Source: Siccirubricoccus deserti
GTDB lineage: Bacteria; Pseudomonadota; Alphaproteobacteria; Acetobacterales; Acetobacteraceae
DNA length: 64,000 bases
Assembly: GCF_014283215.1 (NCBI RefSeq)
Contig: NZ_JACOMF010000004.1
Coordinates: forward strand, 1-64,000
Direction of reading: 5' to 3'
This document shows positions 1 through 64,000 of this stretch, one piece after another. The notes beneath the pieces were generated by a model. The model did no database searches and was not told the DNA's origin. It was given only the letters and a program-made list of their open reading frames with translations. Position 1 is the stretch's first letter, and each line of letters opens with the position of its first letter. A program made the position numbers and the translations under genes.

Positions 1-198
1 GGCTGCCCACTGGCAGCCGGTGGAGAGGATGTACATCACCCCGTTCACCACCGCTCGCACCTCGACCGTCCGCTTGTTGCCACCCGGCTTGGCGGGCGGG
101 ATCAGCGTCCTGATCAGCGCCCATTCCTCGTCGGTCAGATCACTCGGGTAGCGCAGCTTGCTGCGGTCGTACCGAGCCCGGTTCTCCTGCGTCCACAT
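1..198 (-). pseudogene. IS5-family transposase, N-terminal part (runs off window edge)
   Basis: The minus strand from the ATG at 198 encodes 66 residues that match the N-terminal DUF4096-type domain of IS5/IS1031-group transposases: a RYPSDLTDEEWALI segment, then IPPAKPGGNKRTVE and VNGVMYILSTGCQW. The remainder lies beyond base 1, so it cannot be said whether the element is intact. It sits directly beside a broken IS3-type gene, so this edge is an insertion-sequence hot spot. Type is given as pseudogene because only a fragment is visible; it could be a complete gene outside the window. Confidence 0.75.
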
Positions 199-252
199 CG
201 CCGCAGTTCTTCCCGCCCCGGCCGCCCACAGGCCAGTCACAACCCATTCAAA

Positions 253-950
253 TCATAGCACCTGTCCCCGGACGGACACTAAGGACGGAGGACCCTGTCC
301 TGCGGCGTTGGCCAGCTCGATCGGGGCTCTGTGGCCGATCGAGCTGTGTGGCCGGATCTCGTTGTAGTCCACCGCCAAGCTTCGCATTTTCGCCTGGCAT
401 CTTCCAGGCTGAGGAACCAGTTGGCGTTCAGGCACTCGGCCCGGACCTTGCCATTGAAGCTCTCCGCAGAGGCGTTGTCGGTGGGCTTGCCCGGCCGGGA
501 GAAGTCCAGCACCACGCCCCTGGCGCAGGCCCAGAGGTCGAGGTCACGACTGATGAATTCAGGGCCGTTGTCGAGACGAACCTGGCGTGGCAGGCCATAG
601 CAGGCCGTCACCCGCTCAAGCGTGTCGACCACGTCGGCACCGCGGTAGCTCAGCCGCACATCAATGGCGGGCGAGATCCGACTGTGCGCATCGACGATGG
701 TCAGCACGCGGATCCGGGTGCCGTCGAACAACTGGTCCGAGAGGAAGTCCATCGCCCAGATGTCGTTCGGCGCACCCGCCACTAGCCGGTCCTGCCGCAG
801 CTTGGCCGAGACCTTCCGCTTCGGCGTCTTGCTCCGCAGTTGCAGACCCTCCAGCCGCTACAGACGCCAGACCCGCTTGGCGTTCACTGCCCAGCCCTCC
901 CGCCTCAGCAGAACGTGGATCCGTCGCTGGAGCCGGCGCCACAGGATTTG
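253..950 (-). pseudogene. IS3-family orfB transposase (rve integrase core), decayed
   Basis: The minus strand carries an IS3-type orfB integrase core: IHVLLRREGWAVNAKRVWRL, WAMDFLSDQL (first catalytic Asp), LDNGPEF (second Asp) and AESFNGKVRAECL (catalytic Glu region), ending with VDYNEIRPHSSIGHRAP. Two lesions are visible. An in-frame TAG (near 860) replaces the Tyr codon expected after VWRL. A one-base loss near 371-373 moves the reading from CEAWR into another frame, where VDYNEIRPHS continues to a TGA at 253. The N-terminal third (orfA and the start of orfB) is absent, and similarity stops near 940-950. This is an inactive relic. It lies immediately upstream of the RibD-C operon and may have removed that operon's original upstream region. 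Confidence 0.85.
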
Positions 951-1003
951 TTCACCCCGCCATGCTGGCGCTGCGACATCGATTCCGGCATGGTCCGCGG
1001 CAC

Positions 1004-1786
1004 ATGCAGGGATCTCTCGCCACCGCGGATTGGGAAGCGTTGCTGGCGCGGCGCGATGGCCCGGCTGTTGCGCCGGCCGAGCCACCAGCCGGGCTGTTCG
1101 ACACGCTTCTCAAGCCACCCAGCGCGCCCGACGGCTGCACCGTCGTCGGCCGCCTGGCGCAGACGCTGGACGGGCGCATCGCCACCCTCTCCGGCTCCTC
1201 GCAATGGATCGGCGGACGCGGCGACATCCTGCACACCCATCGGCTGCGGGCGCTCTGTCATGCCGTCGTCGTCGGTGCCGGCACGGTGCGGAGCGACGAC
1301 CCGCGCCTGACCACCCGGCACTGCACTGGGCCGGACCCGGTGCGGGTGGTACTCGACACCGACCGCCGCCTTGGCCCCGGCTACGGCGTGTTTCGCTCCG
1401 GCCCGCCGACCCTGCTGTGCTGCGCCACCGATGCCGAAGGCCCGGATCGGCTCGGCCAGGCTGAGGTGATCCGGCTGCCACGGAACCCGCTGGGTGGCCT
1501 GTCGGTGCCGGCGATCCTGGCCGCCTTGGCGACCCGCGGTCTGACCCGGATCTTCGTCGAGGGCGGCGGCGTCACCGTCAGCCGCTTCCTGGCAGCCGGC
1601 TGCCTCGACCGGCTGCATGTGACGGTCGCGCCGGTGCTGCTGGGCTCCGGCATCCCGGCCTTCACCCTGCCCGCGGCGGCCCACATCGCCGATGGGCTGC
1701 GGTTCGAATGGACAGTCCACATGCTGGACCCGGATGTGCTGTTCGACATCGCCCTCAACCGCACCCGGCCGGACATCTGCCGGTGA
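1004..1786 (+). CDS. RibD C-terminal/dihydrofolate-reductase-fold reductase
   Basis: A protein of about 260 residues made essentially of the RibD_C reductase fold, which in riboflavin synthesis reduces a pyrimidine ribose side chain with NADPH. Visible signatures are QTLDGRIA (about residues 52-59), HAVVVGAGTVRSDDPRLT (about 85-102) and FVEGGGVTVSRF (about 183-194), all typical of the family. There is no N-terminal deaminase domain, so it is not a complete bifunctional RibD. It is the first gene of an overlapping operon; its TGA shares bases with the GTG of the next gene. The start is uncertain: ATG 1004 is used, but ATG 962 is in frame, and the IS relic ends just upstream, so the true N-terminus may be lost. 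Family assignment is firm; the substrate is unknown. Confidence 0.85.
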   Translation: MQGSLATADWEALLARRDGPAVAPAEPPAGLFDTLLKPPSAPDGCTVVGRLAQTLDGRIATLSGSSQWIGGRGDILHTHRLRALCHAVVVGAGTVRSDDPRLTTRHCTGPDPVRVVLDTDRRLGPGYGVFRSGPPTLLCCATDAEGPDRLGQAEVIRLPRNPLGGLSVPAILAALATRGLTRIFVEGGGVTVSRFLAAGCLDRLHVTVAPVLLGSGIPAFTLPAAAHIADGLRFEWTVHMLDPDVLFDIALNRTRPDICR

Positions 1787-2772
1787 CAAAGATGGAAACC
1801 GGGCTGTCGGCAACGGCGCTCTGGTACCTCGCGCCCGGCGTCGCCGCCCTGCGGCAGGAGCCGCTGCCGCCGCCGACCGAGGGTCAGGCCCTGGTGCGCG
1901 CCCACTACGGCGCCATCTCGCGCGGCACCGAGCGGCTGGTCAGCCAGGGCCGGGTGCCGCCCAGTCAATGGCCGGTGATGCGCGCGCCGCTGATGGACGG
2001 CAACTTCCCCTTTCCGGTGAAATACGGCTATGCCGTGGCCGGGGTGGTGGATGCCGGGCCCGCCGCGCTGCTCGGCCGCCGGGTGTTCTGCCTGCATCCG
2101 CACCAGGATCTGTTCCTCGCCCCCGCCGCCATGTGCATCCCGATCCCCGATGCGGTGCCCGACCACCGCGCGGTGCTGGCCGCCAACATGGAAACCGCGG
2201 TCAACCTGCTGTGGGATGCCGCGCCGCTGGCCGGCGAGCGGGCGCTGGTGATCGGCGCCGGCGTGGTCGGGCTGCTGGTGGCGGCGCTGCTGGCCCGTAT
2301 CCCCGGAATCGAGCTCACGGTCTGCGATATCGACCCGGGCCGCGCCGCTTTCGCCGAAGCCCTCGGCGCCCGCTTCTGTCCGCCCGCCGATGCCCCGGGC
2401 GACCGCGACCTCATCATCCACGCCAGCGCCAGCGAGGCTGGGCTGCAGCTCGCCCTTGACCGTGCCGGCTTCGAGGCGCGCATCATCGAGGCGAGCTGGC
2501 ATGGCGACCGCACGGTGGCGCTCCCGCTCGGCGAAGGCTTCCATGCGAGGCGCCTGTCGATCCTCTCCTCCCAGGTCGGCCATGTCGCCGCGGCGGTGCG
2601 CGGCCGTCGCAGCCATGCCGAGCGGCTGGCGCTGGCCCTCACGCTGCTGGCCGATGCGCGGCTGGACGCGCTACTGGCCCCGCCCGTCCGCTTCCTCGCC
2701 CTGCCCGCGGCCTTGCCGAGCCTGCTGGAGGGCAGCGGCGGCCCGCCCTGCCCCACCATCATCTATGCATGA
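1783..2772 (+). CDS. MDR-superfamily (zinc-type alcohol dehydrogenase-like) oxidoreductase
   Basis: About 329 residues. The N-terminal GroES-like half contains YGAISRGTERLVSQGRVPP and FPVKYGYAVAGVV; the Rossmann half has VIGAGVVGLLVAALL near residue 156 and a following CDIDP acidic strand end typical of NAD(P) binding. The structural-zinc Cys cluster of classical alcohol dehydrogenases is not visible. In general layout it resembles BchC-like dehydrogenases. GTG 1783 overlaps the preceding stop (GTGA); ATG 1792 is an alternative. It lies between a RibD-C reductase and a PTPS-like protein and precedes a glycosyltransferase and methyltransferase, which suggests a redox step on a small-molecule intermediate. 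The substrate cannot be deduced. Confidence 0.8.
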   Translation: MTKMETGLSATALWYLAPGVAALRQEPLPPPTEGQALVRAHYGAISRGTERLVSQGRVPPSQWPVMRAPLMDGNFPFPVKYGYAVAGVVDAGPAALLGRRVFCLHPHQDLFLAPAAMCIPIPDAVPDHRAVLAANMETAVNLLWDAAPLAGERALVIGAGVVGLLVAALLARIPGIELTVCDIDPGRAAFAEALGARFCPPADAPGDRDLIIHASASEAGLQLALDRAGFEARIIEASWHGDRTVALPLGEGFHARRLSILSSQVGHVAAAVRGRRSHAERLALALTLLADARLDALLAPPVRFLALPAALPSLLEGSGGPPCPTIIYA

Positions 2773-2784
2773 GAGTATGCCGCG

Positions 2785-3183
2785 ATGTTCAGCCTGACGG
2801 TCTGCGACCACATCATGATCGCCCATAGTTTCCGCGGCGCGGAGTTCGGCCCGGCCCAGCGGCTGCACGGCGCCACCTTCGCCGTGGAGGCGGAGTTCCG
2901 CGCGCCGGCGCTGGATGCGCTGCACCTGCTTGTCGACATCGGCCTGGCCAAGGTCGAGCTGCGCAAGGCGCTCGACACCCTCGACTACCGCAACCTCGAC
3001 AGCGAGGCGCAATTCGCCGGGCTGAACACCACCACCGAATTCCTCTGCCAGCACATCCACAGGCTGCTGGTGGCCGCGCTGCGCGAGGGCCGCCTCGGCG
3101 CCCAAAGCGCCAATGTCACCGCGCTGAAGATCCTGCTGCGGGAAAGCCCGAACGCCTGGGCCGCATTCGAGGGTCCGGTCTGA
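2785..3183 (+). CDS. 6-pyruvoyl-tetrahydropterin synthase/QueD-fold protein, divergent active site
   Basis: 132 residues, the usual length of the T-fold PTPS/QueD family. The family pattern is recognisable: IMIAHSF with His14, RLHGATF with His28, VDIGLAKVELRKAL, then LDYRNLD and NTTTEFLCQHI. Several residues normally required for PTPS/QueD chemistry are replaced. The third zinc His (HGH in the family) is Ala30, the catalytic Cys expected about six residues before His28 is absent, and the Asp-His of the triad reads Asp67-Tyr68. The fold call is strong, but canonical 6-pyruvoyl- or 6-carboxy-tetrahydropterin synthase activity is doubtful. It ends in TGATG, sharing a base with the next gene's start, so translational coupling is likely. 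Confidence 0.85.
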   Translation: MFSLTVCDHIMIAHSFRGAEFGPAQRLHGATFAVEAEFRAPALDALHLLVDIGLAKVELRKALDTLDYRNLDSEAQFAGLNTTTEFLCQHIHRLLVAALREGRLGAQSANVTALKILLRESPNAWAAFEGPV

Positions 3184-4220
3184 TGCACATCGCGTTGCTG
3201 GTCCCCGCCCCCTTCGACACCATCTCCGGCGGCTACGGTTACGACCGCCGGCTGGTCGAGGGGCTGCGCGCGCTGGGCCATCCGGTGCAGGTGGTGGAAC
3301 TCGCCGGCCATCATCCGCTGCCGGATGCCACGGCCGAAGCCGCGGCGCGGGCGGCGCTGGCGGCGGTGCCGGCGCAGGCGCGGCTGGTCATCGACGGGCT
3401 GGGCCTGCCCGCCTTCGCGCCGCTGGCCGATACCCTGGCCGAGCGCCGCGCCGTCGCGCTGATCCACCACCCGACCGCCCTGGAGCATGGCGCGCCCATC
3501 GAGGACCGCGAGGCGCTGCGCGGCATCGAGACGGCACTCTACCCGCGCCTCGCCCGGCTGGTCGCCACCTCGCCGCTGACGGCGCGGCGGCTCGCCCAGG
3601 ATTACGCCGTCGACCCCGCGCGCATCGGCGTGGTCGAGCCCGGCACCGATCCGGCGCCGCGCGCCCGCGGCTCGGGCGGGCCGGGGGTTGCCATTCTCTC
3701 GGTTGGGGCACTGATGCCACGCAAGGGGCATGACGTGCTGATGCAATGCCTTGCGCGGCTGCCCGACATCGACTGGAGGCTGACCATCGCCGGTGCGTCG
3801 CGGGATGCGGTGCATGCGCACGGGCTGCGCGCCCTGGCTGAGGAGCTCGGCATCGCCCAGCGGGTGACCTTCGCCGGCGAGGTCACGCGAGAGGAACTGG
3901 AAGCGCTCTACGACCGGGCCGATGTCTTCGCGTTGGCGACCTGGTGGGAAGGCTATGGCATGGCGGCCGCCGAGGCGTTGGCGCGGGGCCTGCCCATCGC
4001 CATCACCGCCGGCGGCGCCATCGCCGAGATCGTGCCGGTCGAGGCCGGCATCATCTCGCCGCCGGGCGACCTTGTCTCCTTCACCAAGGCGCTGCGCCGG
4101 CTGCTGTTCGACGACGCGATGCGCGCCGAGATGGCCGAGGCCGCCTGGCAGGCCGGCCAGCGCCTGCCGCGCTGGGCGGACCGGGCCACTGCCTTCCTGG
4201 CGGACATCGAACGCGCATGA
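3183..4220 (+). CDS. Glycosyltransferase family 4 (GT-B)
   Basis: 345 residues with the GT-B two-domain layout. The N-terminal part opens with a glycine-rich loop after PFDTISGGYGYDRRL; the C-terminal nucleotide-sugar domain starts near residue 172 with SVGALMPRKGHDVL and contains EGYGMAAAEALARGLP near residue 255, the E-x7-E type signature of GT4 retaining transferases. No membrane segment is seen, so it is probably cytosolic. ATG 3183 overlaps the upstream TGA, and its own TGA overlaps the methyltransferase ATG. In this operon it probably transfers a sugar to the product made by the reductase, dehydrogenase and PTPS-like proteins; donor and acceptor are unknown. Confidence 0.88.
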   Translation: MHIALLVPAPFDTISGGYGYDRRLVEGLRALGHPVQVVELAGHHPLPDATAEAAARAALAAVPAQARLVIDGLGLPAFAPLADTLAERRAVALIHHPTALEHGAPIEDREALRGIETALYPRLARLVATSPLTARRLAQDYAVDPARIGVVEPGTDPAPRARGSGGPGVAILSVGALMPRKGHDVLMQCLARLPDIDWRLTIAGASRDAVHAHGLRALAEELGIAQRVTFAGEVTREELEALYDRADVFALATWWEGYGMAAAEALARGLPIAITAGGAIAEIVPVEAGIISPPGDLVSFTKALRRLLFDDAMRAEMAEAAWQAGQRLPRWADRATAFLADIERA

Positions 4221-5116
4221 CCGAGGCCTTCGACCTCGACTGGCTCGACCTGCGCGAGCCCTTCGACGCCATCGCCCGCTCCGAGGCCCTGGCCGCGCAG
4301 CTACTGGCGCTGCTGCCGGCGCGGCCGCGGTTGATCGACCTCGGCTCCGGCACCGGCAGCCTGTTCCGCTGGCTGGCGCCGCGGATCGGCCGGGCCCAGG
4401 CATGGACCCTGGTGGATCATGACCGGGAGATGGCGGAGGCAGCCTTCGACACCATCGCCGACCGAGCCGGGCAGGTCGGGCTGAAGGTCACCTTCCCCAA
4501 CCGCAAGACCCTGCTGGTGCACGCCCCCGGCGGCGCCTGGCGGGTGGAGGCGCTGGCCGCCGACTTGGCCGACGCACCCGGTATCCTGCCGCTTGCCAAT
4601 GCCGATGCGGTGCTCAGCTCGGCGCTCTGCGACCTGGTCTCCCGCCCCTGGTTGGAGCGCATGGCGGCGGCGCTGCGCGTGCCCTTCTACGCTGCGCTCT
4701 GCGTCGATGGGCGGGAGCGCTTCCTGCCGCCACATCCACTCGATGCGCGGGTCCTGGCGGGTTTCCGCCGCGACCAGGGCCGCGACAAGGGCTTCGGCGG
4801 CTCGGCGCTTGGGCCGCTGGCGCCGGCGGCGATCGCCGCCACCTTCGGCGCCCGCGGCTTCCAGGTGACGAGCGCGGCGAGTGATTGGGTCGTGCGGCAG
4901 CGCGGCGCCTCTCCCCTGCCCGGGTTGCGGCAGCACAATTACCGCTTCGTCAGCGAGCTGGCGCTGGGCCATGCCGCCGCAGCCCGCCGCCATGACCACC
5001 GCGGCCTGCGGTCGATCGGCGCCTGGGCCGACGCGCGGCTGAAGCAGATCTCCGGCCGGCGGCTGGCGGTACGTATCGGCCACCGCGACCTGCTGGCGGC
5101 ACCGCCGCGGCGCTGA
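4217..5116 (+). CDS. Class I SAM-dependent methyltransferase
   Basis: 299 residues with a Rossmann-type SAM site: motif I is LIDLGSGTGSLFRWLAPRI at about residues 38-56, followed by the acidic LVDHD after the second strand. The C-terminal half (GFRRDQGRDKGFGGSALGP, RFVSELALGH) has no motif I can name. ATG 4217 overlaps the glycosyltransferase stop (ATGA), making it the last clearly coupled gene of the five-gene operon. It presumably methylates the operon's product or an intermediate. The methyltransferase call is firm from motif I; the acceptor is unknown. Confidence 0.82.
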   Translation: MTEAFDLDWLDLREPFDAIARSEALAAQLLALLPARPRLIDLGSGTGSLFRWLAPRIGRAQAWTLVDHDREMAEAAFDTIADRAGQVGLKVTFPNRKTLLVHAPGGAWRVEALAADLADAPGILPLANADAVLSSALCDLVSRPWLERMAAALRVPFYAALCVDGRERFLPPHPLDARVLAGFRRDQGRDKGFGGSALGPLAPAAIAATFGARGFQVTSAASDWVVRQRGASPLPGLRQHNYRFVSELALGHAAAARRHDHRGLRSIGAWADARLKQISGRRLAVRIGHRDLLAAPPRR

Positions 5117-5268
5117 GCCGAACCGCGCCTCAGGCACCGCGTTTGCCGAGGTGGCGCGACCCGGAGGACGCTATCCACCCGGGCCGTACCGCCAGCCAGT
5201 ATCTGGCGGGCCGCTGCATCCGGTGCCCGGGCGCCGGGACCGGCCCCGGCACCACAGGAGGGCAGGAG

Positions 5269-5445
5269 ATGGCGCAGGACGATAAGAGGATGCAGCCCAA
5301 CCCGGGCGACGTCGCCACGCCCGGCACGCCCGGAACCGGCGAAGCGCCCTGCCCCGACTGCCAGGGCAAGGGCATGATCGGCGGGCAGAAATGCCGGACC
5401 TGTGACGGCACCGGCATCGTCATCCAGGGCGTGGCCGGCGGCTGA
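5269..5445 (+). CDS. Small CxxCxGxG zinc-finger-like protein
   Basis: A 58-residue protein with two cysteine pairs arranged as CPDCQGKGMIGGQKCRTCDGTG, read here as CPDCQGKG then CRTCDGTG, as in DnaJ central zinc-finger repeats. The start is supported by a GGAGGGCAGGAG Shine-Dalgarno stretch just before ATG 5269. It has no J domain and is too short to be a chaperone by itself; it probably binds one zinc. It lies about 150 bases after the methyltransferase and may be a separate transcription unit. Function unknown. Confidence 0.7.
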   Translation: MAQDDKRMQPNPGDVATPGTPGTGEAPCPDCQGKGMIGGQKCRTCDGTGIVIQGVAGG

Positions 5446-5466
5446 CCTGCGGTACGGTCCGGCCTC

Positions 5467-5900
5467 ATGCGGCTTCCGCCCGGCATCACGCTCAGCGTCG
5501 AGGACAAGCCCGCGGAGGCGGATGTCGACGCCCTGCCGGAGGGGCTGGAGACCTTCAACGAACAGCAATGGCCGGGCCACCAGCCCTGGCAGACGCTCGG
5601 CGTCTTCCTGCGCCGGGGCGCGCGGTGGCCGGCGGGCTGTTCGCCGAGACCTACGCCGGCTGGCTGTTCCTCCACCCCCACTGGCTGGATGCGAGGCTGC
5701 GGCGCGGCGGCCTTGGCCGCAGCGTGATCGCCCTGGCCGAAGCGGCGGCCATGCAGCACGGCTGCCATTCGGCCTATGTCGACACCTTCAGCTTCCAGGC
5801 TCCCGGATTCTACCGCAAATAGGCCTATGTGGAATTTGGCCGTCCGCCCCATTCAACGCGCGGCGAGCGCCTCTTCCCGCGCAAATCCCTGGCTCCATGA
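5467..5900 (+). pseudogene. GNAT-family N-acetyltransferase, frameshifted and nonsense-mutated
   Basis: The start reads MRLPPGITLSVEDKPAEAD and reaches GVFLRRGA, after which the GNAT sequence continues in another frame (AVAGGLFAETYAGWLFLHP, LGRSVIALAEAAAMQHGCHS, DTFSFQAPGFYRK). A frameshift therefore lies near 5615-5625. A TAG at 5820 follows FYRK, where the family has Leu; in the same frame AYVEFGRPPHSTRGERLF continues to a TGA at 5898. Two independent lesions in one short gene make this a pseudogene rather than a sequencing slip. The acetyl-CoA loop and the FSFQAPGFYRK motif identify the family well. Confidence 0.85.
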
Positions 5901-5905
5901 TGGCG

Positions 5906-5929
5906 GCCTGAACCTCGGCAGGTTCAGGC
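5906..5929. terminator. Perfect 10-bp hairpin after the GNAT relic
   Basis: GCCTGAACCT and AGGTTCAGGC pair perfectly around a CGGC loop, six bases after the remnant's last stop. There is no clear T-run on either strand, so termination strength is uncertain. A related half-site recurs at about 8820. Confidence 0.5.
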
Positions 5930-6011
5930 GCCCCAATCGCCAAGCCCGGGCCGACCGTGAACCGGCCCGTTGACGTGATTTCACCGTGCTGTGGGTATAG
6001 GCTGTCCGATC

Positions 6012-6437
6012 ATGGGCACCGGCGACCCCATTGAGGCCCGAATCGGCCGGCCGCAGCGTCTGGCGCTGCTCGGCCTCGGCTACCTCTGCCTGATGCTGGC
6101 AGCGATCGGCGCGGTGCTGCCGGTGATGCCGACGACGGTTTTCCTCATCATCGCCGCCTGGGCCTTCGGACATGCCTCCCCAAGGCTGCGCGCGAAGCTG
6201 CTGAATCATCCGCGGTTCGGGCCGTCGCTCAGGGCCTGGCAGGCGCATGGCGTCATCGGCCGCCGGGCCAAGCGGGCGGCGCTCTCAGTCATGGCGCTGA
6301 ACTGGGCGCTGGCGACGCTGCTGCTCCGTGACATGAAGACCTCCGCCATCGTCGGCTGCTGCATGCTGGCGGTCGCGCTGTTCATCGCCACCCGCCCGTC
6401 CTTCCCGCCGGGCCACGCTATCCAGGAGCAGGAATGA
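6012..6437 (+). CDS. DUF454 (YbaN-like) small inner-membrane protein
   Basis: About 141 residues with the DUF454 pattern: an N-terminal membrane segment (LGYLCLMLAAIGAVLPVMPT), the family's P-x-x-P-T-T-x-F-L run and AFGHASPRL, then LLNHPRFGPSLRAWQAHGVI, followed by two further hydrophobic segments. ATG 6012 is chosen; an in-frame GTG at 5991 would add seven residues. Its stop overlaps the start of the cupin gene, so the two are co-transcribed. Function of the family is unknown; an inner-membrane location follows from the hydrophobicity. Confidence 0.85.
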   Translation: MGTGDPIEARIGRPQRLALLGLGYLCLMLAAIGAVLPVMPTTVFLIIAAWAFGHASPRLRAKLLNHPRFGPSLRAWQAHGVIGRRAKRAALSVMALNWALATLLLRDMKTSAIVGCCMLAVALFIATRPSFPPGHAIQEQE

Positions 6438-6910
6438 GCAAGCCGCCTGTCGCCATCCTTGCCGCCGCGGTGCCGCCGCGGGCACGTGCCACCGGCTACC
6501 CACCCGACCTTGCCATGAAGATCGGCGGGCGGGAGAAGCGGGTGCTCGGCGACCTCTTCGGCCTGGCCAATTTCGGCGTGAACCTCACCCGGCTGCCGCC
6601 GGGCGCAGCCTCCTCGCTGCGCCACGCCCACACCACCCAGGATGAGTTCATCTACATCCTGGAGGGCGAGCCGGTGCTGCTGACCGATGCCGGCGAGACG
6701 CCGCTGGCCCCTGGAATGTGCGCCGGCTTCCGTGCGGGCTCCGGCGACGCGCACAGGCTGGTGAACCGCGGCACGCAGGAGGTGGTGTACCTGGAGGTCG
6801 GCGACCGCTCCCCCGGCGATGCCGTCACCTACCCGGAGGATGATCTGGCGGCGGTGATGGGCGAGGATGGGCGCTGGCGCTACACCCGCAAGGACGGCAC
6901 GCCGCTGTAG
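6434..6910 (+). CDS. Cupin-domain protein
   Basis: 158 residues forming a single small beta-barrel cupin. Motif 1 is RHAHTTQDEFIYILEGEPV (His, His, Glu metal ligands) near residues 62-80, and motif 2 is GSGDAHRLVNRG with the last His. Such proteins bind a metal and act as sugar isomerases, dioxygenases or sensors. ATG 6434 overlaps the preceding TGA (ATGA), and the acid-sugar kinase follows after 17 bases, so it may act in the same sugar-acid pathway. Function not assigned. Confidence 0.8.
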   Translation: MSKPPVAILAAAVPPRARATGYPPDLAMKIGGREKRVLGDLFGLANFGVNLTRLPPGAASSLRHAHTTQDEFIYILEGEPVLLTDAGETPLAPGMCAGFRAGSGDAHRLVNRGTQEVVYLEVGDRSPGDAVTYPEDDLAAVMGEDGRWRYTRKDGTPL

Positions 6911-6927
6911 GCGCCCGACGGAGGGAC

Positions 6928-8187
6928 ATGATCATGCCGCTGCTCGGCTGCATCGCCGATGATTTCACCGGCGCCACGGATCTGGCGAACACCCTGGTCA
7001 AGGGCGGCATGACCGCGGTGCAGGTGATTGGCGTTCCCCGAGGTCCGCTGCCCGAGGCCGATGCGGTGATCGTCGCGCTGAAATCGCGCACCGCGCCGGT
7101 GGCCGAGGCAGTAGCCGAAAGCCTCGCCGCCTGCGACGCGCTGCTGGCCGCCGGGGCAAGGCAGATCTTCTTCAAATACTGCTCCACCTTCGACAGCACC
7201 GATGCCGGCAACATCGGGCCAGTGGCCGATGCGCTGGTGCAGCGGCTGGGCTGTGGCTTCGCCCTGGCCAACCCCGCCTTCCCGACCAATGGAAGGACGG
7301 TGTTCCAGGGGCATCTCTTCGTCGGCAGCGCGCTGCTGAACGAGAGCGGAATGGAGAACCACCCCCTCACCCCGATGCGGGACGCCAATCTGGTGCGGGT
7401 GCTGTCCCGGCAGACCGACGGTACGGTGGGCCTGGTGCCCTTCGCCGTGGTCGAGCAGGGCGCCGCGGCAATCCGCCGGGCGATGACCGGGCTGAAGGAA
7501 AGCGGCCGGCGCTACGCCATCGTCGATGCACTGACCGATGAGCATCTGCTGGCGATCGGCGAGGCGGCGGCGCCGCATGCGCTGATCACCGGCGGCAGCG
7601 GCGTGGCGATGGGGCTGCCGGCGAATTTCCGCGCCGCCGGGCTGCTGCCGGAGCGCGGCGCGGCGGCCAGCGCCCTGCCGCCGATGCAGGGCCCCGCAGC
7701 GGTCCTGGCCGGCTCCTGCTCCCGCGCCACCCTGGGGCAGATCGGCTACGCCCGCGACCATGCGCATACGCTGGAGCTGGATGTGCTGGCCAGGCCGGAT
7801 GCCGGCGCGCTGCTGGCGCAGGCGCTGGACTGGGCCGCGGACAAGCTCGGCGACCATCCGGTGGTGATCGCCGCCAGCGCACCGCCGGAGAAGGTGGCGG
7901 CGCTGCAGGCGAAGCTCGGGCGCGATGCCGCCGGCGCGCTGGTGGAGGAAACCCTGGCCAGCATCGCCGAAGCGCTGGTGGCGCGGGGCGTGCGGCGGCT
8001 TGTGGTGGCGGGCGGCGAGACATCCGGCGCCGTCGTCTCCCGCCTCGGCGTCGCCGCGCTGCGCATCGGGCCGGAGATCGACCCCGGCGTGCCCTGGACC
8101 TATGCCGAGCCCACCGGGCTGCACCTGGCGCTCAAGAGCGGCAATTTCGGCGCCCGCGACTTCTTCCTGAAGGCTTTCGGGGCATGA
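6928..8187 (+). CDS. otnK: 3-oxo-tetronate kinase (four-carbon acid sugar kinase, DUF1537)
   Basis: 419 residues, full length for the OtnK family. The N-terminal signature CIADDFTGATDLANTLVKGG (from residue 8) and the FFKYCSTFDSTDAGNIGPVADAL stretch (the KYCSTFDSTDAGNIGP core) are diagnostic. The C-terminal nucleotide-binding half contains VVAGGETSGAVV. The family phosphorylates 3-oxo-tetronates (oxidised threonate/erythronate) with ATP in the cytosol. ATG 6928 follows a GGAGGG site; ATG 6934 is possible. The gene overlaps otnC, its usual partner. The matching tetronate dehydrogenase and isomerase are not in the neighbourhood. Confidence 0.92.
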   Translation: MIMPLLGCIADDFTGATDLANTLVKGGMTAVQVIGVPRGPLPEADAVIVALKSRTAPVAEAVAESLAACDALLAAGARQIFFKYCSTFDSTDAGNIGPVADALVQRLGCGFALANPAFPTNGRTVFQGHLFVGSALLNESGMENHPLTPMRDANLVRVLSRQTDGTVGLVPFAVVEQGAAAIRRAMTGLKESGRRYAIVDALTDEHLLAIGEAAAPHALITGGSGVAMGLPANFRAAGLLPERGAAASALPPMQGPAAVLAGSCSRATLGQIGYARDHAHTLELDVLARPDAGALLAQALDWAADKLGDHPVVIAASAPPEKVAALQAKLGRDAAGALVEETLASIAEALVARGVRRLVVAGGETSGAVVSRLGVAALRIGPEIDPGVPWTYAEPTGLHLALKSGNFGARDFFLKAFGA

Positions 8188-8816
8188 GCGAGAGCGAGCT
8201 GCGCGAGGCGATCGCGGCGCATGGCCGGCTGCTGTTCGGCCGCGGCTATTCGGTGGGCTCGGCCGGCAACATCAGCGTGCGGCTGCCGGATGGTTTCCTG
8301 ATGACCCCGACGAACTCCTGCCTCGGCCGGCTGGATCCGGCGCGGCTCAGCAAGCTCGACCGCGCCTGGCAGCATGTCTCCGGCGACCCGCCCTCGAAGG
8401 AGGTGTTCATGCACCGCGCGGTGCTCGAAACCCGCGCGGAAGCGCAGGCGGTGGTGCATCTCCACTCGACCCATGCGACCGCCATCGCCTGCCTGGCGGC
8501 GCCCGGCGAGACCGCGCCGATCCCGCCGCTGACGCCCTATTTCGTCATGCGCATCGGCCGCAGCCTGCCGGTGATCCCCTATTACCGCCCTGGCGACCCG
8601 GCGATGGAGCCGGCCATCGCCGCGGCGGCGCGGGAGGCACGGGCCATGCTGCTGGCCAATCACGGGCCGGTGGTCAGTGGCAGGTCGCTCGATGACGCGG
8701 TCTATGCGGCGGAGGAGCTGGAGGAGGCCGCGAAGCTCGCGCTGCTGCTACGCGGCCAGGCGCCGCGAGCGCTGACCGCCGGGCAGGTCGAGGCGCTGCT
8801 GCAGGCCTTCGGCTAG
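8184..8816 (+). CDS. otnC: 3-oxo-tetronate 4-phosphate decarboxylase (class II aldolase/adducin)
   Basis: 210 residues of the class II aldolase/adducin fold. Zinc-binding and active-site motifs are visible: SAGNISVRL near residue 30, VVHLHSTHA near residues 90-98 (two His ligands) and LANHGPVV near residue 158 (third His). ATG 8184 overlaps the otnK stop (ATGA). The pair converts the kinase product 3-oxo-tetronate 4-phosphate into dihydroxyacetone phosphate and CO2, feeding glycolysis. Family members also include fuculose-phosphate aldolase, but coupling to OtnK supports OtnC. Confidence 0.9.
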   Translation: MSESELREAIAAHGRLLFGRGYSVGSAGNISVRLPDGFLMTPTNSCLGRLDPARLSKLDRAWQHVSGDPPSKEVFMHRAVLETRAEAQAVVHLHSTHATAIACLAAPGETAPIPPLTPYFVMRIGRSLPVIPYYRPGDPAMEPAIAAAAREARAMLLANHGPVVSGRSLDDAVYAAEELEEAAKLALLLRGQAPRALTAGQVEALLQAFG

Positions 8817-8929
8817 AGCAGGTTCAGGCTGGCCGTACCGGTCCGCCTGAAGAAACCGCTCCGGCGCGCATCCCGCGGCCGACCACGCCGCAGCAAGCCT
8901 CCCATCCTCCGCCAATGAAGGATCATCGC

Positions 8930-9529
8930 ATGGACACCCCACCCGACCGCGAGGCGCCCGCCGCGCATCCGATCGAAGCGCTGTTGCGCCGGCGCTGGAG
9001 CCCGCGCAGCTTCATCGCCGCGCCGGTGGCCCCGGCGGCGCTGGACAGCGTGCTGGAGGCGGCGCGCTGGGCCGCGAGCTGCAACAACGCCTAACCCTGG
9101 CACTATATCGTGGCGCGGCGCGATGCCGATGCCGCGGCCTTCGCCGCGCTGCTCGGCACGCTGACGCCGAACAACCAGGGCTGGGCGCAGCATGCCGGGG
9201 TGCTGATGCTGGCGGTCGCCCACAGCAGCTTTCCCGCCAATGGCAATCCCAACCGGCACGCGCTGTACGACACCGGCGCGGCGAGTGCCCAGATGGCGCT
9301 GCAGGCCGCGGCGCTCGGGCTCCAGATTCACCAGATGGCGGGCTTCGATCCGCAGAAGGCGCGCGACGCCTTCGCCATCCCGGAGGGCTTCGAGCCTGTC
9401 GCCGCCATCGCCCTCGGCCATGTCGGCCCGGCGGAGGCGCTGCCGGACGCCCTGGCGGCGCGCGAGACGGCGCCGCGGCAGCGCCGGCCGATCGGCGAAT
9501 TCGCCTTCTTCGGCAGCTGGCAGGGGTGA
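8930..9529 (+). pseudogene. Nitroreductase-family gene with in-frame TAA
   Basis: From ATG 8930 the reading gives a nitroreductase start (IEALLRRRWSPRSFIAAPV, LDSVLEAARWAASCNNA), then hits TAA at 9092-9094. The same frame continues without other lesions (PWHYIVARRDADAAAF, GAASAQMALQAAALGLQIHQ, FGSWQG) to the TGA at 9527. The family reads NNAQPWHYIV here, so a single C to T change of a CAA Gln codon explains the stop. The second half alone cannot fold as an FMN nitroreductase because the N-terminal SRRS/PRSF flavin-phosphate residues are separated. It was either inactivated recently or is read through. Confidence 0.8.
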
Positions 9530-10143
9530 GCGCGTTGGATGGAGAGATGCTCGACCGCATCGCCATCCGCGCCCTGGTGGAGAATTGGGCGGTATGGCGC
9601 GACGCCGGCGACTGGGACCGCTTCGCCACCTGCTGGCATGCCGACGGCATCATGATGGCCACCTGGTGCCAGGCGCCTTGGGCGGAGTTCATCGCCGCCA
9701 GCAAGGCCGGCTGGGCGAAGGGCGTCTCCATCCTGCATTTCCTCGGCGGCCACAGTGCCGATGTGGCGGGGCATCGCGCCATCGGCCAGACCAAGATGAC
9801 GATCAGCCAGCGCGCCATGGTGCATGACGTGGAAGTGGACGCCGTCTGCACCGGGCGGTTCTACGACTTCCTGGAAAGGCGTGAGGGACGCTGGGGCATG
9901 GTGCTGCGCCAGCCGATCTACGAGAAGGACCGCATGGACCCGGTCGATCCCGCGGCGCGGCTGGAACTGGATCCGGCACTGCTGAAGCGCTTTCCCGCCG
10001 GCTACCGCCACCTCGCCTATCTGCAGACACAGATCGGCTATGCGGTGAAGACCGACATGCCAGGGCTGCAGGGGCCGGAAGTGGAGGCGCTCTACGCCGG
10101 GGCGCGCGCTGGCTGGCGGGCGGGCCGCATAGCTGAGGCTTGA
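9526..10143 (+). CDS. SnoaL/NTF2-like domain protein
   Basis: 205 residues. The N-terminal part has the SnoaL-like opening (IAIRALVENWAVWRDAGDWD, FATCWHADGIMMATWCQ) and the cone-fold pattern continues through GHRAIGQTKMTISQRA and GRFYDFLERREGRWGMVLRQ. Such folds serve as small hydrolases, cyclases or dehydratases, or as binding domains; none can be assigned. GTG 9526 overlaps the stop of the broken nitroreductase (GTGA), which shows the two once formed one transcription unit; ATG 9547 is an alternative start. The C-terminal tail includes LQTQIGYAVKTDMPGLQG. Confidence 0.75.
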   Translation: MSALDGEMLDRIAIRALVENWAVWRDAGDWDRFATCWHADGIMMATWCQAPWAEFIAASKAGWAKGVSILHFLGGHSADVAGHRAIGQTKMTISQRAMVHDVEVDAVCTGRFYDFLERREGRWGMVLRQPIYEKDRMDPVDPAARLELDPALLKRFPAGYRHLAYLQTQIGYAVKTDMPGLQGPEVEALYAGARAGWRAGRIAEA

Positions 10144-10205
10144 GCGGATCGCGGGCGGAGCCTGAATGCCCGAGGCGCGCATTCTTCTGACCAGCAACAG
10201 GCGAG

Positions 10206-10241
10206 GGCGGACCGGTGTTCCTGCATGAACGCCGGTCCGCC
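10206..10241 (+). terminator. Long hairpin after the SnoaL-like gene
   Basis: GGCGGACCGG and CCGGTCCGCC pair perfectly; inside them GTTC and GAAC extend the stem around a CTGCAT loop. It lies 60 bases after the stop at 10143. No T-run follows on the plus strand. Confidence 0.55.
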
Positions 10242-10253
10242 CCCGTCGCGAAA

Positions 10254-10283
10254 AGGGCGCCGCCCCTTGCGGAGCGGCGCCCT
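10254..10283 (-). terminator. Rho-independent terminator of the H1-like gene
   Basis: AGGGCGCCGC and GCGGCGCCCT form a perfect 10-bp stem. On the minus strand the hairpin is followed by TTTTCGCG, a short U-tract. It lies 22 bases beyond the stop of the H1-like gene. Confidence 0.7.
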
Positions 10284-10305
10284 CTCGCCGGGATCGGCGA
10301 CGGGT

Positions 10306-10890
10306 TCAGGTAGCGGGGGTCTCGCCCTCGGCCGGCGGCGGCGGTGCGACCGCAGCTTCGGCAGCGGCGGCCTTCTTCGCCGCGCGCGTCGCGGCGGCCT
10401 TCTTCGCCGCCTCAGAGCGCGACGGGTTGGAGGCCTTCACCGCAGCGGCCTTCTTCGGCGCGGCGGTGCGGGCGGCGGTCCGCTTCGGGGCGGCCTTCTT
10501 CGGCGCGGCGGCAACCCGGCGGGCTGCCGGCTTCCTGGCGACGGCCTTCTTCGGCGCCGCCGCCTTCTTCGCGGCGGGCTTCTTCGCGGCGACGGCCTTC
10601 TTCGGCGCCGCCTTCTTCGCTACCGCCTTCTTCGGCGCGGCAGCCCGGGAGGTGGTGCGCTTCGGCGCTGCCTTCTTCGGAGCGGCCTTCGTCGCGGTCT
10701 TCCGCGCCGCCGGCTTCTTGGCGGCGGCGGCCTTCTTCGGCGCCGCCTTCTTCGCTGCCGGCTTGCGGGCCGCCGGCTTCTTGGCGGCGACCCGGCCGCG
10801 TGCCGACGTGGGCTTCTTCGCGGTGCGACGCGTGGTGGACACAGCCATCGCCTGGGCGCGGGCTGCCGGTGTCTCGGGGGTATCGGTCAC
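10306..10890 (-). CDS. Histone H1-like/AlgP-like Lys-Ala-Pro repeat protein
   Basis: About 194 residues, nearly all built from Ala, Lys, Pro and Arg in variants of KKAAPKKA and KKPAARK, the composition of the C-terminal tail of eukaryotic H1 and of bacterial HctB/AlgP-type nucleoid proteins. A short N-terminal segment (VTDTPETPAARAQAM) and an acidic, proline-rich end (APPPPAEGETPAT) frame the basic repeats. GTG at 10890 is chosen because AAGGAG lies eight bases upstream; earlier in-frame ATGs lack such a site. It probably binds DNA through charge and compacts or modulates chromatin. The repeats are low-complexity, so homology inferences are weak. A terminator follows directly. Confidence 0.8.
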   Translation of the reverse strand: MTDTPETPAARAQAMAVSTTRRTAKKPTSARGRVAAKKPAARKPAAKKAAPKKAAAAKKPAARKTATKAAPKKAAPKRTTSRAAAPKKAVAKKAAPKKAVAAKKPAAKKAAAPKKAVARKPAARRVAAAPKKAAPKRTAARTAAPKKAAAVKASNPSRSEAAKKAAATRAAKKAAAAEAAVAPPPPAEGETPAT

Positions 10891-11500
10891 AATCAGGATC
10901 TCCTTGCGCGTTCCAGTGGGGGACAGGCGGGAACGCATGCCGGCTTCATGTAGAAGCCGATGCGCCATGCCCGGATAGCAGCAGAGGCGGTCGTGCGATG
11001 GTGGCAGCGCGCGGATCCCGTGGCACGCCTTGCCGTGTCGGTCGCTGTCCTGGCCGTACGGTCAGGAAGCGGCAACGGACGTTCAGCCGCGGCGTGCCGC
11101 GTCGCGTATCCCTCAGCCTCGCTTCCGGCGAGGAGCATGCTGTCCGCAGGCTCCGCCGCTGCGGAATGTGCGGCGAGTGGATCTGCCACCATCCCGTCCT
11201 GTCCGCGGTCCATGGACCGTCCTTCCCTGCTGCGGCACGCCGTTGACGTTTCTCGATCCGCCGGGCAGTGAGTTTGGTGCTGGCGAATCGTGTGCATCGT
11301 CGTGCGCGCGAATCACGCTATCTTCACACGCATCCTTCGTGTCAACAGAAACCGCAATTCGCTTCGCGCTTTTTCCTGCGCGATGCTGCGCATGGTGCAC
11401 GACACCGCCCTGCGCGGCGCGCGCATGGCAATGCCGACACGCTGCATCATCACATGGATCACCCGCGCGTCGCCCGGCCGCGCCGAAGCCACAAACGCGA
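10891..11500. other. 610-base intergenic region without a recognised gene
   Basis: It lies between the start of the H1-like gene and the prpC terminator, and both flanking genes read on the minus strand. Open frames exist on both strands (for example minus 10893-11297), but their compositions look like noise and no family motif is seen. The stretch 11270-11400 is somewhat less GC-rich than its surroundings. It must hold the promoter of the H1-like gene; no clear box was identified. Confidence 0.5.
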
Positions 11501-11526
11501 ACGGCCGCCGGTGTCCCGGCGGCCGT
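11501..11526 (-). terminator. Terminator after prpC
   Basis: ACGGCCGCCGG and CCGGCGGCCGT form a perfect 11-bp stem around a four-base loop, 50 bases beyond the prpC stop. On the minus strand it is followed by TCGCGTTTG, a poor U-tract. Confidence 0.65.
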
Positions 11527-11576
11527 CGTTCCTCATGGCAGGGCGACGTCGTGGACGCCGCCGCCATGCGCCTTGC

Positions 11577-12716
11577 TTACCGCGCCGACATCGGCGGGAC
11601 GGGCCGCTGCTCCAGCCCGGTGTACCAGGACAGCGGCCGGATCAGCCGGTTGTCCGCCGCCTGCTCCAACACGTGGGAAGCCCAGCCGGTGATGCGCGCG
11701 GCGACGAAGAGCGGGGTGAAGAGCGGGATCTCGAAGCCCATCAGGTAGTAGGCGGGACCTGCCGGGAAATCGAGGTTCGGGTGGATGTTCTTCTCCCGCA
11801 GCATCTTCGCGGCAAGCACCCGGCTGGTCTCCATCCAGCGACGGTCGCCCACCACCTCCGCCATCTTCTCGGCGTATTTGGTCATCGTCGGGACGCGGCT
11901 GTCGCCCGATTTGTAGACCCGGTGGCCGAAGCCCATGACCAGCGCCTTGTGGTCGAAGCGGGTGGAAAGCCATTCCTCCGCCTGCTCCGGCCCGCCGACC
12001 TCCTTCAGCATGTGCATCACGGCTTCGTTGGCGCCGCCATGCAGCGGGCCCTTCAACGAGGCGATGCCGGCGGTGATCGCCCCATGCATCTCGGCGCCCG
12101 AGGAGGTCACCAGCCGTGCCGTATAGGTGGAGGCGTTGAAGGTGTGCTCGGCGTAGAGGATCATCGAGACGTCGAAGGCCTTCAGCACCTCCGGCTGCGG
12201 CACCTTCCCCTGGATCAGGTGGAAGACGTTCTCGGCGAAGCTGTGGGACGGGTCGGGCCGCAGCGGCTCCAGCCCCTTGGAGGCGCGGTAGGCGGCGGCG
12301 ATGGCGGTCGGGATCTTGGCGAACAGCCGCTTGGCCTTGCGCCGCTGCGCCGCATCGCTGACATCGGCGGTCTCCGGATCCTCCATCCCCATGAAGGAGA
12401 CGGCGGTGCGGATCGCATCCATCGGGTGCCCGTCCTTCGGGAATTCCCGGATGACGCGGTGCAGCGCCGGGCTGATCTCGCGCTCCGCCGCCGTCTCGGC
12501 CTTGAAGGCGGCCAGCTGCGCGGCATTGGGCAGCTCGCCTTCCCACAGCAGGTAAGCCACTTCCTCGAAGCTGCAATTCTCGGCCAGATCCTGCACCGCA
12601 TAGCCGCGGTAGGTCAGGCTGTTGGTTTCCGGCATCACCTTGGAGATGGCGGAGACATCGGCGTAGACGCCGACAAGGCCCTTGTAGATCGTGGGCTTCC
12701 CGGTGGACTCGCTCAT
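11577..12716 (-). CDS. prpC: 2-methylcitrate synthase / citrate synthase family
   Basis: 379 residues, the short form of the citrate synthase fold used by PrpC and bifunctional 2-methylcitrate/citrate synthases. Active-site regions are present: PLHGGANEAVMHML, MGFGHRVYKSGDSR and the Asp-containing NLDFPAGPAYYLMG, followed by FTPLFVAARITGWASHVLEQ. The ATG at 12716 is preceded by GAGGAG. It condenses propionyl-CoA (or acetyl-CoA) with oxaloacetate in the cytosol. prpD lies 367 bases upstream on the same strand, which favours the methylcitrate role, but citrate synthase activity as the main or extra function cannot be excluded because the families overlap. Confidence 0.88.
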   Translation of the reverse strand: MSESTGKPTIYKGLVGVYADVSAISKVMPETNSLTYRGYAVQDLAENCSFEEVAYLLWEGELPNAAQLAAFKAETAAEREISPALHRVIREFPKDGHPMDAIRTAVSFMGMEDPETADVSDAAQRRKAKRLFAKIPTAIAAAYRASKGLEPLRPDPSHSFAENVFHLIQGKVPQPEVLKAFDVSMILYAEHTFNASTYTARLVTSSGAEMHGAITAGIASLKGPLHGGANEAVMHMLKEVGGPEQAEEWLSTRFDHKALVMGFGHRVYKSGDSRVPTMTKYAEKMAEVVGDRRWMETSRVLAAKMLREKNIHPNLDFPAGPAYYLMGFEIPLFTPLFVAARITGWASHVLEQAADNRLIRPLSWYTGLEQRPVPPMSAR

Positions 12717-13083
12717 GCGTTGGCTCCTCTGGTCAAATCCGGCGAAGCGGCGGCCGGACCAGGCAGTGGTCCGGCTCGGCTTCGTCCTTGGCCGCTCCGT
12801 CACGGCAGGCGGTGATGGCGAAACATGCCATGCATATAAGGTCAGCGCGGCATGGTTGCGTCGGAAGGCGTAGAGGGCGAGGCCGCCAGGTGCGGCAGCC
12901 TTGGCCCGGCTGATCAGCTAGGTGCCGATCTCCTGCCGCTGCCACCCGGGCGCGACCTGAGGGGGCGGCACCGTGGCACCGGCGGTGAGGCCGGAGCAGC
13001 CCGCTGCGCCGTGGGCAACCGCCGCCTCGCCCTCGGGCTCGACGAGGCCGGCAGCGCCCCGGCGCGGGTGGGCCGCGCCGGCC
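12717..13083. other. 367-base gap between prpD and prpC
   Basis: No convincing gene is seen here on either strand. A TTATAT hexamer on the minus strand near 12835-12840 could serve as a -10 element for prpC, but no matching -35 was recognised. The spacing suggests prpC may have its own promoter. Confidence 0.35.
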
Positions 13084-14622
13084 TCAGAAGATGCCCGGCT
13101 TGCCTTCGAGCAGCGTGCCCGCCGGCAGCGCCACGCCCAGCTCGCCCAGCTCCCCGGCCTTCAGCCGCGGCAGGTCCTGCACCACTTCGAGGAAGCGGTT
13201 GGCTTCCCGCGTGGTGATGATGCCTTCGGTCAGGATGCGGAACTTGTTGATGTAGTCGGCCCGCCCGAAGGGCTTGGCGCCGTTCGGATGGGCGTTCGCG
13301 ACGCCGAGCTCGTCGACCAGCCTGGTGCCGTCCTTGAACAGGATCTCGACCCGGCCGCCGAAGGACAGCTCGTTCGGGTCGCGCGAGTGGTAGCGCCGGG
13401 TCCATTCCGGGTCCTCGGTGGTCTCGATCTTGTGCCACAGCCGCACGGTGTCGGCGCGGGCCGCCCGCTTCGGCGCATAGCTGTCGACATGGTGCCACCG
13501 GCCGTCCTGCAGGGCGACGGCGAAGATGTACATGATGGAGTGGTCGAGCGTCTCCCGGCTGGCCTTCGGGTCCATCTTCTGCGGGTCGTTGGCGCCGGTG
13601 CCGATCACGTAATGCGTGTGGTGGCTGGTATGGATGATGATCTTCTCGATCGCCTCCATATCCTCGATCTGCTCGCGCATCCGGAACGCCAGGTCGATCA
13701 GCGCCTGGGACTGGTACTCCGCCGAGTGCTCCTTGGTGTAGCTGTCGAGGATGGCGCGCTTCGGCTCGCCGGCGCCCGGCAGCGGCACCTCGTAGTAGAC
13801 CGGCTCATAGGCGGCGGCGCGGCCTTCCCGGTCGGCCACGGTGCGGCCCGAGAGCACCCAGCCGATGACACTGTCCTCGCCTTCGTAGATCGGGCTCGGC
13901 GCGCCCTCGCCACGCATGGCGCGGTCGGCCGCCTCGACCGCCAGCTTGCCCGCATGCGCCGGGGCAAAGGCCTTCCAGGAGGAGATCTCGCCCTTCCGCG
14001 ACTGGCGGAAGCTGATCGAGACATGCAGCGCCTGCTGCACCGCCTGGTAGATCGCCTCCTGCTTCAGCCCGAGCAGCGTGCCGATGCCGGCCGCCGCCGA
14101 GGGGCAGAGGTGGGCGATGTGATCCACCTTGTGCTCATGCAGGCATATGGCGCGGACCAGGTCGATCTGGATCTCGTAGCCGGTGGCGAGGCCGCGGATC
14201 AGGTCCCGCCCCGACTTCTCCATGGTCTGCGCCACGGCGAGGATCGGCGGGATGTTGTCGCCGGGGTGGGAGTAGTCGGCGGCCAGGAAGGTGTCGTGCA
14301 TGTCGAGCTCGCGCACCGCGGTGCCGTTCGCCCAGGCTGCCCATTCCGGCGAGAAGCGCTTGCCCGCCGGCATGCCGAACACCGTGGCGCCACCCTTGCG
14401 GGGGTGCCCCAGCGCCATGGCGCGGGCCGAGACCACCGGCCTGCGGTTGATGGCGGCGATCGCCACCGAGGCGTTGTCGATGATCCGGTTGATGATCATC
14501 TCCTGAACCGCGCGCTCGACCGCCACCTTGTCGGCGGCGACGCCGGCGATCTTCCAGGCGAGCTGGTCCTCGCGCTTCAGCAGCGCCTTGGACGGGTAGA
14601 GCTTGACGGGATGCATCTGCAT
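13084..14622 (-). CDS. prpD: 2-methylcitrate dehydratase (MmgE/PrpD family)
   Basis: 512 residues covering the whole MmgE/PrpD fold. Recognisable segments are [20 protein letters not shown] in the N-terminal helical domain, [11 protein letters not shown]-like text ([19 protein letters not shown]), and the C-terminal [20 protein letters not shown] and [15 protein letters not shown]. The enzyme dehydrates 2-methylcitrate in the cytosol without an iron-sulfur cluster. It is transcribed with or just before prpC and divergent from a LysR regulator 169 bases away. No prpB (methylisocitrate lyase) is adjacent. Related family members act on other tricarboxylic acids, so the substrate is inferred from the prpC neighbour. 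Confidence 0.88.
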
Positions 14623-14733
14623 GAGGGGCGGTGTTCCCTTCTAAGGATTCGGATTGGCGGGGATTTCTCTACCCGATGGCGGCATTCGTCCATTCCGATT
14701 GGGCGCCGGCTTCGATAGTTTTTCCGGATCGTC

Positions 14734-14752
14734 GCATTCGGCTATGCGATGC
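14734..14752. promoter_or_regulatory. Candidate LysR operator (GCAT-N11-ATGC)
   Basis: GCAT and ATGC are separated by eleven bases, matching the T-N11-A dyad of LysR-type regulators, about 40 bases before the LysR ATG and in the divergent region with prpD. Two near-identical direct repeats (ATTCGGATTGG and ATTCCGATTGG) lie further toward prpD. Confidence 0.4.
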
Positions 14753-14791
14753 TCGTCGCACCACCGGCCGCGACAGCAGGCAGGGCGCCGC

Positions 14792-15691
14792 ATGGATTTC
14801 CGCATTCTCCGCCGCATGGGCCATTTCCTGGCGGTCGCCGAGGAAGGGCATTTCGGCCGCGCCGCCGCCCGGCTCGGCCTGTCGCAGCCGCCGCTGACAG
14901 CGCAGATCCAGGCGCTGGAAGCCGAGCTGGGCGTCCGGCTGCTGGAACGCACCCGCAAAGGCGCGCGGCCGACGCGGGAGGGCGAGGCGCTGCTGCCGAT
15001 CCTCCGCCGCCTGGCCGAGGACGCCAAGCAGGTGGAGGCTCTGGCGCGGGAGCTGCGTGCCGGCCGGCATGCGCCGATGGCGCTGGCCTGCGTCACCTCC
15101 GCGTTGTTCGACTTCCTGCCGCCGCTGGTCCGCGCGCTGCGCGCGGCGCAACCGGATGCCGCCATAGCGGTACAGGAGATGGACACCGCCGATGCGGTGG
15201 AGGCGCTGCGCCGCGGCGAGGTGGATTTCGCCCTCGCCCGGCTGGACCGCGACCGTCCGCCGTTCAAGGTGCTGCCGCTCGGCGAGGATGCGTTGGTGGT
15301 GGCGCTACCAGAGGGCCACCCGCTGCTGGCGGCGGCGGCGCTGCCGCTGGCCTCGCTGGCGCAGGAGCCGCTGGTGCTGCTGCCGCGCTCGATCAGCCCG
15401 GCCTATTTCGACCGCCAGGTCAGCGCCTGCCGCGCCGCGGGGTTCGAGCCGGTGGCGATGCGCGAGGTCGGCTCGGCGATGGCGCAGCTCGCCTTCGTCG
15501 CGGCCGGGCTGGGCGTGGCGCTGGTCAGCTCCGGTATGGCCCGGCTGCGGCCGCCCGGGGTCGCCTTCCGTGCGCTGGCCGAGCCGGTGGGCTCGGTCGG
15601 CGTCGCCCTGGTGTGGAACGCCGAGCGCGAGACGGATGGGGCACGCGCCGCGGTCGTCCTGGCCCGGCGGGTCTTCGGGGTCGAGGGCTGA
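14792..15691 (+). CDS. LysR-type transcriptional regulator
   Basis: 299 residues. The N-terminal winged helix-turn-helix is typical: MGHFLAVAEEGHFGRAAARL (about 9-28), LSQPPLTAQIQALEAELGVR with the recognition helix, and LLERTRKGARPTREGEALL. The C-terminal periplasmic-binding-like effector domain runs from about residue 90 (SALFDFLPPLVRALR, EGHPLLAAAALPLA). It is transcribed away from prpD-prpC, so it probably controls that pair and itself in response to a propionate or methylcitrate-cycle metabolite; this is inferred from position only. ATG 14792 lies in a GC-rich context without a strong ribosome site. Confidence 0.88.
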   Translation: MDFRILRRMGHFLAVAEEGHFGRAAARLGLSQPPLTAQIQALEAELGVRLLERTRKGARPTREGEALLPILRRLAEDAKQVEALARELRAGRHAPMALACVTSALFDFLPPLVRALRAAQPDAAIAVQEMDTADAVEALRRGEVDFALARLDRDRPPFKVLPLGEDALVVALPEGHPLLAAAALPLASLAQEPLVLLPRSISPAYFDRQVSACRAAGFEPVAMREVGSAMAQLAFVAAGLGVALVSSGMARLRPPGVAFRALAEPVGSVGVALVWNAERETDGARAAVVLARRVFGVEG

Positions 15692-15987
15692 TCAGCCGGT
15701 CAGGCGCAGGGCCGGCGCGCTCCTGCTGGCCGGGCCGGGCGGCGGCGGCTCACGGCGCTGCGGCACCGCCGGCTGCAACCGCTGCGATGGGACGCCCGGA
15801 CCGGTTGCCGGGCCGGAGCCCATGGCATTCTCTCCGGACAGGACAGGTCTTGAGCCGGGCTTATGGCGCGGCGGGGGCGAAGCTTTTCCAGCCGCCACGG
15901 GAGTGATGTGCGGAATCAGCCCGCCGGCCGGGCTGCCGGGCGGGCCGATTCGGTCTAACCTTGCGCAGCGCATTGCCGGAGTTGCCC

Positions 15988-17376
15988 ATGCCGACCGCTT
16001 TCGACCGCCTGATCCTTGGTGACCTCGTCCTGCCGGAAGGGGTGCTGCCGGATGGCTGGGTCGCAGTGCGCGGCGAGACCATCGCCGCCATCGGCCAGGG
16101 CGCCCCGCCGGCAGCCGGGGAGGTGGCGGATCATTCGGGTCGGCTGGTGCTGCCCGGGCTGGTCGATGGCCATATGCACACCAGCAGCAGCACCGGCTGG
16201 CCGGGCATCGAAGGCGCCTCGATGAGCGCCGCGGCCGGCGGCGTCACCACCTGCGTCGACATGCCTTATGACGTGCCGCGGCCGGTGACGGATGCGGCGA
16301 TCTTCCGCGAGAAGGTCGCGGTGGTGAATGCGACCTCGCATGTCGACATGGCGCTCTACGGCACCATCACCAAGGCAGGTGGCGTGGAGGCGATCGCCGG
16401 GCTGGCCGAGGCCGGCGCCTGCTCCTTCAAGCTCTCCACCTATGAATATGACGCGGTGCGCTTCCCGCGCATCGACCACCCGACCATGCTGGCGGCCTTC
16501 CGCGAGATCGCCAAGACCGGACTGATGTGCGGCATCCACAACGAGGACCAGGAGCTGGTCGAGAGGCTGACGGCGGAGGCCAGGGCCGCCGGGCGCACCG
16601 ACCCGATCATGCATGCCCGGACCCGACCGCCGCTGGCCGAGAGCATGGCCGACCTCGAAATCTTCGAGATGGCGCTGGAGACCGGCTGCCACGTCCACAT
16701 CGCCCATTCCTCCATCGCCCGCGGTTTCGAACTGGCGGAGGTGTTCCGCGGGAGCGGCGCGAAGACCTCCGGCGAGGCCTGCATCCAGTACCTCTGCATG
16801 ACCGAGGAGGATCTGGTCCGGCTGGAAGGCTTCGGCAAATGCAACCCGCCATTCCGCACCGCCGCCGAGGTGGAGCGGGTCTGGGGCGCGCTGCTGGCCG
16901 GCCAGGTCGCCTATGTCTCCACCGACCATGCGCCCTGGCCGCGCGAGCGGAAGCAGTACAAGGGCGACATCTTCGCCCCCGGCGCCGGGCTCACCGGCAT
17001 GCAGAGCTTTGCGCCGCTGATGTTCACCCTGCTGGCCGAGCGCGGCCTGCCGCCGAGCCTGATGGCACTCTACTGCGCCGAGCGGCCGGCCCGCTTCCAT
17101 GGGCTGTTCCCGAAGAAGGGCGCCATCCGCATCGGCGGCGACGCCGATCTGCTGGTGCTGGAGCAGGGCGATTTCACCTTCGACGAGGCGAGCATCCAGG
17201 ACCGCGAGGATGCGAGATGGTCGCCCTATCACGGGCGGGCGATGAAGGCCCGGGTGGCCGCCACCTATCTGCGCGGCAGCTGCATCTGGGACGGCACGAC
17301 GGTGTTGGCGAAGCCCGGGACCGGCCGCTTCGTGCCGCGCCAGCACGGCGAGAGCTTCACCGGAGCCGCGGCGTGA
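15988..17376 (+). CDS. Hydantoinase/allantoinase-type cyclic amidohydrolase
   Basis: About 462 residues of the amidohydrolase TIM-barrel superfamily, DHOase/hydantoinase/allantoinase branch. The HxH metal pair is in PGLVDGHMHTSS, the carboxylated-Lys position is Lys148 in ACSFKLSTYEYD, further His ligands are in CGIHNEDQ and CHVHIAHSS, and the Asp is in VSTDHAPWPRE. It hydrolyses cyclic ureides such as allantoin, hydantoins or dihydropyrimidines. ATG 15988 is preferred over the in-frame TTG at 15961. It leads an operon with a GlcG-like protein, a Bug binding protein and a carbamoylase, whose product-to-substrate relationship (carbamoyl amino acid) fits a hydantoinase. Confidence 0.87.
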   Translation: MPTAFDRLILGDLVLPEGVLPDGWVAVRGETIAAIGQGAPPAAGEVADHSGRLVLPGLVDGHMHTSSSTGWPGIEGASMSAAAGGVTTCVDMPYDVPRPVTDAAIFREKVAVVNATSHVDMALYGTITKAGGVEAIAGLAEAGACSFKLSTYEYDAVRFPRIDHPTMLAAFREIAKTGLMCGIHNEDQELVERLTAEARAAGRTDPIMHARTRPPLAESMADLEIFEMALETGCHVHIAHSSIARGFELAEVFRGSGAKTSGEACIQYLCMTEEDLVRLEGFGKCNPPFRTAAEVERVWGALLAGQVAYVSTDHAPWPRERKQYKGDIFAPGAGLTGMQSFAPLMFTLLAERGLPPSLMALYCAERPARFHGLFPKKGAIRIGGDADLLVLEQGDFTFDEASIQDREDARWSPYHGRAMKARVAATYLRGSCIWDGTTVLAKPGTGRFVPRQHGESFTGAAA

Positions 17377-17864
17377 CCGAATATTATGTGAAGCCGCTTG
17401 CCGTCGACCTGCCGCTCGCCACCGCCGAATGCATCGCTGATGCCACCCTGGCGGCCGGACGCGCGGCGGGGCTGCTGCCGCTGACCGTCGTGGTGCTCGA
17501 CGCGGGTGGACACGTGGTGGTGCTGAAGCGGGAGGATGGCTCGGGCATCCTCCGCGCCGAGATCGCGCAGGGCAAGGCGCATGGCGCCCTTGGCATGGGC
17601 ATCGGCAGCCGGATCATCCGCGACCGGCTGAAGGAGCGTCCGGCCTTCCAGGCGGCCATCGCCGCGGCCAGCGACGGCCGCTTCATCCCGGTGCCCGGCG
17701 GGGTTCTGCTCTGCCGCGCCGATGGCGCCGCGATCGGTGCGGTCGGCGTCAGCGGCGATGCCTCGGACAAGGATGAGTACGCGGCGATCGCCGGGGTGCG
17801 CGCCGCGGGCCTGACACCGCACCCCGAACACCCGGTGGAAGGATGGCAGGATGCGAGTCTCTAG
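17373..17864 (+). CDS. GlcG/HbpS-family protein
   Basis: 163 residues of the GlcG/HbpS fold: TVVVLDAGGHVVVLKREDGS in the first half and PGGVLLCRADGAAIGAVGVSGD in the second, both hallmarks of the family. Members include the heme-degrading sensor HbpS and proteins of unknown role in catabolic operons. GTG 17373 overlaps the hydantoinase stop (GTGA), and the gene ends 14 bases inside the following Bug gene, so co-translation is likely. Its part in the pathway is unknown. Confidence 0.85.
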   Translation: MTEYYVKPLAVDLPLATAECIADATLAAGRAAGLLPLTVVVLDAGGHVVVLKREDGSGILRAEIAQGKAHGALGMGIGSRIIRDRLKERPAFQAAIAAASDGRFIPVPGGVLLCRADGAAIGAVGVSGDASDKDEYAAIAGVRAAGLTPHPEHPVEGWQDASL

Positions 17865-18825
17865 ACGGGCGCTTTTGGCAACGCCGCTGCTTGCGACACC
17901 CGCCTTCGGGCAGGCTCGTTTCCCTGACCGGCCGCTGCGGCTGGTCATCCCCTTCGCCGCCGGCGGACCGACCGATGTTTACGCCCGGCTGTTCTCCGAC
18001 CGGCTGTCGCGCGAGCTCGGCCAGCCGGTGGTCACCGAGAATCGTGGCGGCGCCGGCGGCGCGATCGGCTCGCTGGAAGTGGCACGGGCGCGGCCGGACG
18101 GGCTGACCCTGCTGTTCGGCACCGCCTCGACCCATGCGCTGTATCCGCTGGTGACGAAGCAGCCGCAGTTCGACGTGGGGCGTGACTTCACCACCGTCGC
18201 CGTGCTGGGCGGCGGGCCGCTGGCCTGGCTGGTGCACCCGAGCCAGCCGGCGACGCTGCCGGCGCTGCTGGCGGCGACGCGGACGGCATCGCCCGCCCTC
18301 GCCTATGGCTCGCCCGGCACCGGGACGCTGATGCATCTGGCGACCGAGCTGCTGAAGCAGCGCGCCGGCGGCGTGCCGCTGACCCATATTCCCTATCGTG
18401 GCGCCGCGCCGGCGATGAACGACCTGGTTGCCGGCACCCTGGCCGTCGCGGTGAACACCCTCGGCTCCGGCTTGCCGCTGCACCAGGGCGGCCGCGCCCG
18501 CATGCTGGCGGTCGCCAGCACCAGCCGCGCCCCCGGCGCCCCGGATGTGCCGACCCTTGAAGAGGCGCTGGGCACCGCCGGCTTCCGGGCGGTGCTGTGG
18601 CATGCCATCTTCGGCCCGGCCGGGCTGCCCGCACCGATCCTCACCCGCCTCGCCGAGGCGACCGCCGCCTGCCTCGCCGACCCTGGCTTCCGCAGCACCG
18701 CCCAGGCCGCCGGCATCGAGCCGGACGCCCCCGGCACGCCGGAATCCGCCGCCGCCTTCATCCGTGCCGAGACCGACCGTTACCGCCCGGTGGTCGAGGC
18801 CGTTCGTCCGGAGCTAGATGCATGA
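17851..18825 (+). CDS. Tripartite tricarboxylate transporter substrate-binding protein (Bug family)
   Basis: 324 residues. A signal peptide is visible at the N-terminus (MRVSRRALLATPLLATPAFG), with a double Arg before the hydrophobic core. The mature part has the Bug signature: PLRLVIPFAAGGPTDVYARL, VTENRGGAGGAIGSLEVARA and THIPYRGAAPAMNDLVAGTL. Bug proteins capture carboxylates or amides in the periplasm, usually for TctAB permeases, but no tctA/tctB is present, as is common for these expanded orphan families. It overlaps the GlcG-like gene by 14 bases and the carboxyl end overlaps the carbamoylase start. It probably binds the pathway's ureide or carbamoyl substrate. Confidence 0.9.
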   Translation: MRVSRRALLATPLLATPAFGQARFPDRPLRLVIPFAAGGPTDVYARLFSDRLSRELGQPVVTENRGGAGGAIGSLEVARARPDGLTLLFGTASTHALYPLVTKQPQFDVGRDFTTVAVLGGGPLAWLVHPSQPATLPALLAATRTASPALAYGSPGTGTLMHLATELLKQRAGGVPLTHIPYRGAAPAMNDLVAGTLAVAVNTLGSGLPLHQGGRARMLAVASTSRAPGAPDVPTLEEALGTAGFRAVLWHAIFGPAGLPAPILTRLAEATAACLADPGFRSTAQAAGIEPDAPGTPESAAAFIRAETDRYRPVVEAVRPELDA

Positions 18826-19769
18826 CCCGTAACCTTCGCGTCGCCGGCGCCCAGCTTGGCCCGATCCAGCGCGCCGACACCCGCGCGCAAACCCTGGAGC
18901 GGCTGATCACCCTGCTGGAGCGCGCCGCCGGCGACGGCGCCGAGTTGGTGGTCTTTCCCGAGCTGGCCTTCACCACCTTCTTCCCCCGCTGGTGGATGGC
19001 CGAAGACGATCCCGAGCTGATCGGCTGCTACGAGCGAGCGATGCCGAACCCGCAGGTCCAGGCCCTGTTCGACAAGGCGAAGGCGCTCAGCGTCGGCTTC
19101 TACGTCGGCTACGCCGAGCTGACGCCGGAGGGCAAGCGCTTCAACAGCGCCATCACCGTCGGGCCGGATGGCAGGATCCTCGGCAAGTACCGCAAGATCC
19201 ACCTGCCGGGATCGAAGGAGTTCCGCCCGCAGCAGCAGTACCAGCAGCTGGAGAAGCGCTATTTCGAATATGGCGACCTGGGCTTCCCCGCCTTCCGCGG
19301 GCCGAAGAACTGGAACGCCCCGGTGCTCGGCATGCTGATCTGCAACGACCGCCGCTGGCCGGAGGGCTGGCGGGTGCTCGGGCTGCAGGGGGTGGAGCTG
19401 ATGCTGATCGGCTACAACTCCGCCGCCTACGATCCCAATGGCGGGGGCGCGGAGGATCTCAACATCCGCACCTTCCACTCGACCCTGGCGGTACAGGCCA
19501 ATGCCTATATGAACGCCACCTGGGCTGTGAGCGTGGCCAAGGCCGGGGTGGAGGATGGCTCCGGACTGATCGGTGGCTCCTGCATCGTCGATCCGAACGG
19601 CATGGTGGTGGCGCAGGCGAAGACGCTCGGTGATGAGCTGATCCTGGCGGATGTGGATTTCGACGCCTGCCGGCAGGGCAAGGAGAAGATGTTCAACTTC
19701 GCCGCGCACCGGCGGCCGCAGTGGTATGGGCGGATCGTGGAACAGGTGGGGGTAGTGGCGCCGGAATAG
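18822..19769 (+). CDS. N-carbamoyl-D-amino-acid hydrolase-like (nitrilase superfamily)
   Basis: 315 residues, full length for the carbamoylase branch of the nitrilase superfamily. The Glu-Lys-Cys triad is visible: Glu47 in VVFPELAFTTFFPRW, Lys125 in KYRKIHLPG and Cys174 in LICNDRRWPEGWR, close to the spacing known for D-carbamoylase. It hydrolyses N-carbamoyl amino acids to the amino acid, CO2 and ammonia in the cytosol. ATG 18822 overlaps the Bug stop (ATGA). Placed after a hydantoinase, it would complete a two-step hydantoin (or ureide) degradation. Other carbamoyl substrates such as carbamoyl-beta-alanine are possible. Confidence 0.88.
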   Translation: MTRNLRVAGAQLGPIQRADTRAQTLERLITLLERAAGDGAELVVFPELAFTTFFPRWWMAEDDPELIGCYERAMPNPQVQALFDKAKALSVGFYVGYAELTPEGKRFNSAITVGPDGRILGKYRKIHLPGSKEFRPQQQYQQLEKRYFEYGDLGFPAFRGPKNWNAPVLGMLICNDRRWPEGWRVLGLQGVELMLIGYNSAAYDPNGGGAEDLNIRTFHSTLAVQANAYMNATWAVSVAKAGVEDGSGLIGGSCIVDPNGMVVAQAKTLGDELILADVDFDACRQGKEKMFNFAAHRRPQWYGRIVEQVGVVAPE

Positions 19770-19827
19770 GGCGCCCTCCCTTAGCGCACCGCCTGCCGCG
19801 CCACGGCAGGCGGCACCGCTCCGGGCC

Positions 19828-20814
19828 TCATTCCACCCGGATATCCGCCTTACGGATCACCGGCTCCCACCGCGCACTATCCTCCTCGATGATGCGCGTC
19901 ACCGTCGGGCCATCCGCCCAGGCGCTCTCGATGCCACGCGCCGCCAACGCCGCCTTGCCTTCCGGCGTGTCCACCGCCTGGCGCAGCGCCGCGGAGAGCT
20001 TCGCCATCACCGGCGCCGGCACGCCGGCGGGCGCCAGCACCGCGCCCCAATTATCCACGGCATAGCCCGGCAGATTCGCCGCCTCGGCCACTGTCGGCAC
20101 ACCGGGCATCAGCGGGCTCGGCCGCCCCGCGAGGTTGCCGAGGGCGCGCAGCCGGCCGGCCTTGATCAGCTCATCCACCGCCGAGAGCGGCGCGGAGACC
20201 AGCTCCACCTCGCCGCTGACCGCCGCCGTCACCGCCGGGCCGGTGCCGCGGTAGTGCACATGCGTCAGCTTGCCGCCCGACATCGAATCCATGAGTTCGG
20301 CCGAGACATGGGTGATGGTGCCGAGACCCGGCGTGCCGTGGTTCAGCAGGCCCGGCTGGCGGCGGGTGATCTCCACCACCTCCGCCAGGTTGGCGGCGCG
20401 CAGCTTCGGCCCGCCGGCGATGACGGTTGGCGCCAGGGCGACGCGGCCGACCGGCACCAGGTCCCGCTTCAGGTCGAAGGGCATGGTGCGGAAGACGAAT
20501 TGGTTGACCACGATGGTGTTGAACACCGTGACAAGCGTGTAGCCATCCGGCGCTGCCTTGGCCGCGGCATCGGTGCCGATGTTGCCGCCGGCGCCGGCGC
20601 GGTTCTCCGGCACCACCGGCTGACCCAGCGCCTCACCCATCCGCTGGGCCAGCAGACGACCGAGGATGTCGCTGCCGCCGGCCGGCGGGAAGGGGATGAT
20701 CATGCGCAGCGGGCGGGTGGGGAAATCCCCGGCGGCGCTCCCTTGGGCCAGGGCGGGACGGGCGAGCGGAAGGGTGGCGGGCAGCGCGAGCAGGGCGCGG
20801 CGGGACATGGGCAT
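19828..20814 (-). CDS. Tripartite tricarboxylate transporter substrate-binding protein (Bug family), second copy
   Basis: About 328 residues. The start at 20814 (MPMSRRALLALP) has GGAGG just upstream and opens a signal peptide ending at ALAQG. The Bug pattern is clear: PLRMIIPFPPAGGSDILGRL, VPENRAGAGGNIGTDAAAKA and THVHYRGTGPAVTAAVSGEV. It is convergent with the first carbamoylase and divergent from the second, so it probably shares a control region with the latter (about 158 bases). No permease genes are nearby. Ligand unknown; context suggests a carbamoyl or ureide compound. Confidence 0.9.
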   Translation of the reverse strand: MPMSRRALLALPATLPLARPALAQGSAAGDFPTRPLRMIIPFPPAGGSDILGRLLAQRMGEALGQPVVPENRAGAGGNIGTDAAAKAAPDGYTLVTVFNTIVVNQFVFRTMPFDLKRDLVPVGRVALAPTVIAGGPKLRAANLAEVVEITRRQPGLLNHGTPGLGTITHVSAELMDSMSGGKLTHVHYRGTGPAVTAAVSGEVELVSAPLSAVDELIKAGRLRALGNLAGRPSPLMPGVPTVAEAANLPGYAVDNWGAVLAPAGVPAPVMAKLSAALRQAVDTPEGKAALAARGIESAWADGPTVTRIIEEDSARWEPVIRKADIRVE

Positions 20815-20972
20815 GGCGGTCCTCCTGGCGGTGCACATGCCGGAAGGCCAGTGGATTGTCACCGGGGCGGCGCGGATTAGACAGCCGGGGCGCGGCCAGG
20901 CGCTTCGCCGCGCCCGCTTGCCCCCTGCCCCGCCGGGTGCGATGCCTTGCCACCCCAGCGCAGGATGCCGCC

Positions 20973-21938
20973 ATGACCCGCCGCCTCACTCTCGCCGCCG
21001 CCCAGCTCGGCCCCATCCAGCGTGCCGAGGGCCGTGACGTCGCCATCGGCCGCATGGTCCGGCTGATGGAGAAGGCCCATCAGCGTGGTGCCGAGGTGGT
21101 GGTCTTCCCGGAACTCGCGCTGACCACCTTCTTCCCCCGCTGGTACGAGGAGGATCTGGCGAACGCCGACCATTGGTATGAGACGGCGCTGCCCTCCAAT
21201 GCCACCGCCCCGCTGTTCGAGGCGGCGCGCAGATACGGCATCGGCTTCCATCTCGGCTATGCCGAGAAGACGCCGGATGGCCGCCGCTTCAACACCGCGG
21301 TCTATGTCCATCCCTCGGGCGAGGTGGCGCTGAAGTACCGCAAGGTGCACCTGCCCGGGCACAAGGAATACGACCCGCAGCGCAAGGTCCAGCATCTGGA
21401 GAAGCGCTATTTCGAGGTGGGCGACCTCGGCTTCCCCGTGGTGCGCGCCCCGGTCGGCGCCAACCAGGTCAACATCGGCATGCTGATCTGCAACGATCGC
21501 CGCTGGCCCGAGGCCTGGCGGGTGCTCGGGCTGCAGCAGGTGGAGCTGGTGATGCTCGGCTACAACACGCCGAGCCTGAACATGGAGAACCGCGGCTTCG
21601 AGGCACACCACCTGCGGGTCTTCCACAGCCACCTCTCGATCCAGGCCGGCTGCTACCAGAATGCCTGCTTCGCCGCCGGCGTCGCCAAGGCGGGCGACGA
21701 GGATGGGCATGAGCTGTTCGGCCATTCCATTATCGTCAACCCGCAGGGTGAGATCATGGCCCAGGCGACCAGCTGGGGGGATGAGCTGATCATCGCCGAC
21801 TGCGACCTGGAAATGTGCGCTCTCGGCCGCAGTACCATCTTCAACTTCGCCCGCCACCGGCGGCCGGAGGCCTATGGCCGGATCACCGCCCAGACCGGCA
21901 GCGAGGCCCCGGCGGTCTGGACCCCCACGGGCAGGTAG
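20973..21938 (+). CDS. N-carbamoyl-D-amino-acid hydrolase-like, second copy
   Basis: 321 residues, clearly paralogous to the carbamoylase ending at 19769. Both share AAQLGPIQRA near the start, ELALTTFFPRW (Glu47), KYRKVHLPGHKEYDPQ (Lys124) and LICNDRRWPEAWRVLGLQ (Cys173), and FNFARHRRPEAYGRI at the end. The differences are spread along the sequence, so this is an old duplication or separate acquisition, not a recent copy. The C-terminal RHRRPEAYG resembles that of D-carbamoylase. It is divergent from the second Bug gene. Substrate is likely an N-carbamoyl amino acid; not certain. Confidence 0.88.
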   Translation: MTRRLTLAAAQLGPIQRAEGRDVAIGRMVRLMEKAHQRGAEVVVFPELALTTFFPRWYEEDLANADHWYETALPSNATAPLFEAARRYGIGFHLGYAEKTPDGRRFNTAVYVHPSGEVALKYRKVHLPGHKEYDPQRKVQHLEKRYFEVGDLGFPVVRAPVGANQVNIGMLICNDRRWPEAWRVLGLQQVELVMLGYNTPSLNMENRGFEAHHLRVFHSHLSIQAGCYQNACFAAGVAKAGDEDGHELFGHSIIVNPQGEIMAQATSWGDELIIADCDLEMCALGRSTIFNFARHRRPEAYGRITAQTGSEAPAVWTPTGR

Positions 21939-22202
21939 CGCGAGCCACCGGCCGGGGCTGCGCCACGGCCGCATCCGGCGCCGGTGCACCGGCCCCCGCG
22001 AGCTGTCCACCGAACGCCGCGCCTGGACAACTGTACCACATACCCACTGGGCAATGGGTGGGGCCGTTGCTCGGCATTCCCTACCGCGCTGGCACTCCCC
22101 TGCTTTGGCAGGGCTGCAGGTCGCAAATTTTATTTTTAAGCGAGTCGATTTACCGATCATCAATCATAAGTTGTATGTCGGACATAGCTTTCGCGCGATG
22201 CG

Positions 22203-23048
22203 ATGGCGCACCCAGAATGGGACCTGTCCGGTATGGTCGATTACGCATCAGTCATCGGCGGCGGGGCCGTCGTCGGGCTCGACGACATCCCCCGATCCAG
22301 TGACGCCTACTACCACCTCGAAACCCCGGGCATCCTCCTCGACATCTCCGACCACTCCGGGTCGAACATCGTCGATGCCCGCTTCGCGGCGGATGGCGTC
22401 CGGGTGATCCTCGGCCGGGGCGAGGACACCGTCTGGGGCAGCAACGGCAACGACACCGTCCTGGGCGGCAAGAACGAGGACAGCATCAACGCCGGCGGCG
22501 GCAACGACTACATCGATGGCCAGCAGGGTGATGACCGGATCACCGGGGATAGTGGCCGGGACACCCTCCTCGGCGGCAATGGCGACGACACGCTGGACGG
22601 CGGCGAGGGCAACGACATCCTCATCGGCGGCAATGGCGCCGACCTGCTGCTCGGCCGCGACGGCAATGACATCCTTGTCGGCGGCAATGGCGGCGACATG
22701 CTCTATGGTGGCGATGGCAACGATCTGCTGCTGGCCGGCAGCGGCGGCGACACCCTCGTCGGCGGCGGCGGCAATGATGCGATGCTCGGCGGCCAGGGCA
22801 GCGATGTCTTTCGCTTCGAAAGCGGCTTCGGGCATGACCTCATCGGCGGCTTCGGGCGCGGCGACCAGTTGGTGATTTCGGCCGACATCAACGGCTCCGG
22901 CATCTACAAGACGGCCGACCTGGCGAAATTCGTCAGCGGGAGCGGCCACCACACCATGATCACCATCGGCGGCGACAGCATTCGCATCGAAGGCATCGGC
23001 GCCGAGGATTTCCTGAGCCACCTCAATCATTTCGTGAAGATTATCTGA
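22203..23048 (+). CDS. RTX-type calcium-binding repeat protein
   Basis: 281 residues. From about residue 72 to 205 there are tandem GGxGxDxLx nonapeptides (for example GGNGDDTLDGGEGNDILIGG), which fold into a calcium-binding beta roll. A C-terminal segment after GSDVFRFESGFGHDLIGGF is the usual end of such domains and may carry the type I secretion signal. No catalytic domain is visible in the N-terminal 70 residues, and no ABC exporter is adjacent. The preceding 140 bases are unusually AT-rich (runs such as AAATTTTATTTTTAAG), unlike the surroundings. ATG 22203 is chosen; in-frame ATG 22233 is possible. It is probably secreted. Confidence 0.85.
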   Translation: MAHPEWDLSGMVDYASVIGGGAVVGLDDIPRSSDAYYHLETPGILLDISDHSGSNIVDARFAADGVRVILGRGEDTVWGSNGNDTVLGGKNEDSINAGGGNDYIDGQQGDDRITGDSGRDTLLGGNGDDTLDGGEGNDILIGGNGADLLLGRDGNDILVGGNGGDMLYGGDGNDLLLAGSGGDTLVGGGGNDAMLGGQGSDVFRFESGFGHDLIGGFGRGDQLVISADINGSGIYKTADLAKFVSGSGHHTMITIGGDSIRIEGIGAEDFLSHLNHFVKII

Positions 23049-23108
23049 TCGGTGTCCGGAGCGGCGGGCGGGCGTGCAGCCCACCCGCCGGCACCCTATA
23101 TCGGCGGG

Positions 23109-24125
23109 ATGATCCCGCTCTCGGTCCTCGACCTCTCGCCAATCCCCGAAGGCAGCGACGCCGGGGATGCGCTGCGCAACTCCCTCGGCTTGGCGCGCCA
23201 TGCCGAAGCGCTCGGCTACCGCCGCTACTGGATGGCGGAACACCACAACATGCCGGGCATCGCCAGCGCGGCGACCGCGGTGGCGCTGGCGCATATCGGC
23301 GCCGGCACCAGCCGCATCCGGATCGGCGCCGGAGGCATCATGCTGCCGAACCACGCGCCGCTGCTGGTCGCCGAGCAATTCGGCACGCTGGCGGCGCTGC
23401 ATCCAAGCCGGGTGGAGCTTGGCCTCGGCCGCGCGCCGGGATCGGACATGGCGGCGGCACGGGCGATGCGGCGCAACCTCGATGGCGATGCCGATCGCTT
23501 CCCGCAGGATGTCATCGAACTGATGAACTACTTCCGCCCGGCCGAACCAGGCCAGGCCTTGCAGGCGGTGCCCGGCGCCGGGCTGGAGGTGCCAATCTGG
23601 ATCCTCGGCTCCTCGACCTATGGCGCCCAGCTTGCGGCCATGCTGGGACTGCCCTTCGCCTTCGCCTCGCATTTCGCCCCGGCCATGATGTGGGAGGCGA
23701 TGACGGTGTACCGCGAGCGCTTCCGCCCCTCCGCGCAGCTTGCCGCGCCCTGCGTCATGCTCGGCGTCAACGTCTTCGCCGCCGACACCGATGCCGAGGC
23801 GCGGCGCCTGTTCAGCTCGTTGCAGCAGGCCTTCATCAATCTCCGCCGCGGCCGCCCCGGCAAGCTGCCCGCGCCGGTCGAGGGTTTCACGCCCGACCCA
23901 GCGGCGCGCAACATGCTGGAGAATGCGCTGGCCTGCTCCGTGGTCGGTGGGCCTGAGGCGATTCGCCAGGGATTAGCCGAATTCGCCGAGCGAACCGGCG
24001 CGGATGAACTGATGGTAACCGCGCAGATCCATGATCCAGCCGCGCGGCTGCGGTCTTTCGCCATTACCGCCGAGGCTGCGATGCTGCGGGAGGCCGTGGC
24101 CACCGCCGGAGGCAACCCCGGCTAA
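23109..24125 (+). CDS. Luciferase-like flavin-dependent monooxygenase (LLM class, MsnO8-type)
   Basis: 338 residues with the bacterial-luciferase TIM-barrel pattern: [16 protein letters not shown] at the start, [30 protein letters not shown] and [20 protein letters not shown]. Members oxidise organic substrates with reduced flavin supplied by a separate reductase. ATG 23109 fits the family start ([12 protein letters not shown]). It stands alone, 60 bases after the RTX gene and 286 before the DctP gene, on the same strand. Substrate not assigned. Confidence 0.88.
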
Positions 24126-24411
24126 GCCTGCCTCATGCCGGCGCAGCCATGCCAACCAGCCGGGATGGCGGCTCGCTCGCCACCTCGCCACGTCCCCGGC
24201 CGAGCCGAGACGCCGGCCACGACCGGTGCGGTGCCTGTCGCCTCATCCATCACCGGTCGACCCTCGCCTCAGGGCCCGCAGAACGACATCGACGGGGCGG
24301 CAACTTCGCGTATGCTTCTGCCGGCATCGGCCTCTATTGGAAAAACAGGAACGCCAAACCGCCCTCAAAAGTTGAGAGCACCCAAGGTTGGTTTCGCGTT
24401 ATGATGGTGAC

Positions 24412-25527
24412 ATGCGAACAGACCCGCCTGAACAAAGGGGTTTTCGGCCGCCCCGCTTCGCCGCTGTCCGCCGGATGGGCCGGGCATTGCTGGGCGGCCT
24501 GGCAATCGCCATCGGCTGCGCCGCAACGCCGGTGCCGGCGGCCGAAGGCGGTCCGATCAGGGTCAAGATCCTCGGCGGCCTGGCCGGCGTCAGCCAGTAC
24601 GTGGCCTTCGAAGCGCCGTTCTGGACCAAGCGCGTGCCCGAGGTCACCGGCGGCCGGATCCATGCGGAGATAACCCCCTTCGACCGCAGCGGGGTGCGCG
24701 GGCAGGAAACCCTGCAATTGCTGCGCCTTGGCGTCGTGCCCTTCGCTACCACGCTGCTCGGCCTCGCGTCGTCCGACGAGCCGGAACTCAACGCCATTGA
24801 TCTGCCGGTGCTGAACCCGGACCACGCGACCTTGCAGGAGACCATCACTCTCTGGCGGCCCCGCATCGAAGCCCTGCTACGGACTCGCTATAATGTCGAA
24901 TTGCTGGCGATCTATACCTATCCGGCGCAGACGATGTTCTGCCAAAAGGCCTTCAATGGTCTCGGCGACCTGGCCGGAAGGCGGATCCGGGTCTCCTCGG
25001 TCGGTCAATCCGAACTCGTGACTGGCCTTGGCGCCGTGCCGATCGTGGTACCCTTTGCGGAAATCGTTTCGGCCATTCGCTCCGGGGTTGTCGAATGCGC
25101 CATCACCGGGACGCTCTCAGGCAACACCATCGGGCTGCATGAGGTCACGACGCATATCTACCGCGCGGCCATCAGCTGGGGCGTCTCGGTCTTCGGCGCC
25201 AACCAGGCCGCCTGGAACCGGCTGCCCCCCGATCTGCAGGTCACGCTACGCCAGGAGCTTACCCATCTTCAGGAGGAGATCTGGCAAGCCGCCGTACGGG
25301 AAACCGAAGACGGCCTCCTCTGCAACGCCGGTGCGCCGAGTTGCACCGCCGGCCGGCGCGGCCGCATGACCATAGTGGAGGACACGCCGGAGGATCAGGC
25401 GCTACGGGCCCAGCTGCTCCGCGACACCGTGCTGCCGGCCTGGGTGCAGCGGTGCGGCAATGAATGCGCCACGTCGTGGAACCGCTACATCGCGCCCGTT
25501 CGCGGGCTGCGCGCCACGGCCAACTGA
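24412..25527 (+). CDS. TRAP-type DctP-family solute-binding protein, sensor-associated
   Basis: About 371 residues. A signal peptide precedes the mature chain (core ALLGGLAIAIGCAATPVPAA). The DctP fold shows in GRIHAEITPFDRSGVRGQE, LAGRRIRVSSVGQSELVTGLG and VVPFAEIVSAIRSGVVECAI. Two unusual Cys pairs occur near the end (LLCNAGAPSC and QRCGNECAT). No DctQ or DctM membrane subunits are near; instead a hybrid histidine kinase starts three bases after the stop. This suggests that the protein presents a ligand to the kinase's periplasmic domain rather than feeding transport. ATG 24412 is taken over the in-frame TTG 24388. Confidence 0.82.
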   Translation: MRTDPPEQRGFRPPRFAAVRRMGRALLGGLAIAIGCAATPVPAAEGGPIRVKILGGLAGVSQYVAFEAPFWTKRVPEVTGGRIHAEITPFDRSGVRGQETLQLLRLGVVPFATTLLGLASSDEPELNAIDLPVLNPDHATLQETITLWRPRIEALLRTRYNVELLAIYTYPAQTMFCQKAFNGLGDLAGRRIRVSSVGQSELVTGLGAVPIVVPFAEIVSAIRSGVVECAITGTLSGNTIGLHEVTTHIYRAAISWGVSVFGANQAAWNRLPPDLQVTLRQELTHLQEEIWQAAVRETEDGLLCNAGAPSCTAGRRGRMTIVEDTPEDQALRAQLLRDTVLPAWVQRCGNECATSWNRYIAPVRGLRATAN

Positions 25528-25530
25528 AGC

Positions 25531-28449
25531 ATGCAGGCCCGCCGCCTTCGCCTGACGGTTGGGATTACCACCGCATTGCTGCTGGTCGCCCTGGCGATCG
25601 GCACGCATCTGCTCGTCGAACGGATGCGCAACACCGCCGAGTTGACCGCGCGGCAGACCGTGCAACGTGTCGCCCGGGTGATCGAAAGCACCATAAACCG
25701 GCAGTTCCTGGCCGTCGACGGCACCATGGCAGGGCTGCCCGCGGTGCTTGGCCAGGTCGTGCGCGATGAGCGGCTGGACTCTGGCGAGGCGAGCCGGCTT
25801 CTGCGCGAGTTGAATTTCCAGAATTTCAACTTTCGCGACATGGTATTGGTGCGCCCGGACGGCGAGCCCTGGGCATCGGCCCTCGCCGCCTCACGCGGCC
25901 GGGCATTGCCGTTGGATCCGGAGCGGCTGGCCGAGGCGCGGCAGATCGGTGCGGCGGTGGTCAGCGGGCCGGCCCGCAACCCGCTGACCGGCGAATGGGC
26001 GCTGTTCTTCCTGCGCGCCATCTCGCTGACCGGAACCGGCGAACTCATCGCCGTGGCCGAGGTGCCGCTGACCCTGATTGCCACCCTGCTGTCGCCGATC
26101 GGTGAGATGCCCGGCGTGCGGATGACGGTGGAGCGGGCGGATGGCACCGTCCTGGCGGTGCTGCCGCATGACGAGCCGCGGATGGGCCGCCGCCTGGAAC
26201 GGCCACCGACGACTCTGCCGGCCGATGGCAGCGCGGTGCTGATGCCCGGCCGTTTCTCCGGCGACGAGGTCTTCGCCGCCGCCCGGCCGACGCTCTATCG
26301 CGAGGTGCATGTCGTCGCCAGCTATGAGGCGGATTACGCCTTCGCCGGCTGGACCCTGGATCGCCGGCGTCTGTTCGGCGTCGCCAGCGGCATCGCCGCG
26401 CTGCTGCTGCTGCTGGCACTGGCGCTCAACACGGCACTGCGGCAACGCGAGAAGATAGATGCCGAACGGGCGCGGGCGCGGGCGGTGCTGGAAAGCGCCA
26501 TCGAGACGATGCCGGACGGCTTCGTGATGTTCGATGCCGATGACCGCCTGGTGATCTGCAACCAGCGCTACCGCGATCTCTACGCCGTCAGCGCCCCCTT
26601 CATCGTGCCGGGCGCCCTGTTCGAGGACATCATCCGCGAAGGTGCCCGCCTCGGCCAGTACCCGCAGGCCGGGGCGGACCACGAGCGCTTCGTCGCCAGC
26701 ATCTGCGCCTGGCACCGCAACGATCAGCCGAGCATGGAACGTCTGCTGCCGGATGGCCGCTGGATCTTGGTGACGGAGCGCCGCACGCCGGATGGCGGTA
26801 CCGTCGGCATCCGCACCGACATCACCGCGCTGAAGCATGCCATGGCCGATCTGGCCCAGGCGCGCGATGCGGCAGCGGCTGCCACTGAGGCGAAGTCGCG
26901 CTTTCTGGCGCGGATGAGCCATGAGCTGCGCACCCCGCTCAACGGCGTGCTCGGCCTTGCCCAGGCGCTGGCGCGCGACCCCGGCCTGTCCGGCGAGCAG
27001 CAGGCCAGGGCGCGCACGCTGGAAACCGCCGGGCGCCACTTGGTCGCGGTCGCCAATGACGTGCTGGACCTGGCCAAGGTCGAAGCCGGCCGTCTTGAGC
27101 TGAAGCTGGTACCGGCGAGGGTGCGGGAGGTGCTGGAAAGCTGCGCCGCACTGATCCGCCCGGCAGCGGAGGAGAAGCACGTCACCCTGGCAGTGCTGCA
27201 TGATGCCACGCTGCCGCACGCGGTGGAGGTCGACCGCACCCGGATGCAGCAACTGCTGCTGAACCTGCTGTCGAATGCGGTGAAGTTCACCCCCGCCGGC
27301 GGCACGGTGGAACTGTCCGCGCAGCGGCTGCCTGACATCGATGCCGAGGGACGGGTCCTGGTGCGCCTGGAGGTACGGGACACCGGCCCGGGCGTGCCGG
27401 AGGCGCAGCGGCGCGCGGTGTTTGGCGATTTCGTTCAGCTCGATAGCGGCAGCCGGATGGGCGGCACCGGACTCGGCCTCGCCATCGCCGCCGGCATCGC
27501 CGGGCAGATGGATGGCAGGATCGGCTGCGGCGCCAATCCGGCGGGCCAGGGGGCGATGTTCTGGGTCGAGGTGCCGCTGCTACCGGCGGACATGCCGGAC
27601 CAGCCGGAGTTGCAGCCGGCCACGGTCACCCGGGCGCCATTGCTGGTCCTGGTCGCGGATGACGTGCCAGCCAATCTGGCGGTGGCGCGCGCGCTGCTCG
27701 AATCCGCTGGCCATCAGGCATATTGCGTGAACGATGGCGTCCAGGCCGTGCAGGCGGTGACCGGTGGCTACGATGGGCGGCACTTTGACGTAGTGCTGAT
27801 GGATGTGATGATGCCCGGGATGGATGGGCTGGAGGCCACACGCCGGATCCGCGCCCTACCGGGTGCGCAGGCCGAGGTGCCGATCCTGGCGGTCACGGCC
27901 AGTGCCTTCGCCGAGGATGTCGAGGCCTGCCGCAAGGCCGGGATGAATGCGCACCTGGCCAAGCCGATCGAGCGCGAGGCGTTGCTGACAGCGCTCGACC
28001 GCCTGACCGAGGAGCCGCGCGAGGCCGAGGACCAACCAACCCAGGGGACAGCGATGGATTTCCTCACCCTGCCGGTACTGACCCGGCGCGGCAGCGCGCC
28101 GCTGGCACTGCCGGGGCTCGATGACAAGGCGGCGCTGCGGCTGGCGCCGGAGTTCATCAGCGAGATTCGCGCTGCAGCGGAGGCGCTGGCCACGGCATCT
28201 GCCGAGGCGGTGCCGGAGCAGGCGGTGCTCCCGGCGGCGCATCGCCTGGCCGGGGCGGCGGCGACGCTCGGCGCCAACCGTCTTGCCGCCGCGGCACGCC
28301 ACCTGCAGTCCGAGGCACAGCACCTGCCGCCGGATGAACGGCTGGCGCTGCGGGAGATGGTCCTGGCGATCGCCGCCGAGTCGCTGGAGGCGCTGGACGA
28401 GGCGATGGGGCGGCTGAAGGCGGAGCAGGCGGACAACGCCGCAGCCTGA
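25531..28449 (+). CDS. Hybrid sensor histidine kinase with REC and HPt domains
   Basis: 972 residues. Domain order: a membrane segment at about 11-30, a periplasmic sensory region to about 280, a second membrane segment at about 283-302, a PAS-like domain (about 320-430, IETMPDGFVMFDADDRLVIC), HisKA with His464 in FLARMSHELRTPLNG, HATPase (LLSNAVKFTPAGG, DTGPGVPEA, GGTGLGLAIAAG), a receiver with Asp758 in VVLMDVMMPGMDG, and a C-terminal HPt with His904 in AAHRLAGAAATLGAN. It can run an internal His-Asp-His relay; a separate response regulator is not in the window. It starts three bases after the DctP-type gene, so the two probably form a receptor-kinase pair. Confidence 0.92.
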   Translation: MQARRLRLTVGITTALLLVALAIGTHLLVERMRNTAELTARQTVQRVARVIESTINRQFLAVDGTMAGLPAVLGQVVRDERLDSGEASRLLRELNFQNFNFRDMVLVRPDGEPWASALAASRGRALPLDPERLAEARQIGAAVVSGPARNPLTGEWALFFLRAISLTGTGELIAVAEVPLTLIATLLSPIGEMPGVRMTVERADGTVLAVLPHDEPRMGRRLERPPTTLPADGSAVLMPGRFSGDEVFAAARPTLYREVHVVASYEADYAFAGWTLDRRRLFGVASGIAALLLLLALALNTALRQREKIDAERARARAVLESAIETMPDGFVMFDADDRLVICNQRYRDLYAVSAPFIVPGALFEDIIREGARLGQYPQAGADHERFVASICAWHRNDQPSMERLLPDGRWILVTERRTPDGGTVGIRTDITALKHAMADLAQARDAAAAATEAKSRFLARMSHELRTPLNGVLGLAQALARDPGLSGEQQARARTLETAGRHLVAVANDVLDLAKVEAGRLELKLVPARVREVLESCAALIRPAAEEKHVTLAVLHDATLPHAVEVDRTRMQQLLLNLLSNAVKFTPAGGTVELSAQRLPDIDAEGRVLVRLEVRDTGPGVPEAQRRAVFGDFVQLDSGSRMGGTGLGLAIAAGIAGQMDGRIGCGANPAGQGAMFWVEVPLLPADMPDQPELQPATVTRAPLLVLVADDVPANLAVARALLESAGHQAYCVNDGVQAVQAVTGGYDGRHFDVVLMDVMMPGMDGLEATRRIRALPGAQAEVPILAVTASAFAEDVEACRKAGMNAHLAKPIEREALLTALDRLTEEPREAEDQPTQGTAMDFLTLPVLTRRGSAPLALPGLDDKAALRLAPEFISEIRAAAEALATASAEAVPEQAVLPAAHRLAGAAATLGANRLAAAARHLQSEAQHLPPDERLALREMVLAIAAESLEALDEAMGRLKAEQADNAAA

Positions 28450-28548
28450 TCCCACCTTATCCGTGCGGCGCCCTGCTCCTCCGCACCCGCTGCCACCCCG
28501 ACGCCGATACCGCTGCGTCTTGGAGGCAGACCTCGTTCACGGGCGAGC

Positions 28549-28884
28549 GTGAGACAAATGCCGGCGGGGCCGCGTTGGTCAGTTGGCACACTGCTCTATG
28601 CCTTCGGCACCAATGACATGCGCTTTGCCTCGGGTCAGGGCTTCGTCCGGCCGGAGGATTTTCCCGACTACTGCACTGGCGCCTTCGACTGGCTGATGCG
28701 GGAGTCGCGGGCGACGCCGAAGATGATGTCAGTCGGGCTGCACCTGCGCACTATCAACCGAGCGGGGCGGATCCGTGGGCTGGAACTGCTGCTGGACTAT
28801 GTCACCCGCCAGCCCGGCGTCTGGATCACGAGGCGCTGCGACATCGCCCGGCATTGGCGGGTGCTCTCGGGGCTGCCGGTATAA
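28549..28884 (+). pseudogene. Polysaccharide deacetylase/allantoinase PuuE, C-terminal remnant
   Basis: About 110 residues match only the C-terminal third of PuuE-type polysaccharide deacetylases: YAFGTNDMRFASGQGF, DYCTGAFDWLMRES, KMMSVGLHLRTINRAGRIRG and PGVWITRRCDIARHW. The upstream NodB-like portion with the metal-binding Asp-His-His residues is missing, and the 100 bases before 28549 show no similarity. It is therefore a truncated relic. It lies directly before a dihydropyrimidinase gene, which fits an ancestral purine/pyrimidine catabolic cluster. Confidence 0.78.
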
Positions 28885-29070
28885 CCCGCGACTCCGGCCG
28901 GAGGCGGTGGCGCGCCGCATCGCGATCCTCGGCCGCTTCGCCGCGGCCGTAGCCTGCATGGCGGACAAGGTGGCCGCAGCCCCGCAAAGATCACCACCGC
29001 GGACAATGGGTTGTCCTTGCCTGGCAGCCGCCATCACGCCACGCTGGGGCGTTGTACTGAGGGATTCTTC

Positions 29071-30525
29071 ATGGCTGAGTTTGACCTCGTCATCCGCAAC
29101 GGCACGGTTGCCACTGCCAGCGACGTCTTCGCGGCCGATGTCGGCATTACCGATGGCCAGGTGGTGGCGCTGGCGCGTGGCCTCGGCCCCGGGACGCGCG
29201 AGATCGACGCGGATGGCAAGCTGGTGCTGCCCGGCGGCATCGACAGCCATACGCATATCGAGGAGCCGCGCGGCGGCCCCACGGTGAATGCCGATGATTT
29301 CGCCTCCGGCAGCGCCTCCGCCGCGGTGGGGGGAACCACCACCGTCATTGGCTTCGCCCGGCAGGCGCGCGGCGGATCGCTGGCCCAGGGCGTTGCCGAG
29401 CATCATGCGCGGGCCAGGAAAAGCCGCATCGACTACAGCTTCCACATGGTGTTGACCGACCCGCGGCCGGAGATCCTGACTGAGGAACTGCCGAAGCTGG
29501 TCGAGCAGGGCCACCGCAGCTTCAAAATCTTCCTAACCTACGAAGGCGCCCGCATCTCGGATGCCGAGGCGCTGCAGGTGCTGGCGACCGCGCGGCGGCT
29601 CGGCGCCCTGACCTGCATCCATGCCGAGAATCATGAGTTGATCGACTTCTACACCCAGGCGCTGCTCGCCGCCGGGCTGACCCGGCCGGTGCATCACGCC
29701 TGGGCCAAGCCGATGCTGGTCGAACGCGAATGCGTTCACCGCGTCTGCGCCATGGCGGAGGCGTTGGACGTGCCGATCCAGGTCTTCCACGTCAGCGGTC
29801 GCGAGAGCGCCGAGGAGATTGAGCGGGCGCAGCAGCGCGGCGTCCAGGTCTGGGGCGAAACCTGCACCCAGTATCTGGTGCTGAGCGCCGAGGACCTCGA
29901 CCGGCCAGGCTTCGAGGGCGCGAAATACCTCTGCAGCCCGGCGCCACGTACCAAGGCGGATCAGGCGGCGCTGTGGGAGATGATCCGCCGCGGAGTCATC
30001 CAGAACGTCACCTCCGACCACGCCCCGACCCGCTTCGGCGGCAAGGACGGCAAGACCGCGGTCGGGCTGGATACGCCCTTCACCAGGATCCCCAATGGCG
30101 TGCCGGGGCTGGCGGCGCGCATGCCGATCCTGTTCAGCGAGGGGGTGGTGAAGGGCAGGATCGACCTTCCGACCTTCGTCTCCATCACCGCGACCCATGC
30201 GGCGAAGCTGTTCGGCCTGCACCCACGGAAGGGCAGCATCGCCATCGGCAGCGACGCCGATATCGCGATCTGGGATCCGGCGAAGCGGGTGACGATCACC
30301 GCGGCGACGGTGCAGGACGCTAATGACCACACGCCCTACGAGGGCTTCGAGGTGACTGGCTGGCCGGAAACAACGCTGGTCCGCGGTGTGCCAGTGGTCG
30401 AAGCTGGGCGCGTGGTCGGCGCGCCGGGTCACGGCCAGTTTCTGCCGCGCGGTCCCTATGGGATGATCAAGCCAAGCGGCGTCTTCCCGGGGCCGTTCAA
30501 CCCGGTGGATGGCGTGGCGGTGTAG
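29071..30525 (+). CDS. Dihydropyrimidinase/D-hydantoinase
   Basis: 484 residues of the dihydropyrimidinase family. Metal and active-site residues: HTHIEEPRGGPTVNADDFAS after PGGIDS (HxH), Lys152 in HRSFKIFLTYEG (carboxylated Lys), IHAENHELID, QVFHVSGRESAEE and NVTSDHAPTRFGG (Asp). The enzyme hydrolyses dihydrouracil/dihydrothymine or 5-substituted hydantoins in the cytosol. ATG 29071 is used; an upstream ATG at 29011 gives a longer, unlikely leader. Its downstream partner beta-ureidopropionase is not adjacent; the carbamoylases at 18.8-21.9 kb could fill that role. A strong hairpin follows. Confidence 0.9.
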   Translation: MAEFDLVIRNGTVATASDVFAADVGITDGQVVALARGLGPGTREIDADGKLVLPGGIDSHTHIEEPRGGPTVNADDFASGSASAAVGGTTTVIGFARQARGGSLAQGVAEHHARARKSRIDYSFHMVLTDPRPEILTEELPKLVEQGHRSFKIFLTYEGARISDAEALQVLATARRLGALTCIHAENHELIDFYTQALLAAGLTRPVHHAWAKPMLVERECVHRVCAMAEALDVPIQVFHVSGRESAEEIERAQQRGVQVWGETCTQYLVLSAEDLDRPGFEGAKYLCSPAPRTKADQAALWEMIRRGVIQNVTSDHAPTRFGGKDGKTAVGLDTPFTRIPNGVPGLAARMPILFSEGVVKGRIDLPTFVSITATHAAKLFGLHPRKGSIAIGSDADIAIWDPAKRVTITAATVQDANDHTPYEGFEVTGWPETTLVRGVPVVEAGRVVGAPGHGQFLPRGPYGMIKPSGVFPGPFNPVDGVAV

Positions 30526-30610
30526 CAGGAACCGGCAAGACCCGAGTTCTCCCCGGAACGGAACCGACCACTGCAGGGCAGCATCGACCGGCTCTGAAGA
30601 CAATGCGCTC

Positions 30611-30647
30611 GGGCGGATCGTCGTCCCGGCGGGACGACGATCCGCCC
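30611..30647. terminator. Bidirectional terminator between hydantoinase and degP
   Basis: A perfect 17-bp stem (GGGCGGATCGTCGTCCC and its complement) around a GGC loop sits between two convergent genes, 85 bases after one stop and 6 before the other. It lacks U-tracts on both strands, but stem strength and position favour termination or mRNA 3-prime protection. Confidence 0.75.
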
Positions 30648-30652
30648 TGGAC

Positions 30653-32215
30653 TCAACCTGGGCTGCCGCGCTCCCCGCCGCGCAGCCGCAGCGGCACGAA
30701 GCGCTGGCCCTGCGCGGTCTCGATCAGCAGCAGCGCGCTCGGCCGGTTCTGCTTGCGCAGCATCTCCAGGCGCTGCTGCACCTCCTGCGGCGTGCCGACC
30801 CGCTCCTGCTGCACTTCGACGATCACGTCACCGGGGCGCAGTTCGCGCTCCGCGGCCGGGCTATCTGGCGTGACCTCCATGATTACCACGCCGCGCTGCT
30901 CCGACCGCAGGCTGAACCGGTCGCGCAGCTCGGGCGTGATCGGCGCGACCCGCAGGCCAAGGCCGCTCAGCTCAGTCGGGCGGTTGGCTGCCGGCGGCGT
31001 CGCCGCGGCTTGCTGCTGCTCGCTCGGCAGCTCGCCGATGGTGACCGAAAGGGTCTGCTCCTTGCCGTCGCGCCAGACCACCACCGGCACCTCCCGGTCC
31101 ACCGGCGTGTCGGCGACGATGCGCGGCAGGTGGCGCATCTCCCGCACCTCCTGCCCGTTGAAGCGGAGGATGATATCGCCATTGCGGATGCCGCCCTTGG
31201 CCGCCGGCCCATCATCCTGCGCCCGTGCCACCAGCGCGCCGCGGCCGCCGCCGGTCAGGCCGAGGCTCTCGGCAATCTCGTCGGTCACCTGCTGGATGTT
31301 GACGCCCAGCCAGCCACGCCGCACCCGCCCGCCTTCCTGCAGCTGCGCCACGATGTTGCGCGCCAGGTTGGAAGGGATGGAGAAGCCGATGCCAATGGAA
31401 CCGCCGGTCGGCGAGTAGATGGCAGTGTTGATGCCGACCACCTGGCCCTGCAGGTTGAATAGCGGGCCACCGGAATTGCCGCGGTTGATCGCCGCATCGG
31501 TCTGAATGAAGTCATCGTAGAGCCCCTGGCGGATGTCACGGCCGCGGGCCGAGACGATGCCGGCGGTGACGGTGCCACCGAGGCCAAAGGGGTTGCCGAT
31601 CGCCAACACCCAGTCGCCGACCTGTGCGGTATCGCTGTCGCCGAAGCGCACCGCGGTTAGCGGCTTGTCGGTCTTGATGCGCAGCACCGCGAGGTCAGTA
31701 CGCGGGTCGGTGCCCAGCAGCTCGGCGCGGATGCTGGTGTTGTCCTGCAGGATGACGTTGATCTCGTCGGCGCCGTCGATGACGTGGTTGTTGGTCACCA
31801 CGATGCCGGAGGCATCGATGACGAAGCCGGAGCCGAGCGACTGCGCCCGCCGCGGCCGCTGCTGTTCCGGGCTGCCCGGCTGGCCGGGGCGGTTGCGATT
31901 GAAGAAGTCGCGGAAGAATTCCTCGAAAGGGCTGCCGGGCGGGGCCTGCGGCTGATCCGGCGCATCCGGGCGTGGAGCGCCGCCGCGGCCCTGCGCATTC
32001 TGGGTGGTCGAGATGTTCACCACTGACGGCAGCAGTTGCCGGGCGAGCGGTGCGAAGGACGACGGCGCGTCCCGCATCGGCACGGCCGACGGCGCATTGG
32101 CCGAGGGATCGGCCGGGGGTATCGCGGCTGGTGGGCTGGCCGGCGCCTGGGCAAAAGCCGGCCCGAGGGGCAGTGTGGCAATCAGCGCGGCCACGGCAAG
32201 CGGGGGAAGGCGCAT
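30653..32215 (-). CDS. degP: DegP/HtrA (Do-like) periplasmic serine protease
   Basis: About 520 residues. The N-terminus is a signal peptide (PPLAVAALIATLPLGPAFAQ) followed by a Pro/Ala-rich linker. The chymotrypsin-like triad is visible: His144 in VVTNNHVIDGAD, Asp174 in RTDLAVLRIK and Ser248 in RGNSGGPLF. Two PDZ domains follow (GWLGVNIQQV region, and GLGLRVAPITPELRDRFSL with AERELRPGDVIVEV). It degrades or refolds damaged envelope proteins. ATG 32215 has GAGGTG upstream. It lies just downstream of hflK-hflC, the standard alphaproteobacterial arrangement, so co-transcription is likely. Confidence 0.95.
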   Translation of the reverse strand: MRLPPLAVAALIATLPLGPAFAQAPASPPAAIPPADPSANAPSAVPMRDAPSSFAPLARQLLPSVVNISTTQNAQGRGGAPRPDAPDQPQAPPGSPFEEFFRDFFNRNRPGQPGSPEQQRPRRAQSLGSGFVIDASGIVVTNNHVIDGADEINVILQDNTSIRAELLGTDPRTDLAVLRIKTDKPLTAVRFGDSDTAQVGDWVLAIGNPFGLGGTVTAGIVSARGRDIRQGLYDDFIQTDAAINRGNSGGPLFNLQGQVVGINTAIYSPTGGSIGIGFSIPSNLARNIVAQLQEGGRVRRGWLGVNIQQVTDEIAESLGLTGGGRGALVARAQDDGPAAKGGIRNGDIILRFNGQEVREMRHLPRIVADTPVDREVPVVVWRDGKEQTLSVTIGELPSEQQQAAATPPAANRPTELSGLGLRVAPITPELRDRFSLRSEQRGVVIMEVTPDSPAAERELRPGDVIVEVQQERVGTPQEVQQRLEMLRKQNRPSALLLIETAQGQRFVPLRLRGGERGSPG

Positions 32216-32319
32216 CGGGGACACCTCGGATTGGGGGCGGCAGTGCAGTATGGAACGCCCGCGACGCCCTGAAGGCTACGGCAGGCTGGGGCCGGAGGAC
32301 ACATCCTCCGGCCCGGGCC

Positions 32320-33279
32320 TCATTGCGGCGGGGCAGCGGCCGGCTGCGCCGGGGCCAGGGTAGCCGCAGGTTGCGCCGGCGCTGGGACGCGGGCGGCCTG
32401 GGGCGGAGCATCACCCATCTGCGGGATGGTCCGGAAGTAGCGGAAGAAGTCACTATCCGGGCTCAGCAGCAACCGGGCGTCGCCCTCCGAGAAGGCCTCG
32501 CGCATGGCCTGCATTGTTCGCCAGAACTGGAAGAACTCCGGGTCACGCTCGAAGGCTTCGGCGAAGATGCGGATGGCGGTCTGCTCGCCCTGGCCGCGCA
32601 GGATCTCTGACTGGGACTGTGCCTCGGCCAGCAGCACGGTGCGCTCGCGCTCGGCACTGGCGCGGATGCGCTGGGCCTGCTCGGCGCCCTCGGCGCGCTG
32701 CTCCCGTGCCACCCTTTCGCGTTCCGACTGCATGCGGGACAGGATGGCCTGGGTGTTCTCCTCCGGCAGGTCGGCGCGGCGGATGCGGACATCCGTCACC
32801 TCGATGCCAAAGCTCTGCGCCTCGCTGTTCACCCGCTGGCGGATCTCGCCCATGATGCGCGCCCGGTCGGCCGAGAGCACTGCCAGCAGCGTCTCGCTGC
32901 CGAGGGTGTTGCGGAGCGTGGAGGAGACGATCGGGCCGAGCCGCAGCCGGATGCCGGTCTCGGTCGCGCCCACCGTCTGGTAGAAGCGCAGCGGGTTGGT
33001 GATACGGTAGCGGGTGAAGGTGTCCACCACGATCCGCCGCTGATCACCGAGAATCACCTCCTGCCCCGGCGCGTCGAAATCCAGCAGCCGCCGGTCGAAG
33101 CCGATGACCGTCTGGATGAAGGGCACCTTCACGTTCAGCCCTGGTTCCTGCACCACCCGCTTCGGCTCGCCGAACTGGGTGATCAGCACCTGCTGGGTCT
33201 GGTGCACGGTGAACAGCGAGGAGGCGGTGATGAACAGCAGGACGACGAGGACGCCTGCCACCATGATCAGGCGGTTCAT
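32320..33279 (-). CDS. hflC: HflC, SPFH-family modulator of FtsH
   Basis: 319 residues. One N-terminal membrane segment (LIMVAGVLVVLLFITASSLF) is followed by the SPFH/band-7 domain (QTQQVLITQFGEPKRVV, YRITNPLRFYQTVG, GIEVTDVRIRRADLPEE) and a long coiled coil rich in Glu, Arg and Ala (REQRAEGAEQAQRIRASAER). The C-terminal tail is Pro/Ala-rich. With HflK it forms the membrane complex that encloses and restrains the FtsH protease. Its ATG overlaps the hflK stop (ATGA). Confidence 0.95.
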   Translation of the reverse strand: MNRLIMVAGVLVVLLFITASSLFTVHQTQQVLITQFGEPKRVVQEPGLNVKVPFIQTVIGFDRRLLDFDAPGQEVILGDQRRIVVDTFTRYRITNPLRFYQTVGATETGIRLRLGPIVSSTLRNTLGSETLLAVLSADRARIMGEIRQRVNSEAQSFGIEVTDVRIRRADLPEENTQAILSRMQSERERVAREQRAEGAEQAQRIRASAERERTVLLAEAQSQSEILRGQGEQTAIRIFAEAFERDPEFFQFWRTMQAMREAFSEGDARLLLSPDSDFFRYFRTIPQMGDAPPQAARVPAPAQPAATLAPAQPAAAPPQ

Positions 33280-34484
33280 CGCGGCACCCCCGTGACGCCA
33301 CGTTGGCCGCTCGGTGCCGGTGCGGGCGCGGTGGGTGCCCCTGGGCGTGGCGGCGCGGGGCGCTGCTGCGGGAGGGGTTCGCCGCCCAGGTTGAGGAAGG
33401 GCACCAGCCCCTGCAGCCGGTCATCCACGATGACCTTCGAATTGCGCCGCAGGATGTCCTCCATGGTCTCGAGATAGAGCCGTCGCATGGTAATGTCGCG
33501 GGCCTGCTGATAAGCGCCGAGCACGCTGATGAAGCGCTGCGCCTCGCCGCGGGCCCGGGCTTCCTGGCTGTCGCGGAAGCCCTGGGCTTCCTGCATCATC
33601 CGCTCCGCCTCGCCGCGGGCGCGGGGGATGATATCATTGCGGTAGGCCTCGGCCTCATTGCGCTGACGCTCGCGGTCCGCCGCGGCGCGCTGCACGTCGC
33701 GGAAGGCTTCGATGACTGCGGCGGGCGGGTCGACCTTCTGCAGCTGCACCTGGGTGATTGCCACGCCGGCGCCGTACTGGTCCATGATCGCCTGGGTGCC
33801 CTGGGCCACCTGGGTCTCAATCTGGCCGCGCGCCTCGGTCAGCGCTGGTTGGATCGGGGTGCGGCCGATCACCTCGCGCATCATGCTCTCGGCCGCCGAT
33901 TTGATGGTGGTCTCGGGATTGCGGGTGTTGAACAGGAAGTCGCCGGCATCGCGGATGCGCCAGCGCACGACGAAGTCGATATCGATGATGTTCTCGTCGC
34001 CGGTCAGCATCAGCGATTCTTCGAGCACGTCACGCCCGACCGGGCCGCGCACAGCCGGCTGCTCGCCGGAGCGATAGCCGATGAACACCAGGTTCTCGGT
34101 GGTGACCCGTGGGGTCTGCACGCTCTCGATCGGCCAGGGGAGGTGGTAGTTCAGGCCGGGCAGCGTGGTGTTGCTGAAGGCGCCGAAGCGCAGGACCACG
34201 CCCTGCTCATCCGGCTGCACCCGGTAGATGCCGGAGGCCAGCCAGGCGCCGAGCAGCAGCACGAACAGCACACCTCCTGCCATGCCGCCGCCGCCGCCCT
34301 GGGGCAGCCAACCCAGCGTGCCGCGCACCCAGTCCTGGGCCTTGCGGATCAGCTCGTCGAGATCAGGGCCCGGGCCGCCGGGGCCGCGATTGCCACCACC
34401 TGGTGGGCTGGGCGGCGGCGTCCCCCACGGCCCGCCCGGTCGGGGGTTTCCCCAAGGGCTGGGTCCGCCGTTGTTCAGCGCCAT
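33276..34484 (-). CDS. hflK: HflK, SPFH-family modulator of FtsH
   Basis: About 402 residues from ATG 34484. The first 60 residues are a Gly/Pro/Asn-rich cytosolic tail with DLDELIRKAQDWVRG, as in HflK proteins; a membrane segment follows (GGVLFVLLLGAWLASGIY), then the SPFH domain (VQPDEQGVVLRFGAF, LPGLNYHLPWPIESVQTPRV) and GVAITQVQLQKVDPPAAVIE leading into a coiled coil. Partner of HflC in the FtsH supercomplex. It is divergent from mrp with about 180 bases between. Confidence 0.94.
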   Translation of the reverse strand: MALNNGGPSPWGNPRPGGPWGTPPPSPPGGGNRGPGGPGPDLDELIRKAQDWVRGTLGWLPQGGGGGMAGGVLFVLLLGAWLASGIYRVQPDEQGVVLRFGAFSNTTLPGLNYHLPWPIESVQTPRVTTENLVFIGYRSGEQPAVRGPVGRDVLEESLMLTGDENIIDIDFVVRWRIRDAGDFLFNTRNPETTIKSAAESMMREVIGRTPIQPALTEARGQIETQVAQGTQAIMDQYGAGVAITQVQLQKVDPPAAVIEAFRDVQRAAADRERQRNEAEAYRNDIIPRARGEAERMMQEAQGFRDSQEARARGEAQRFISVLGAYQQARDITMRRLYLETMEDILRRNSKVIVDDRLQGLVPFLNLGGEPLPQQRPAPPRPGAPTAPAPAPSGQRGVTGVPR

Positions 34485-34663
34485 CGTATGTGTCGGCCTC
34501 CGCTGGTCGTCGTTGCTGTTGCCGCCGGCGCCCGCCTTGGGGGCTGGATGCTTGGGCGGGGTCCAGCCATATGACACACCTTGCCGAACCGCGGGAGACG
34601 CGGCCGGCGGACGGCGCGCCCTATTCAGCGCGATATTGTCGGATGCGGGGAGCTTTTCAAGCG

Positions 34664-35812
34664 ATGGGCGAGCAACTGGTGGACGCGGTCCAGGCGGCAC
34701 TGCGGCAGCTCCGCGACCCCGTCAGCGGGCGTGACGTGGTGGAAGCCGGAGTATTGCAGGGCCTCACGGCACGCGATGGGATGGTGCAATTCGCCCTGGC
34801 CGTGCCGCGCGAGCGGGCGCGCGAGATGGAGCCGCTGCGCCAGCAGGCCGAGCAGATCGCTGCCGGCGTGCCGGGCGTGCTGAGTGCGACCGCGGTGCTG
34901 ACCGCGCATCGCGAGCCGCAGGGGCCGAAGCCCGGCGGCGCCGGCCAGGCCGCGAAGCCCGCCTCCCCGGCCGGATCGCGGCCCGGCGCGAAGGCACCCG
35001 CCGGCCAGGGCCCGATGCTGCTGCCGGAGGTGCAGAAGATCGTCGCCGTCGCATCCGGCAAGGGCGGCGTCGGCAAATCCACCACGGCGGTCAACCTGGC
35101 GGTGGCGCTGGCGGCTCAGGGGCTGCGGGTCGGGCTGCTGGATGCCGACATCTACGGCCCTTCGCTGCCGCAGATGCTCGGGGCGCAGGAGAAGCCGCGC
35201 ACCGAGGGGCAGCAGATCATCCCGCTGCAGCGCTGGGGGCTGAAGGCGATGTCGATCGGCTTCCTGGTGGATGCCGAGACGCCGATGATCTGGCGCGGCC
35301 CGATGGTGATGGGCGCGTTGGAGCAGCTGATGGGCCAGGTGGCCTGGGGCGCGCTCGACATCATGGTGGTGGACATGCCGCCCGGCACCGGTGATGCGCA
35401 GCTGACGATGTCACAGCGGGTGCCGCTGGCCGGCGCCGTCATCGTCTCCACGCCGCAGGATGTGGCCCTGCTCGATGCCCGGCGCGGGGTGAAGATGTTT
35501 GAGCGGGTGAACGTGCCGGTGCTCGGCGTCATCGAGAACATGAGCTTCTACTGCTGCCCGAATTGCGGCCACCGGGCGGACATCTTCGGCCATGGCGGGG
35601 CCCGGGCGGAGGCCGAGCGGATGGGCGTGGAATTCCTCGGCGAGCTGCCGCTGAAACTGGCGATCCGCGAATTGGCCGATGCCGGCACCCCGATCGTCGC
35701 GGCGCGGCCGGAGACCGAGGAGGCGGCCGCCTACATGCGCATCGCCGCGCGGCTCTGGGCCAAGCTGCAAGGCAGCGCGGCGACGGCGGGGCCGAGGATC
35801 ATCATGGAGTAG
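34664..35812 (+). CDS. mrp: Mrp/ApbC iron-sulfur cluster carrier ATPase
   Basis: 382 residues. The N-terminal MIP18/DUF59 domain (ALRQLRDPVSGRDVVEAG) leads through an Ala/Pro-rich linker to a MinD-like ATPase with the deviant Walker A VASGKGGVGKSTTAVNLA, LLDADIYGPSLPQMLG and VVDMPPGTGDAQLTM. The C-terminal cysteine pair binding the Fe-S cluster is CPNCGHRADIFGHGGA. It transfers Fe-S clusters to target enzymes in the cytosol. ATG 34664 follows GGGGAG; ATG 34643 is possible. Its 3-prime end overlaps the convergent kinase gene by 11 bases. Confidence 0.95.
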   Translation: MGEQLVDAVQAALRQLRDPVSGRDVVEAGVLQGLTARDGMVQFALAVPRERAREMEPLRQQAEQIAAGVPGVLSATAVLTAHREPQGPKPGGAGQAAKPASPAGSRPGAKAPAGQGPMLLPEVQKIVAVASGKGGVGKSTTAVNLAVALAAQGLRVGLLDADIYGPSLPQMLGAQEKPRTEGQQIIPLQRWGLKAMSIGFLVDAETPMIWRGPMVMGALEQLMGQVAWGALDIMVVDMPPGTGDAQLTMSQRVPLAGAVIVSTPQDVALLDARRGVKMFERVNVPVLGVIENMSFYCCPNCGHRADIFGHGGARAEAERMGVEFLGELPLKLAIRELADAGTPIVAARPETEEAAAYMRIAARLWAKLQGSAATAGPRIIME

Positions 35813-36689
35813 ACGAGAGCAGGCGCTCGGTTTCCGCCGCCCGCGGCATCGCCGCGCCGGTGCGGGTGCAGGCCAGGGCCGCGGCGGCGGAGGCGCGGCG
35901 CATCGCCGCCGCCAGCGGCAGGCCGCGATCGAGCGACGCGGCCAGCACGCCGCACCAGGCATCGCCGGCGCCGGTGGTGTCCACCGCCCGCACCGGGAAG
36001 GCCGGCGTGGCGATGACGCCGGCGGCGGTCGCCGCCTCCGCCCCCGCCTCGCCCAAGGTTACCGCCACCGGCACGCCGAGCGCCCGGTGCAGCGCCGGGG
36101 CGCTGGCGCCGCAGCCAAGCTGGGTGCCGAGCCAGGCAGCCTCATGCTCATTGGCGATCAGCAGATCGAGCGCCCCGAGCACATCGGCCGGCAGCGGCGC
36201 CGCCGGCGCCAGGTTCAGCAGCACCCGTGCGCCGCCGGCGCGGGCGCGGCGGATCAGCGCCGCATTCTCGGCCGCCGGCACCTCCATCTGCAGCAGCAGG
36301 AGGGTGCCCGGGGAGAGCGCCGCGGCTTCGACCTGGGCGGCCCGGGCCTCACGATTCGCTCCGCTGCCGACGGCGATCTGGTTGCGCCCGGCCGGGTCGA
36401 CGAGCACCGCGGCACAGGCGGTCGGCGCCGCGACCCAGGCGAGGCGGGCGAGATCCACCCCGGCGTCCCGCAGGCCGGACAGCGCCACCTCGGCCAGCGC
36501 ATCCTCGCCCACCGCGCCGGCGAAGGCGGTGGGGGCGCCGTCCCGCGCCGCGGCGACAGCTTGGTTGGCGCCCTTGCCGCCCGGCAGCATGGCGTGGCGC
36601 GGGCTGAGGACAGTTTCGCCCGGCGCCGGCAAGCCCGGCAAGGCAAAGACGAGGTCGGTGTTGACGGAGCCGAAGACGAGCACGGACAT
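35802..36689 (-). CDS. rbsK: PfkB-family sugar kinase, ribokinase-like
   Basis: 295 residues with both PfkB signatures: LPGGKGANQAVAAARDG near residue 36 and VDTTGAGDAWCGVLAASLDR near residue 240, the latter holding the anion-hole glycines and catalytic Asp. The start VFGSVNTDLVFALPGLPAPGET is typical of ribokinase. It phosphorylates ribose or a related sugar with ATP. There is no ribose transporter or rbsD beside it, so the substrate is only a family-level guess. Confidence 0.82.
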   Translation of the reverse strand: MSVLVFGSVNTDLVFALPGLPAPGETVLSPRHAMLPGGKGANQAVAAARDGAPTAFAGAVGEDALAEVALSGLRDAGVDLARLAWVAAPTACAAVLVDPAGRNQIAVGSGANREARAAQVEAAALSPGTLLLLQMEVPAAENAALIRRARAGGARVLLNLAPAAPLPADVLGALDLLIANEHEAAWLGTQLGCGASAPALHRALGVPVAVTLGEAGAEAATAAGVIATPAFPVRAVDTTGAGDAWCGVLAASLDRGLPLAAAMRRASAAAALACTRTGAAMPRAAETERLLSSTP

Positions 36690-37204
36690 GCCCGGGCATC
36701 ACAGCACGGCGCGGCCGGAGGCGATACGCCCGCCGCGCGCCAGGGCCACGGGCGGCGGTTCGTCGGGTGGCCGGGAAGCAGGCCGATCGCCTTCTGGAAA
36801 TCAACTTAGAGGCGTTCGTTCCACGACATGACTCGCGCCTCGGAGCCTGCGATCGGCCCCGTCACACGCGTAGGCTGATGGGCCGAATGGAAGCGCGCTG
36901 GCCACTGGATTGGCACGGTTCCGCGGCTCCTGCAGGATCCGGCACGCTGACTGCCGCTGCGCTTGCGTCACTCTGCGAAAGCGGCACGCTACGAGGGCAA
37001 GGTCGGTGCCTTTTCATATACCGCCTTATTACAGTTGCTTACTTGGCGTTTATCAAAATTCACTCAAGCACCAGGACTGCAGTTCAAGAAATCATTCCGG
37101 GGATATGCTGGAATTATAATTTCACGGTGATTAACTCTTGCGATGCCAGATCATTCACGCTCTCTTATATCATCAGGTTGCATTCATTCCGCAGGACTCT
37201 CCCA
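36690..37204. other. AT-rich intergenic region ahead of an orphan ORF
   Basis: The second half (about 37005-37200) is strikingly AT-rich in this GC-rich DNA, for example TTTATCAAAATTCACTC, GGAATTATAATTTCACG and CTCTTATATCATCAGG. No gene is seen on either strand in these 515 bases. It must hold the promoter of the following ORF and may mark a horizontally acquired segment boundary. Confidence 0.6.
37115..37120 (+). promoter_or_regulatory. Candidate -10 element TATAAT
   Basis: A perfect TATAAT hexamer lies 85 bases before the ATG at 37205. The expected -35 position (TCATTC, 17-bp spacing) is poor, so the promoter call is tentative. Confidence 0.35.
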
Positions 37205-37858
37205 ATGAGCGAGGCTACAGGGTCTTATACCCATAGTGCGATGGACCAGCTGGTCCGAATGCAACTGAAGAAATGGCCGCAACGCCCGCCGGGCGTGGTC
37301 GCCAGCCCCAAGCAACCGGGGACCTGGCTGCGCGGGCGCCCTGGCGACCCCTCTATCGCCGCCCATCCTTTCCTCAAGCTGCCTGGCTCCAACCGACTGC
37401 GGACCCTGCCCGATGGTCTGTGGCTGCATTTCAGCACCTCCTCCACCGACCCCTATGTGGACATCCTCTGCATCGAGGCATGCTCCTCGTTTCAGAACCT
37501 GCTCGACAAGCGCTCCCGCTTCGCCCCCAGCACCTCCTCGCTGCTGGCCTTCTGCCCGGTGCCATGGCTGCTGGCGCCGCTGCAGCCGCACGACCCCACG
37601 CCCAGGTGGCAGCTGATCCGCATGCTGAAGACCGAACCGACGCTGCCGCTGATCCTGCCGGTGCGTGATGTCCGCGTGGTCTTCGGCCTGAAGAGCCGGC
37701 ATTACGACGGCTTCGCTCGCAGCCAAGTGGCGCAGCCACATGAATTCTTCTGTCCGATGGAAGCGCTGACCGCGGAGCACGGGCATGAGGATCCGGACAT
37801 GCGGGCGCTGATGTCGCGCGCGACCGCAGCCTCCAACTTCATGCGGCTGCCCGGTTAG
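37205..37858 (+). CDS. Hypothetical protein of unknown family
   Basis: 217 residues with ordinary high-GC codon use, so it is probably a real gene. No signal peptide or membrane segment is apparent. Notable segments are LWLHFSTSSTDPYVDILCIE, CSSFQNLLDKRSRFAPSTSS, LLAFCPVPWLLAP and VAQPHEFFCPMEALTAEHG. I do not recognise the family. The upstream region is AT-rich and contains a TATAAT; neighbours are a sugar kinase (opposite strand) and an Asp/Glu racemase 38 bases downstream on the same strand. No function is proposed. Confidence 0.6.
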   Translation: MSEATGSYTHSAMDQLVRMQLKKWPQRPPGVVASPKQPGTWLRGRPGDPSIAAHPFLKLPGSNRLRTLPDGLWLHFSTSSTDPYVDILCIEACSSFQNLLDKRSRFAPSTSSLLAFCPVPWLLAPLQPHDPTPRWQLIRMLKTEPTLPLILPVRDVRVVFGLKSRHYDGFARSQVAQPHEFFCPMEALTAEHGHEDPDMRALMSRATAASNFMRLPG

Positions 37859-37896
37859 GGCAGCATGCTCCCTCTGACGAAGGGGATTCAGATAGG

Positions 37897-38592
37897 ATGC
37901 AACGGATTCTCGGGGTGCTGGGTGGCATGGGGCCACTGGCCAGCGCGCAATTCATGGTCCGCCTTACGCTGCTGACGCCCGCGGAGCGTGACCAGGACCA
38001 TGTGCCGGCGGTGCTGTGGTCCGACCCTCGGATCCCGGACCGGAGCGCCGCCCGGCTGGCGGGCGGCGAGGACCCCCTGCCCGCCCTGCTGCATGGCCTG
38101 CGCGGGCTGGAGGCGGCCGGCGCCGGGGCCATCGCGATCCCCTGCAACACCGCGCATGGCTGGTTCGACGAGATGCAGGCAGCGACCAGCCTGCCGATCC
38201 TGCACATCGTTGATGCCGCGGCGGCGGAGCTTGCCCGGCTCGGCGTGCGGGCGGGGCCGATCGGTGTCATGGGCACCACCGGCACCCTGGCGATGCGACT
38301 CTACCAGGACCGGCTGGCGGATCGCGGCTACGAGTGCCTGGTGCCGGAGCCGGAGGAAATGGCGCGGCAGGTCACGCCGGCGATCGGGCTGGTGAAGGCG
38401 AACCGGGTAGCGGAGGCTTATGGCCCGCTTGCCGAGGTGGCGGCGGCGCTGATGGCGCGCGGTGCCCGGGCGGTGGTGCTCGGCTGCACCGAGATTCCGC
38501 TCGGCATCGCTGCCGGGCCGGCGCTTCCCTTCCCGGTGGCCAGCACCATCGATGCCCTGGCGCGCGTCTCCATCGATTGGGCGCGGGGCTGA
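37897..38592 (+). CDS. Aspartate/glutamate racemase family protein
   Basis: 231 residues, the size of the cofactor-independent Asp/Glu racemase family. Both catalytic cysteines are present: Cys83 in AIPCNTAHGW and Cys197 in LGCTEIPLG. The start RILGVLGGMGPLASAQFM is the family's opening. It interconverts L- and D-aspartate or a related amino acid, or acts as a hydantoin racemase-like enzyme. It lies downstream of the orphan ORF and is followed by a hairpin. Confidence 0.88.
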   Translation: MQRILGVLGGMGPLASAQFMVRLTLLTPAERDQDHVPAVLWSDPRIPDRSAARLAGGEDPLPALLHGLRGLEAAGAGAIAIPCNTAHGWFDEMQAATSLPILHIVDAAAAELARLGVRAGPIGVMGTTGTLAMRLYQDRLADRGYECLVPEPEEMARQVTPAIGLVKANRVAEAYGPLAEVAAALMARGARAVVLGCTEIPLGIAAGPALPFPVASTIDALARVSIDWARG

Positions 38593-38707
38593 GGCCGCGA
38601 AGGATGCGATCCTTGAGAGGGCCGAGTGCTGCGTTCAGGCATCCGACGGCGGCACGCCATCGGCATGAGAGCGGTTGAGGCGGCCATGCAGGCTACCGAC
38701 CGGAGAT

Positions 38708-38727
38708 CCTGACCTCCGGCGGTCAGG
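38708..38727. terminator. Short hairpin between convergent genes
   Basis: CCTGACC and GGTCAGG pair around TCCGGC, between the racemase stop and the stop of the small gene on the other strand. A seven-bp stem without a U-tract is weak evidence. Confidence 0.35.
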
Positions 38728-38761
38728 GAGGTGTTGGGCTGCGCTGGCGCTTCGCCCGGCG

Positions 38762-39010
38762 TCAGTCGCAGTCGCAGCCGTCGGTCGGGCCCTCATCGCC
38801 GCGCACGACATGGTGGTCGATCCATTCGGCGACCAGGCGCCGTGCCTCCTGCACCGAGGATTCCGGATGGTGCACGCGGTAGAGGGTGGTGCAGGCGCGG
38901 AAGGCCATCAGGTCGTCGGAACCGGTCTCCCGCAGTTCGCGGTAGGCGGTCACCACGGCACGCTCGCAACGGCGGAGGGTGACACTGACGTCGGTCGCCA
39001 AACGCCCCAT
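38762..39010 (-). CDS. Small protein with CDCD tail, putatively Fur-regulated
   Basis: 82 residues from ATG 39010, which has GGAGG eight bases upstream. The sequence is mainly helical (VSVTLRRCERAVVTAYRELR, VQEARRLVAEWIDHHVVRGD) and ends in the acidic, cysteine-bearing GPTDGCDCD. No known family was identified. A palindrome resembling alphaproteobacterial Fur boxes lies 28-44 bases before the ATG, which suggests an iron-responsive role. Three internal or terminal Cys residues could bind metal; this is inference. Confidence 0.65.
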   Translation of the reverse strand: MGRLATDVSVTLRRCERAVVTAYRELRETGSDDLMAFRACTTLYRVHHPESSVQEARRLVAEWIDHHVVRGDEGPTDGCDCD

Positions 39011-39037
39011 TCCCGGAATCCTCCACCTGCAACTCAG

Positions 39038-39054
39038 TTGCGAGTCATTCGCAA
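39038..39054. promoter_or_regulatory. Fur-like palindrome TTGCGA-N5-TCGCAA
   Basis: TTGCGAGTCATTCGCAA has perfect six-base arms around GTCAT and resembles Fur/iron-response operators of alpha- and gammaproteobacteria. An overlapping dyad GCAACT-C-AGTTGC lies immediately beside it. It sits between the small gene's start and the preceding intergenic region. Confidence 0.5.
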
Positions 39055-39226
39055 TAGCGCGTTACTCTAACGGCATGGATGTGGCTCGACAAGCCTCAAA
39101 GCGGCTTGATCCGAGCCACTTGGCCGCAAGAGGTCCTACACATGGACGGGCGGGATCCGATGCCGGGTGAGGCAGGCGCGCCACGCCTCCTCAACCGGCC
39201 TGCGAACCGGCCGCCCGCCGCGCGAT

Positions 39227-40297
39227 TCAGCCGCGGCCGACGACCTCCGCCAGGGCCTTGCCCACATCCACCGTGCCCGCCTGGCCACCCATGTCGCGGG
39301 TCCGCGGGCCGCCGTCGCGCAGCATGGTCTCGATGGCATCGGTGATGGCATCTGCCGCGGCTTTCTCGCCCAGATGCTCCAGCATCATCGCGCCGGACCA
39401 GATCTGGCCGATCGGGTTGCAGATCCACTTGCCGGCGATGTCGGGCGCCGAGCCGTGCACCGGCTCGAACATGCTGGGGAAGGTCTTCTCCGGGTTGATG
39501 TTGGCGCTGGCGGCGATGCCGATCGAGCCCGCCACCGCCGGCCCCAGGTCGCTCAGGATGTCGCCGAACAGGTTGGAGCCGACGACCACGTCGAACCAGT
39601 CGGGATGCTGGACGAAATGCGCGCAGAGGATGTCGATGTGGAATTGGTCGGTGGTCACCTCCGGGTAGGCCTTCGCCATCTCGGCGAAGCGCTCGTCCCA
39701 ATAGGGCATGGTGAAGGTGATGCCGTTCGACTTGGTGGCGCTGGTCACCTTCTTGCGCTTGCGGGTCATCGCCAGTTCGAAGGCGTATTTCATCACCCGG
39801 TCGCAGCCGATGCGGGTGAGGATCGATTGCTGAGAGACGAATTCGCGGTCGGTGCCTGGGAACATCCGGCCGCCGACGCTGCTGTACTCGCCCTCGGTAT
39901 TCTCCCGCACCACGTAGAAGTCGATGTCGGCCGGACCGCGGTTGGCCAGCGGCGTGGTGGCGCCGGGCAGCAGCTTGCAGGGGCGCAGGTTCACATACTG
40001 GTCAAAGCCGCGACGAATCGGGATCAGCAGCCCCCAGAGCGAGACATGGTCCGGCACCCCGGGCCAGCCGACGGCGCCGAGGAAGACGCTGTCCGACTGC
40101 TTCAGCCGGTCCAGCCCATCCTCCGGCATCATCTTGCCGGTCTGCGCATAGGTCTCGCAGGACCAGTCGTAATGGGTCAGCTCCAGCTCGAAGCCGAAGC
40201 GGCGGGCGGCGGCGTCCAGCACACGCAAGCCCTCGGGCGTGGTTTCCTTGCCGATCCCATCTCCCGGGATGACGGCGATGCGGTGCTTGCGGGCCAT
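39227..40297 (-). CDS. ttuC: Tartrate dehydrogenase-like (isocitrate/isopropylmalate dehydrogenase family)
   Basis: 356 residues of the beta-decarboxylating dehydrogenase family: VIPGDGIGKETTPEGLRVLD at the start, YVVRENTEGEYSSVGGRMF in the substrate region, DWFDVVVGSNLFGDILSD and PVHGSAPDIAGK near the end. The GAVGWPGVPDHVSLWGLLIP stretch is typical of TtuC/tartrate dehydrogenase rather than LeuB or Icd. It oxidises tartrate, D-malate or a related hydroxy acid using NAD and Mn. It is convergent with nothing and divergent from purC. Exact substrate is uncertain among these activities. Confidence 0.85.
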   Translation of the reverse strand: MARKHRIAVIPGDGIGKETTPEGLRVLDAAARRFGFELELTHYDWSCETYAQTGKMMPEDGLDRLKQSDSVFLGAVGWPGVPDHVSLWGLLIPIRRGFDQYVNLRPCKLLPGATTPLANRGPADIDFYVVRENTEGEYSSVGGRMFPGTDREFVSQQSILTRIGCDRVMKYAFELAMTRKRKKVTSATKSNGITFTMPYWDERFAEMAKAYPEVTTDQFHIDILCAHFVQHPDWFDVVVGSNLFGDILSDLGPAVAGSIGIAASANINPEKTFPSMFEPVHGSAPDIAGKWICNPIGQIWSGAMMLEHLGEKAAADAITDAIETMLRDGGPRTRDMGGQAGTVDVGKALAEVVGRG

Positions 40298-40415
40298 GGC
40301 GGCAGATCCTCCGGATTTCCCGCGCAGCATGACGCGGGCGGGGCCGGGGCTCAACCGGGCGGGGTAGCGCGTAACGCCCCTAGCCCTTGGGCCCCGCCAT
40401 CGCCTAAATCGGGCC

Positions 40416-41396
40416 ATGCCCCACACCGCCGAGAGCCTCGCCCCCTACGCCGATTTCATCCTCCGGGACGCGGCCATCCCCGAGCTGCCGAACCACTACC
40501 GTGGCAAGGTGCGGGAGAATTACGACCTGCCGGACGGCAGCCGCATCATCATCGCCACCGACCGGCTGAGCGCCTTCGACCGGATTATCACCGCGGTGCC
40601 GCTGAAGGGGCAGGTGCTGACCCAGCTCGCCCGCTTCTGGTTCGACCGCACCGGCGATCTCTGCCCCAACCATGTGATCGGCTACCCCGACCCCAATGTG
40701 CTGCTGTGCCGGCGGCTGACGATCATGCCGGTCGAGGTGGTGGTGCGGGACTACCTGGCCGGCACCACCTCCACCGCCATCCTCACCATGTACCAGGCCG
40801 GGCGGCGGGAGATGTACGGCCACCGCTTCCCGGACGGGTTGCGGCCCAACCAGAAGCTGCCGGCGACCATCATCACCCCGACCACCAAGGCCTTCGACGC
40901 CGGCGGGCATGACGAGGAGCTGACGGCGGAGCGCATCCTCTCCACCGGGCTGCTGACCGCGGCGCAGTGGGAGGAGGTCTCGGCCCGCGCCCTGGCGCTG
41001 TTCGCCCGCGGGCGGGAGATGGCGGCGAAGCAGGGGCTGATCCTGGTCGACACCAAATACGAGTTCGGCTTTGACGCTGATGGCAAGATCGTTCTGGCCG
41101 ACGAGATCCACACCCCGGACAGCAGCCGCTACTGGTTCGCCGGCAGCTATCCCGAACGCTTCACCGCCGGCGAGGCGCCCGAGAGCTTCGACAAGGATTT
41201 CGTCCGCCGTTGGGTGGTCGCCCGCTGCGACCCCTACAAGGACCCGGTCCCGGAGATCCCCACCGAGGTGAACCTGGCAGCGGCGCAACGCTATATCCAG
41301 GCCTTCGAAACCATCACCGGCACGGATTTCCCGCTGCCGCCGAGGGACCAGCCGGTGCTGGCCCGCATCAGGGCGAACCTGCAGCCCTTCTTCTGA
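40416..41396 (+). CDS. purC: Phosphoribosylaminoimidazole-succinocarboxamide synthase
   Basis: 326 residues, the longer single-domain SAICAR synthetase type. Signatures: [20 protein letters not shown] (GKVR motif), [37 protein letters not shown] and [31 protein letters not shown]. It catalyses the ATP-dependent joining of CAIR and aspartate in purine synthesis. Its 3-prime end overlaps msrQ by 29 bases on the opposite strand. No other pur genes are adjacent; pyrE is 2 kb away. Confidence 0.95.
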
Positions 41397-42252
41397 GCAC
41401 CGCCAGCAGCGGCACGGCCAGCGCCACCACCCCGGCCCAGAGCGCCGGCCGCAGCCCGAAAGTGACATCCAGATTGGCTTCAAGGATACGCGCCGCCGGC
41501 AGGTTGGTGGCCAGCGCGTACCAGGCGAATTCGATCAGCGCCCCGCCCAGCGCCGCCACCGGCGCCAGCGCCAGCAGCGCCAGCGGCCGCGCCCGCCACC
41601 CCGCCGGCAGCAGCCGCCAAGCCAGCAGCCAGACCAGCAGCCCAGCCACCAGCACCGCTTCCCACAGCGCTGATTTCGACTGCAGGAAGAAGTGGAAGCA
41701 GCCGAGCAGGGCGATCGGCCAGATCAGCAGGTGCAGCCGCTTCCAGCCTCGGCCGAGGTGGCGGACCCAGCCATCGGTCGAGGTCCAGCCCAGCGCCACC
41801 AGCCCCAGCAATCCGACGAAGCCGATGGTCAGGTAGAAGCGCCGCAGGATCTCCGCGCCGATGTGAAGCAGCCGGAAATTCTCGTTCGCCACATACATGC
41901 CGAGGTGCAGCAGCGCATAGGCCAGGGTGCCGAGCCCAAGCATCCGCCGCAGCCCCGCCAGCTGCGGCAGCGCCAGGATGCGCGCCAGCGGGGTCACCGC
42001 CAGGGTCACCAGCAGCAGCCTGATGGTCCAGAGGCCGATCTCCCGCAGCCCCTCCTTCCAGGGCTCGGGCCCGAGGCCATGGCTCGCCGCCAGCCAACCT
42101 ACCCAGGCGGCCGGGGCCAACAGCAGGGCGAAAGTCACGGCCCGCGTCGCCGAGAAGCGCCGGCGCTGGTCCTGCCAGGGCCAGCGGAAGGCGCGGGCGC
42201 GGCCGGCGGGCAGCGCCGGCGGGAAGGCGGCGCGGAGAAGAAGCTGCATCAT
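41368..42252 (-). CDS. msrQ: MsrQ, heme-binding membrane subunit of the methionine sulfoxide reductase system
   Basis: 294 residues. Six-helix ferric-reductase-like membrane protein: [40 protein letters not shown] (His in helix), [39 protein letters not shown] (His ligands). These match the MsrQ/YedZ pattern. It passes electrons across the membrane to MsrP, which repairs oxidised periplasmic methionine. msrP, usually adjacent, is not in the window. ATG 42252 or 42249 (MMQ). The carboxyl end overlaps purC on the other strand. Confidence 0.88.
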
Positions 42253-42296
42253 GCTGGCTCTTTCGCCCGATGCGCCGCCCCCGTTACCGTCCCCCC

Positions 42297-43274
42297 TCAC
42301 AGCAAGCCTCGAATGGCGATGGCCGCAGCCACCCTGCCGGTCTCGTCCAGCGCCGGCCGGGCGAAGGGCGCCGGCGCCGCCGCCAGCGGCCGGGCCTGGC
42401 CGGCGGCAACCAGGCTCTCGGCCAGCCGCCGATGCCGCGAACCGAGCCCGCCAGGATCGGCGATGAAGACCGGGGCGAGGGTCGCTAGCGCCTCCGACAG
42501 CATGGAGACGCTGTCGCCGGTCACCACCACCGCATCCGCCCAGGCGAGGAAGCCGACATAGGGGTTGGGGCCCGCCTCCCCTGCCCGGTACAGCCGGTGC
42601 GGCACGCCGGCGAGGGCCATGGCCATGGCCTCGGCGGCGGCGGGGCCGCTGCGGCGGCTGGTGCTGGCCATGACGCTGCCGGCGAAGCCGGCGACCCGGG
42701 CGGCGATGGCGGCGGCGGCGGCAGGCGCCATCGGCCCCTGCCGACCGGGCTTGCCACCGACCAGCAAGGCGACCCTCGGCGCCGGCAACGCTGCCAGCGC
42801 CGCCCATTCGGCCCGCGCCACGGCCAGCCGGGCCGGGGCCAGCCGGTGGCAGGCGCCGAGGATCGGCAGGATGTTCGGCGCCTCCGGCGGGCCATCGTGC
42901 CGGCCGATGACCAGCAGATCGAACGCCGCCGCGCCGAACCCCGGCCGCATGCAATGCACGGTGCGGGCGCCGCGCCGGCCGAGCCAGAGCGCCACCGGCG
43001 CCGCCCGCCGTCCGGCCGAGAGCACCAACCGCGGCCAGGGCGGCCCGCCGAGGCCGGCGCGCGCCGCGGCGGTCAGCCCGGCCAGGGTCGGCAGCGGCCA
43101 GGGCAGCCGCGCCAGCGGACCCCAGGCGAGCGGGTGAATGGCGAAGCCGAGGCCCAGCCGCTCGGCGATGCCGAGCGCCTGCGCCGCCGTCCCGGCCCGC
43201 GGGTCGGCCAGGACCCAGACCTGGTCGGTGGCCGGACCCGCGCGGCGCGGTGCTTCGGGTGTGGCTTCCCTCAT
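42297..43274 (-). CDS. ELM1-family (DUF1022) protein
   Basis: 325 residues. The start [53 protein letters not shown] and [20 protein letters not shown] are characteristic of the bacterial ELM1/GtrOC-like family related to GT-B glycosyltransferases and to the plant mitochondrial fission factor ELM1. Bacterial function is not settled; a sugar-related role is plausible from the fold. It is divergent from pyrE and 44 bases upstream of msrQ on the same strand. Confidence 0.85.
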
Positions 43275-43334
43275 GGACGGCCGCCGGGCCGGCGGTTACG
43301 AGGGGGGCGAACGCCGCCGGCAGGGGAATGCGCC

Positions 43335-44054
43335 ATGGCCATGCAACATGCTTCCGATTGGGACCGCGACGCCGCGCTGACCACCGCGCGCATCCTGCTG
43401 GAAATCAAGGCGGTGAACTTCCGCCCGGAGGAACCCTATACCTTCACCAGCGGCTGGAAGAGCCCGGTCTACATCGACTGCCGCAAGATCATCTACTTCC
43501 CTCGCGCCCGCACCAGGATCTGCGACCTTGGCGTCGAGAAGATCGGTCGCCACATCGGCTATGAGACCATCGACGTGGTCGCCGGCGGCGAGACCGCGGG
43601 CATCCCCTTCGCCGCCTGGATCGCCGACCGCATGGCAACGCCGATGGCCTATGTCCGCAAGCAGCCGAAGGGCTTCGGCCGCGGCGCCCAAATTGAGGGC
43701 GACGTGCCGGAGGGCAAGAATACCCTGCTGGTGGAGGACCTGACCACCGACGGCGCCAGCAAGATCAAATTCGCCCAGGCACTGCGCGACGCCGGCGCCA
43801 CTTGCGACCACACCTTCGTGGTCTTCTACTACGGCGTCTTCCCCGGCAGCTTCGAGACGATGAAGGGCATGAACCTCAGCCTGCACCACCTGTGCACCTG
43901 GTGGGACGTGCTGGAGGTGTGCCGGGAGCGACCCTATTTCGCCGAGGGCGCGCTGAAGGAAGTGCGGAAATTCCTCGAGGACCCGGTGTCCTGGTCGCAG
44001 GCGCATGGGGGCATCGGCTCGGCGGCCGAGGCGAAGGCCAAGGGCACGGAGTAG
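43335..44054 (+). CDS. pyrE: Orotate phosphoribosyltransferase
   Basis: 239 residues. The PRPP-binding motif is [20 protein letters not shown] (about residues 133-152); the N-terminal [20 protein letters not shown] and [19 protein letters not shown] are typical of alphaproteobacterial PyrE. It forms OMP from orotate and PRPP in pyrimidine synthesis. ATG 43335 gives [11 protein letters not shown] hairpin follows the stop. Confidence 0.93.
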
Positions 44055-44060
44055 TCCCGG

Positions 44061-44085
44061 CGGCATGAATGTTCCATTCATGCCG
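44061..44085 (+). terminator. Hairpin after pyrE
   Basis: CGGCATGAAT and ATTCATGCCG pair perfectly around GTTCC, six bases after the pyrE stop. No U-tract follows. Confidence 0.5.
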
Positions 44086-44193
44086 AGTGCCCGAAGGGGC
44101 GCATGGCCAGGCTTGCGGAGCGAACCGCTTGGCGACTGGGGGGCGTTGACCGGTCACGATCAACGGCCGTTGGTATAGGGAGGATCGGACCCG

Positions 44194-45924
44194 TTGGCGG
44201 AATCCGCAGGCGGCAGGCATCGGGGACCCAGGGACAGGAGGCATCGGCCGGGCGGCATACGACGACCGTTGCGCCGCGCGCTGCTGCTGGCGGCCGCCAC
44301 GCTGCCCTGGGCCGCCGCCGCGCAGCCCAACGGGCGCGACACGCTGACCATCGGCATCACCCAATACCCCTCCACCTTCCACCCCAACATCGAGAACATG
44401 GCGGCGAAGTCCTACGTCCTCGGCTTCGCCCGCCGCCCGCTCACCGTCTACGACCCGGACTGGCGCCTCGCCTGCATGCTCTGCGAGACGCTGCCGACCT
44501 TGGGGAACGGGCTTGCCGCGCTGGAGACGACGCCGGAGGGCAAGCCCGGCATCCGGGTCACCTTCCGGTTGCGCGCCGATGCCCGCTGGGGCGACGGCAC
44601 GCCGGTCTCGGCCGAGGATCTGCGCTTCGCCTGGGAGGCGGGGCGGGAGGCCGCGACCGGCTTCGGTGGCACCGAATTCTACCGCTCCGCCCATGCGCTG
44701 GAGGTAGTGGACGCGCGGACCATCATCCTGCATCTCGACAAGGTGACCTTCGATTTCGCCAGCATGGGCGATTTCCAGCCGTTGCCCGCGCATGTCGAGC
44801 GCCCTCGCTGGCAAGCCGACCCGCGCGGCTACCGCAACCGCACCGCCTATGACACCGAGACCACCAATCCCGCCCTCTGGTCCGGCCCCTACCGGATCAC
44901 CGGAGTGCAGCCCGGCGCCGGCGTCACCTTGGAACGCAACCCGGCCTGGCAGGGCGCCGCCCCCGCCTTCCGCCGCATCCAGGTGCGAACGGTGGAGAAC
45001 ACCGCGGCGCTGGAGGCGCAGTTGCTGGCCGGGCAGATCGACATGGTGGCCGGCGAGCTGGGCCTGCCGGTGGAGCAGGCGGCGGCGCTGGAACGCCGCA
45101 CCAGCTGGCGCTTCCGCGTGGTCTACAAGCCCGGGCTGATCTACGAGCATCTGGACGTGCAGCGCGACCACCCGGCGCTGGCCGATGCACGGGTGCGCCA
45201 GGCGCTGCTGCTCTCGGCCGATCGGGCGCAGATCGTGGCCCGGCTGTTCGAGGGACGGCAGACGCTGGCGACCACCAGCGTGAACCCGCTCGACCCGATG
45301 CATGACGCATCGGTGCCGGTCGTGGGGTTCGATCCCACCCGCGCCGCTGCCCTGCTGGATGCCGCCGGCTGGACCCGCGGGCCGGACGGCATCCGCCGCA
45401 ACGCCGCCGGCGAGCGCCTGTCGCTGGAACTGATGACCACCGCGGGCAACCGCGCGCGGGAGGCGGTGCAGCAGGTGCTGCAGGGCATGTGGCGGCAGGC
45501 CGGCATCGAGGCGCGCATCCGCAACGAGCCGCCGCGCGTCTTCTTCGCCGAGACCCTGTCGAAGCGCCGCTTCCAGGGGCTGGCGATGTTCGCCTGGATC
45601 AGCGCGCCGGAGGGCGTGCCGCGCAGCACCCTGCATTCCGATGAGATCCCGACTGAGGCGCGCAACTGGTCCGGGCAGAATTACGGCGGCTACCGCAATG
45701 CCGAGATGGATGCGCTGCTGGAGGCCATCCCGACCGAGCTGGACGCCACGAAGCGCCGCGCCCTCTGGGCCCGGCTGCAGGCGATCTACGCCGAGGAGCT
45801 GCCCTCCCTCCCCCTCTGGTTCCGCGCCGATGCGCATGTCTGGCCGCGCTGGCTGGACGGCATCCGCCCGACCGGCCACCTGAACGCCACCTCACTTTGG
45901 GTGGAGGAGTGGCGGGTCCGCTGA
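44194..45924 (+). CDS. Oligopeptide-type ABC transporter substrate-binding protein (SBP_bac_5)
   Basis: About 576 residues. Signal peptide core RRALLLAAATLPWAAAAQ is followed by the family 5 solute-binding fold: TLTIGITQYPSTFHPNIENM, VTFRLRADARWGDGTPVSAE, NPALWSGPYRITGVQPGAG, LADARVRQALLLSADRAQIV. It binds peptides or similar ligands in the periplasm. The start is a TTG at 44194 supported by GGGAGG ten bases earlier; no ATG is available near the signal peptide, and TTG 44269 is an alternative. No permease or ATPase genes are adjacent; a CoA-transferase gene begins 34 bases after its stop. Confidence 0.85.
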   Translation: MAESAGGRHRGPRDRRHRPGGIRRPLRRALLLAAATLPWAAAAQPNGRDTLTIGITQYPSTFHPNIENMAAKSYVLGFARRPLTVYDPDWRLACMLCETLPTLGNGLAALETTPEGKPGIRVTFRLRADARWGDGTPVSAEDLRFAWEAGREAATGFGGTEFYRSAHALEVVDARTIILHLDKVTFDFASMGDFQPLPAHVERPRWQADPRGYRNRTAYDTETTNPALWSGPYRITGVQPGAGVTLERNPAWQGAAPAFRRIQVRTVENTAALEAQLLAGQIDMVAGELGLPVEQAAALERRTSWRFRVVYKPGLIYEHLDVQRDHPALADARVRQALLLSADRAQIVARLFEGRQTLATTSVNPLDPMHDASVPVVGFDPTRAAALLDAAGWTRGPDGIRRNAAGERLSLELMTTAGNRAREAVQQVLQGMWRQAGIEARIRNEPPRVFFAETLSKRRFQGLAMFAWISAPEGVPRSTLHSDEIPTEARNWSGQNYGGYRNAEMDALLEAIPTELDATKRRALWARLQAIYAEELPSLPLWFRADAHVWPRWLDGIRPTGHLNATSLWVEEWRVR

Positions 45925-45958
45925 GGCCTGTTAAGCTGCGACCACAGGAGGACGTCCG

Positions 45959-47176
45959 ATGCCCGAAAGCCCCATCGATCCGCAGTTGATGCAGGAGACC
46001 CGGCTGCCCCTCGCCGGTCTGCGCGTGCTCGACCTCACCCTCGCCCGTGCCGGCCCGACCTGCGTGCGCCACCTCGCCGATTGGGGCGCCGAGATCATCC
46101 GGGTCGAGCCGCCAGCCAGCGCCGATGGGCTGGGCGGGGCGCGTGACGGCTTCGACAGCGTGAACCTGCACCGCAACAAGCGTGGCATCGCCCTCGACCT
46201 GAAGCATCCGGACGGGCACGCGGCCTTCCTGAAGCTGGCCGCCACCGCCGATGTCCTCGTCGAGAACATGCGGATGCAGGTGAAGCATCGGCTGAAGATC
46301 GCCTATGACGATCTGAAGGCGATCAACCCGCGGCTGGTCTATGCCTCGATCTCCGGCTTCGGGCAGACCGGCCCCTACAGCAAGCGCGGCGGCGTCGACC
46401 AGATCGCCCAGGGTATGGGCGGGCTGATGACCATCACCGGCGAGCCGGGCCGCGGGCCGATGCGGGTCGGCATCCCGATCAATGATCTCACCGCGGGCAA
46501 CCTGCTGGCCTTCGGCATCATGATGAAGCTCTATGACCGGGAGCGCACCGGTCAGGGCGGCTATGTCCACACCAGCCTGCTGGAAGCGCAGGTCTTCATG
46601 CTGGACTTCCAGGCCAGCCGCTACCTGATGGACGGCGAGGTGGCCGGCCAGGCCGGCAATGACCATCCGGTGAACATTCCGATGGGCGTCTTCCCGACCA
46701 CCGACAAGCCGATCAACATCGCCGCCTCCTCGCCGAAGCTCTGGACCAATTTCTGCAAGGCCGCCGGCCGCGAGGATTGGCTGGAGGTACCGGAGTGGAA
46801 GACCTCCGCCGGCCGCAGCAAGGACCGCGCCCGGGTGAATGCGGCCGTCTCAGAGGTCACCAAGACCCAGTCTTCCGAATGGTGGATCGAGAAGCTGGAG
46901 GAAGCCGGCATTCCCTGCGGCCCGGTCAACGACATCAAGGAGGTGTTCGACGACCCCCAGGTGAAGCACCTGGAGATGGCGATGCCGATGCGGCACCGGA
47001 CGCGCGGCGACATCCACATCGTCGCCTCGCCGCTGAACATCGAGGGCAAGGAGACCGGCGTCTATCGCGACGTGCCCGAACTCGGCGAGCATGGCGCGGA
47101 GATCCTGGCGGAAGCCGGGTTGTCCGCGGAAGAGATCAAGGACCTGAAGGCCAAAGGGGCACTCGGCGGGGCATGA
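45959..47176 (+). CDS. CaiB/BaiF family III CoA-transferase
   Basis: 405 residues of the family III CoA-transferase fold: LAGLRVLDLTLARAGPTCVR, GAEIIRVEPP, NKRGIALDLKHPDGHAAFLK with the following ADVLVENMRM (catalytic Asp region in LVENM-type loop), and SISGFGQTGPYSKRGGVDQI. It moves CoA between organic acids. AGGAGG precedes ATG 45959. It overlaps the enoyl-CoA hydratase gene (ATGA), so the two form a unit activating and hydrating an acyl-CoA. Substrate unknown. Confidence 0.9.
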   Translation: MPESPIDPQLMQETRLPLAGLRVLDLTLARAGPTCVRHLADWGAEIIRVEPPASADGLGGARDGFDSVNLHRNKRGIALDLKHPDGHAAFLKLAATADVLVENMRMQVKHRLKIAYDDLKAINPRLVYASISGFGQTGPYSKRGGVDQIAQGMGGLMTITGEPGRGPMRVGIPINDLTAGNLLAFGIMMKLYDRERTGQGGYVHTSLLEAQVFMLDFQASRYLMDGEVAGQAGNDHPVNIPMGVFPTTDKPINIAASSPKLWTNFCKAAGREDWLEVPEWKTSAGRSKDRARVNAAVSEVTKTQSSEWWIEKLEEAGIPCGPVNDIKEVFDDPQVKHLEMAMPMRHRTRGDIHIVASPLNIEGKETGVYRDVPELGEHGAEILAEAGLSAEEIKDLKAKGALGGA

Positions 47177-47976
47177 GCAACATGGAATTCGCGAACGGCA
47201 AGATCCTTGCCAGCATCGCCGACGGGGTGGGCCGGGTGGTGTTCAACCAGCCGGAGAAACGCAACGCCATGTCGGTGGACATGTGGGGCGGCATGGGCGA
47301 GGCGCTGGACCTCTTCGCCGAGGATCCCGGCGTACGCTGCGTGGTCCTGCAGGGGGCCGGCGACAAGGCCTTCGTCAGCGGCGCTGACATCAGCCAGTTC
47401 GAGAAGGCCCGCTCCAACGCCGATGCGCAGCAGGAGTACGACCGCATCACCGGCGCCGGGCGGATCAAGCTGGCGAATTACCCGAAGCCGGTGATCGCGC
47501 AGATCCGCGGCTTCTGCATGGGTGGCGGCCTCGGCATCGCAATGGCAACCGACATCCGCATCGCCTCGGATGACAGCCAATTCGGCATCCCGGCGGCGCG
47601 GCTCGGCATCGCCTACAACTTCGACATGGTGCGGGCGCTGGTCGATCTGGTCGGCCCGGCCCAGGCGCATCTCATCCTGATGACCGGCGACCGCTTCCCC
47701 GCCGCCGAGGCCGAGCGCTTCGGCCTGGTGAACAAGGTGGTGCCGGTCGCCGAGCTGGAGGCGACCGTGGCGAAGCTGGCCGCCACCATGGCCGCCAATG
47801 CGCCGCTCTCGCTGAAGACCAACAAGCAGACGGTCAAGGCGGTGCTGCGGGATCCCGCCGACCGCGACCTGGACGCCATCCGCGCCGCCATGGCCGCCTG
47901 TTTCGACAGCGCCGACTACCGCGAAGGCCGCCGCGCCTTCATGGAGAAGCGCAAGCCGGCCTTCACCGGCAGCTGA
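47173..47976 (+). CDS. Enoyl-CoA hydratase/isomerase family protein
   Basis: 267 residues of the crotonase fold: GVGRVVFNQPEKRNAMSVDM, the oxyanion-hole GDKAFVSGADISQFEKA and IRGFCMGGGLGIAMATDIRI, followed by IPAARLGIAYNFDMVRALVD. The canonical hydratase glutamates are not obvious at the expected places (AARLGI), so another crotonase-type reaction is possible. ATG 47173 overlaps the CoA-transferase stop. A hairpin terminator follows. Confidence 0.88.
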   Translation: MSNMEFANGKILASIADGVGRVVFNQPEKRNAMSVDMWGGMGEALDLFAEDPGVRCVVLQGAGDKAFVSGADISQFEKARSNADAQQEYDRITGAGRIKLANYPKPVIAQIRGFCMGGGLGIAMATDIRIASDDSQFGIPAARLGIAYNFDMVRALVDLVGPAQAHLILMTGDRFPAAEAERFGLVNKVVPVAELEATVAKLAATMAANAPLSLKTNKQTVKAVLRDPADRDLDAIRAAMAACFDSADYREGRRAFMEKRKPAFTGS

Positions 47977-47984
47977 ATCGTTCC

Positions 47985-48012
47985 GGGCCGGACACCCCCT
48001 TGTGTCCGGCCC
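47985..48012 (+). terminator. Terminator after the CoA-transferase/hydratase pair
   Basis: GGGCCGGACA and TGTCCGGCCC form a perfect 10-bp stem around CCCCCTTG, nine bases after the stop. It is followed by GCTCCTGTTG, without a strong U-tract. Confidence 0.6.
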
Positions 48013-48229
48013 GCTCCTGTTGCCGATCAGGCGAAATTTCCGGTGCAGCTTCCGCTGACAGCCCCTAGGATGCCGTCGGCCGTGACGTGCCCGGAAAGAG
48101 CGCGATCGGCCAGGGCTTGGTTTGCAGTGGCTTAGCGCCATCTCTGCGAGAACCAGCTTGAACACTGGGATGCTTCACTGCGCTGGCCGGACCACATCTA
48201 CGGACCGGGGCTGGGACAAAGGGCAAAGA

Positions 48230-48901
48230 ATGGACGGAAACCTCGAGGCGCGGGCCGTCGCGGCGCAGCCGCATGGCTGTGAATCAACGATCGCCTCGGA
48301 GGATTGCGTTGGCGCACCGATCTCCCGCATCGTGGCCGAGGTGGTGGGCCGGTTTCCGGGGGAACGCATCAGCCTGGGCGAGATGGCGGAAGCCTTTGGC
48401 GACCGCGCCTTTGGCCTGCTGATCCTGCTGCTGTTGCTGCCCTCGCTGCTGCCGGGCATGGCTTCGGTCTTCGGCCTGCCGGTGCTGCTGCTCGGTATCC
48501 AGATGGGCCTCGGGCGGCGGGTGCCGTGGCTGCCGAGATTCCTCGCCCGGCAAAGCGTGAAGCGGGAAGACCTGCTGCGGCTGACCGGCAGTTCCTCGAA
48601 ATGGCTCAGCAAGATCGAGCGCTATGTGAAGCCGCGGCCCGGTTTCTTCACCTCCCCGCTCGGCGACCGGCTGTTCGGCTGGACGACCGCCTATGTCGCC
48701 ATCATGCTGATCCTGCCCGGTCCGGGCACCAATGGCCCGCCGGCCTTCGGCAACATCGTGATGGCCCTCGGCCTGGTGGAGCATGACAGCCGGGTCACCG
48801 GCTGGGGCATGGCGCTGACCGTCGCCGGCTGCGCCTTCGCCACCTTCGTGCTGGTGGCGATCTGCTGGGTCGGGCTCAAGGCCGTCGGCTGGATGTTCTG
48901 A
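48230..48901 (+). CDS. exoD: ExoD-family inner-membrane protein
   Basis: 223 residues. Family segments: ISRIVAEVVGRFPGERISLG, MAEAFGDRAFGLLILLLLLP, GMASVFGLPVLLLGIQMGLG and VLVAICWVGLKAVGWMF near the end, with four or so hydrophobic helices. ExoD proteins are linked to exopolysaccharide production and alkaline tolerance in rhizobia. ATG 48230 lacks a strong ribosome site. A cobalamin riboswitch begins about 45 bases after its stop, so it is not part of the btuB unit. Confidence 0.85.
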   Translation: MDGNLEARAVAAQPHGCESTIASEDCVGAPISRIVAEVVGRFPGERISLGEMAEAFGDRAFGLLILLLLLPSLLPGMASVFGLPVLLLGIQMGLGRRVPWLPRFLARQSVKREDLLRLTGSSSKWLSKIERYVKPRPGFFTSPLGDRLFGWTTAYVAIMLILPGPGTNGPPAFGNIVMALGLVEHDSRVTGWGMALTVAGCAFATFVLVAICWVGLKAVGWMF

Positions 48902-48945
48902 TCTGGGGGAGTTTCCACCGGACCAGTGGCAGGCTAAGGGTCCGG

Positions 48946-49142
48946 CCATGCGCCGGTGGCCCGCGAGGGCTGAAACGGGAATGCGCGACGCGGGGGTTGT
49001 ACCCTCGCCAGTCCGCAGCTGCCCCCGCAACTGTAGGCGGTGAGGCCCCTCCATTCGCCATTGCGCCCAGCGGGCGCGAGAAGGCGGCGGGGCCACGGAT
49101 GCCATCAGGCATCCCCACCGCGAGCCAGGAGACCGGCCGGCG
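48946..49142 (+). promoter_or_regulatory. Cobalamin (B12) riboswitch upstream of btuB
   Basis: The conserved core is easy to read in order: a GAAACGGGAA segment near 48973, CCAGTCCGCAGCTGCCCCCG and CGCAACTGTAGGCGG around 49008-49040, and the B12 box GAGCCAGGAGACCGGCC at about 49122-49138. These are the strongly conserved elements of the adenosylcobalamin/cobalamin riboswitch. It lies 160 bases before the btuB ATG, so cobalamin should repress uptake. No clear terminator was identified, so regulation may be at translation. Confidence 0.93.
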
Positions 49143-49300
49143 CAGAGTTGTCTCGCGCGTGCCGGGCGGGATGCACCGGCGCACCGGAGCATAGCCTTGC
49201 CACCACCATGGCAGGCTTCCGTCTGCGGGAACGACGCCCGTCGTCCCGACCCATCGCTTTGGGCCGGGGCTCGTTCGTCAACGCCGCAACGGAGGACCCG

Positions 49301-51262
49301 ATGCGACGCCTGCCTTTGAATGCCCTTGCCGGCCTGATCGCCGGCCTTGCCCTGCCCGCCGCCGCGCAGCAGGCAATTCCCGACACCATCGTCTCGGCCA
49401 CCCGCGTGCCGACCCCGCAGGAGCGGGTGCCCGCCGCCACCACCATCATCACCCGCCAGGACATCGAGGAGCGCGGCTACCAATCGCTTGCCGAGGCGCT
49501 GACGGCGGTGCCCGGCCTCCGCCTCTCCGGCGGGCTCGGCGGCCAGACCAGCGCCTTCCTGCGCGGCGCCGGCAGCCGCAACACCCTGGTCCTGCTGGAC
49601 GGGGTGCCGGTGAATGACCCCGCCGAGGCGAATGGCGCCTTCAACTTCGGCAATGAGCTGCTGTTCGATGTCGAGCGGGTCGAGGTGCTGCGCGGCCCAG
49701 CCTCCACCCCCTATGGCTCGGCGGCGATCGGCGGCGTGGTCAACATCGTGACGCGCCGGGCGCCCACCGACCGCGCTTTCGCGCCCTACGGCGAGCTCGC
49801 CGGCGGCACGCAGCGCACCCTGCGCGGTGGCGCCGGCGTTGCCGGCACGGTCGGGACGGTGGATTATCTCCTCTCCGGCCAGTCGCTCACGACCCGCGGC
49901 TTCGACATCCTGCCGCCACGGATGGCCACCCGCACCGGCGAGCGCGACGGCTTCTCCGGCCAGGCCGCAACCGCGCGGCTCGGCTGGACGCCGGCCGAGG
50001 GCACGCGCATCGAGGGGCTGCTGCGCTGGCGGGAGAACCGCTTCGGATTCGACAACGACCGGCTGTCGGACGGCATCCGCACCGATGATCCGAATGCCGG
50101 TGGCCGCGACCGCCGCATCCTTGGCCAGATCCGCGGCGAGACCAGGCTGCTGGACGGTGCCTGGTCCACCGGCCTGCGCATCGCCCGCACCGAGGATCGC
50201 CGCCGCTACCTGAACCAGCCGGATTCCATCACCCCGGATGAGAGCAGCCGCGATTTCTATCTCGGCACCCGCACCAGCCTCGACTGGGGCAACACCCTTC
50301 GGCTGCCCAGCTTCGGCGCCTTCGGCGACGGGGCGCTCGGCTTCGGCATCGCCCATGCGGTGGAGGACTCGCGCCAGCGCAGCACCTCCACCAGCATGTT
50401 CGGCGAGAGCTTCACCCGGGTTGATGCAACGCAGCACACCACCGGCGGCTATGCCACGCTGCAGTACCGCGCCTTTGGCCGGCTCGACCTCACCGCCGGG
50501 CTGCGGCACGACAGCGTCACCGGCAATGCGGAAGCGACCACCTGGCGGCTTGGCGCGGTGCTGGCGTTGCCGGAGATCGCCTCCCGGCTGAGGGTCTCGG
50601 CCGGCACTGCCTTCCAGGCACCGGCACTATTCCAGCGCTTCGGCGTGACGCCCTTCTTCCGCGGCAACCCCGACCTGAAGCCGGAGCGCTCGACCGGCTG
50701 GGAGATCGGCGCCGAGACCGACCTGCCCGCTTTCGGCCGGGCCAATGCGGCTACCTTTGGCTGGACCTATTTCCAGAGCCGGGTCACCGATCTGATCAAT
50801 TTCGACAGCAGCTTCACCACGCTGGTGAATGTCGATCGCGCCGACATCCACGGCGCCGAGCTGGGCCTGACCCTGCGGCCGGCCACCTGGGCCGAGGCGA
50901 CGGTCGCCTGGACCATCACCGAGGCGACGAATGCCGCAACCGGCCAGCGGCTGGCGCGGCGGCCGGAGCATGTCGTTAGCGTGAATGCCCGGCTGAAGCC
51001 GCTGCCCAGGCTGGTGGTGGCGCCGACCGTGCTCTTCACCGGCCGGGCGGTGGACTACATCTACGCCGACGACGGCAGCAACCCGGCCGGGCGCAGCACC
51101 CCGGCCGGGACGGTGGTGAACCTCACCGCGACCTGGCAGGCCTTCGACCAGGCGGCGCTGTTCCTCGAGGCGCGCAACCTCGGCAACAGCCGGTTCGAGC
51201 CGCAGAACGGCTTCGTCACCCCGGGGCGCAGTGTGCTGGTCGGGACCCGCTTCGCGCTGTAG
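49301..51262 (+). CDS. btuB: TonB-dependent outer-membrane vitamin B12 receptor
   Basis: 653 residues with a signal peptide (LNALAGLIAGLALPAAAQQ). The plug domain has IPDTIVSATRVPTPQERVPA (TonB-box-like start), SLAEALTAVPGLRLSG, RNTLVLLDGVPVNDPAEANG and GSAAIGGVVNIVTRR; the rest is a beta-barrel ending in the aromatic-type LVGTRFAL. GGAGG precedes ATG 49301. Placement behind a cobalamin riboswitch identifies it as a B12/corrinoid importer; a related metal chelate ligand is less likely. The TonB energiser lies nearby. Confidence 0.93.
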   Translation: MRRLPLNALAGLIAGLALPAAAQQAIPDTIVSATRVPTPQERVPAATTIITRQDIEERGYQSLAEALTAVPGLRLSGGLGGQTSAFLRGAGSRNTLVLLDGVPVNDPAEANGAFNFGNELLFDVERVEVLRGPASTPYGSAAIGGVVNIVTRRAPTDRAFAPYGELAGGTQRTLRGGAGVAGTVGTVDYLLSGQSLTTRGFDILPPRMATRTGERDGFSGQAATARLGWTPAEGTRIEGLLRWRENRFGFDNDRLSDGIRTDDPNAGGRDRRILGQIRGETRLLDGAWSTGLRIARTEDRRRYLNQPDSITPDESSRDFYLGTRTSLDWGNTLRLPSFGAFGDGALGFGIAHAVEDSRQRSTSTSMFGESFTRVDATQHTTGGYATLQYRAFGRLDLTAGLRHDSVTGNAEATTWRLGAVLALPEIASRLRVSAGTAFQAPALFQRFGVTPFFRGNPDLKPERSTGWEIGAETDLPAFGRANAATFGWTYFQSRVTDLINFDSSFTTLVNVDRADIHGAELGLTLRPATWAEATVAWTITEATNAATGQRLARRPEHVVSVNARLKPLPRLVVAPTVLFTGRAVDYIYADDGSNPAGRSTPAGTVVNLTATWQAFDQAALFLEARNLGNSRFEPQNGFVTPGRSVLVGTRFAL

Positions 51263-51321
51263 TGGGCGGCGAAGCGGCAGGCTTCGCCTTGTTCCAGAGC
51301 GGAACTCTCCGCAAACCACAG

Positions 51322-51366
51322 CCTGCGGCGGATTGCCTTTCAGGCATCAACACAATCCGCCGCAGG
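51322..51366 (+). terminator. Strong terminator hairpin after btuB
   Basis: CCTGCGGCGGATTG and CAATCCGCCGCAGG form a perfect 14-bp stem. The 17-base loop contains a second small stem TGCC/GGCA. It lies 60 bases after the btuB stop. Confidence 0.7.
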
Positions 51367-51401
51367 GTGCCACGCCGGCGACCCTGGTGTAGGAGCGGGA
51401 G

Positions 51402-51728
51402 GTGCCGACCGCCCTCGTCTTTCCTGCCGCCGCCCTGGCCGAAATCGCCGGCTGCTTCGCGCTCTGGGCGGTGCTGCGCCAGGGCGCCAGCGGCTGGTGG
51501 CTGCTGCCGGGCGCTGCCTCGCTGCTTGCCTTCGCCTGGCTGCTGACCCTGGCGGAGACCGATGCGGCCGGGCGGGCCTTCGCCGCCTATGGCGGGGTCT
51601 ATATCGCCGCCTCGCTGGTCTGGCTGCGGCTGGTCGAGGGCCGCGCCGTCACCACCTGGGATCTGGGCGGCGGCGCGCTTTGCCTCACCGGTGCCGCGGT
51701 CATCCTGCTCGGCGCTGCGCGCGGGTGA
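51402..51728 (+). CDS. YnfA/UPF0060 family small membrane protein
   Basis: 108 residues with four hydrophobic helices. Family marks are [40 protein letters not shown] and [19 protein letters not shown]. It resembles small multidrug resistance transporters. GTG 51402 is preceded by GGAG. Its stop codon directly abuts the stop of the adenosyltransferase on the other strand. Function of the family is not established. Confidence 0.9.
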
Positions 51729-52292
51729 TCAGGGCGTGGCGACGGTTCCGCCCGGCACCCAGGCCACATCGCCGGCGCCATCGCCGTTCAACCGCCGCGA
51801 CAGCACGAACATGTGGTCCGAGGCGCGGTTGAGGTAGCGCACCGCATCCGGGTTCACCGGCTCCGCCGCCGCCAGCGCCACCACCGCGCGTTCTGCCCGG
51901 CGCAGCAGGGTCCGGGCCATATGCGCGGCGGCGGCGCCTGGCGTGCCGCCGGGCAGCACGAAGCTGCGCAGCGGCGGCAGCACGGCGTTCATCGCCCCGA
52001 TCTCCGCCTCCAGCCGCAGGCAATGCGCCGCCGTCACCCGCAGCCGTGCCCCGCCGGTGCCGGGCACGCAGAGATCGGCGCCGAGGTCGAACAGATCGTT
52101 CTGCAGCCGCGCCAGCATCCCATCCGCCTCGCCCTCGGTGTGCAGCCGCACCAGGCCGAGGCCGGCATTGGCCTCATCCACCGCCCCCATCGCCTCGACC
52201 CGCAGCGCATCCTTGCGGATGCGGCTGCCGTCGCCGAGCGAGGTCTCCCCACCGTCGCCGCCGCGGGTGGTGATGACGTCAAGCTTGACCAT
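51729..52292 (-). CDS. pduO: PduO-type ATP:cob(I)alamin adenosyltransferase
   Basis: 187 residues with the PduO-type signatures: TTRGGDGGETSLGDGSRIRK (ATP-binding N-terminal loop), VEAMGAVDEANAGLGLVRL and LRRAERAVVALAAAEPVNPD, RYLNRASDHMFVLSRRL. It adds the adenosyl group to cob(I)alamin to make the coenzyme form. It is the last gene of a minus-strand run after the CDF transporter and tonB. Near btuB and metH it fits a local cobalamin handling set. Confidence 0.92.
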   Translation of the reverse strand: MVKLDVITTRGGDGGETSLGDGSRIRKDALRVEAMGAVDEANAGLGLVRLHTEGEADGMLARLQNDLFDLGADLCVPGTGGARLRVTAAHCLRLEAEIGAMNAVLPPLRSFVLPGGTPGAAAAHMARTLLRRAERAVVALAAAEPVNPDAVRYLNRASDHMFVLSRRLNGDGAGDVAWVPGGTVATP

Positions 52293-52319
52293 GTCGGGAA
52301 CCTCGAGGGCCTGGGGGGT

Positions 52320-53273
52320 TCAAGGACTCAGGCGAAAGGTGATGGCGGTGACGACCTGGCCGGCCACCGGCTGGCCATCGCGCATCGCCGGCCGCCAGCG
52401 CCACTGGGCGAAGTAGCTCTGCGCCAGCCGGTCCAGCTCGCGCGAGCCGGAACTGGTGACCACCTCCACCTGTGCAACCCGGCCGGCTTCGTCAACCTGC
52501 ACCCGCACCTGCACGGTGCCGGTCTCATTGCGGCGCCGCGCGGCCTCCGGGTAGCGGGGCTCCGGCGGACGGTAGAGCGGCGAGGCATTGGTGGTGATGC
52601 CGGTGATGCGGGCACCGCCAGCCTGTACCGCCGGCTCCGGCGCCTGCGCCGGCGCCGGTTGGGAGGCTGGCGGCGCGGCGCGGGCGGCGGTCTGGCGTGG
52701 CGGCGCCGGCCGTGGCGGTGCCGGCGCGACGGGCGGCGGCGGCAGCGGCAGTTCCTCCGGCGGCGCTTCCTCCGGCACCGCGGCGGTGTGCTCCGGCGGC
52801 GGCGGTGGCGGTTCGACAGCCTCGCGCGGCGGCGGAGGCGGCGGCAGCGCGTCCGGGGTCGGCAGCAGCGCCAACGGCAGCGGCTCCGCCGGGGTGACCG
52901 GCGGCAACTCGGCCAGTACCGGCGGCGGGGGCATCGGCGGGGCGACCGGCGCGGCAATCGGCGGCGGCGGCGGGGGCGACGCTGCCTCGGGCGGGGCCGG
53001 CGGCGCGGCGGGCTGTTCCGGCGGCGCCGGGACCGCGGGCGGTGGCTCGACGGCGTCGGGGTTGGCGGCGGAGTCCATGGCCTGGGAGGGTTCCCAGACC
53101 ATCGCCATGGCCGGCTCCTCAACGGGTTGTGGTGGCGGTGAGCGGTGCAGCAGCAGCAGCACCCCGGCCAGCGCCGCCGCATGCAGCAGCAGGGAAGCAG
53201 CCGGCGCCCAGATCGCCCGGCGGCTGCCCGAAACCGGCAGCCGCGACCCGACTACAGCCACCGCCGGGGTCAC
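52320..53273 (-). CDS. tonB: TonB-like energy transducer
   Basis: 317 residues. An N-terminal membrane anchor (SLLLHAAALAGVLLLL) leads to a long periplasmic Pro/Glu/Ala-rich spacer, and the C-terminal TonB domain has YRPPEPRYPEAARRRNETGT, VQVRVQVDEAGRVAQVEVV and FAQWRWRPAMRDGQPV. It couples the proton-motive force to outer-membrane receptors such as the BtuB encoded nearby. GTG 53273 overlaps the stop of the CDF gene (GTGA). ExbB and ExbD are not present, so they must be encoded elsewhere. Confidence 0.9.
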   Translation of the reverse strand: MTPAVAVVGSRLPVSGSRRAIWAPAASLLLHAAALAGVLLLLHRSPPPQPVEEPAMAMVWEPSQAMDSAANPDAVEPPPAVPAPPEQPAAPPAPPEAASPPPPPPIAAPVAPPMPPPPVLAELPPVTPAEPLPLALLPTPDALPPPPPPREAVEPPPPPPEHTAAVPEEAPPEELPLPPPPVAPAPPRPAPPRQTAARAAPPASQPAPAQAPEPAVQAGGARITGITTNASPLYRPPEPRYPEAARRRNETGTVQVRVQVDEAGRVAQVEVVTSSGSRELDRLAQSYFAQWRWRPAMRDGQPVAGQVVTAITFRLSP

Positions 53274-54157
53274 AGCACCAGCACCCCGTGGTGCTTGGCC
53301 TTGCCCTCCGGCTCGACATGGATGGTGATGATGGCCCCGTCCATCTCGGCCTTCAGCGCAGTTTCGATCCGGTCGCAGATCGCATGCGCCGCATCGACGC
53401 TCATGCTGCCCGGCACCACCAGATGGAATTCGATGAAGGTGATGCGGCCGGCATGGCGGGTACGCAGATCATGCGCCTCGATCGCGCCGGCCGCATGAGT
53501 GGAGACGGCTGTGCGGATGCGGCCCAGCAGCCCCGGCTCCACCGCCTCATCCATCAGCCCGCCGACCGATTCCCGCACCAGCCGGCCGCCCGACCACAGG
53601 ATGTTCAACGCGGTCAGCGCCGCCAGCAGCGGGTCGAGCCAGAGGATGCCGGTCAGCGCCACTGCGCCGACACCGGCCACCACGCCGAGCGAAGTGACCA
53701 CATCCGCCACCAGATGCCGCCCATCAGCGCTCAGGGCGGGCGAGTTCGCCCGCCTTCCCTGGCGGAACAGCACCGCCGCCCAGCCAGCGTTGATGGCGGT
53801 GGCCGCCATCGACACCAGCAGGCCCACCGCCGCCTGCTCCGGCGCCCGCGGCGCGTAGATCGCCCCCCATGCCTCATCCAGGATGACGATGGCGGCGACG
53901 ACGATCAGCGCCCCTTCGAGCACCGCCGAGAAATACTCCGCCTTGGTGTGGCCGTAGGGGTGGTTGGCGTCCGGCGGCATGGCCGAGAACTGCACCGCGA
54001 CCAGCGTGGCGACGGCGGCGGCGACGTTCACCACGCTTTCCAGCGCATCGGCGAACAGCGCCACGCTGCCGGTCAGCACCCAGGCGCCGAGCTTCAGCGC
54101 CAGCACGGCGCAGGCGATGAGAACACTGCCGGCAGCAACGCGAAGCGTACGGCTCAT
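53270..54157 (-). CDS. Cation diffusion facilitator family metal transporter
   Basis: About 295 residues from ATG 54157 (54217 is an alternative). Six membrane helices and a C-terminal cytosolic domain are visible: VAAGSVLIACAVLALKLGAW, GSVALFADALESVVNVAAA, HPYGHTKAEYFSAVLEGALI, DGRHLVADVVTSLGVVAGVG. The site-A first motif reads DALES rather than D-x3-D, while H-x3-D is intact (HLVAD). It probably exports a divalent cation; the metal cannot be told. Co-transcribed with tonB and pduO. A cobalt or nickel link would fit but is not shown. Confidence 0.88.
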   Translation of the reverse strand: MSRTLRVAAGSVLIACAVLALKLGAWVLTGSVALFADALESVVNVAAAVATLVAVQFSAMPPDANHPYGHTKAEYFSAVLEGALIVVAAIVILDEAWGAIYAPRAPEQAAVGLLVSMAATAINAGWAAVLFRQGRRANSPALSADGRHLVADVVTSLGVVAGVGAVALTGILWLDPLLAALTALNILWSGGRLVRESVGGLMDEAVEPGLLGRIRTAVSTHAAGAIEAHDLRTRHAGRITFIEFHLVVPGSMSVDAAHAICDRIETALKAEMDGAIITIHVEPEGKAKHHGVLVL

Positions 54158-54318
54158 CGGCGGGGGGGCGGGACGAACGGGAACAGGGCGGTGGCTCCGG
54201 GGGGAGGTTCGGTTCATGCCCCGGCTGCCGCCGGCCCGGCAACCCCCCGGTGGCCCGGCCGCGACGCAGGGCATCCGGAGGTCAGATGATCCGGCCCGCC
54301 AATTCAATCGTCAATGCT

Positions 54319-54350
54319 GTGAGCCGGGCGGCGGTGCCGGTCCGGCTCAC
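54319..54350 (-). terminator. Hairpin after metH
   Basis: GTGAGCCGG and CCGGCTCAC form a perfect nine-bp stem with a 14-base loop, 17 bases beyond the metH stop. No U-tract follows on the minus strand. Confidence 0.45.
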
Positions 54351-54366
54351 ACCGGCAAGGCCGCAA

Positions 54367-57300
54367 TCACACGGAAAAATACTTCGCCCGCGGGTGGTGC
54401 AGGACGATGGCGCTGGTCGATTGCTCCGGATGGAGTTGCCATTCGTCGCTGATGGTCACGCCGATGCGCTCCGCGCCCAGCAGCTTGAGCAGCGGCACCT
54501 GATCCTCGAGCCGCGGGCAGGCCGGGTAGCCGAAGGAGTAGCGGCCGCCGCGGTAACCCTGGCTCAGCATCCGGTCCATGTCACGGTCATCGAATTCCGA
54601 AAATCCCCACTCGGCGCGGATCCGCTTGTGGACGTATTCCGCCATCGCCTCGGCCATCTCCACGCTCAGACCATGCAGGTAGAGGTAGTCCTGGTAGCGG
54701 TTCTCCTCGAACCACTCGCGGGCCACGTCGCTGGCCTTCTGCCCGACGGTGACGACCTGCAGCCCGATCACGTCGCGCGATTCCGGGCCGTCGCCGATGT
54801 CGCGGACGAAATCGGCGATGCACTCGCCATCCTGCTTCGGCTGGCGCGGCAGGGTGAAGCGGGCCACCTCGGTGCTGCCATCCGGCTCGAACAGCACGAG
54901 GTCGTTGCCGACGCCGGCGCATTTCCAATAGCCGTAGATCGCCTGCGGTCGCAGGATCTGCTTCTCCTCCGCCAGGGCCAGCATGCGCCGGAGGACGGGA
55001 CGCAGCTCCTGCTTCGCCCAGCCGAGGAAGTCCTCCAGGCTGCGGCCCTGCTTCCGAAAGCCCCATTGGAATTGATAGAGGCTGCGCTCGTTGATGAAGG
55101 GCACCACCGCCTTCGGCGCCGCCTCGATCACCCGCGCGCCCCAGAAAGGCGGGTCGGGGATCGGCTCGCCGGCGGTGACACGGCGGCGGCGTTCCTGTGC
55201 ATAGCCGACTTCCACTGGGGCGAAGCCGCGCGGATCGGCGGTGCCGAGGGTGCGGCTCTCGTTGCGCGACTTGCCCTTCCGCTTCGCCTGCACGGCGGCG
55301 AGGTAGTCATCGAAGCCGTTGCCGGTCACCTTGTCCATCAGGTGCAGCCCGTCGAAGGCGTCCCGCGCATAAGCGACGCGGCCGGTCGGCTCGCCATTGG
55401 CATAGGCGCGGACGCAGTCGTCCTCGACATAGTTCCGGGTCAGCGCGGCGCCGCCCAGCAGCACCGGCAGCTCGATCCCCTGGCGCTGCATCTCCTCCAG
55501 ATTCTCGCGCATCACCACGGTGGATTTCACCAGCAGCCCGCTCATGCCGATCGCATGCGCCCGGTGCTGCTTCACCGCCGCGACCATGTCGGCCAGCGGC
55601 ACCTTGATGCCGAGGTTGACCACGCGATAGCCGTTGTTGGTCAGGATGATGTCGACCAGGTTCTTGCCGATGTCATGCACATCGCCCTTCACCGTGGCCA
55701 GCACGATGGTGCCCTTTTCCTGCCCCTCGACCTTCTCCATGAAGGGTTCGAGGTAGGCGACGGCGGCCTTCATCGTCTCCGCGCTTTGCAGGACGAAGGG
55801 CAGCTGCATCTTGCCGGCACCGAACAGCTCGCCCACCACCTTCATGCCGTCCAGCAGCACCTCGTTGATGATGCTGAGCGGCGTCAGGCCCTGATCGAGC
55901 GCCGCCTGCAACTCCTCATTGAGGCCCTTGCGGTCGCCGTCGACGATGCGGTCCTTCAGCCGCCCTTCGACCGTCGCCGCCTTCACCTTGGCGACGTTGT
56001 CCGCCGCCTTCCGGCCGGAGAAGATCTCCAGCAGCTTCTGCAACGGATCGTAGCCTTCGCGGCGGCGGTCGAAAATCAGATCCTCCACCACCTGCACCTC
56101 CTCCGGCGGAATTTGGTGCAGCGGCTTGATTTTGCTGACGTGGACGATGGCGCCGGTCATGCCGGCCTTCACCGCGTGATCCAGGAAGACGCTGTTCAGC
56201 ACGTGCCGCGCCGCGGGGTTCAGGCCGAAGCTGATGTTTGACAGGCCGAGGATGATCTGGATGTCAGGGAATTCCTCCCGGATCATCCGGATGCCCTCCA
56301 GCGTCCATTGCCCCAGCTTGCGGTCATCCTCATTGCCGGTGGCGATGGTGAAGGTCAGTGGGTCGATCAGCAGGTCGCTCTGCGGCAACCCGTGCTTGTT
56401 GCAGGCGAAATCCACCAGCCGGCGGGCGATGCGGAGCTTGTCCTCCGCGGTCTTCGCCATGCCCACTTCGTCGATGGTCAGGGCGATGACCGCCGCGCCG
56501 AATTTCTTCGCCAGGATCAGCCGATCCTCGGCCGCCTTCTCGCCATCCTCGAAATTGATCGAGTTGATGATCGGCTTGCCGCCATGCAGCTTGAGCGCAG
56601 CCTCAATCACCGGCGTCTCGGTGCTGTCGATCACCAGCGGCGCGTTGACGCTGCCGGTGAAGCGGCGGATCACCTCGTTCATCTCGGCCATCTCGTCGCG
56701 GCCGACGAAGGCGGTGCAGATGTCGAGGCTGTTCGACCCCTCTCCCACCTGCTCGCGGCCCATGGCGACGCAGCCGTCCCAGTCATGCGCCGCCTGGCGC
56801 TCGCGCCACGCCTTGCTGCCATTGGCGTTGCAGCGCTCGCCGATGGAGAAATAGGCATTCTCCTGGCGCAGAGAGGTCGCGCCATAGAGGCTGGCGACCG
56901 CGGGCACCCAGTGGAATTTCCGCGCGACGGGCGCCGGCCGCCAGGAATCGTGCTTGCGCAGCATCGCATCCAGCGCGGCGATGTGCGGCGTCGAGGTACC
57001 GCAGCAGCCGCCGATCAGGTTAACGCCATCCTCACGGATGAAGCGCTCCATCCAGCCCGCCATCTCGGTGGCGCCCAGCGGGTAGTGGGTCTTGCCATCG
57101 ACCAGTTCCGGCAGGCCGGCATTGGGCTGCACGCTGATGAGGCCGGGCCAGTTCTGGCTGAGCCAGCGGACATGCTCGGCCATCTCCTGCGGGCCGGTGG
57201 CGCAATTCAGCCCGATCAGCGGCACGTCCAGCGCCTGCACCACGGTTGCCGCGGCGGCGATGTCGGGGCCGACCAGCAGCGTGCCGGTGGTCTCGACCGT

Positions 57301-57873
57301 CACCTGCACGAAGATCGGCAGCGCCTTGCCGGTCTGCCGCAGTACCGCCTTGGCCGCGTTCACCGCCGCCTTGATGAACAGCGTGTCCTGGTTGGTCTCG
57401 GTCAGGATGGCATCGACGCCGCCGGCGATCAGCCCGCGGCACTGCTCCTCCAGCGCCGCCTGCAGGCTGTCGTAGTCGATGTGGCCGAGGCTCGGCAGCT
57501 TGGTGCCGGGCCCGATGTCGCCGATCACCCAGCGGTCGCGGCCATCGGCGAAGCTCTCCGCCGCCTCGCGCGCCAGCTCGCCGGCCAGCTTGTTGATCTC
57601 GAAGGCGCGCTCGGTCAGCTCGAATTCGCCGAGCGTCACCGGCGAGCCGCCGAAGCTGTTGGTCAGCACCATGTCGGCGCCGGCCTCGTAGTAGCCACGG
57701 TGGATGTCGCGCACGAGGTCAGGGCGCGAGAGGTTCAGCACCTCGGTGCAATTCTCCTTGCCCCAATAGTCGCGGTCGATATTGAGGGTCAGCGCCTGCA
57801 CCCGGCTGCCCATGCCGCCGTCGCAAAGCAGCACGCGGTCACGCAGGGCATCGAGCAGCGGGGGACGGGCCAT
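54367..57873 (-). CDS. metH: Cobalamin-dependent methionine synthase
   Basis: 1168 residues, full length. Domain order: homocysteine domain with the zinc Cys pair in GGCCGTSTPHIAAL (about residues 288-301) and LNCATGPQE; pterin domain (FSIGERCNANGSKAWR); cobalamin domain with DVHDIGKNLVDIILTNNGYR (about residue 728, His ligand); and the reactivation domain (AIYGYWKCAGVG, GYPACPRLEDQVPL). It methylates homocysteine from methyltetrahydrofolate. It follows an ArsR-methyltransferase regulator on the same strand with only 15 bases between, a common alphaproteobacterial pairing. metF is not adjacent. Confidence 0.97.
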   Translation of the reverse strand: MARPPLLDALRDRVLLCDGGMGSRVQALTLNIDRDYWGKENCTEVLNLSRPDLVRDIHRGYYEAGADMVLTNSFGGSPVTLGEFELTERAFEINKLAGELAREAAESFADGRDRWVIGDIGPGTKLPSLGHIDYDSLQAALEEQCRGLIAGGVDAILTETNQDTLFIKAAVNAAKAVLRQTGKALPIFVQVTVETTGTLLVGPDIAAAATVVQALDVPLIGLNCATGPQEMAEHVRWLSQNWPGLISVQPNAGLPELVDGKTHYPLGATEMAGWMERFIREDGVNLIGGCCGTSTPHIAALDAMLRKHDSWRPAPVARKFHWVPAVASLYGATSLRQENAYFSIGERCNANGSKAWRERQAAHDWDGCVAMGREQVGEGSNSLDICTAFVGRDEMAEMNEVIRRFTGSVNAPLVIDSTETPVIEAALKLHGGKPIINSINFEDGEKAAEDRLILAKKFGAAVIALTIDEVGMAKTAEDKLRIARRLVDFACNKHGLPQSDLLIDPLTFTIATGNEDDRKLGQWTLEGIRMIREEFPDIQIILGLSNISFGLNPAARHVLNSVFLDHAVKAGMTGAIVHVSKIKPLHQIPPEEVQVVEDLIFDRRREGYDPLQKLLEIFSGRKAADNVAKVKAATVEGRLKDRIVDGDRKGLNEELQAALDQGLTPLSIINEVLLDGMKVVGELFGAGKMQLPFVLQSAETMKAAVAYLEPFMEKVEGQEKGTIVLATVKGDVHDIGKNLVDIILTNNGYRVVNLGIKVPLADMVAAVKQHRAHAIGMSGLLVKSTVVMRENLEEMQRQGIELPVLLGGAALTRNYVEDDCVRAYANGEPTGRVAYARDAFDGLHLMDKVTGNGFDDYLAAVQAKRKGKSRNESRTLGTADPRGFAPVEVGYAQERRRRVTAGEPIPDPPFWGARVIEAAPKAVVPFINERSLYQFQWGFRKQGRSLEDFLGWAKQELRPVLRRMLALAEEKQILRPQAIYGYWKCAGVGNDLVLFEPDGSTEVARFTLPRQPKQDGECIADFVRDIGDGPESRDVIGLQVVTVGQKASDVAREWFEENRYQDYLYLHGLSVEMAEAMAEYVHKRIRAEWGFSEFDDRDMDRMLSQGYRGGRYSFGYPACPRLEDQVPLLKLLGAERIGVTISDEWQLHPEQSTSAIVLHHPRAKYFSV

Positions 57874-57888
57874 GGGAATGCTTCCGGA

Positions 57889-58839
57889 TCAGAATGTAAG
57901 CGCCGCCGCAGGGGCGACGAAGCCGGGCAGCCGCCGCGCCGGCCAGAGGCGCACGGCGAGCGGTCCCGGCACGGTGACAGGCGGCAGCGGGGCGCAGCCG
58001 GCGGCGCCGAGCCAGCCGGCCAGCGCCGCATCATCGAAACCAGGCCAGCGATGGACGTGGCGTTCGAGCAGCTCCGCCCGTTCATGCGACACCAGGTCAG
58101 CCACCACCAGCAGCCCCTCCGGCCGCAGCACGCGGGCAGCCTCGGCCAGCGCCGCGGCGGGGTCCTCGGCGTAGTGCAGCACCATCTGCAAGGCGACCAC
58201 GTCGAAGCCGGCATCCGGCAGCGGCAGCCGGTACATATCGGCCTGGCGCACCGTGCAGCGGCCAGCCAGGCCGCGCTCCGCCAGCCGCGCCCGGGCCAGC
58301 GCCAGCATGTCGCGGCTGGCGTCGATGCCGAGCGCCCGGCCGGTCCGGTCGGCCGCCAGTTCCAGCAGGCGGCCGGTGCCGGTGCCGATGTCGAGGAAAT
58401 GCGGGATCTCCGGCGGCAGCAGACCAAGGATCGCCTGCTCGATCGCGTCGGCCGGCAGGCCCAAGGCGCGGACCTCGTCCCAATCGGCGCCGTCGCGACG
58501 AAACGCCTCGGACGCCTCGCGCGCCCGCTCGGCGGCCAGCCGCACCGCGGCACGGCGGTCGGCGGCGAGCAGCGGATCGTCCTCGGGCAGCCGGGCGAGG
58601 ACCAGCCGTGCCACCTCCGCATCGGCGGGAAGCTGGAAATAGGCGTTGGCACCCTCCGGCACCCGGTCCAGCAACCCGGCCTCGACCAGCAGCTTCAGAT
58701 GGCGCGACAGGCGGGGTTGGGATTGGCCGAGCACGGCACAGAGGTCGGAGACACAGAAGGCCCCGCGAGCGCAGAGCGCCAGCAGGCGGAGCCGGGTCGG
58801 TTCGGCGGCGGCGCGCAACTGGGCCAGCAACTCATCCAT
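57889..58839 (-). CDS. ArsR-family regulator fused to a SAM-methyltransferase domain
   Basis: About 316 residues from ATG 58839. The first 90 are an ArsR winged helix (EPTRLRLLALCARGAFCVSD, VLGQSQPRLSRHLKLLVEAG). From about residue 150 a class I methyltransferase follows (FLDIGTGTGRLLELAADRTG, ADMYRLPLPDAGFDVVALQ). No metal-binding Cys pair of classical ArsR proteins is evident. Fusion of this kind next to metH suggests a regulator that senses S-adenosylmethionine or S-adenosylhomocysteine. A palindrome overlaps the region just upstream of the start; a GTG at 58854 would fall inside it, so ATG 58839 is preferred. Confidence 0.9.
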   Translation of the reverse strand: MDELLAQLRAAAEPTRLRLLALCARGAFCVSDLCAVLGQSQPRLSRHLKLLVEAGLLDRVPEGANAYFQLPADAEVARLVLARLPEDDPLLAADRRAAVRLAAERAREASEAFRRDGADWDEVRALGLPADAIEQAILGLLPPEIPHFLDIGTGTGRLLELAADRTGRALGIDASRDMLALARARLAERGLAGRCTVRQADMYRLPLPDAGFDVVALQMVLHYAEDPAAALAEAARVLRPEGLLVVADLVSHERAELLERHVHRWPGFDDAALAGWLGAAGCAPLPPVTVPGPLAVRLWPARRLPGFVAPAAALTF

Positions 58840-58852
58840 CGGGCTGGATATC

Positions 58853-58872
58853 ACATAAAGACATCCTTATGT
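58853..58872. promoter_or_regulatory. Palindromic operator between the ArsR-methyltransferase gene and the CxCC gene
   Basis: ACATAAAGACATCCTTATGT is an inverted repeat with eight of ten base pairs matching. It stands out as AT-rich in GC-rich DNA and sits between two divergent starts (58839 minus, 58898 plus), so one bound regulator could control both genes and metH. Confidence 0.6.
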
Positions 58873-58897
58873 CTAGTATCAAGCTTGGAATTTGCAG

Positions 58898-59275
58898 ATG
58901 GCCTGGACCCTGGATGCCCGCATTCCGTTGATTCTGGTCGAAGACCCAGCAGCGCTGGCCGCGGCGCTGGCGGCTGGGCCGCCGGCTGCGGTACTCGGCG
59001 TGCTCCCTTCAGGGCAGGCCAGGGCAGTGGTGGCGGAGGGTTTCGACCCGTCCACACCGCATGCGCCGGCCTGCGCCTGCTGCCAAGGCCGCCCATCCGC
59101 GGCGGTGGCGCTGGACCGGCTGTTCCAGGCCCGGGTGCGCGGCCAATGCCCCTGGTTCGAGCGGGTGGTGGCCCTGGCCGACACCGCTGCCAGCCGCGCC
59201 GCTGTGGCGACGGCGCTCGACCAGGATGCGGTGACGGCAGCCCGCTTCAGGTGGGCAGCAGGTGAGGCTCGGTAG
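58898..59275 (+). CDS. Mini CobW-like protein with CxCC motif, P-loop missing
   Basis: About 125 residues. The middle and end resemble the core of CobW/G3E metal chaperones: ACACCQGRPSAAVALDRLFQ (CxCC motif), then PWFERVVALADTAASRAAV and LDQDAVTAARFRW, parallel to GCxCC, the VxIETxGLADP region and AARFRLD of true CobW proteins. The Walker A and the nucleotide-binding DxxG are absent, and the length is a third of a GTPase, so GTP hydrolysis is not expected. The CxCC could bind metal. ATG 58898 is chosen over TTG 58892. It is divergent from the metH regulator and shares the palindrome. Family assignment is tentative. Confidence 0.6.
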   Translation: MAWTLDARIPLILVEDPAALAAALAAGPPAAVLGVLPSGQARAVVAEGFDPSTPHAPACACCQGRPSAAVALDRLFQARVRGQCPWFERVVALADTAASRAAVATALDQDAVTAARFRWAAGEAR

Positions 59276-59283
59276 CGCCCGGC

Positions 59284-60963
59284 TTAGCCGGCGCCATGCA
59301 GCGCCGCCGCTGCCGCCCGCCGCGGCCGCCACCACAGGCCGAGGCCGAGCAGCCCTGCCGCGCTCAAGCCGGTGATGGCCCAGCCCGCCCATTCCCAGGG
59401 CGTCACCCCGGCCTCGATGCGGATGCCGCGCGCCGGGTGGTCCACCACCACCTCCAGGAACCCATCCGCCCGGGCGCGCACCGGCAATATCTGGCCGGCG
59501 GCGTCGCGGGCCTGCCAGCCAGGAAAGTGGAACTGCGGCAGAGCGAATGTCACCGTCGCCTCGGGCACCAGAAAGCCGGCCGGCAGCGGCGTTGTGCCGG
59601 GGGGCGGAACCGGGCGGGGATGTGGCTCCGGTCCGGTCGAGGTCTCGGTGCCGTCGAACAGAGAACGCCAGCCGGCGGCGACCGCCGTTGCCGGCAGATG
59701 CTCGGGCGAGGCGCCGCGCGGCGATGAGAGCGCCCGCGCCAACCGCTCCTCCGCCGGCAGGAAGCGCGGCCAGCCGGGGTTGCCGAACTGGGTCACCGCC
59801 AGCAGGTACAGCGGCGCCAGCGCCGCGCCCAGCAGCCCCAGGGCCAGAACGCCCCGCCGCGCCCAGGCGCCGCCCGCGGCCAGCGCCAGCGCCGCCAGCC
59901 CAGCCAGGGCCGGGGTCAGCAGCCCGGCGGCGCGCCAGGGAAACTCGATGGAGCGCAGCTGCGGCAGCAGCAGCCAGAGCGGCAAGCTCACCACCGTCAT
60001 CAACGCCGCCGCAGCCAGCAGCAGCAGCATCGACCCACGCCGCAACGGCGAGACAGCGGGCGCCTGCCAGCGGAAGAACACCGCCGCGGTCACGGTCAGC
60101 GCGGATGCGATCCAGACGGTGAGGATGAACTGCACCCAGGTGATGGTGCCGCGCAGCGCACTCCAGCCCAGCAGGCTGCGTTCCCAGGTGCCGTCGTCCA
60201 GCCCCTCGAAATTCGCCTGACGCAACAGCCCGGCGGCCGGCAGCAAGTAGCAGGCGGCCAAGCCCGCGCCGGCGGCACCACCCGCGACGGTGCGCAGCGC
60301 AGCGCGCGGGCCCGCATAGGCCCAGGCATAGAGCGGCGCGACATGGGCCACCAGGGCGGTGGTCGGCAGGTGGGTCAGCGCCAGCGCGGCGAAGCCGAGG
60401 GCGAGGCCGGGCAGGCCACGGCCGTCGCGGTGCTCGGCGGCGCGCTCGATGGCGATCAGCAGGAAGGGCAGCATTGCCGATCCGGCAAGCTCGGCATGGG
60501 CGAAGCGCATCCAGGGGTTGATCACCGCCGCATAGGGCAGCAGCGCCGCCAGCGCCGCCGCCGCCAGCGCCACCGCCGGCGCGACATGCCGCCGCAGCCA
60601 AAGGTAGCAGCCGAGCAGGAAACCAAGGCGCCAGAGCATGACCGCCAGCGCCAGCGTATCGGCCACGCTGAGCCCGCTGAGGCGCTTCAGCAACGCCGCC
60701 GCCCAATAGGCCAGCGGCGGATAGGTGTAGAAGGTGTAGCCGCCGAGGCCCCAATGCGTCTCCGGCACCCAGCGCGGCCACCACCGCCCCGCGGCGATGC
60801 CGCTGTCCATCCAGTGCAGCGCGGTCAGCGCGAAATTCGCGTCATGCCCGAAGTTGCGGCCGTACACCGGCACACCGAGCAGCGGCGTCAGCGCCGCCGT
60901 CGCCACCACCAGCGCCGCCAGCAGCCAGGCCAGCCCGGCGTTGGTCAGGCGCAAGCCGCTCAT
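59284..60963 (-). CDS. Polytopic membrane protein, PTPS-related/YfhO-like
   Basis: 559 residues with about 11-12 hydrophobic helices, then a soluble C-terminal region (FHFPGWQARDAAGQILPVRA). The N-terminal loop FGHDANFALTALHWMDSGIA, RWWPRWVPETHWGLGGYTFY and TYPPLAYWAAALLKRL matches the polytopic membrane family named 6-PTPS-related/YfhO-like, which resembles GT-C glycosyltransferases. Despite the family name, no PTPS domain is present. Its ATG overlaps the stop of the upstream gene (60960). Probably acts on surface glycans or lipids; substrate unknown. Confidence 0.75.
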   Translation of the reverse strand: MSGLRLTNAGLAWLLAALVVATAALTPLLGVPVYGRNFGHDANFALTALHWMDSGIAAGRWWPRWVPETHWGLGGYTFYTYPPLAYWAAALLKRLSGLSVADTLALAVMLWRLGFLLGCYLWLRRHVAPAVALAAAALAALLPYAAVINPWMRFAHAELAGSAMLPFLLIAIERAAEHRDGRGLPGLALGFAALALTHLPTTALVAHVAPLYAWAYAGPRAALRTVAGGAAGAGLAACYLLPAAGLLRQANFEGLDDGTWERSLLGWSALRGTITWVQFILTVWIASALTVTAAVFFRWQAPAVSPLRRGSMLLLLAAAALMTVVSLPLWLLLPQLRSIEFPWRAAGLLTPALAGLAALALAAGGAWARRGVLALGLLGAALAPLYLLAVTQFGNPGWPRFLPAEERLARALSSPRGASPEHLPATAVAAGWRSLFDGTETSTGPEPHPRPVPPPGTTPLPAGFLVPEATVTFALPQFHFPGWQARDAAGQILPVRARADGFLEVVVDHPARGIRIEAGVTPWEWAGWAITGLSAAGLLGLGLWWRPRRAAAAALHGAG

Positions 60964-62423
60964 GTCCGCGTGCCGAGCCGCATCAGGCCGCGCGTGAGCC
61001 AGAGTAGCAATGCCAGGTCCAGTATGTGCAATGCGACGGTGTAGCGAACATGCCCGGCCTCGAAGGCCGAGGTGGCCAGCAGACTGGCATGCACCACCAG
61101 CGCCATGCCCAGCATCAGCACCTCCACCGGGCTGGCCCGCCGGCGCAGCGCCCGCCAGCCCAGCACCGGGATCAGCACCGCCGCCGCCAGCGTGCCGAGC
61201 ACCGAAACCCCGATGAGCGGGATCAGCCCGAAGACGGGCAGGTCGAAGCGTTCCAGCCCCCAGCAGGTGTCGAGCTCACGGCAGAAGCGAAACACGCTCC
61301 AATCCGCCGGCACGGTTGTCGCCCAGGCTGGCCAGTAGGCCGGATGGATCACGAGCGAGAGCCAGTCATTCGCCCACATCCGCGCATAGCCCCAGGGATG
61401 CGCCATCACCAGCTCGCGGGCCAGATACATGGCCAGCTTGCCCTTCTCGCGGAGGTCGGCGGCGCGCCATTCCGGCCAGAAGGCGTCGGCAGCCATCCAG
61501 AACACCGGGAAGCGGACGTCGCCGGAAACCTGAACCTGCGCCCGCAGCCGGGCGGCGAGGTCGGGCTGGGCAGCGATCAGCCGGCGGCTGTCGGCCGCGG
61601 CCTCCTCGGTGAAGCCGACCGGCAGCGGCAGGCGCCGTGCATCCTCCGGCTCGATCAGCACCAGGGCCTTGCCAAGCAGCGACACCCCGGCCCAGGAGCC
61701 GATCTCGAAATGCCCGTGCCGCAACGCCGTCCAGCCCATGCCGACGAGCAGCACGCCGACCGCCACTATCCCAGCGAGTGCACCGCGCTGCAGCGCAAGC
61801 CACAACCGCAGCCGTGGATCGAGGGCCGCGACGATCGCTGGCAGCGGTAGGAAGGCCATGCCGGTGCTGCGGGTCAGGGTAGCCAAACCGAAGCAGCCGG
61901 CCGCGATCAGCAGTGCCGCAACCTGCCCACGCCGGACGAAGCGGCACAGCATGGCGAGGCCGAGTAGCACGGTGACAAGGAACACTGCCTCGGTCAGCAG
62001 GTACTTCGGCGAGTCATGCACCGCCGTGTGCACCAGCACGAGGAACACCGTCGCCAGCCCGATGAGCGGGCTGCGCAGCAGCCGGCCAAACTCGACGGCG
62101 AAGACCGCCAGGGCCGCGCCGAGCAGCACTAGCTGCGCCAGCGGCAGGTATTCGAGCCCGCCGGTGATGAACCGGTAGCTCTCCAGCAGCCAGCCGTAGA
62201 ACGGTGGGCGGAAGGCCGCCTGCTGGAGGTAGGCGGCGCTGTCGCCGGTGGCGCCTGGCAGCAGCGGCAGCTTGCGCGCCATGCGCCCGGCCAGCAGCAC
62301 TGTCAGCAGCACCGGCGGCCAGACGAACCACGCATCCGCATGGCGCGTACGGAGCAGAAATTGCATGAGGGTAAGCGGAAGATGGCGCGCCGGCCGCTGG
62401 CCCAGCCCTGTCAGCACATCCAT
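60960..62423 (-). CDS. Polytopic membrane protein, GT-C/mannosyltransferase-like
   Basis: 487 residues with about ten hydrophobic helices (LGLATLTRSTGMAFLPLPAI-type helices; KYLLTEAVFLVTVLLGLAML). The loops GDSAAYLQQAAFRPPFYGWL and SPKYLLTEAVF are reminiscent of PMT/GT39-like proteins that use lipid-linked sugars, with an acidic residue in the first loop (TGDSAAY). No signature allows a named enzyme. It overlaps the next gene by four bases. It is divergent from the GT2 gene, with 250 bases between. Confidence 0.65.
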   Translation of the reverse strand: MDVLTGLGQRPARHLPLTLMQFLLRTRHADAWFVWPPVLLTVLLAGRMARKLPLLPGATGDSAAYLQQAAFRPPFYGWLLESYRFITGGLEYLPLAQLVLLGAALAVFAVEFGRLLRSPLIGLATVFLVLVHTAVHDSPKYLLTEAVFLVTVLLGLAMLCRFVRRGQVAALLIAAGCFGLATLTRSTGMAFLPLPAIVAALDPRLRLWLALQRGALAGIVAVGVLLVGMGWTALRHGHFEIGSWAGVSLLGKALVLIEPEDARRLPLPVGFTEEAAADSRRLIAAQPDLAARLRAQVQVSGDVRFPVFWMAADAFWPEWRAADLREKGKLAMYLARELVMAHPWGYARMWANDWLSLVIHPAYWPAWATTVPADWSVFRFCRELDTCWGLERFDLPVFGLIPLIGVSVLGTLAAAVLIPVLGWRALRRRASPVEVLMLGMALVVHASLLATSAFEAGHVRYTVALHILDLALLLWLTRGLMRLGTRT

Positions 62424-62673
62424 TGCAGCGCCAGCACCTTCATTGCAGCAGCGTCCACGCTTCCCGATCCCGATTCCAACCGGATCACGGAACGATCAGC
62501 GCGGCCAGTGAACGCGAGCCGCTGCGGCGCCGCAACCTGTGGTCACGGGTGTCACGCAGATGTTTTGTTTGTGCCCTGGGATGGTTGCGGCATTTGCGCA
62601 CATCGCTGCATTGCGACTTCGGCCGCAAGCCGCTCGCAACTAGCATCGCGCCGCGCGAGGACGGAACCCACGC

Positions 62674-63741
62674 ATGGATGATGGTGGCCGCATGGTCGGC
62701 GAAATGACGGCTCTTGGCCGGCGGCAATTGCCTCGCGACGAGCCGCCACGGTGCCCCGCGCCGCAGCTTTCGGTGGTGGTCCCGGTGTATGACGAGGAGG
62801 CGGTGATCAACCGCTTCCACACCAGGCTTGCGGCGGTGATGGATGGCCTGGGCCTGACATGGGAAGCGGTCTATGTCGACGACGGCTCACGCGACCGCAG
62901 CCTCCTGGTGCTCGAGGCATTGCGGATGATCCAGCCGGAAGTGGCAGTGGTCAGCCTCAGCCGGAATTTCGGCAAGGAGGCGGCATTGACAGCCGGACTC
63001 GATCACGCACAAGCCAGCGGTGCGCTGATCGTCATTGATGTCGATCTGCAGGATCCGCCGGAGGTGATCCCGGAGTTGGTCGCCGGCTGGCGGGAAGGCT
63101 TCGACATGGTCTATGCCCAGCGCCGCAGCCGGGCCGGCGAGACCTGGATGAAGAAGACGACGGCGCATGCTTTCTACCGGCTGATGGGTCGCGTTGGCGG
63201 CCCGGTGCGCTTGCCGCCTGATGTCGGCGACTTCCGGTTGATGAGCCGTCGCGCCGTGGATGCGCTGCTGCAGTTGCGCGAGCGGCACCGTTTTATGAAG
63301 GGACTGTTTGCCTGGGTCGGATTTCCAGCCAAGGCGGTACTCTACGACCGCGCGCCCCGCGCCGCCGGAAGGACGAAGTGGAATTACGGCAGGCTCTTCA
63401 ACCTTTCCGTGGAAGGCATCACCAGCTTCACCACTCTGCCGCTGCGGCTGGCGACCTGGCTCGGCCTCGCCACCGCTGCGGTGGCGCTGATCTATGGCGG
63501 TGAGGTTGCGGTGAAGGCATTGGTCTATGGCAATCCGGTGCCGGGCTATCCAAGCCTGATGACAGTCGTGCTCTTCCTCGGCGGCGTGCAGCTGATAACA
63601 CTCGGCGTCATCGGCGAGTATCTCGGCCGGATCTTCAACGAAACCAAGGGCAGGCCACTCTACATCGTCGGCCGGCACCTGCCGAGCGCGGCGCCGGGAC
63701 CGGTCGCCGCCGAGCCGTTGTCCAGCCGCGCCGGGTCCTGA
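62674..63741 (+). CDS. GtrB/ArnC-like family 2 glycosyltransferase
   Basis: 355 residues. GT2 fold: LSVVVPVYDEEAVINRFHTR, VYVDDGSRDRSLLVLEAL, VDVDLQDPPEVIPELV (DxD-type metal site) and DVGDFRLMSRRAVDAL, then GRTKWNYGRLFNLSVEGITS. Two C-terminal membrane helices follow. This is the polyprenyl-phosphate sugar transferase type, which loads a sugar onto undecaprenyl phosphate for surface glycan modification. The membrane GT-C-like proteins at 59.3-62.4 kb are plausible partners. ATG 62674 is used. Confidence 0.88.
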   Translation: MDDGGRMVGEMTALGRRQLPRDEPPRCPAPQLSVVVPVYDEEAVINRFHTRLAAVMDGLGLTWEAVYVDDGSRDRSLLVLEALRMIQPEVAVVSLSRNFGKEAALTAGLDHAQASGALIVIDVDLQDPPEVIPELVAGWREGFDMVYAQRRSRAGETWMKKTTAHAFYRLMGRVGGPVRLPPDVGDFRLMSRRAVDALLQLRERHRFMKGLFAWVGFPAKAVLYDRAPRAAGRTKWNYGRLFNLSVEGITSFTTLPLRLATWLGLATAAVALIYGGEVAVKALVYGNPVPGYPSLMTVVLFLGGVQLITLGVIGEYLGRIFNETKGRPLYIVGRHLPSAAPGPVAAEPLSSRAGS

Positions 63742-63759
63742 ACGCTCCCCGCAACGGCC

Positions 63760-64000
63760 CTACCAGCGCACCAGCACCACCATGGGATGGCTTTGGTCGA
63801 TCTCGTCCGGCGGCCGCGGCGCGCCGAGCGCGTAGCCAGCATGGTCCCGCCAGTCGGTCGAACGCAGCAGCAGCCAGACGCGGCGCCCCTGCCGGGCCTG
63901 CTCGATAAGCGCTTCGGTCGAGGCCGCGACCGGGGTCTGCACATGGTCCGGCTGATAGAGGTCGGGTGGACGCCGCTTTGGCTCCCAGCGGAACAGCTCG
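63760..64000 (-). CDS. C-terminal end of a protein continuing past the window
   Basis: The minus strand is open from the window edge to a TAG at 63760. About 79 residues are visible, from ELFRWEPKRRPPDLYQPDHV through STEALIEQARQGRRVWLLLR to the end SHPMVVLVRW. No family motif can be named from this soluble tail. It is convergent with the GT2 gene. Context suggests a membrane glycosyltransferase with a soluble C-terminal domain, but this is a guess. Confidence 0.55.
   Translation of the reverse strand, partial: ELFRWEPKRRPPDLYQPDHVQTPVAASTEALIEQARQGRRVWLLLRSTDWRDHAGYALGAPRPPDEIDQSHPMVVLVRW

Follow-up and report, generated by a model that had tools for sequence, protein, structure and literature searches.

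A five-gene cluster of Siccirubricoccus deserti that probably derives a glycosylated, methylated pterin-like compound from GTP

The question raised by this locus is whether five closely packed genes of Siccirubricoccus deserti act in one pathway and, if they do, what that pathway makes. They lie near the start of the window, the whole stretch of 64,000 nucleotides that was analysed. The first-pass annotation had described a head-to-tail set at 1004-5116, with overlapping or nearly overlapping neighbours, and proposed that it builds a glycosylated, methylated pterin-like or deazapurine-like molecule. The layout was confirmed: all five open reading frames are on the + strand. The features are as follows.

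1004..1786, + strand: RibD_C-type reductase without a deaminase domain (Pfam RibD_C, 4.2e-37)
1783..2772, + strand: BchC-like medium-chain dehydrogenase/reductase (MDR), GTG start (NCBIfam BchC below cut-off, fold model, Foldseek)
2785..3183, + strand: PTPS-fold protein, assigned to the SCO6650 family (Pfam PTPS, 2.1e-20; PDB 3d7j, 1.5e-38)
3183..4220, + strand: GT4 glycosyltransferase (Pfam Glycos_transf_1, 8.8e-29)
4217..5116, + strand: class I SAM-dependent methyltransferase (Pfam Methyltransf_25, 1.6e-5, under cut-off; fold model, Foldseek)
279..782, - strand: IS transposase ORF (rve), immediately upstream of the operon and outside the pathway (Pfam rve, 2.6e-19)

Neighbouring genes overlap by 4 nt (RibD_C/MDR), 1 nt (PTPS-fold/GT4) and 4 nt (GT4/methyltransferase). 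The GTG start of the MDR gene, at 1783, lies inside the end of the RibD_C gene and overlaps the preceding stop, and a gap of 12 nt separates the MDR and PTPS-fold genes. IS-type DNA abuts the operon in this genome. The operon start region was matched in 17 of 18 close relatives searched, and the furthest-reaching upstream matches (eight relatives) begin at 964-983, which is 21-40 nt before the first ATG. A promoter and terminator scan found none.

Four things were read from sequence: which genes are present, the order in which they stand, the partners that accompany them and the active-site residues kept or lost. Conservation was analysed at 77 PTPS-like loci in named genomes, with neighbours identified by profile matches within 5 kb. 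The MDR was found at 72 of the 77 loci, RibD_C at 67 (65 on the same strand), GT4 at 61 (60 on the same strand) and the methyltransferase at 44. At the 52 loci flanked by more than 3.5 kb on each side, the MDR was within 5 kb in 50, RibD_C in 48, GT4 in 42 and the methyltransferase in 32, leaving 10 loci without GT4 and 20 without the methyltransferase; these two genes are less constant than the RibD_C-MDR-PTPS trio. The MDR gene adjoins the PTPS-like gene in 27 of the 29 alphaproteobacterial loci found with the MDR, and in all 29 of the actinobacterial ones. In L151 and L153, both of them alphaproteobacterial MDR loci, no PTPS gene lies within 1.5 kb. A divergent actinobacterial branch, whose MDR is 34-40% identical to the query, again has the order RibD_C, MDR, PTPS, GT4, and in one of its clusters (L206) the methyltransferase comes after GT4. 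The order MDR-PTPS-GT4-methyltransferase is also present in haloarchaea.

Several clusters depart from this pattern. In haloarchaeal clusters L105, L114, L115 and L116 and in streptomycete-type clusters L100 and L198-L202, the sequence retrieved contained no RibD_C match, and some versions of the cluster may do without this gene. GT4 is missing beside PTPS in L105 and L110 and is about 4 kb off in L108, while L104 has GCH III and the MDR with no detectable PTPS. That the five genes are unrelated and became neighbours by chance is scarcely credible. Each domain is common and some loci do lack GT4 or the methyltransferase, but the order is conserved in Alphaproteobacteria and Actinomycetota, and in haloarchaea from the MDR to the methyltransferase; moreover, this genome has a separate RibD on contig C179 beside another GCH II-domain gene. 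The conservation counts contradict a chance arrangement. Across Acetobacteraceae the genes stay together in the same order, and the outcome that the first-pass annotation had named as refuting its reading, a set that does not travel together in other genomes, was not observed. The conserved order in Alphaproteobacteria, Actinomycetota and haloarchaea supports the earlier view of genes acting together and not of five strays.

The first protein matches RibD_C, a domain with a DHFR-like fold, over the Pfam cut-off. Residues R82, D98, L102, R105 and E186 are present in 73 of 73 alignment rows and S66 in 67 of 73; these are substrate-site positions, the list being taken from RibD structures. The best solved relative is 6p8c, a diaminopyrimidine reductase (2.1e-24). 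The protein thus shares its domain and substrate-site residues with the reductase domain of RibD and with archaeal-type diaminopyrimidine reductases, and the NCBIfam cut-offs for RibD and for the archaeal reductase were not reached. Unlike RibD, it has no deaminase domain (the N-terminal domain of bacterial RibD is absent, the sole Pfam match being RibD_C at residues 47-221 of 260), and it lies outside any riboflavin operon. A riboflavin operon was rejected for this locus, because the RibD-type gene of the genome and a GCH II-domain gene sit together on C179, separate from the operon. The product of 1004..1786 probably reduces a ribosylamino-pyrimidine 5'-phosphate.

The second protein has weak Pfam matches (best 0.0015, under cut-off). 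Its AlphaFold2 model is confident (mean pLDDT 87.6), and the Foldseek matches, which are RspB and L-idonate, xylitol and sorbitol dehydrogenases, place it among the medium-chain dehydrogenases; they indicate a fold class and no substrate. Its best NCBIfam match is BchC (TIGR01202), but at 45.5 bits against an equivalog cut-off of 291.25 a role as BchC in bacteriochlorophyll synthesis was rejected, and the genomic partners are not alike. No invariant Cys was present among 28 MDR sequences, an observation that may weigh against the chemistry of zinc alcohol dehydrogenases.

The third protein has a PTPS (T-fold) domain, at 73.3 bits against a Pfam cut-off of 22.4. SCO6650 of Streptomyces coelicolor (PDB 3d7j, a solved structure deposited as uncharacterized) aligns with it over its full length, residues 1-129, and shares its AQRLHGAT motif; by sequence it is a member of the SCO6650 family. 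The position of the catalytic Cys, four residues before HGH, is Ala in the window protein. Among 163 rows it is Ala in 154, Glu in 7 and a gap in 2, so that the Cys is absent from all 161 rows having a residue there. In place of the HxH of the zinc triad the window protein has HGA, which lacks the third zinc His; position 30 is Ala in 135 of 163 rows and His in 28, the latter limited to divergent actinobacterial and haloarchaeal sequences. In the alignment with 2g64, HGA replaces HGH and DY replaces the DH of the catalytic Asp-His. Glu85 and Glu120 are present in 163 of 163 rows, and Glu120 would be the residue that anchors the pterin in PTPS and QueD enzymes. SCO6650 itself reportedly contains no zinc and has no PTPS activity. 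Thus, the PTPS part of the earlier PTPS/QueD-fold assignment stands as a fold, but since the protein has lost both catalytic residues, Cys and His, together with a zinc ligand, neither the PTPS nor the QueD reaction can be assumed, and the QueD name is unsuitable.

The same evidence bears on whether this gene is the QueD of the genome, in an operon for queuosine or a deazapurine. Relatives carry the RefSeq-type annotation 6-carboxytetrahydropterin synthase with a queuosine GO term, and the operon gene is the sole PTPS-domain gene in the S. deserti genome. However, the protein scored 36.5 bits against the QueD model cut-off of 89.25, and the replaced motifs and lost Cys contradict this reading, which was rejected as very improbable. 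The automatic name and queuosine term are probably wrong for the SCO6650-type family. The deazapurine-like product proposed earlier found no support either, as GCH I, QueC and QueE were not listed in any of the annotated neighbourhoods read.

The last two proteins were assigned to broad classes. The glycosyltransferase is over the Pfam cut-off, and its nearest solved relatives are Tll1590 and MshA-type enzymes. The methyltransferase has a weak Pfam match and an AlphaFold2 model with a mean pLDDT of 95.2; Foldseek matched it to class I methyltransferases with modest TM-scores, a result that gives a fold class without a substrate.

Partner genes were counted in 38 chosen clusters that were inspected. 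GCH II was present in 20, GCH III in one and a CDP-alcohol phosphotransferase in 21, and in two Actinomycetota GCH II and RibD_C are fused into one protein. The prediction of a GTP cyclohydrolase partner therefore holds for part of the clusters of relatives, as GCH II or archaeal GCH III, but not as GCH I, and the window operon has none; GCH II-domain genes are found elsewhere in the S. deserti genome. At the position of E. coli Tyr105, the 20 cluster GCH II proteins have Met in 7 and Tyr in 13. A creatininase-type gene lies beside all 7 Met-type genes and beside 0 of the 13 Tyr-type genes in the stretch inspected; the 7 are related actinobacteria, two of them Streptomyces, and the co-occurrence may be a single event. 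With Met at this position, GCH II is presumed to stop at the formylated product. BrbF/ArfB formamidases, which follow FAPy-type GTP cyclohydrolases, are creatininase-family enzymes that act on such formylated products, according to PMC9478397. The likeness is the creatininase-fold gene beside Met-type GCH II in 7 of 20 clusters; such a gene occurs in some relatives only and not beside the window operon. Taken with this biochemistry, the pairing suggests that the precursor is the ring-opened diaminopyrimidine and not what GCH I makes.

Streptomyces SCO6650-type clusters, like the operon, carry MDR, GT4 and methyltransferase genes, but they also have a CDP-alcohol phosphotransferase, a flippase-like protein, a creatininase and GCH II, all four of them absent from the window operon. 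Of three CDP-alcohol family genes in the S. deserti genome, two match cluster proteins over 29 to 48 residues only and one has no match, so that none of the cluster type was found elsewhere in it. The solved relatives of one cluster enzyme of this kind (L102) are faint, the best at 0.015.

Two other precursors or products were weighed against these partners. T-fold proteins bind several heterocycles, and RibD_C and GCH II are riboflavin-type enzymes. The product could then be flavin-like, lumazine-like or another ribitylamino-pyrimidine, with the PTPS-fold protein merely binding the pyrimidine ring; this is quite unlikely, as no RibH- or RibE-type gene was listed in the annotated neighbourhoods read, and the kept Glu suits pterins equally. 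Known pteridine glycoside pathways are taken to begin with GCH I and a genuine PTPS, and in this they differ from the operon family. Cyanopterin, limipterin, solfapterin and the pteridine glycosyltransferase PgtA provide precedents for pterin-plus-sugar compounds in PMC3546692; the likeness is in the expected product class. On that model, the PTPS-like protein would handle a dihydroneopterin derivative from GCH I, and RibD_C and the MDR would reduce the pterin to a tetrahydropterin glycoside, as in cyanobacteria and green sulfur bacteria. The conserved Glu and the glycosyltransferase gene adjoining the PTPS-like gene agree with it, but GCH I is listed in none of the annotated neighbourhoods read, GCH II or GCH III recurs, and the Cys for PTPS catalysis is lost throughout. 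It is unlikely, though less so than a flavin- or lumazine-like product.

The best reading is a pathway that probably leads from GTP to a pterin-like compound bearing a sugar and a methyl group, in line with the RibD_C substrate residues and PTPS-like Glu that are kept. With slightly better than even confidence, we take the operon to be the version found in Acetobacteraceae of an uncharacterised, widely distributed pathway drawing on 2,5-diamino-6-ribosylamino-4(3H)-pyrimidinone 5'-phosphate (DARPP), the ring-opened product of GTP. From these sequence features we infer the chemical steps and the product. First, GCH II encoded elsewhere in the genome would supply DARPP. Secondly, RibD_C would reduce DARPP at its ribosyl group, giving the ribityl compound with no deamination. 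Third, the MDR and PTPS-fold proteins, proposed to act as a pair because their genes are nearly always neighbours, would convert the reduced compound to a pterin-like product. Lastly, GT4 would add a sugar, and methylation would fall to the methyltransferase. In other lineages the compound is probably coupled to a lipid or phospho-alcohol by the CDP-alcohol phosphotransferase, which is often accompanied by a flippase-like protein. A more specific scheme is offered as speculation of low probability: a GCH I-independent pterin route. In it, RibD_C would reduce the GCH II product to the ribitylamino-pyrimidine, the MDR would oxidise the 2'-hydroxyl of this compound, and the PTPS-fold protein, despite its missing Cys, would use the 5-amino group for ring closure. 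Glycosylation and methylation of the resulting pterin would follow. In lineages that have the CDP-alcohol phosphotransferase and a flippase-like protein, in some cases with cytochrome b561 as well, the pterin would also be anchored to a phospho-alcohol of the membrane, giving a new redox-active lipid.

No paper describing the five-gene set was found in the open-licence literature, and one may be in print elsewhere. Many Alphaproteobacteria, Actinomycetota and haloarchaea with this gene set would make a GTP-derived compound for which no description was found. The clusters offer a concrete candidate precursor and a possible reason for the Met-type GCH II paralogue in actinobacterial clusters, and they would reveal what the PTPS fold does once its catalytic residues are lost.

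The first-pass annotation described a tightly packed five-gene operon, and this arrangement is borne out. The open reading frames all lie on the + strand between 1004 and 5116; three of their junctions overlap, by 4, 1 and 4 nt, and the remaining one is a 12-nt gap.

279-782, - strand: rve transposase ORF, in IS-type DNA (1-960)
1004-1786, + strand: RibD_C reductase, firm Pfam support
1783-2772, + strand: medium-chain dehydrogenase/reductase (MDR), weak Pfam support, confident AlphaFold2 model
2785-3183, + strand: PTPS-like protein, firm Pfam support
3183-4220, + strand: GT4 glycosyltransferase, firm Pfam support
4217-5116, + strand: methyltransferase, weak Pfam support, confident AlphaFold2 model

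In Foldseek searches with the AlphaFold2 models, the MDR grouped with dehydrogenases (among them RspB and the L-idonate, xylitol and sorbitol dehydrogenases) and the methyltransferase with class I methyltransferases. Base 1 of the window is the contig start, and homology to relatives begins 21-40 nt before the first ATG (8 of 18 relatives, furthest-reaching matches). The IS-type DNA adjoining the operon may have replaced its native promoter. By reading, a second - strand ORF (1-240) is also transposase-like. Downstream, the ORFs at 6928-8816, preceded by a cupin gene, resemble a four-carbon acid sugar kinase and a class II aldolase, as judged from the sequence letters.

The gene set is real and conserved. 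The PTPS-like gene was present in 19 of the 60 genomes around that of the window, that is, in 18 of 36 genomes of the same family (its own counted) versus 1 of the 24 from elsewhere. Scanning named genomes with the PTPS-like protein yielded 77 loci, which going by title come mostly from Acetobacteraceae or Rhodospirillales, with two from Actinomycetota (L097 and L098); some bins bear the titles Asaia, Nitrosovibrio and Solirubrobacterales. Among these loci, many of them on short contigs, profile searches within 5 kb of the PTPS-like gene showed 72 with MDR, 67 with RibD_C, 61 with GT4 and 44 with the methyltransferase. For the 52 loci with more than 3.5 kb on each side the numbers were MDR 50, RibD_C 48, GT4 42 and methyltransferase 32. 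RibD_C, MDR and PTPS are the constant core of the set; GT4 and the methyltransferase are inconstant members, which argues against a pterin-like product. In L038 (Siccirubricoccus sp. G192) the MDR and GT4 genes (8026-8951 and 9417-10426) are each split over two frames by frameshifts or sequencing errors.

Among 289 alphaproteobacterial genomes, 36 carried the MDR, the window's own included. In 29 further loci with 1.5-kb flanks (six more matches lie outside the count), PTPS adjoins the MDR in 27, GT4 is found in 26 and RibD_C in 10; L151 and L153 had none of the three within these flanks. With the Tessaracoccus MDR as query, 37 of 296 actinobacterial genomes were positive, its own counted. In all 29 further loci counted (seven more lie outside the count), both PTPS and GT4 were present in the 1.5-kb flanks; RibD_C was there in 22, and in 19 of those it shared the strand of the MDR. 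A divergent actinobacterial branch, with MDRs 34-40% identical to the query, usually repeats the order RibD_C-MDR-PTPS-GT4, and in L206 a methyltransferase overlapping GT4 comes next. Two clusters of this branch have a PHP-domain gene and a gene with an AlaRS-like editing domain nearby (L204, 3202-4661; L209, 10518-12004), which may be plain synteny. Haloarchaeal plasmids carry MDR-PTPS-GT4-methyltransferase (L114, L115, L116) or MDR-PTPS-methyltransferase (L105). RibD_C was not seen in the haloarchaeal stretches or in several streptomycete-type stretches examined, which also counts against the pterin-like reading. On three Streptomyces plasmids (L106, L107, L109) the PTPS-like gene stands alone, lacking an MDR and adjoining cupin, MBL-fold, MEKHLA or YbaB genes instead, so that this family has a second, different setting.

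The nearest solved relative of the window RibD_C is a diaminopyrimidine reductase. R82, D98, L102, R105 and E186 occur in all 73 aligned rows and S66 in 67; after RibD structures, we take these residues to bind substrate. The window PTPS-like protein belongs to the SCO6650 family, already on record through PDB 3d7j; no assignment of the gene set was found in the literature searched. In 163 rows, some loci being counted twice, Glu85 and Glu120 are invariant, the Cys position is Ala in 154, Glu in 7 and a gap in 2, and the third zinc His is replaced by Ala in 135 rows and retained in 28. Haloarchaeal proteins and three actinobacterial ones (L177, L191, L196) carry Glu in place of the Cys. Since divergent actinobacterial (L175-L196) and haloarchaeal (L105, L114, L116) members retain the HxH/zinc triad without the Cys, the alignment suggests that the ligand was probably lost later, in the window's branch. 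No Cys is invariant among 28 MDR sequences, so the "zinc-binding" label is doubtful. The nearest solved relatives of GT4, Tll1590 and MshA-type enzymes, are a weak indication that its acceptor is a sugar phosphate or polyol phosphate.

Partner genes were counted in 38 hand-picked clusters rather than a random sample, with example domains verified with Pfam. The GTP cyclohydrolase (GCH) partner sought in relatives is present, as GCH II in 20 clusters and GCH III in 1; L097 and L098 encode fused GCH II and RibD_C. A CDP-alcohol phosphotransferase occurs in 21 clusters, including all 15 with a flippase-like LPG_synthase_TM protein; 8 clusters have a creatininase and 7 a cytochrome b561. The cytochrome b561-type gene adjoins RibD_C in rhizobial clusters and Thiodictyon (L102, L112, L128-L131, L099), an arrangement that may point to membrane redox chemistry. 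In S. deserti itself, the window PTPS-like gene is the sole PTPS-domain gene; GCH II-domain genes lie on contigs C112 (Tyr type), C179 (near a RibD gene) and C210 (weak match), three creatininase-family genes lie on contigs other than the window's, and the cluster CDP-alcohol enzymes gave short matches only.

At the position of E. coli Tyr105, 13 of 20 aligned cluster GCH II proteins have Tyr and 7 have Met, the latter being exactly the 7 with creatininase in the same cluster. This match perhaps represents a single event, because all 7 come from two Streptomyces and five other actinobacterial genomes. The reaction of Met-form GCH II (SCO6655) presumably ends at the formylated product. In another system, a creatininase-family formamidase acts on the formylated product (PMC9478397). 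Of the glycosylated, methylated pterin-like or deazapurine-like molecules first proposed, a putative pterin-like product is plausible, and its precursor more likely comes from GCH II than from GCH I. The simplest reading is that one precursor, the ring-opened GTP product 2,5-diamino-6-ribosylamino-4(3H)-pyrimidinone 5'-phosphate (DARPP), is reached by different enzymes in different lineages.
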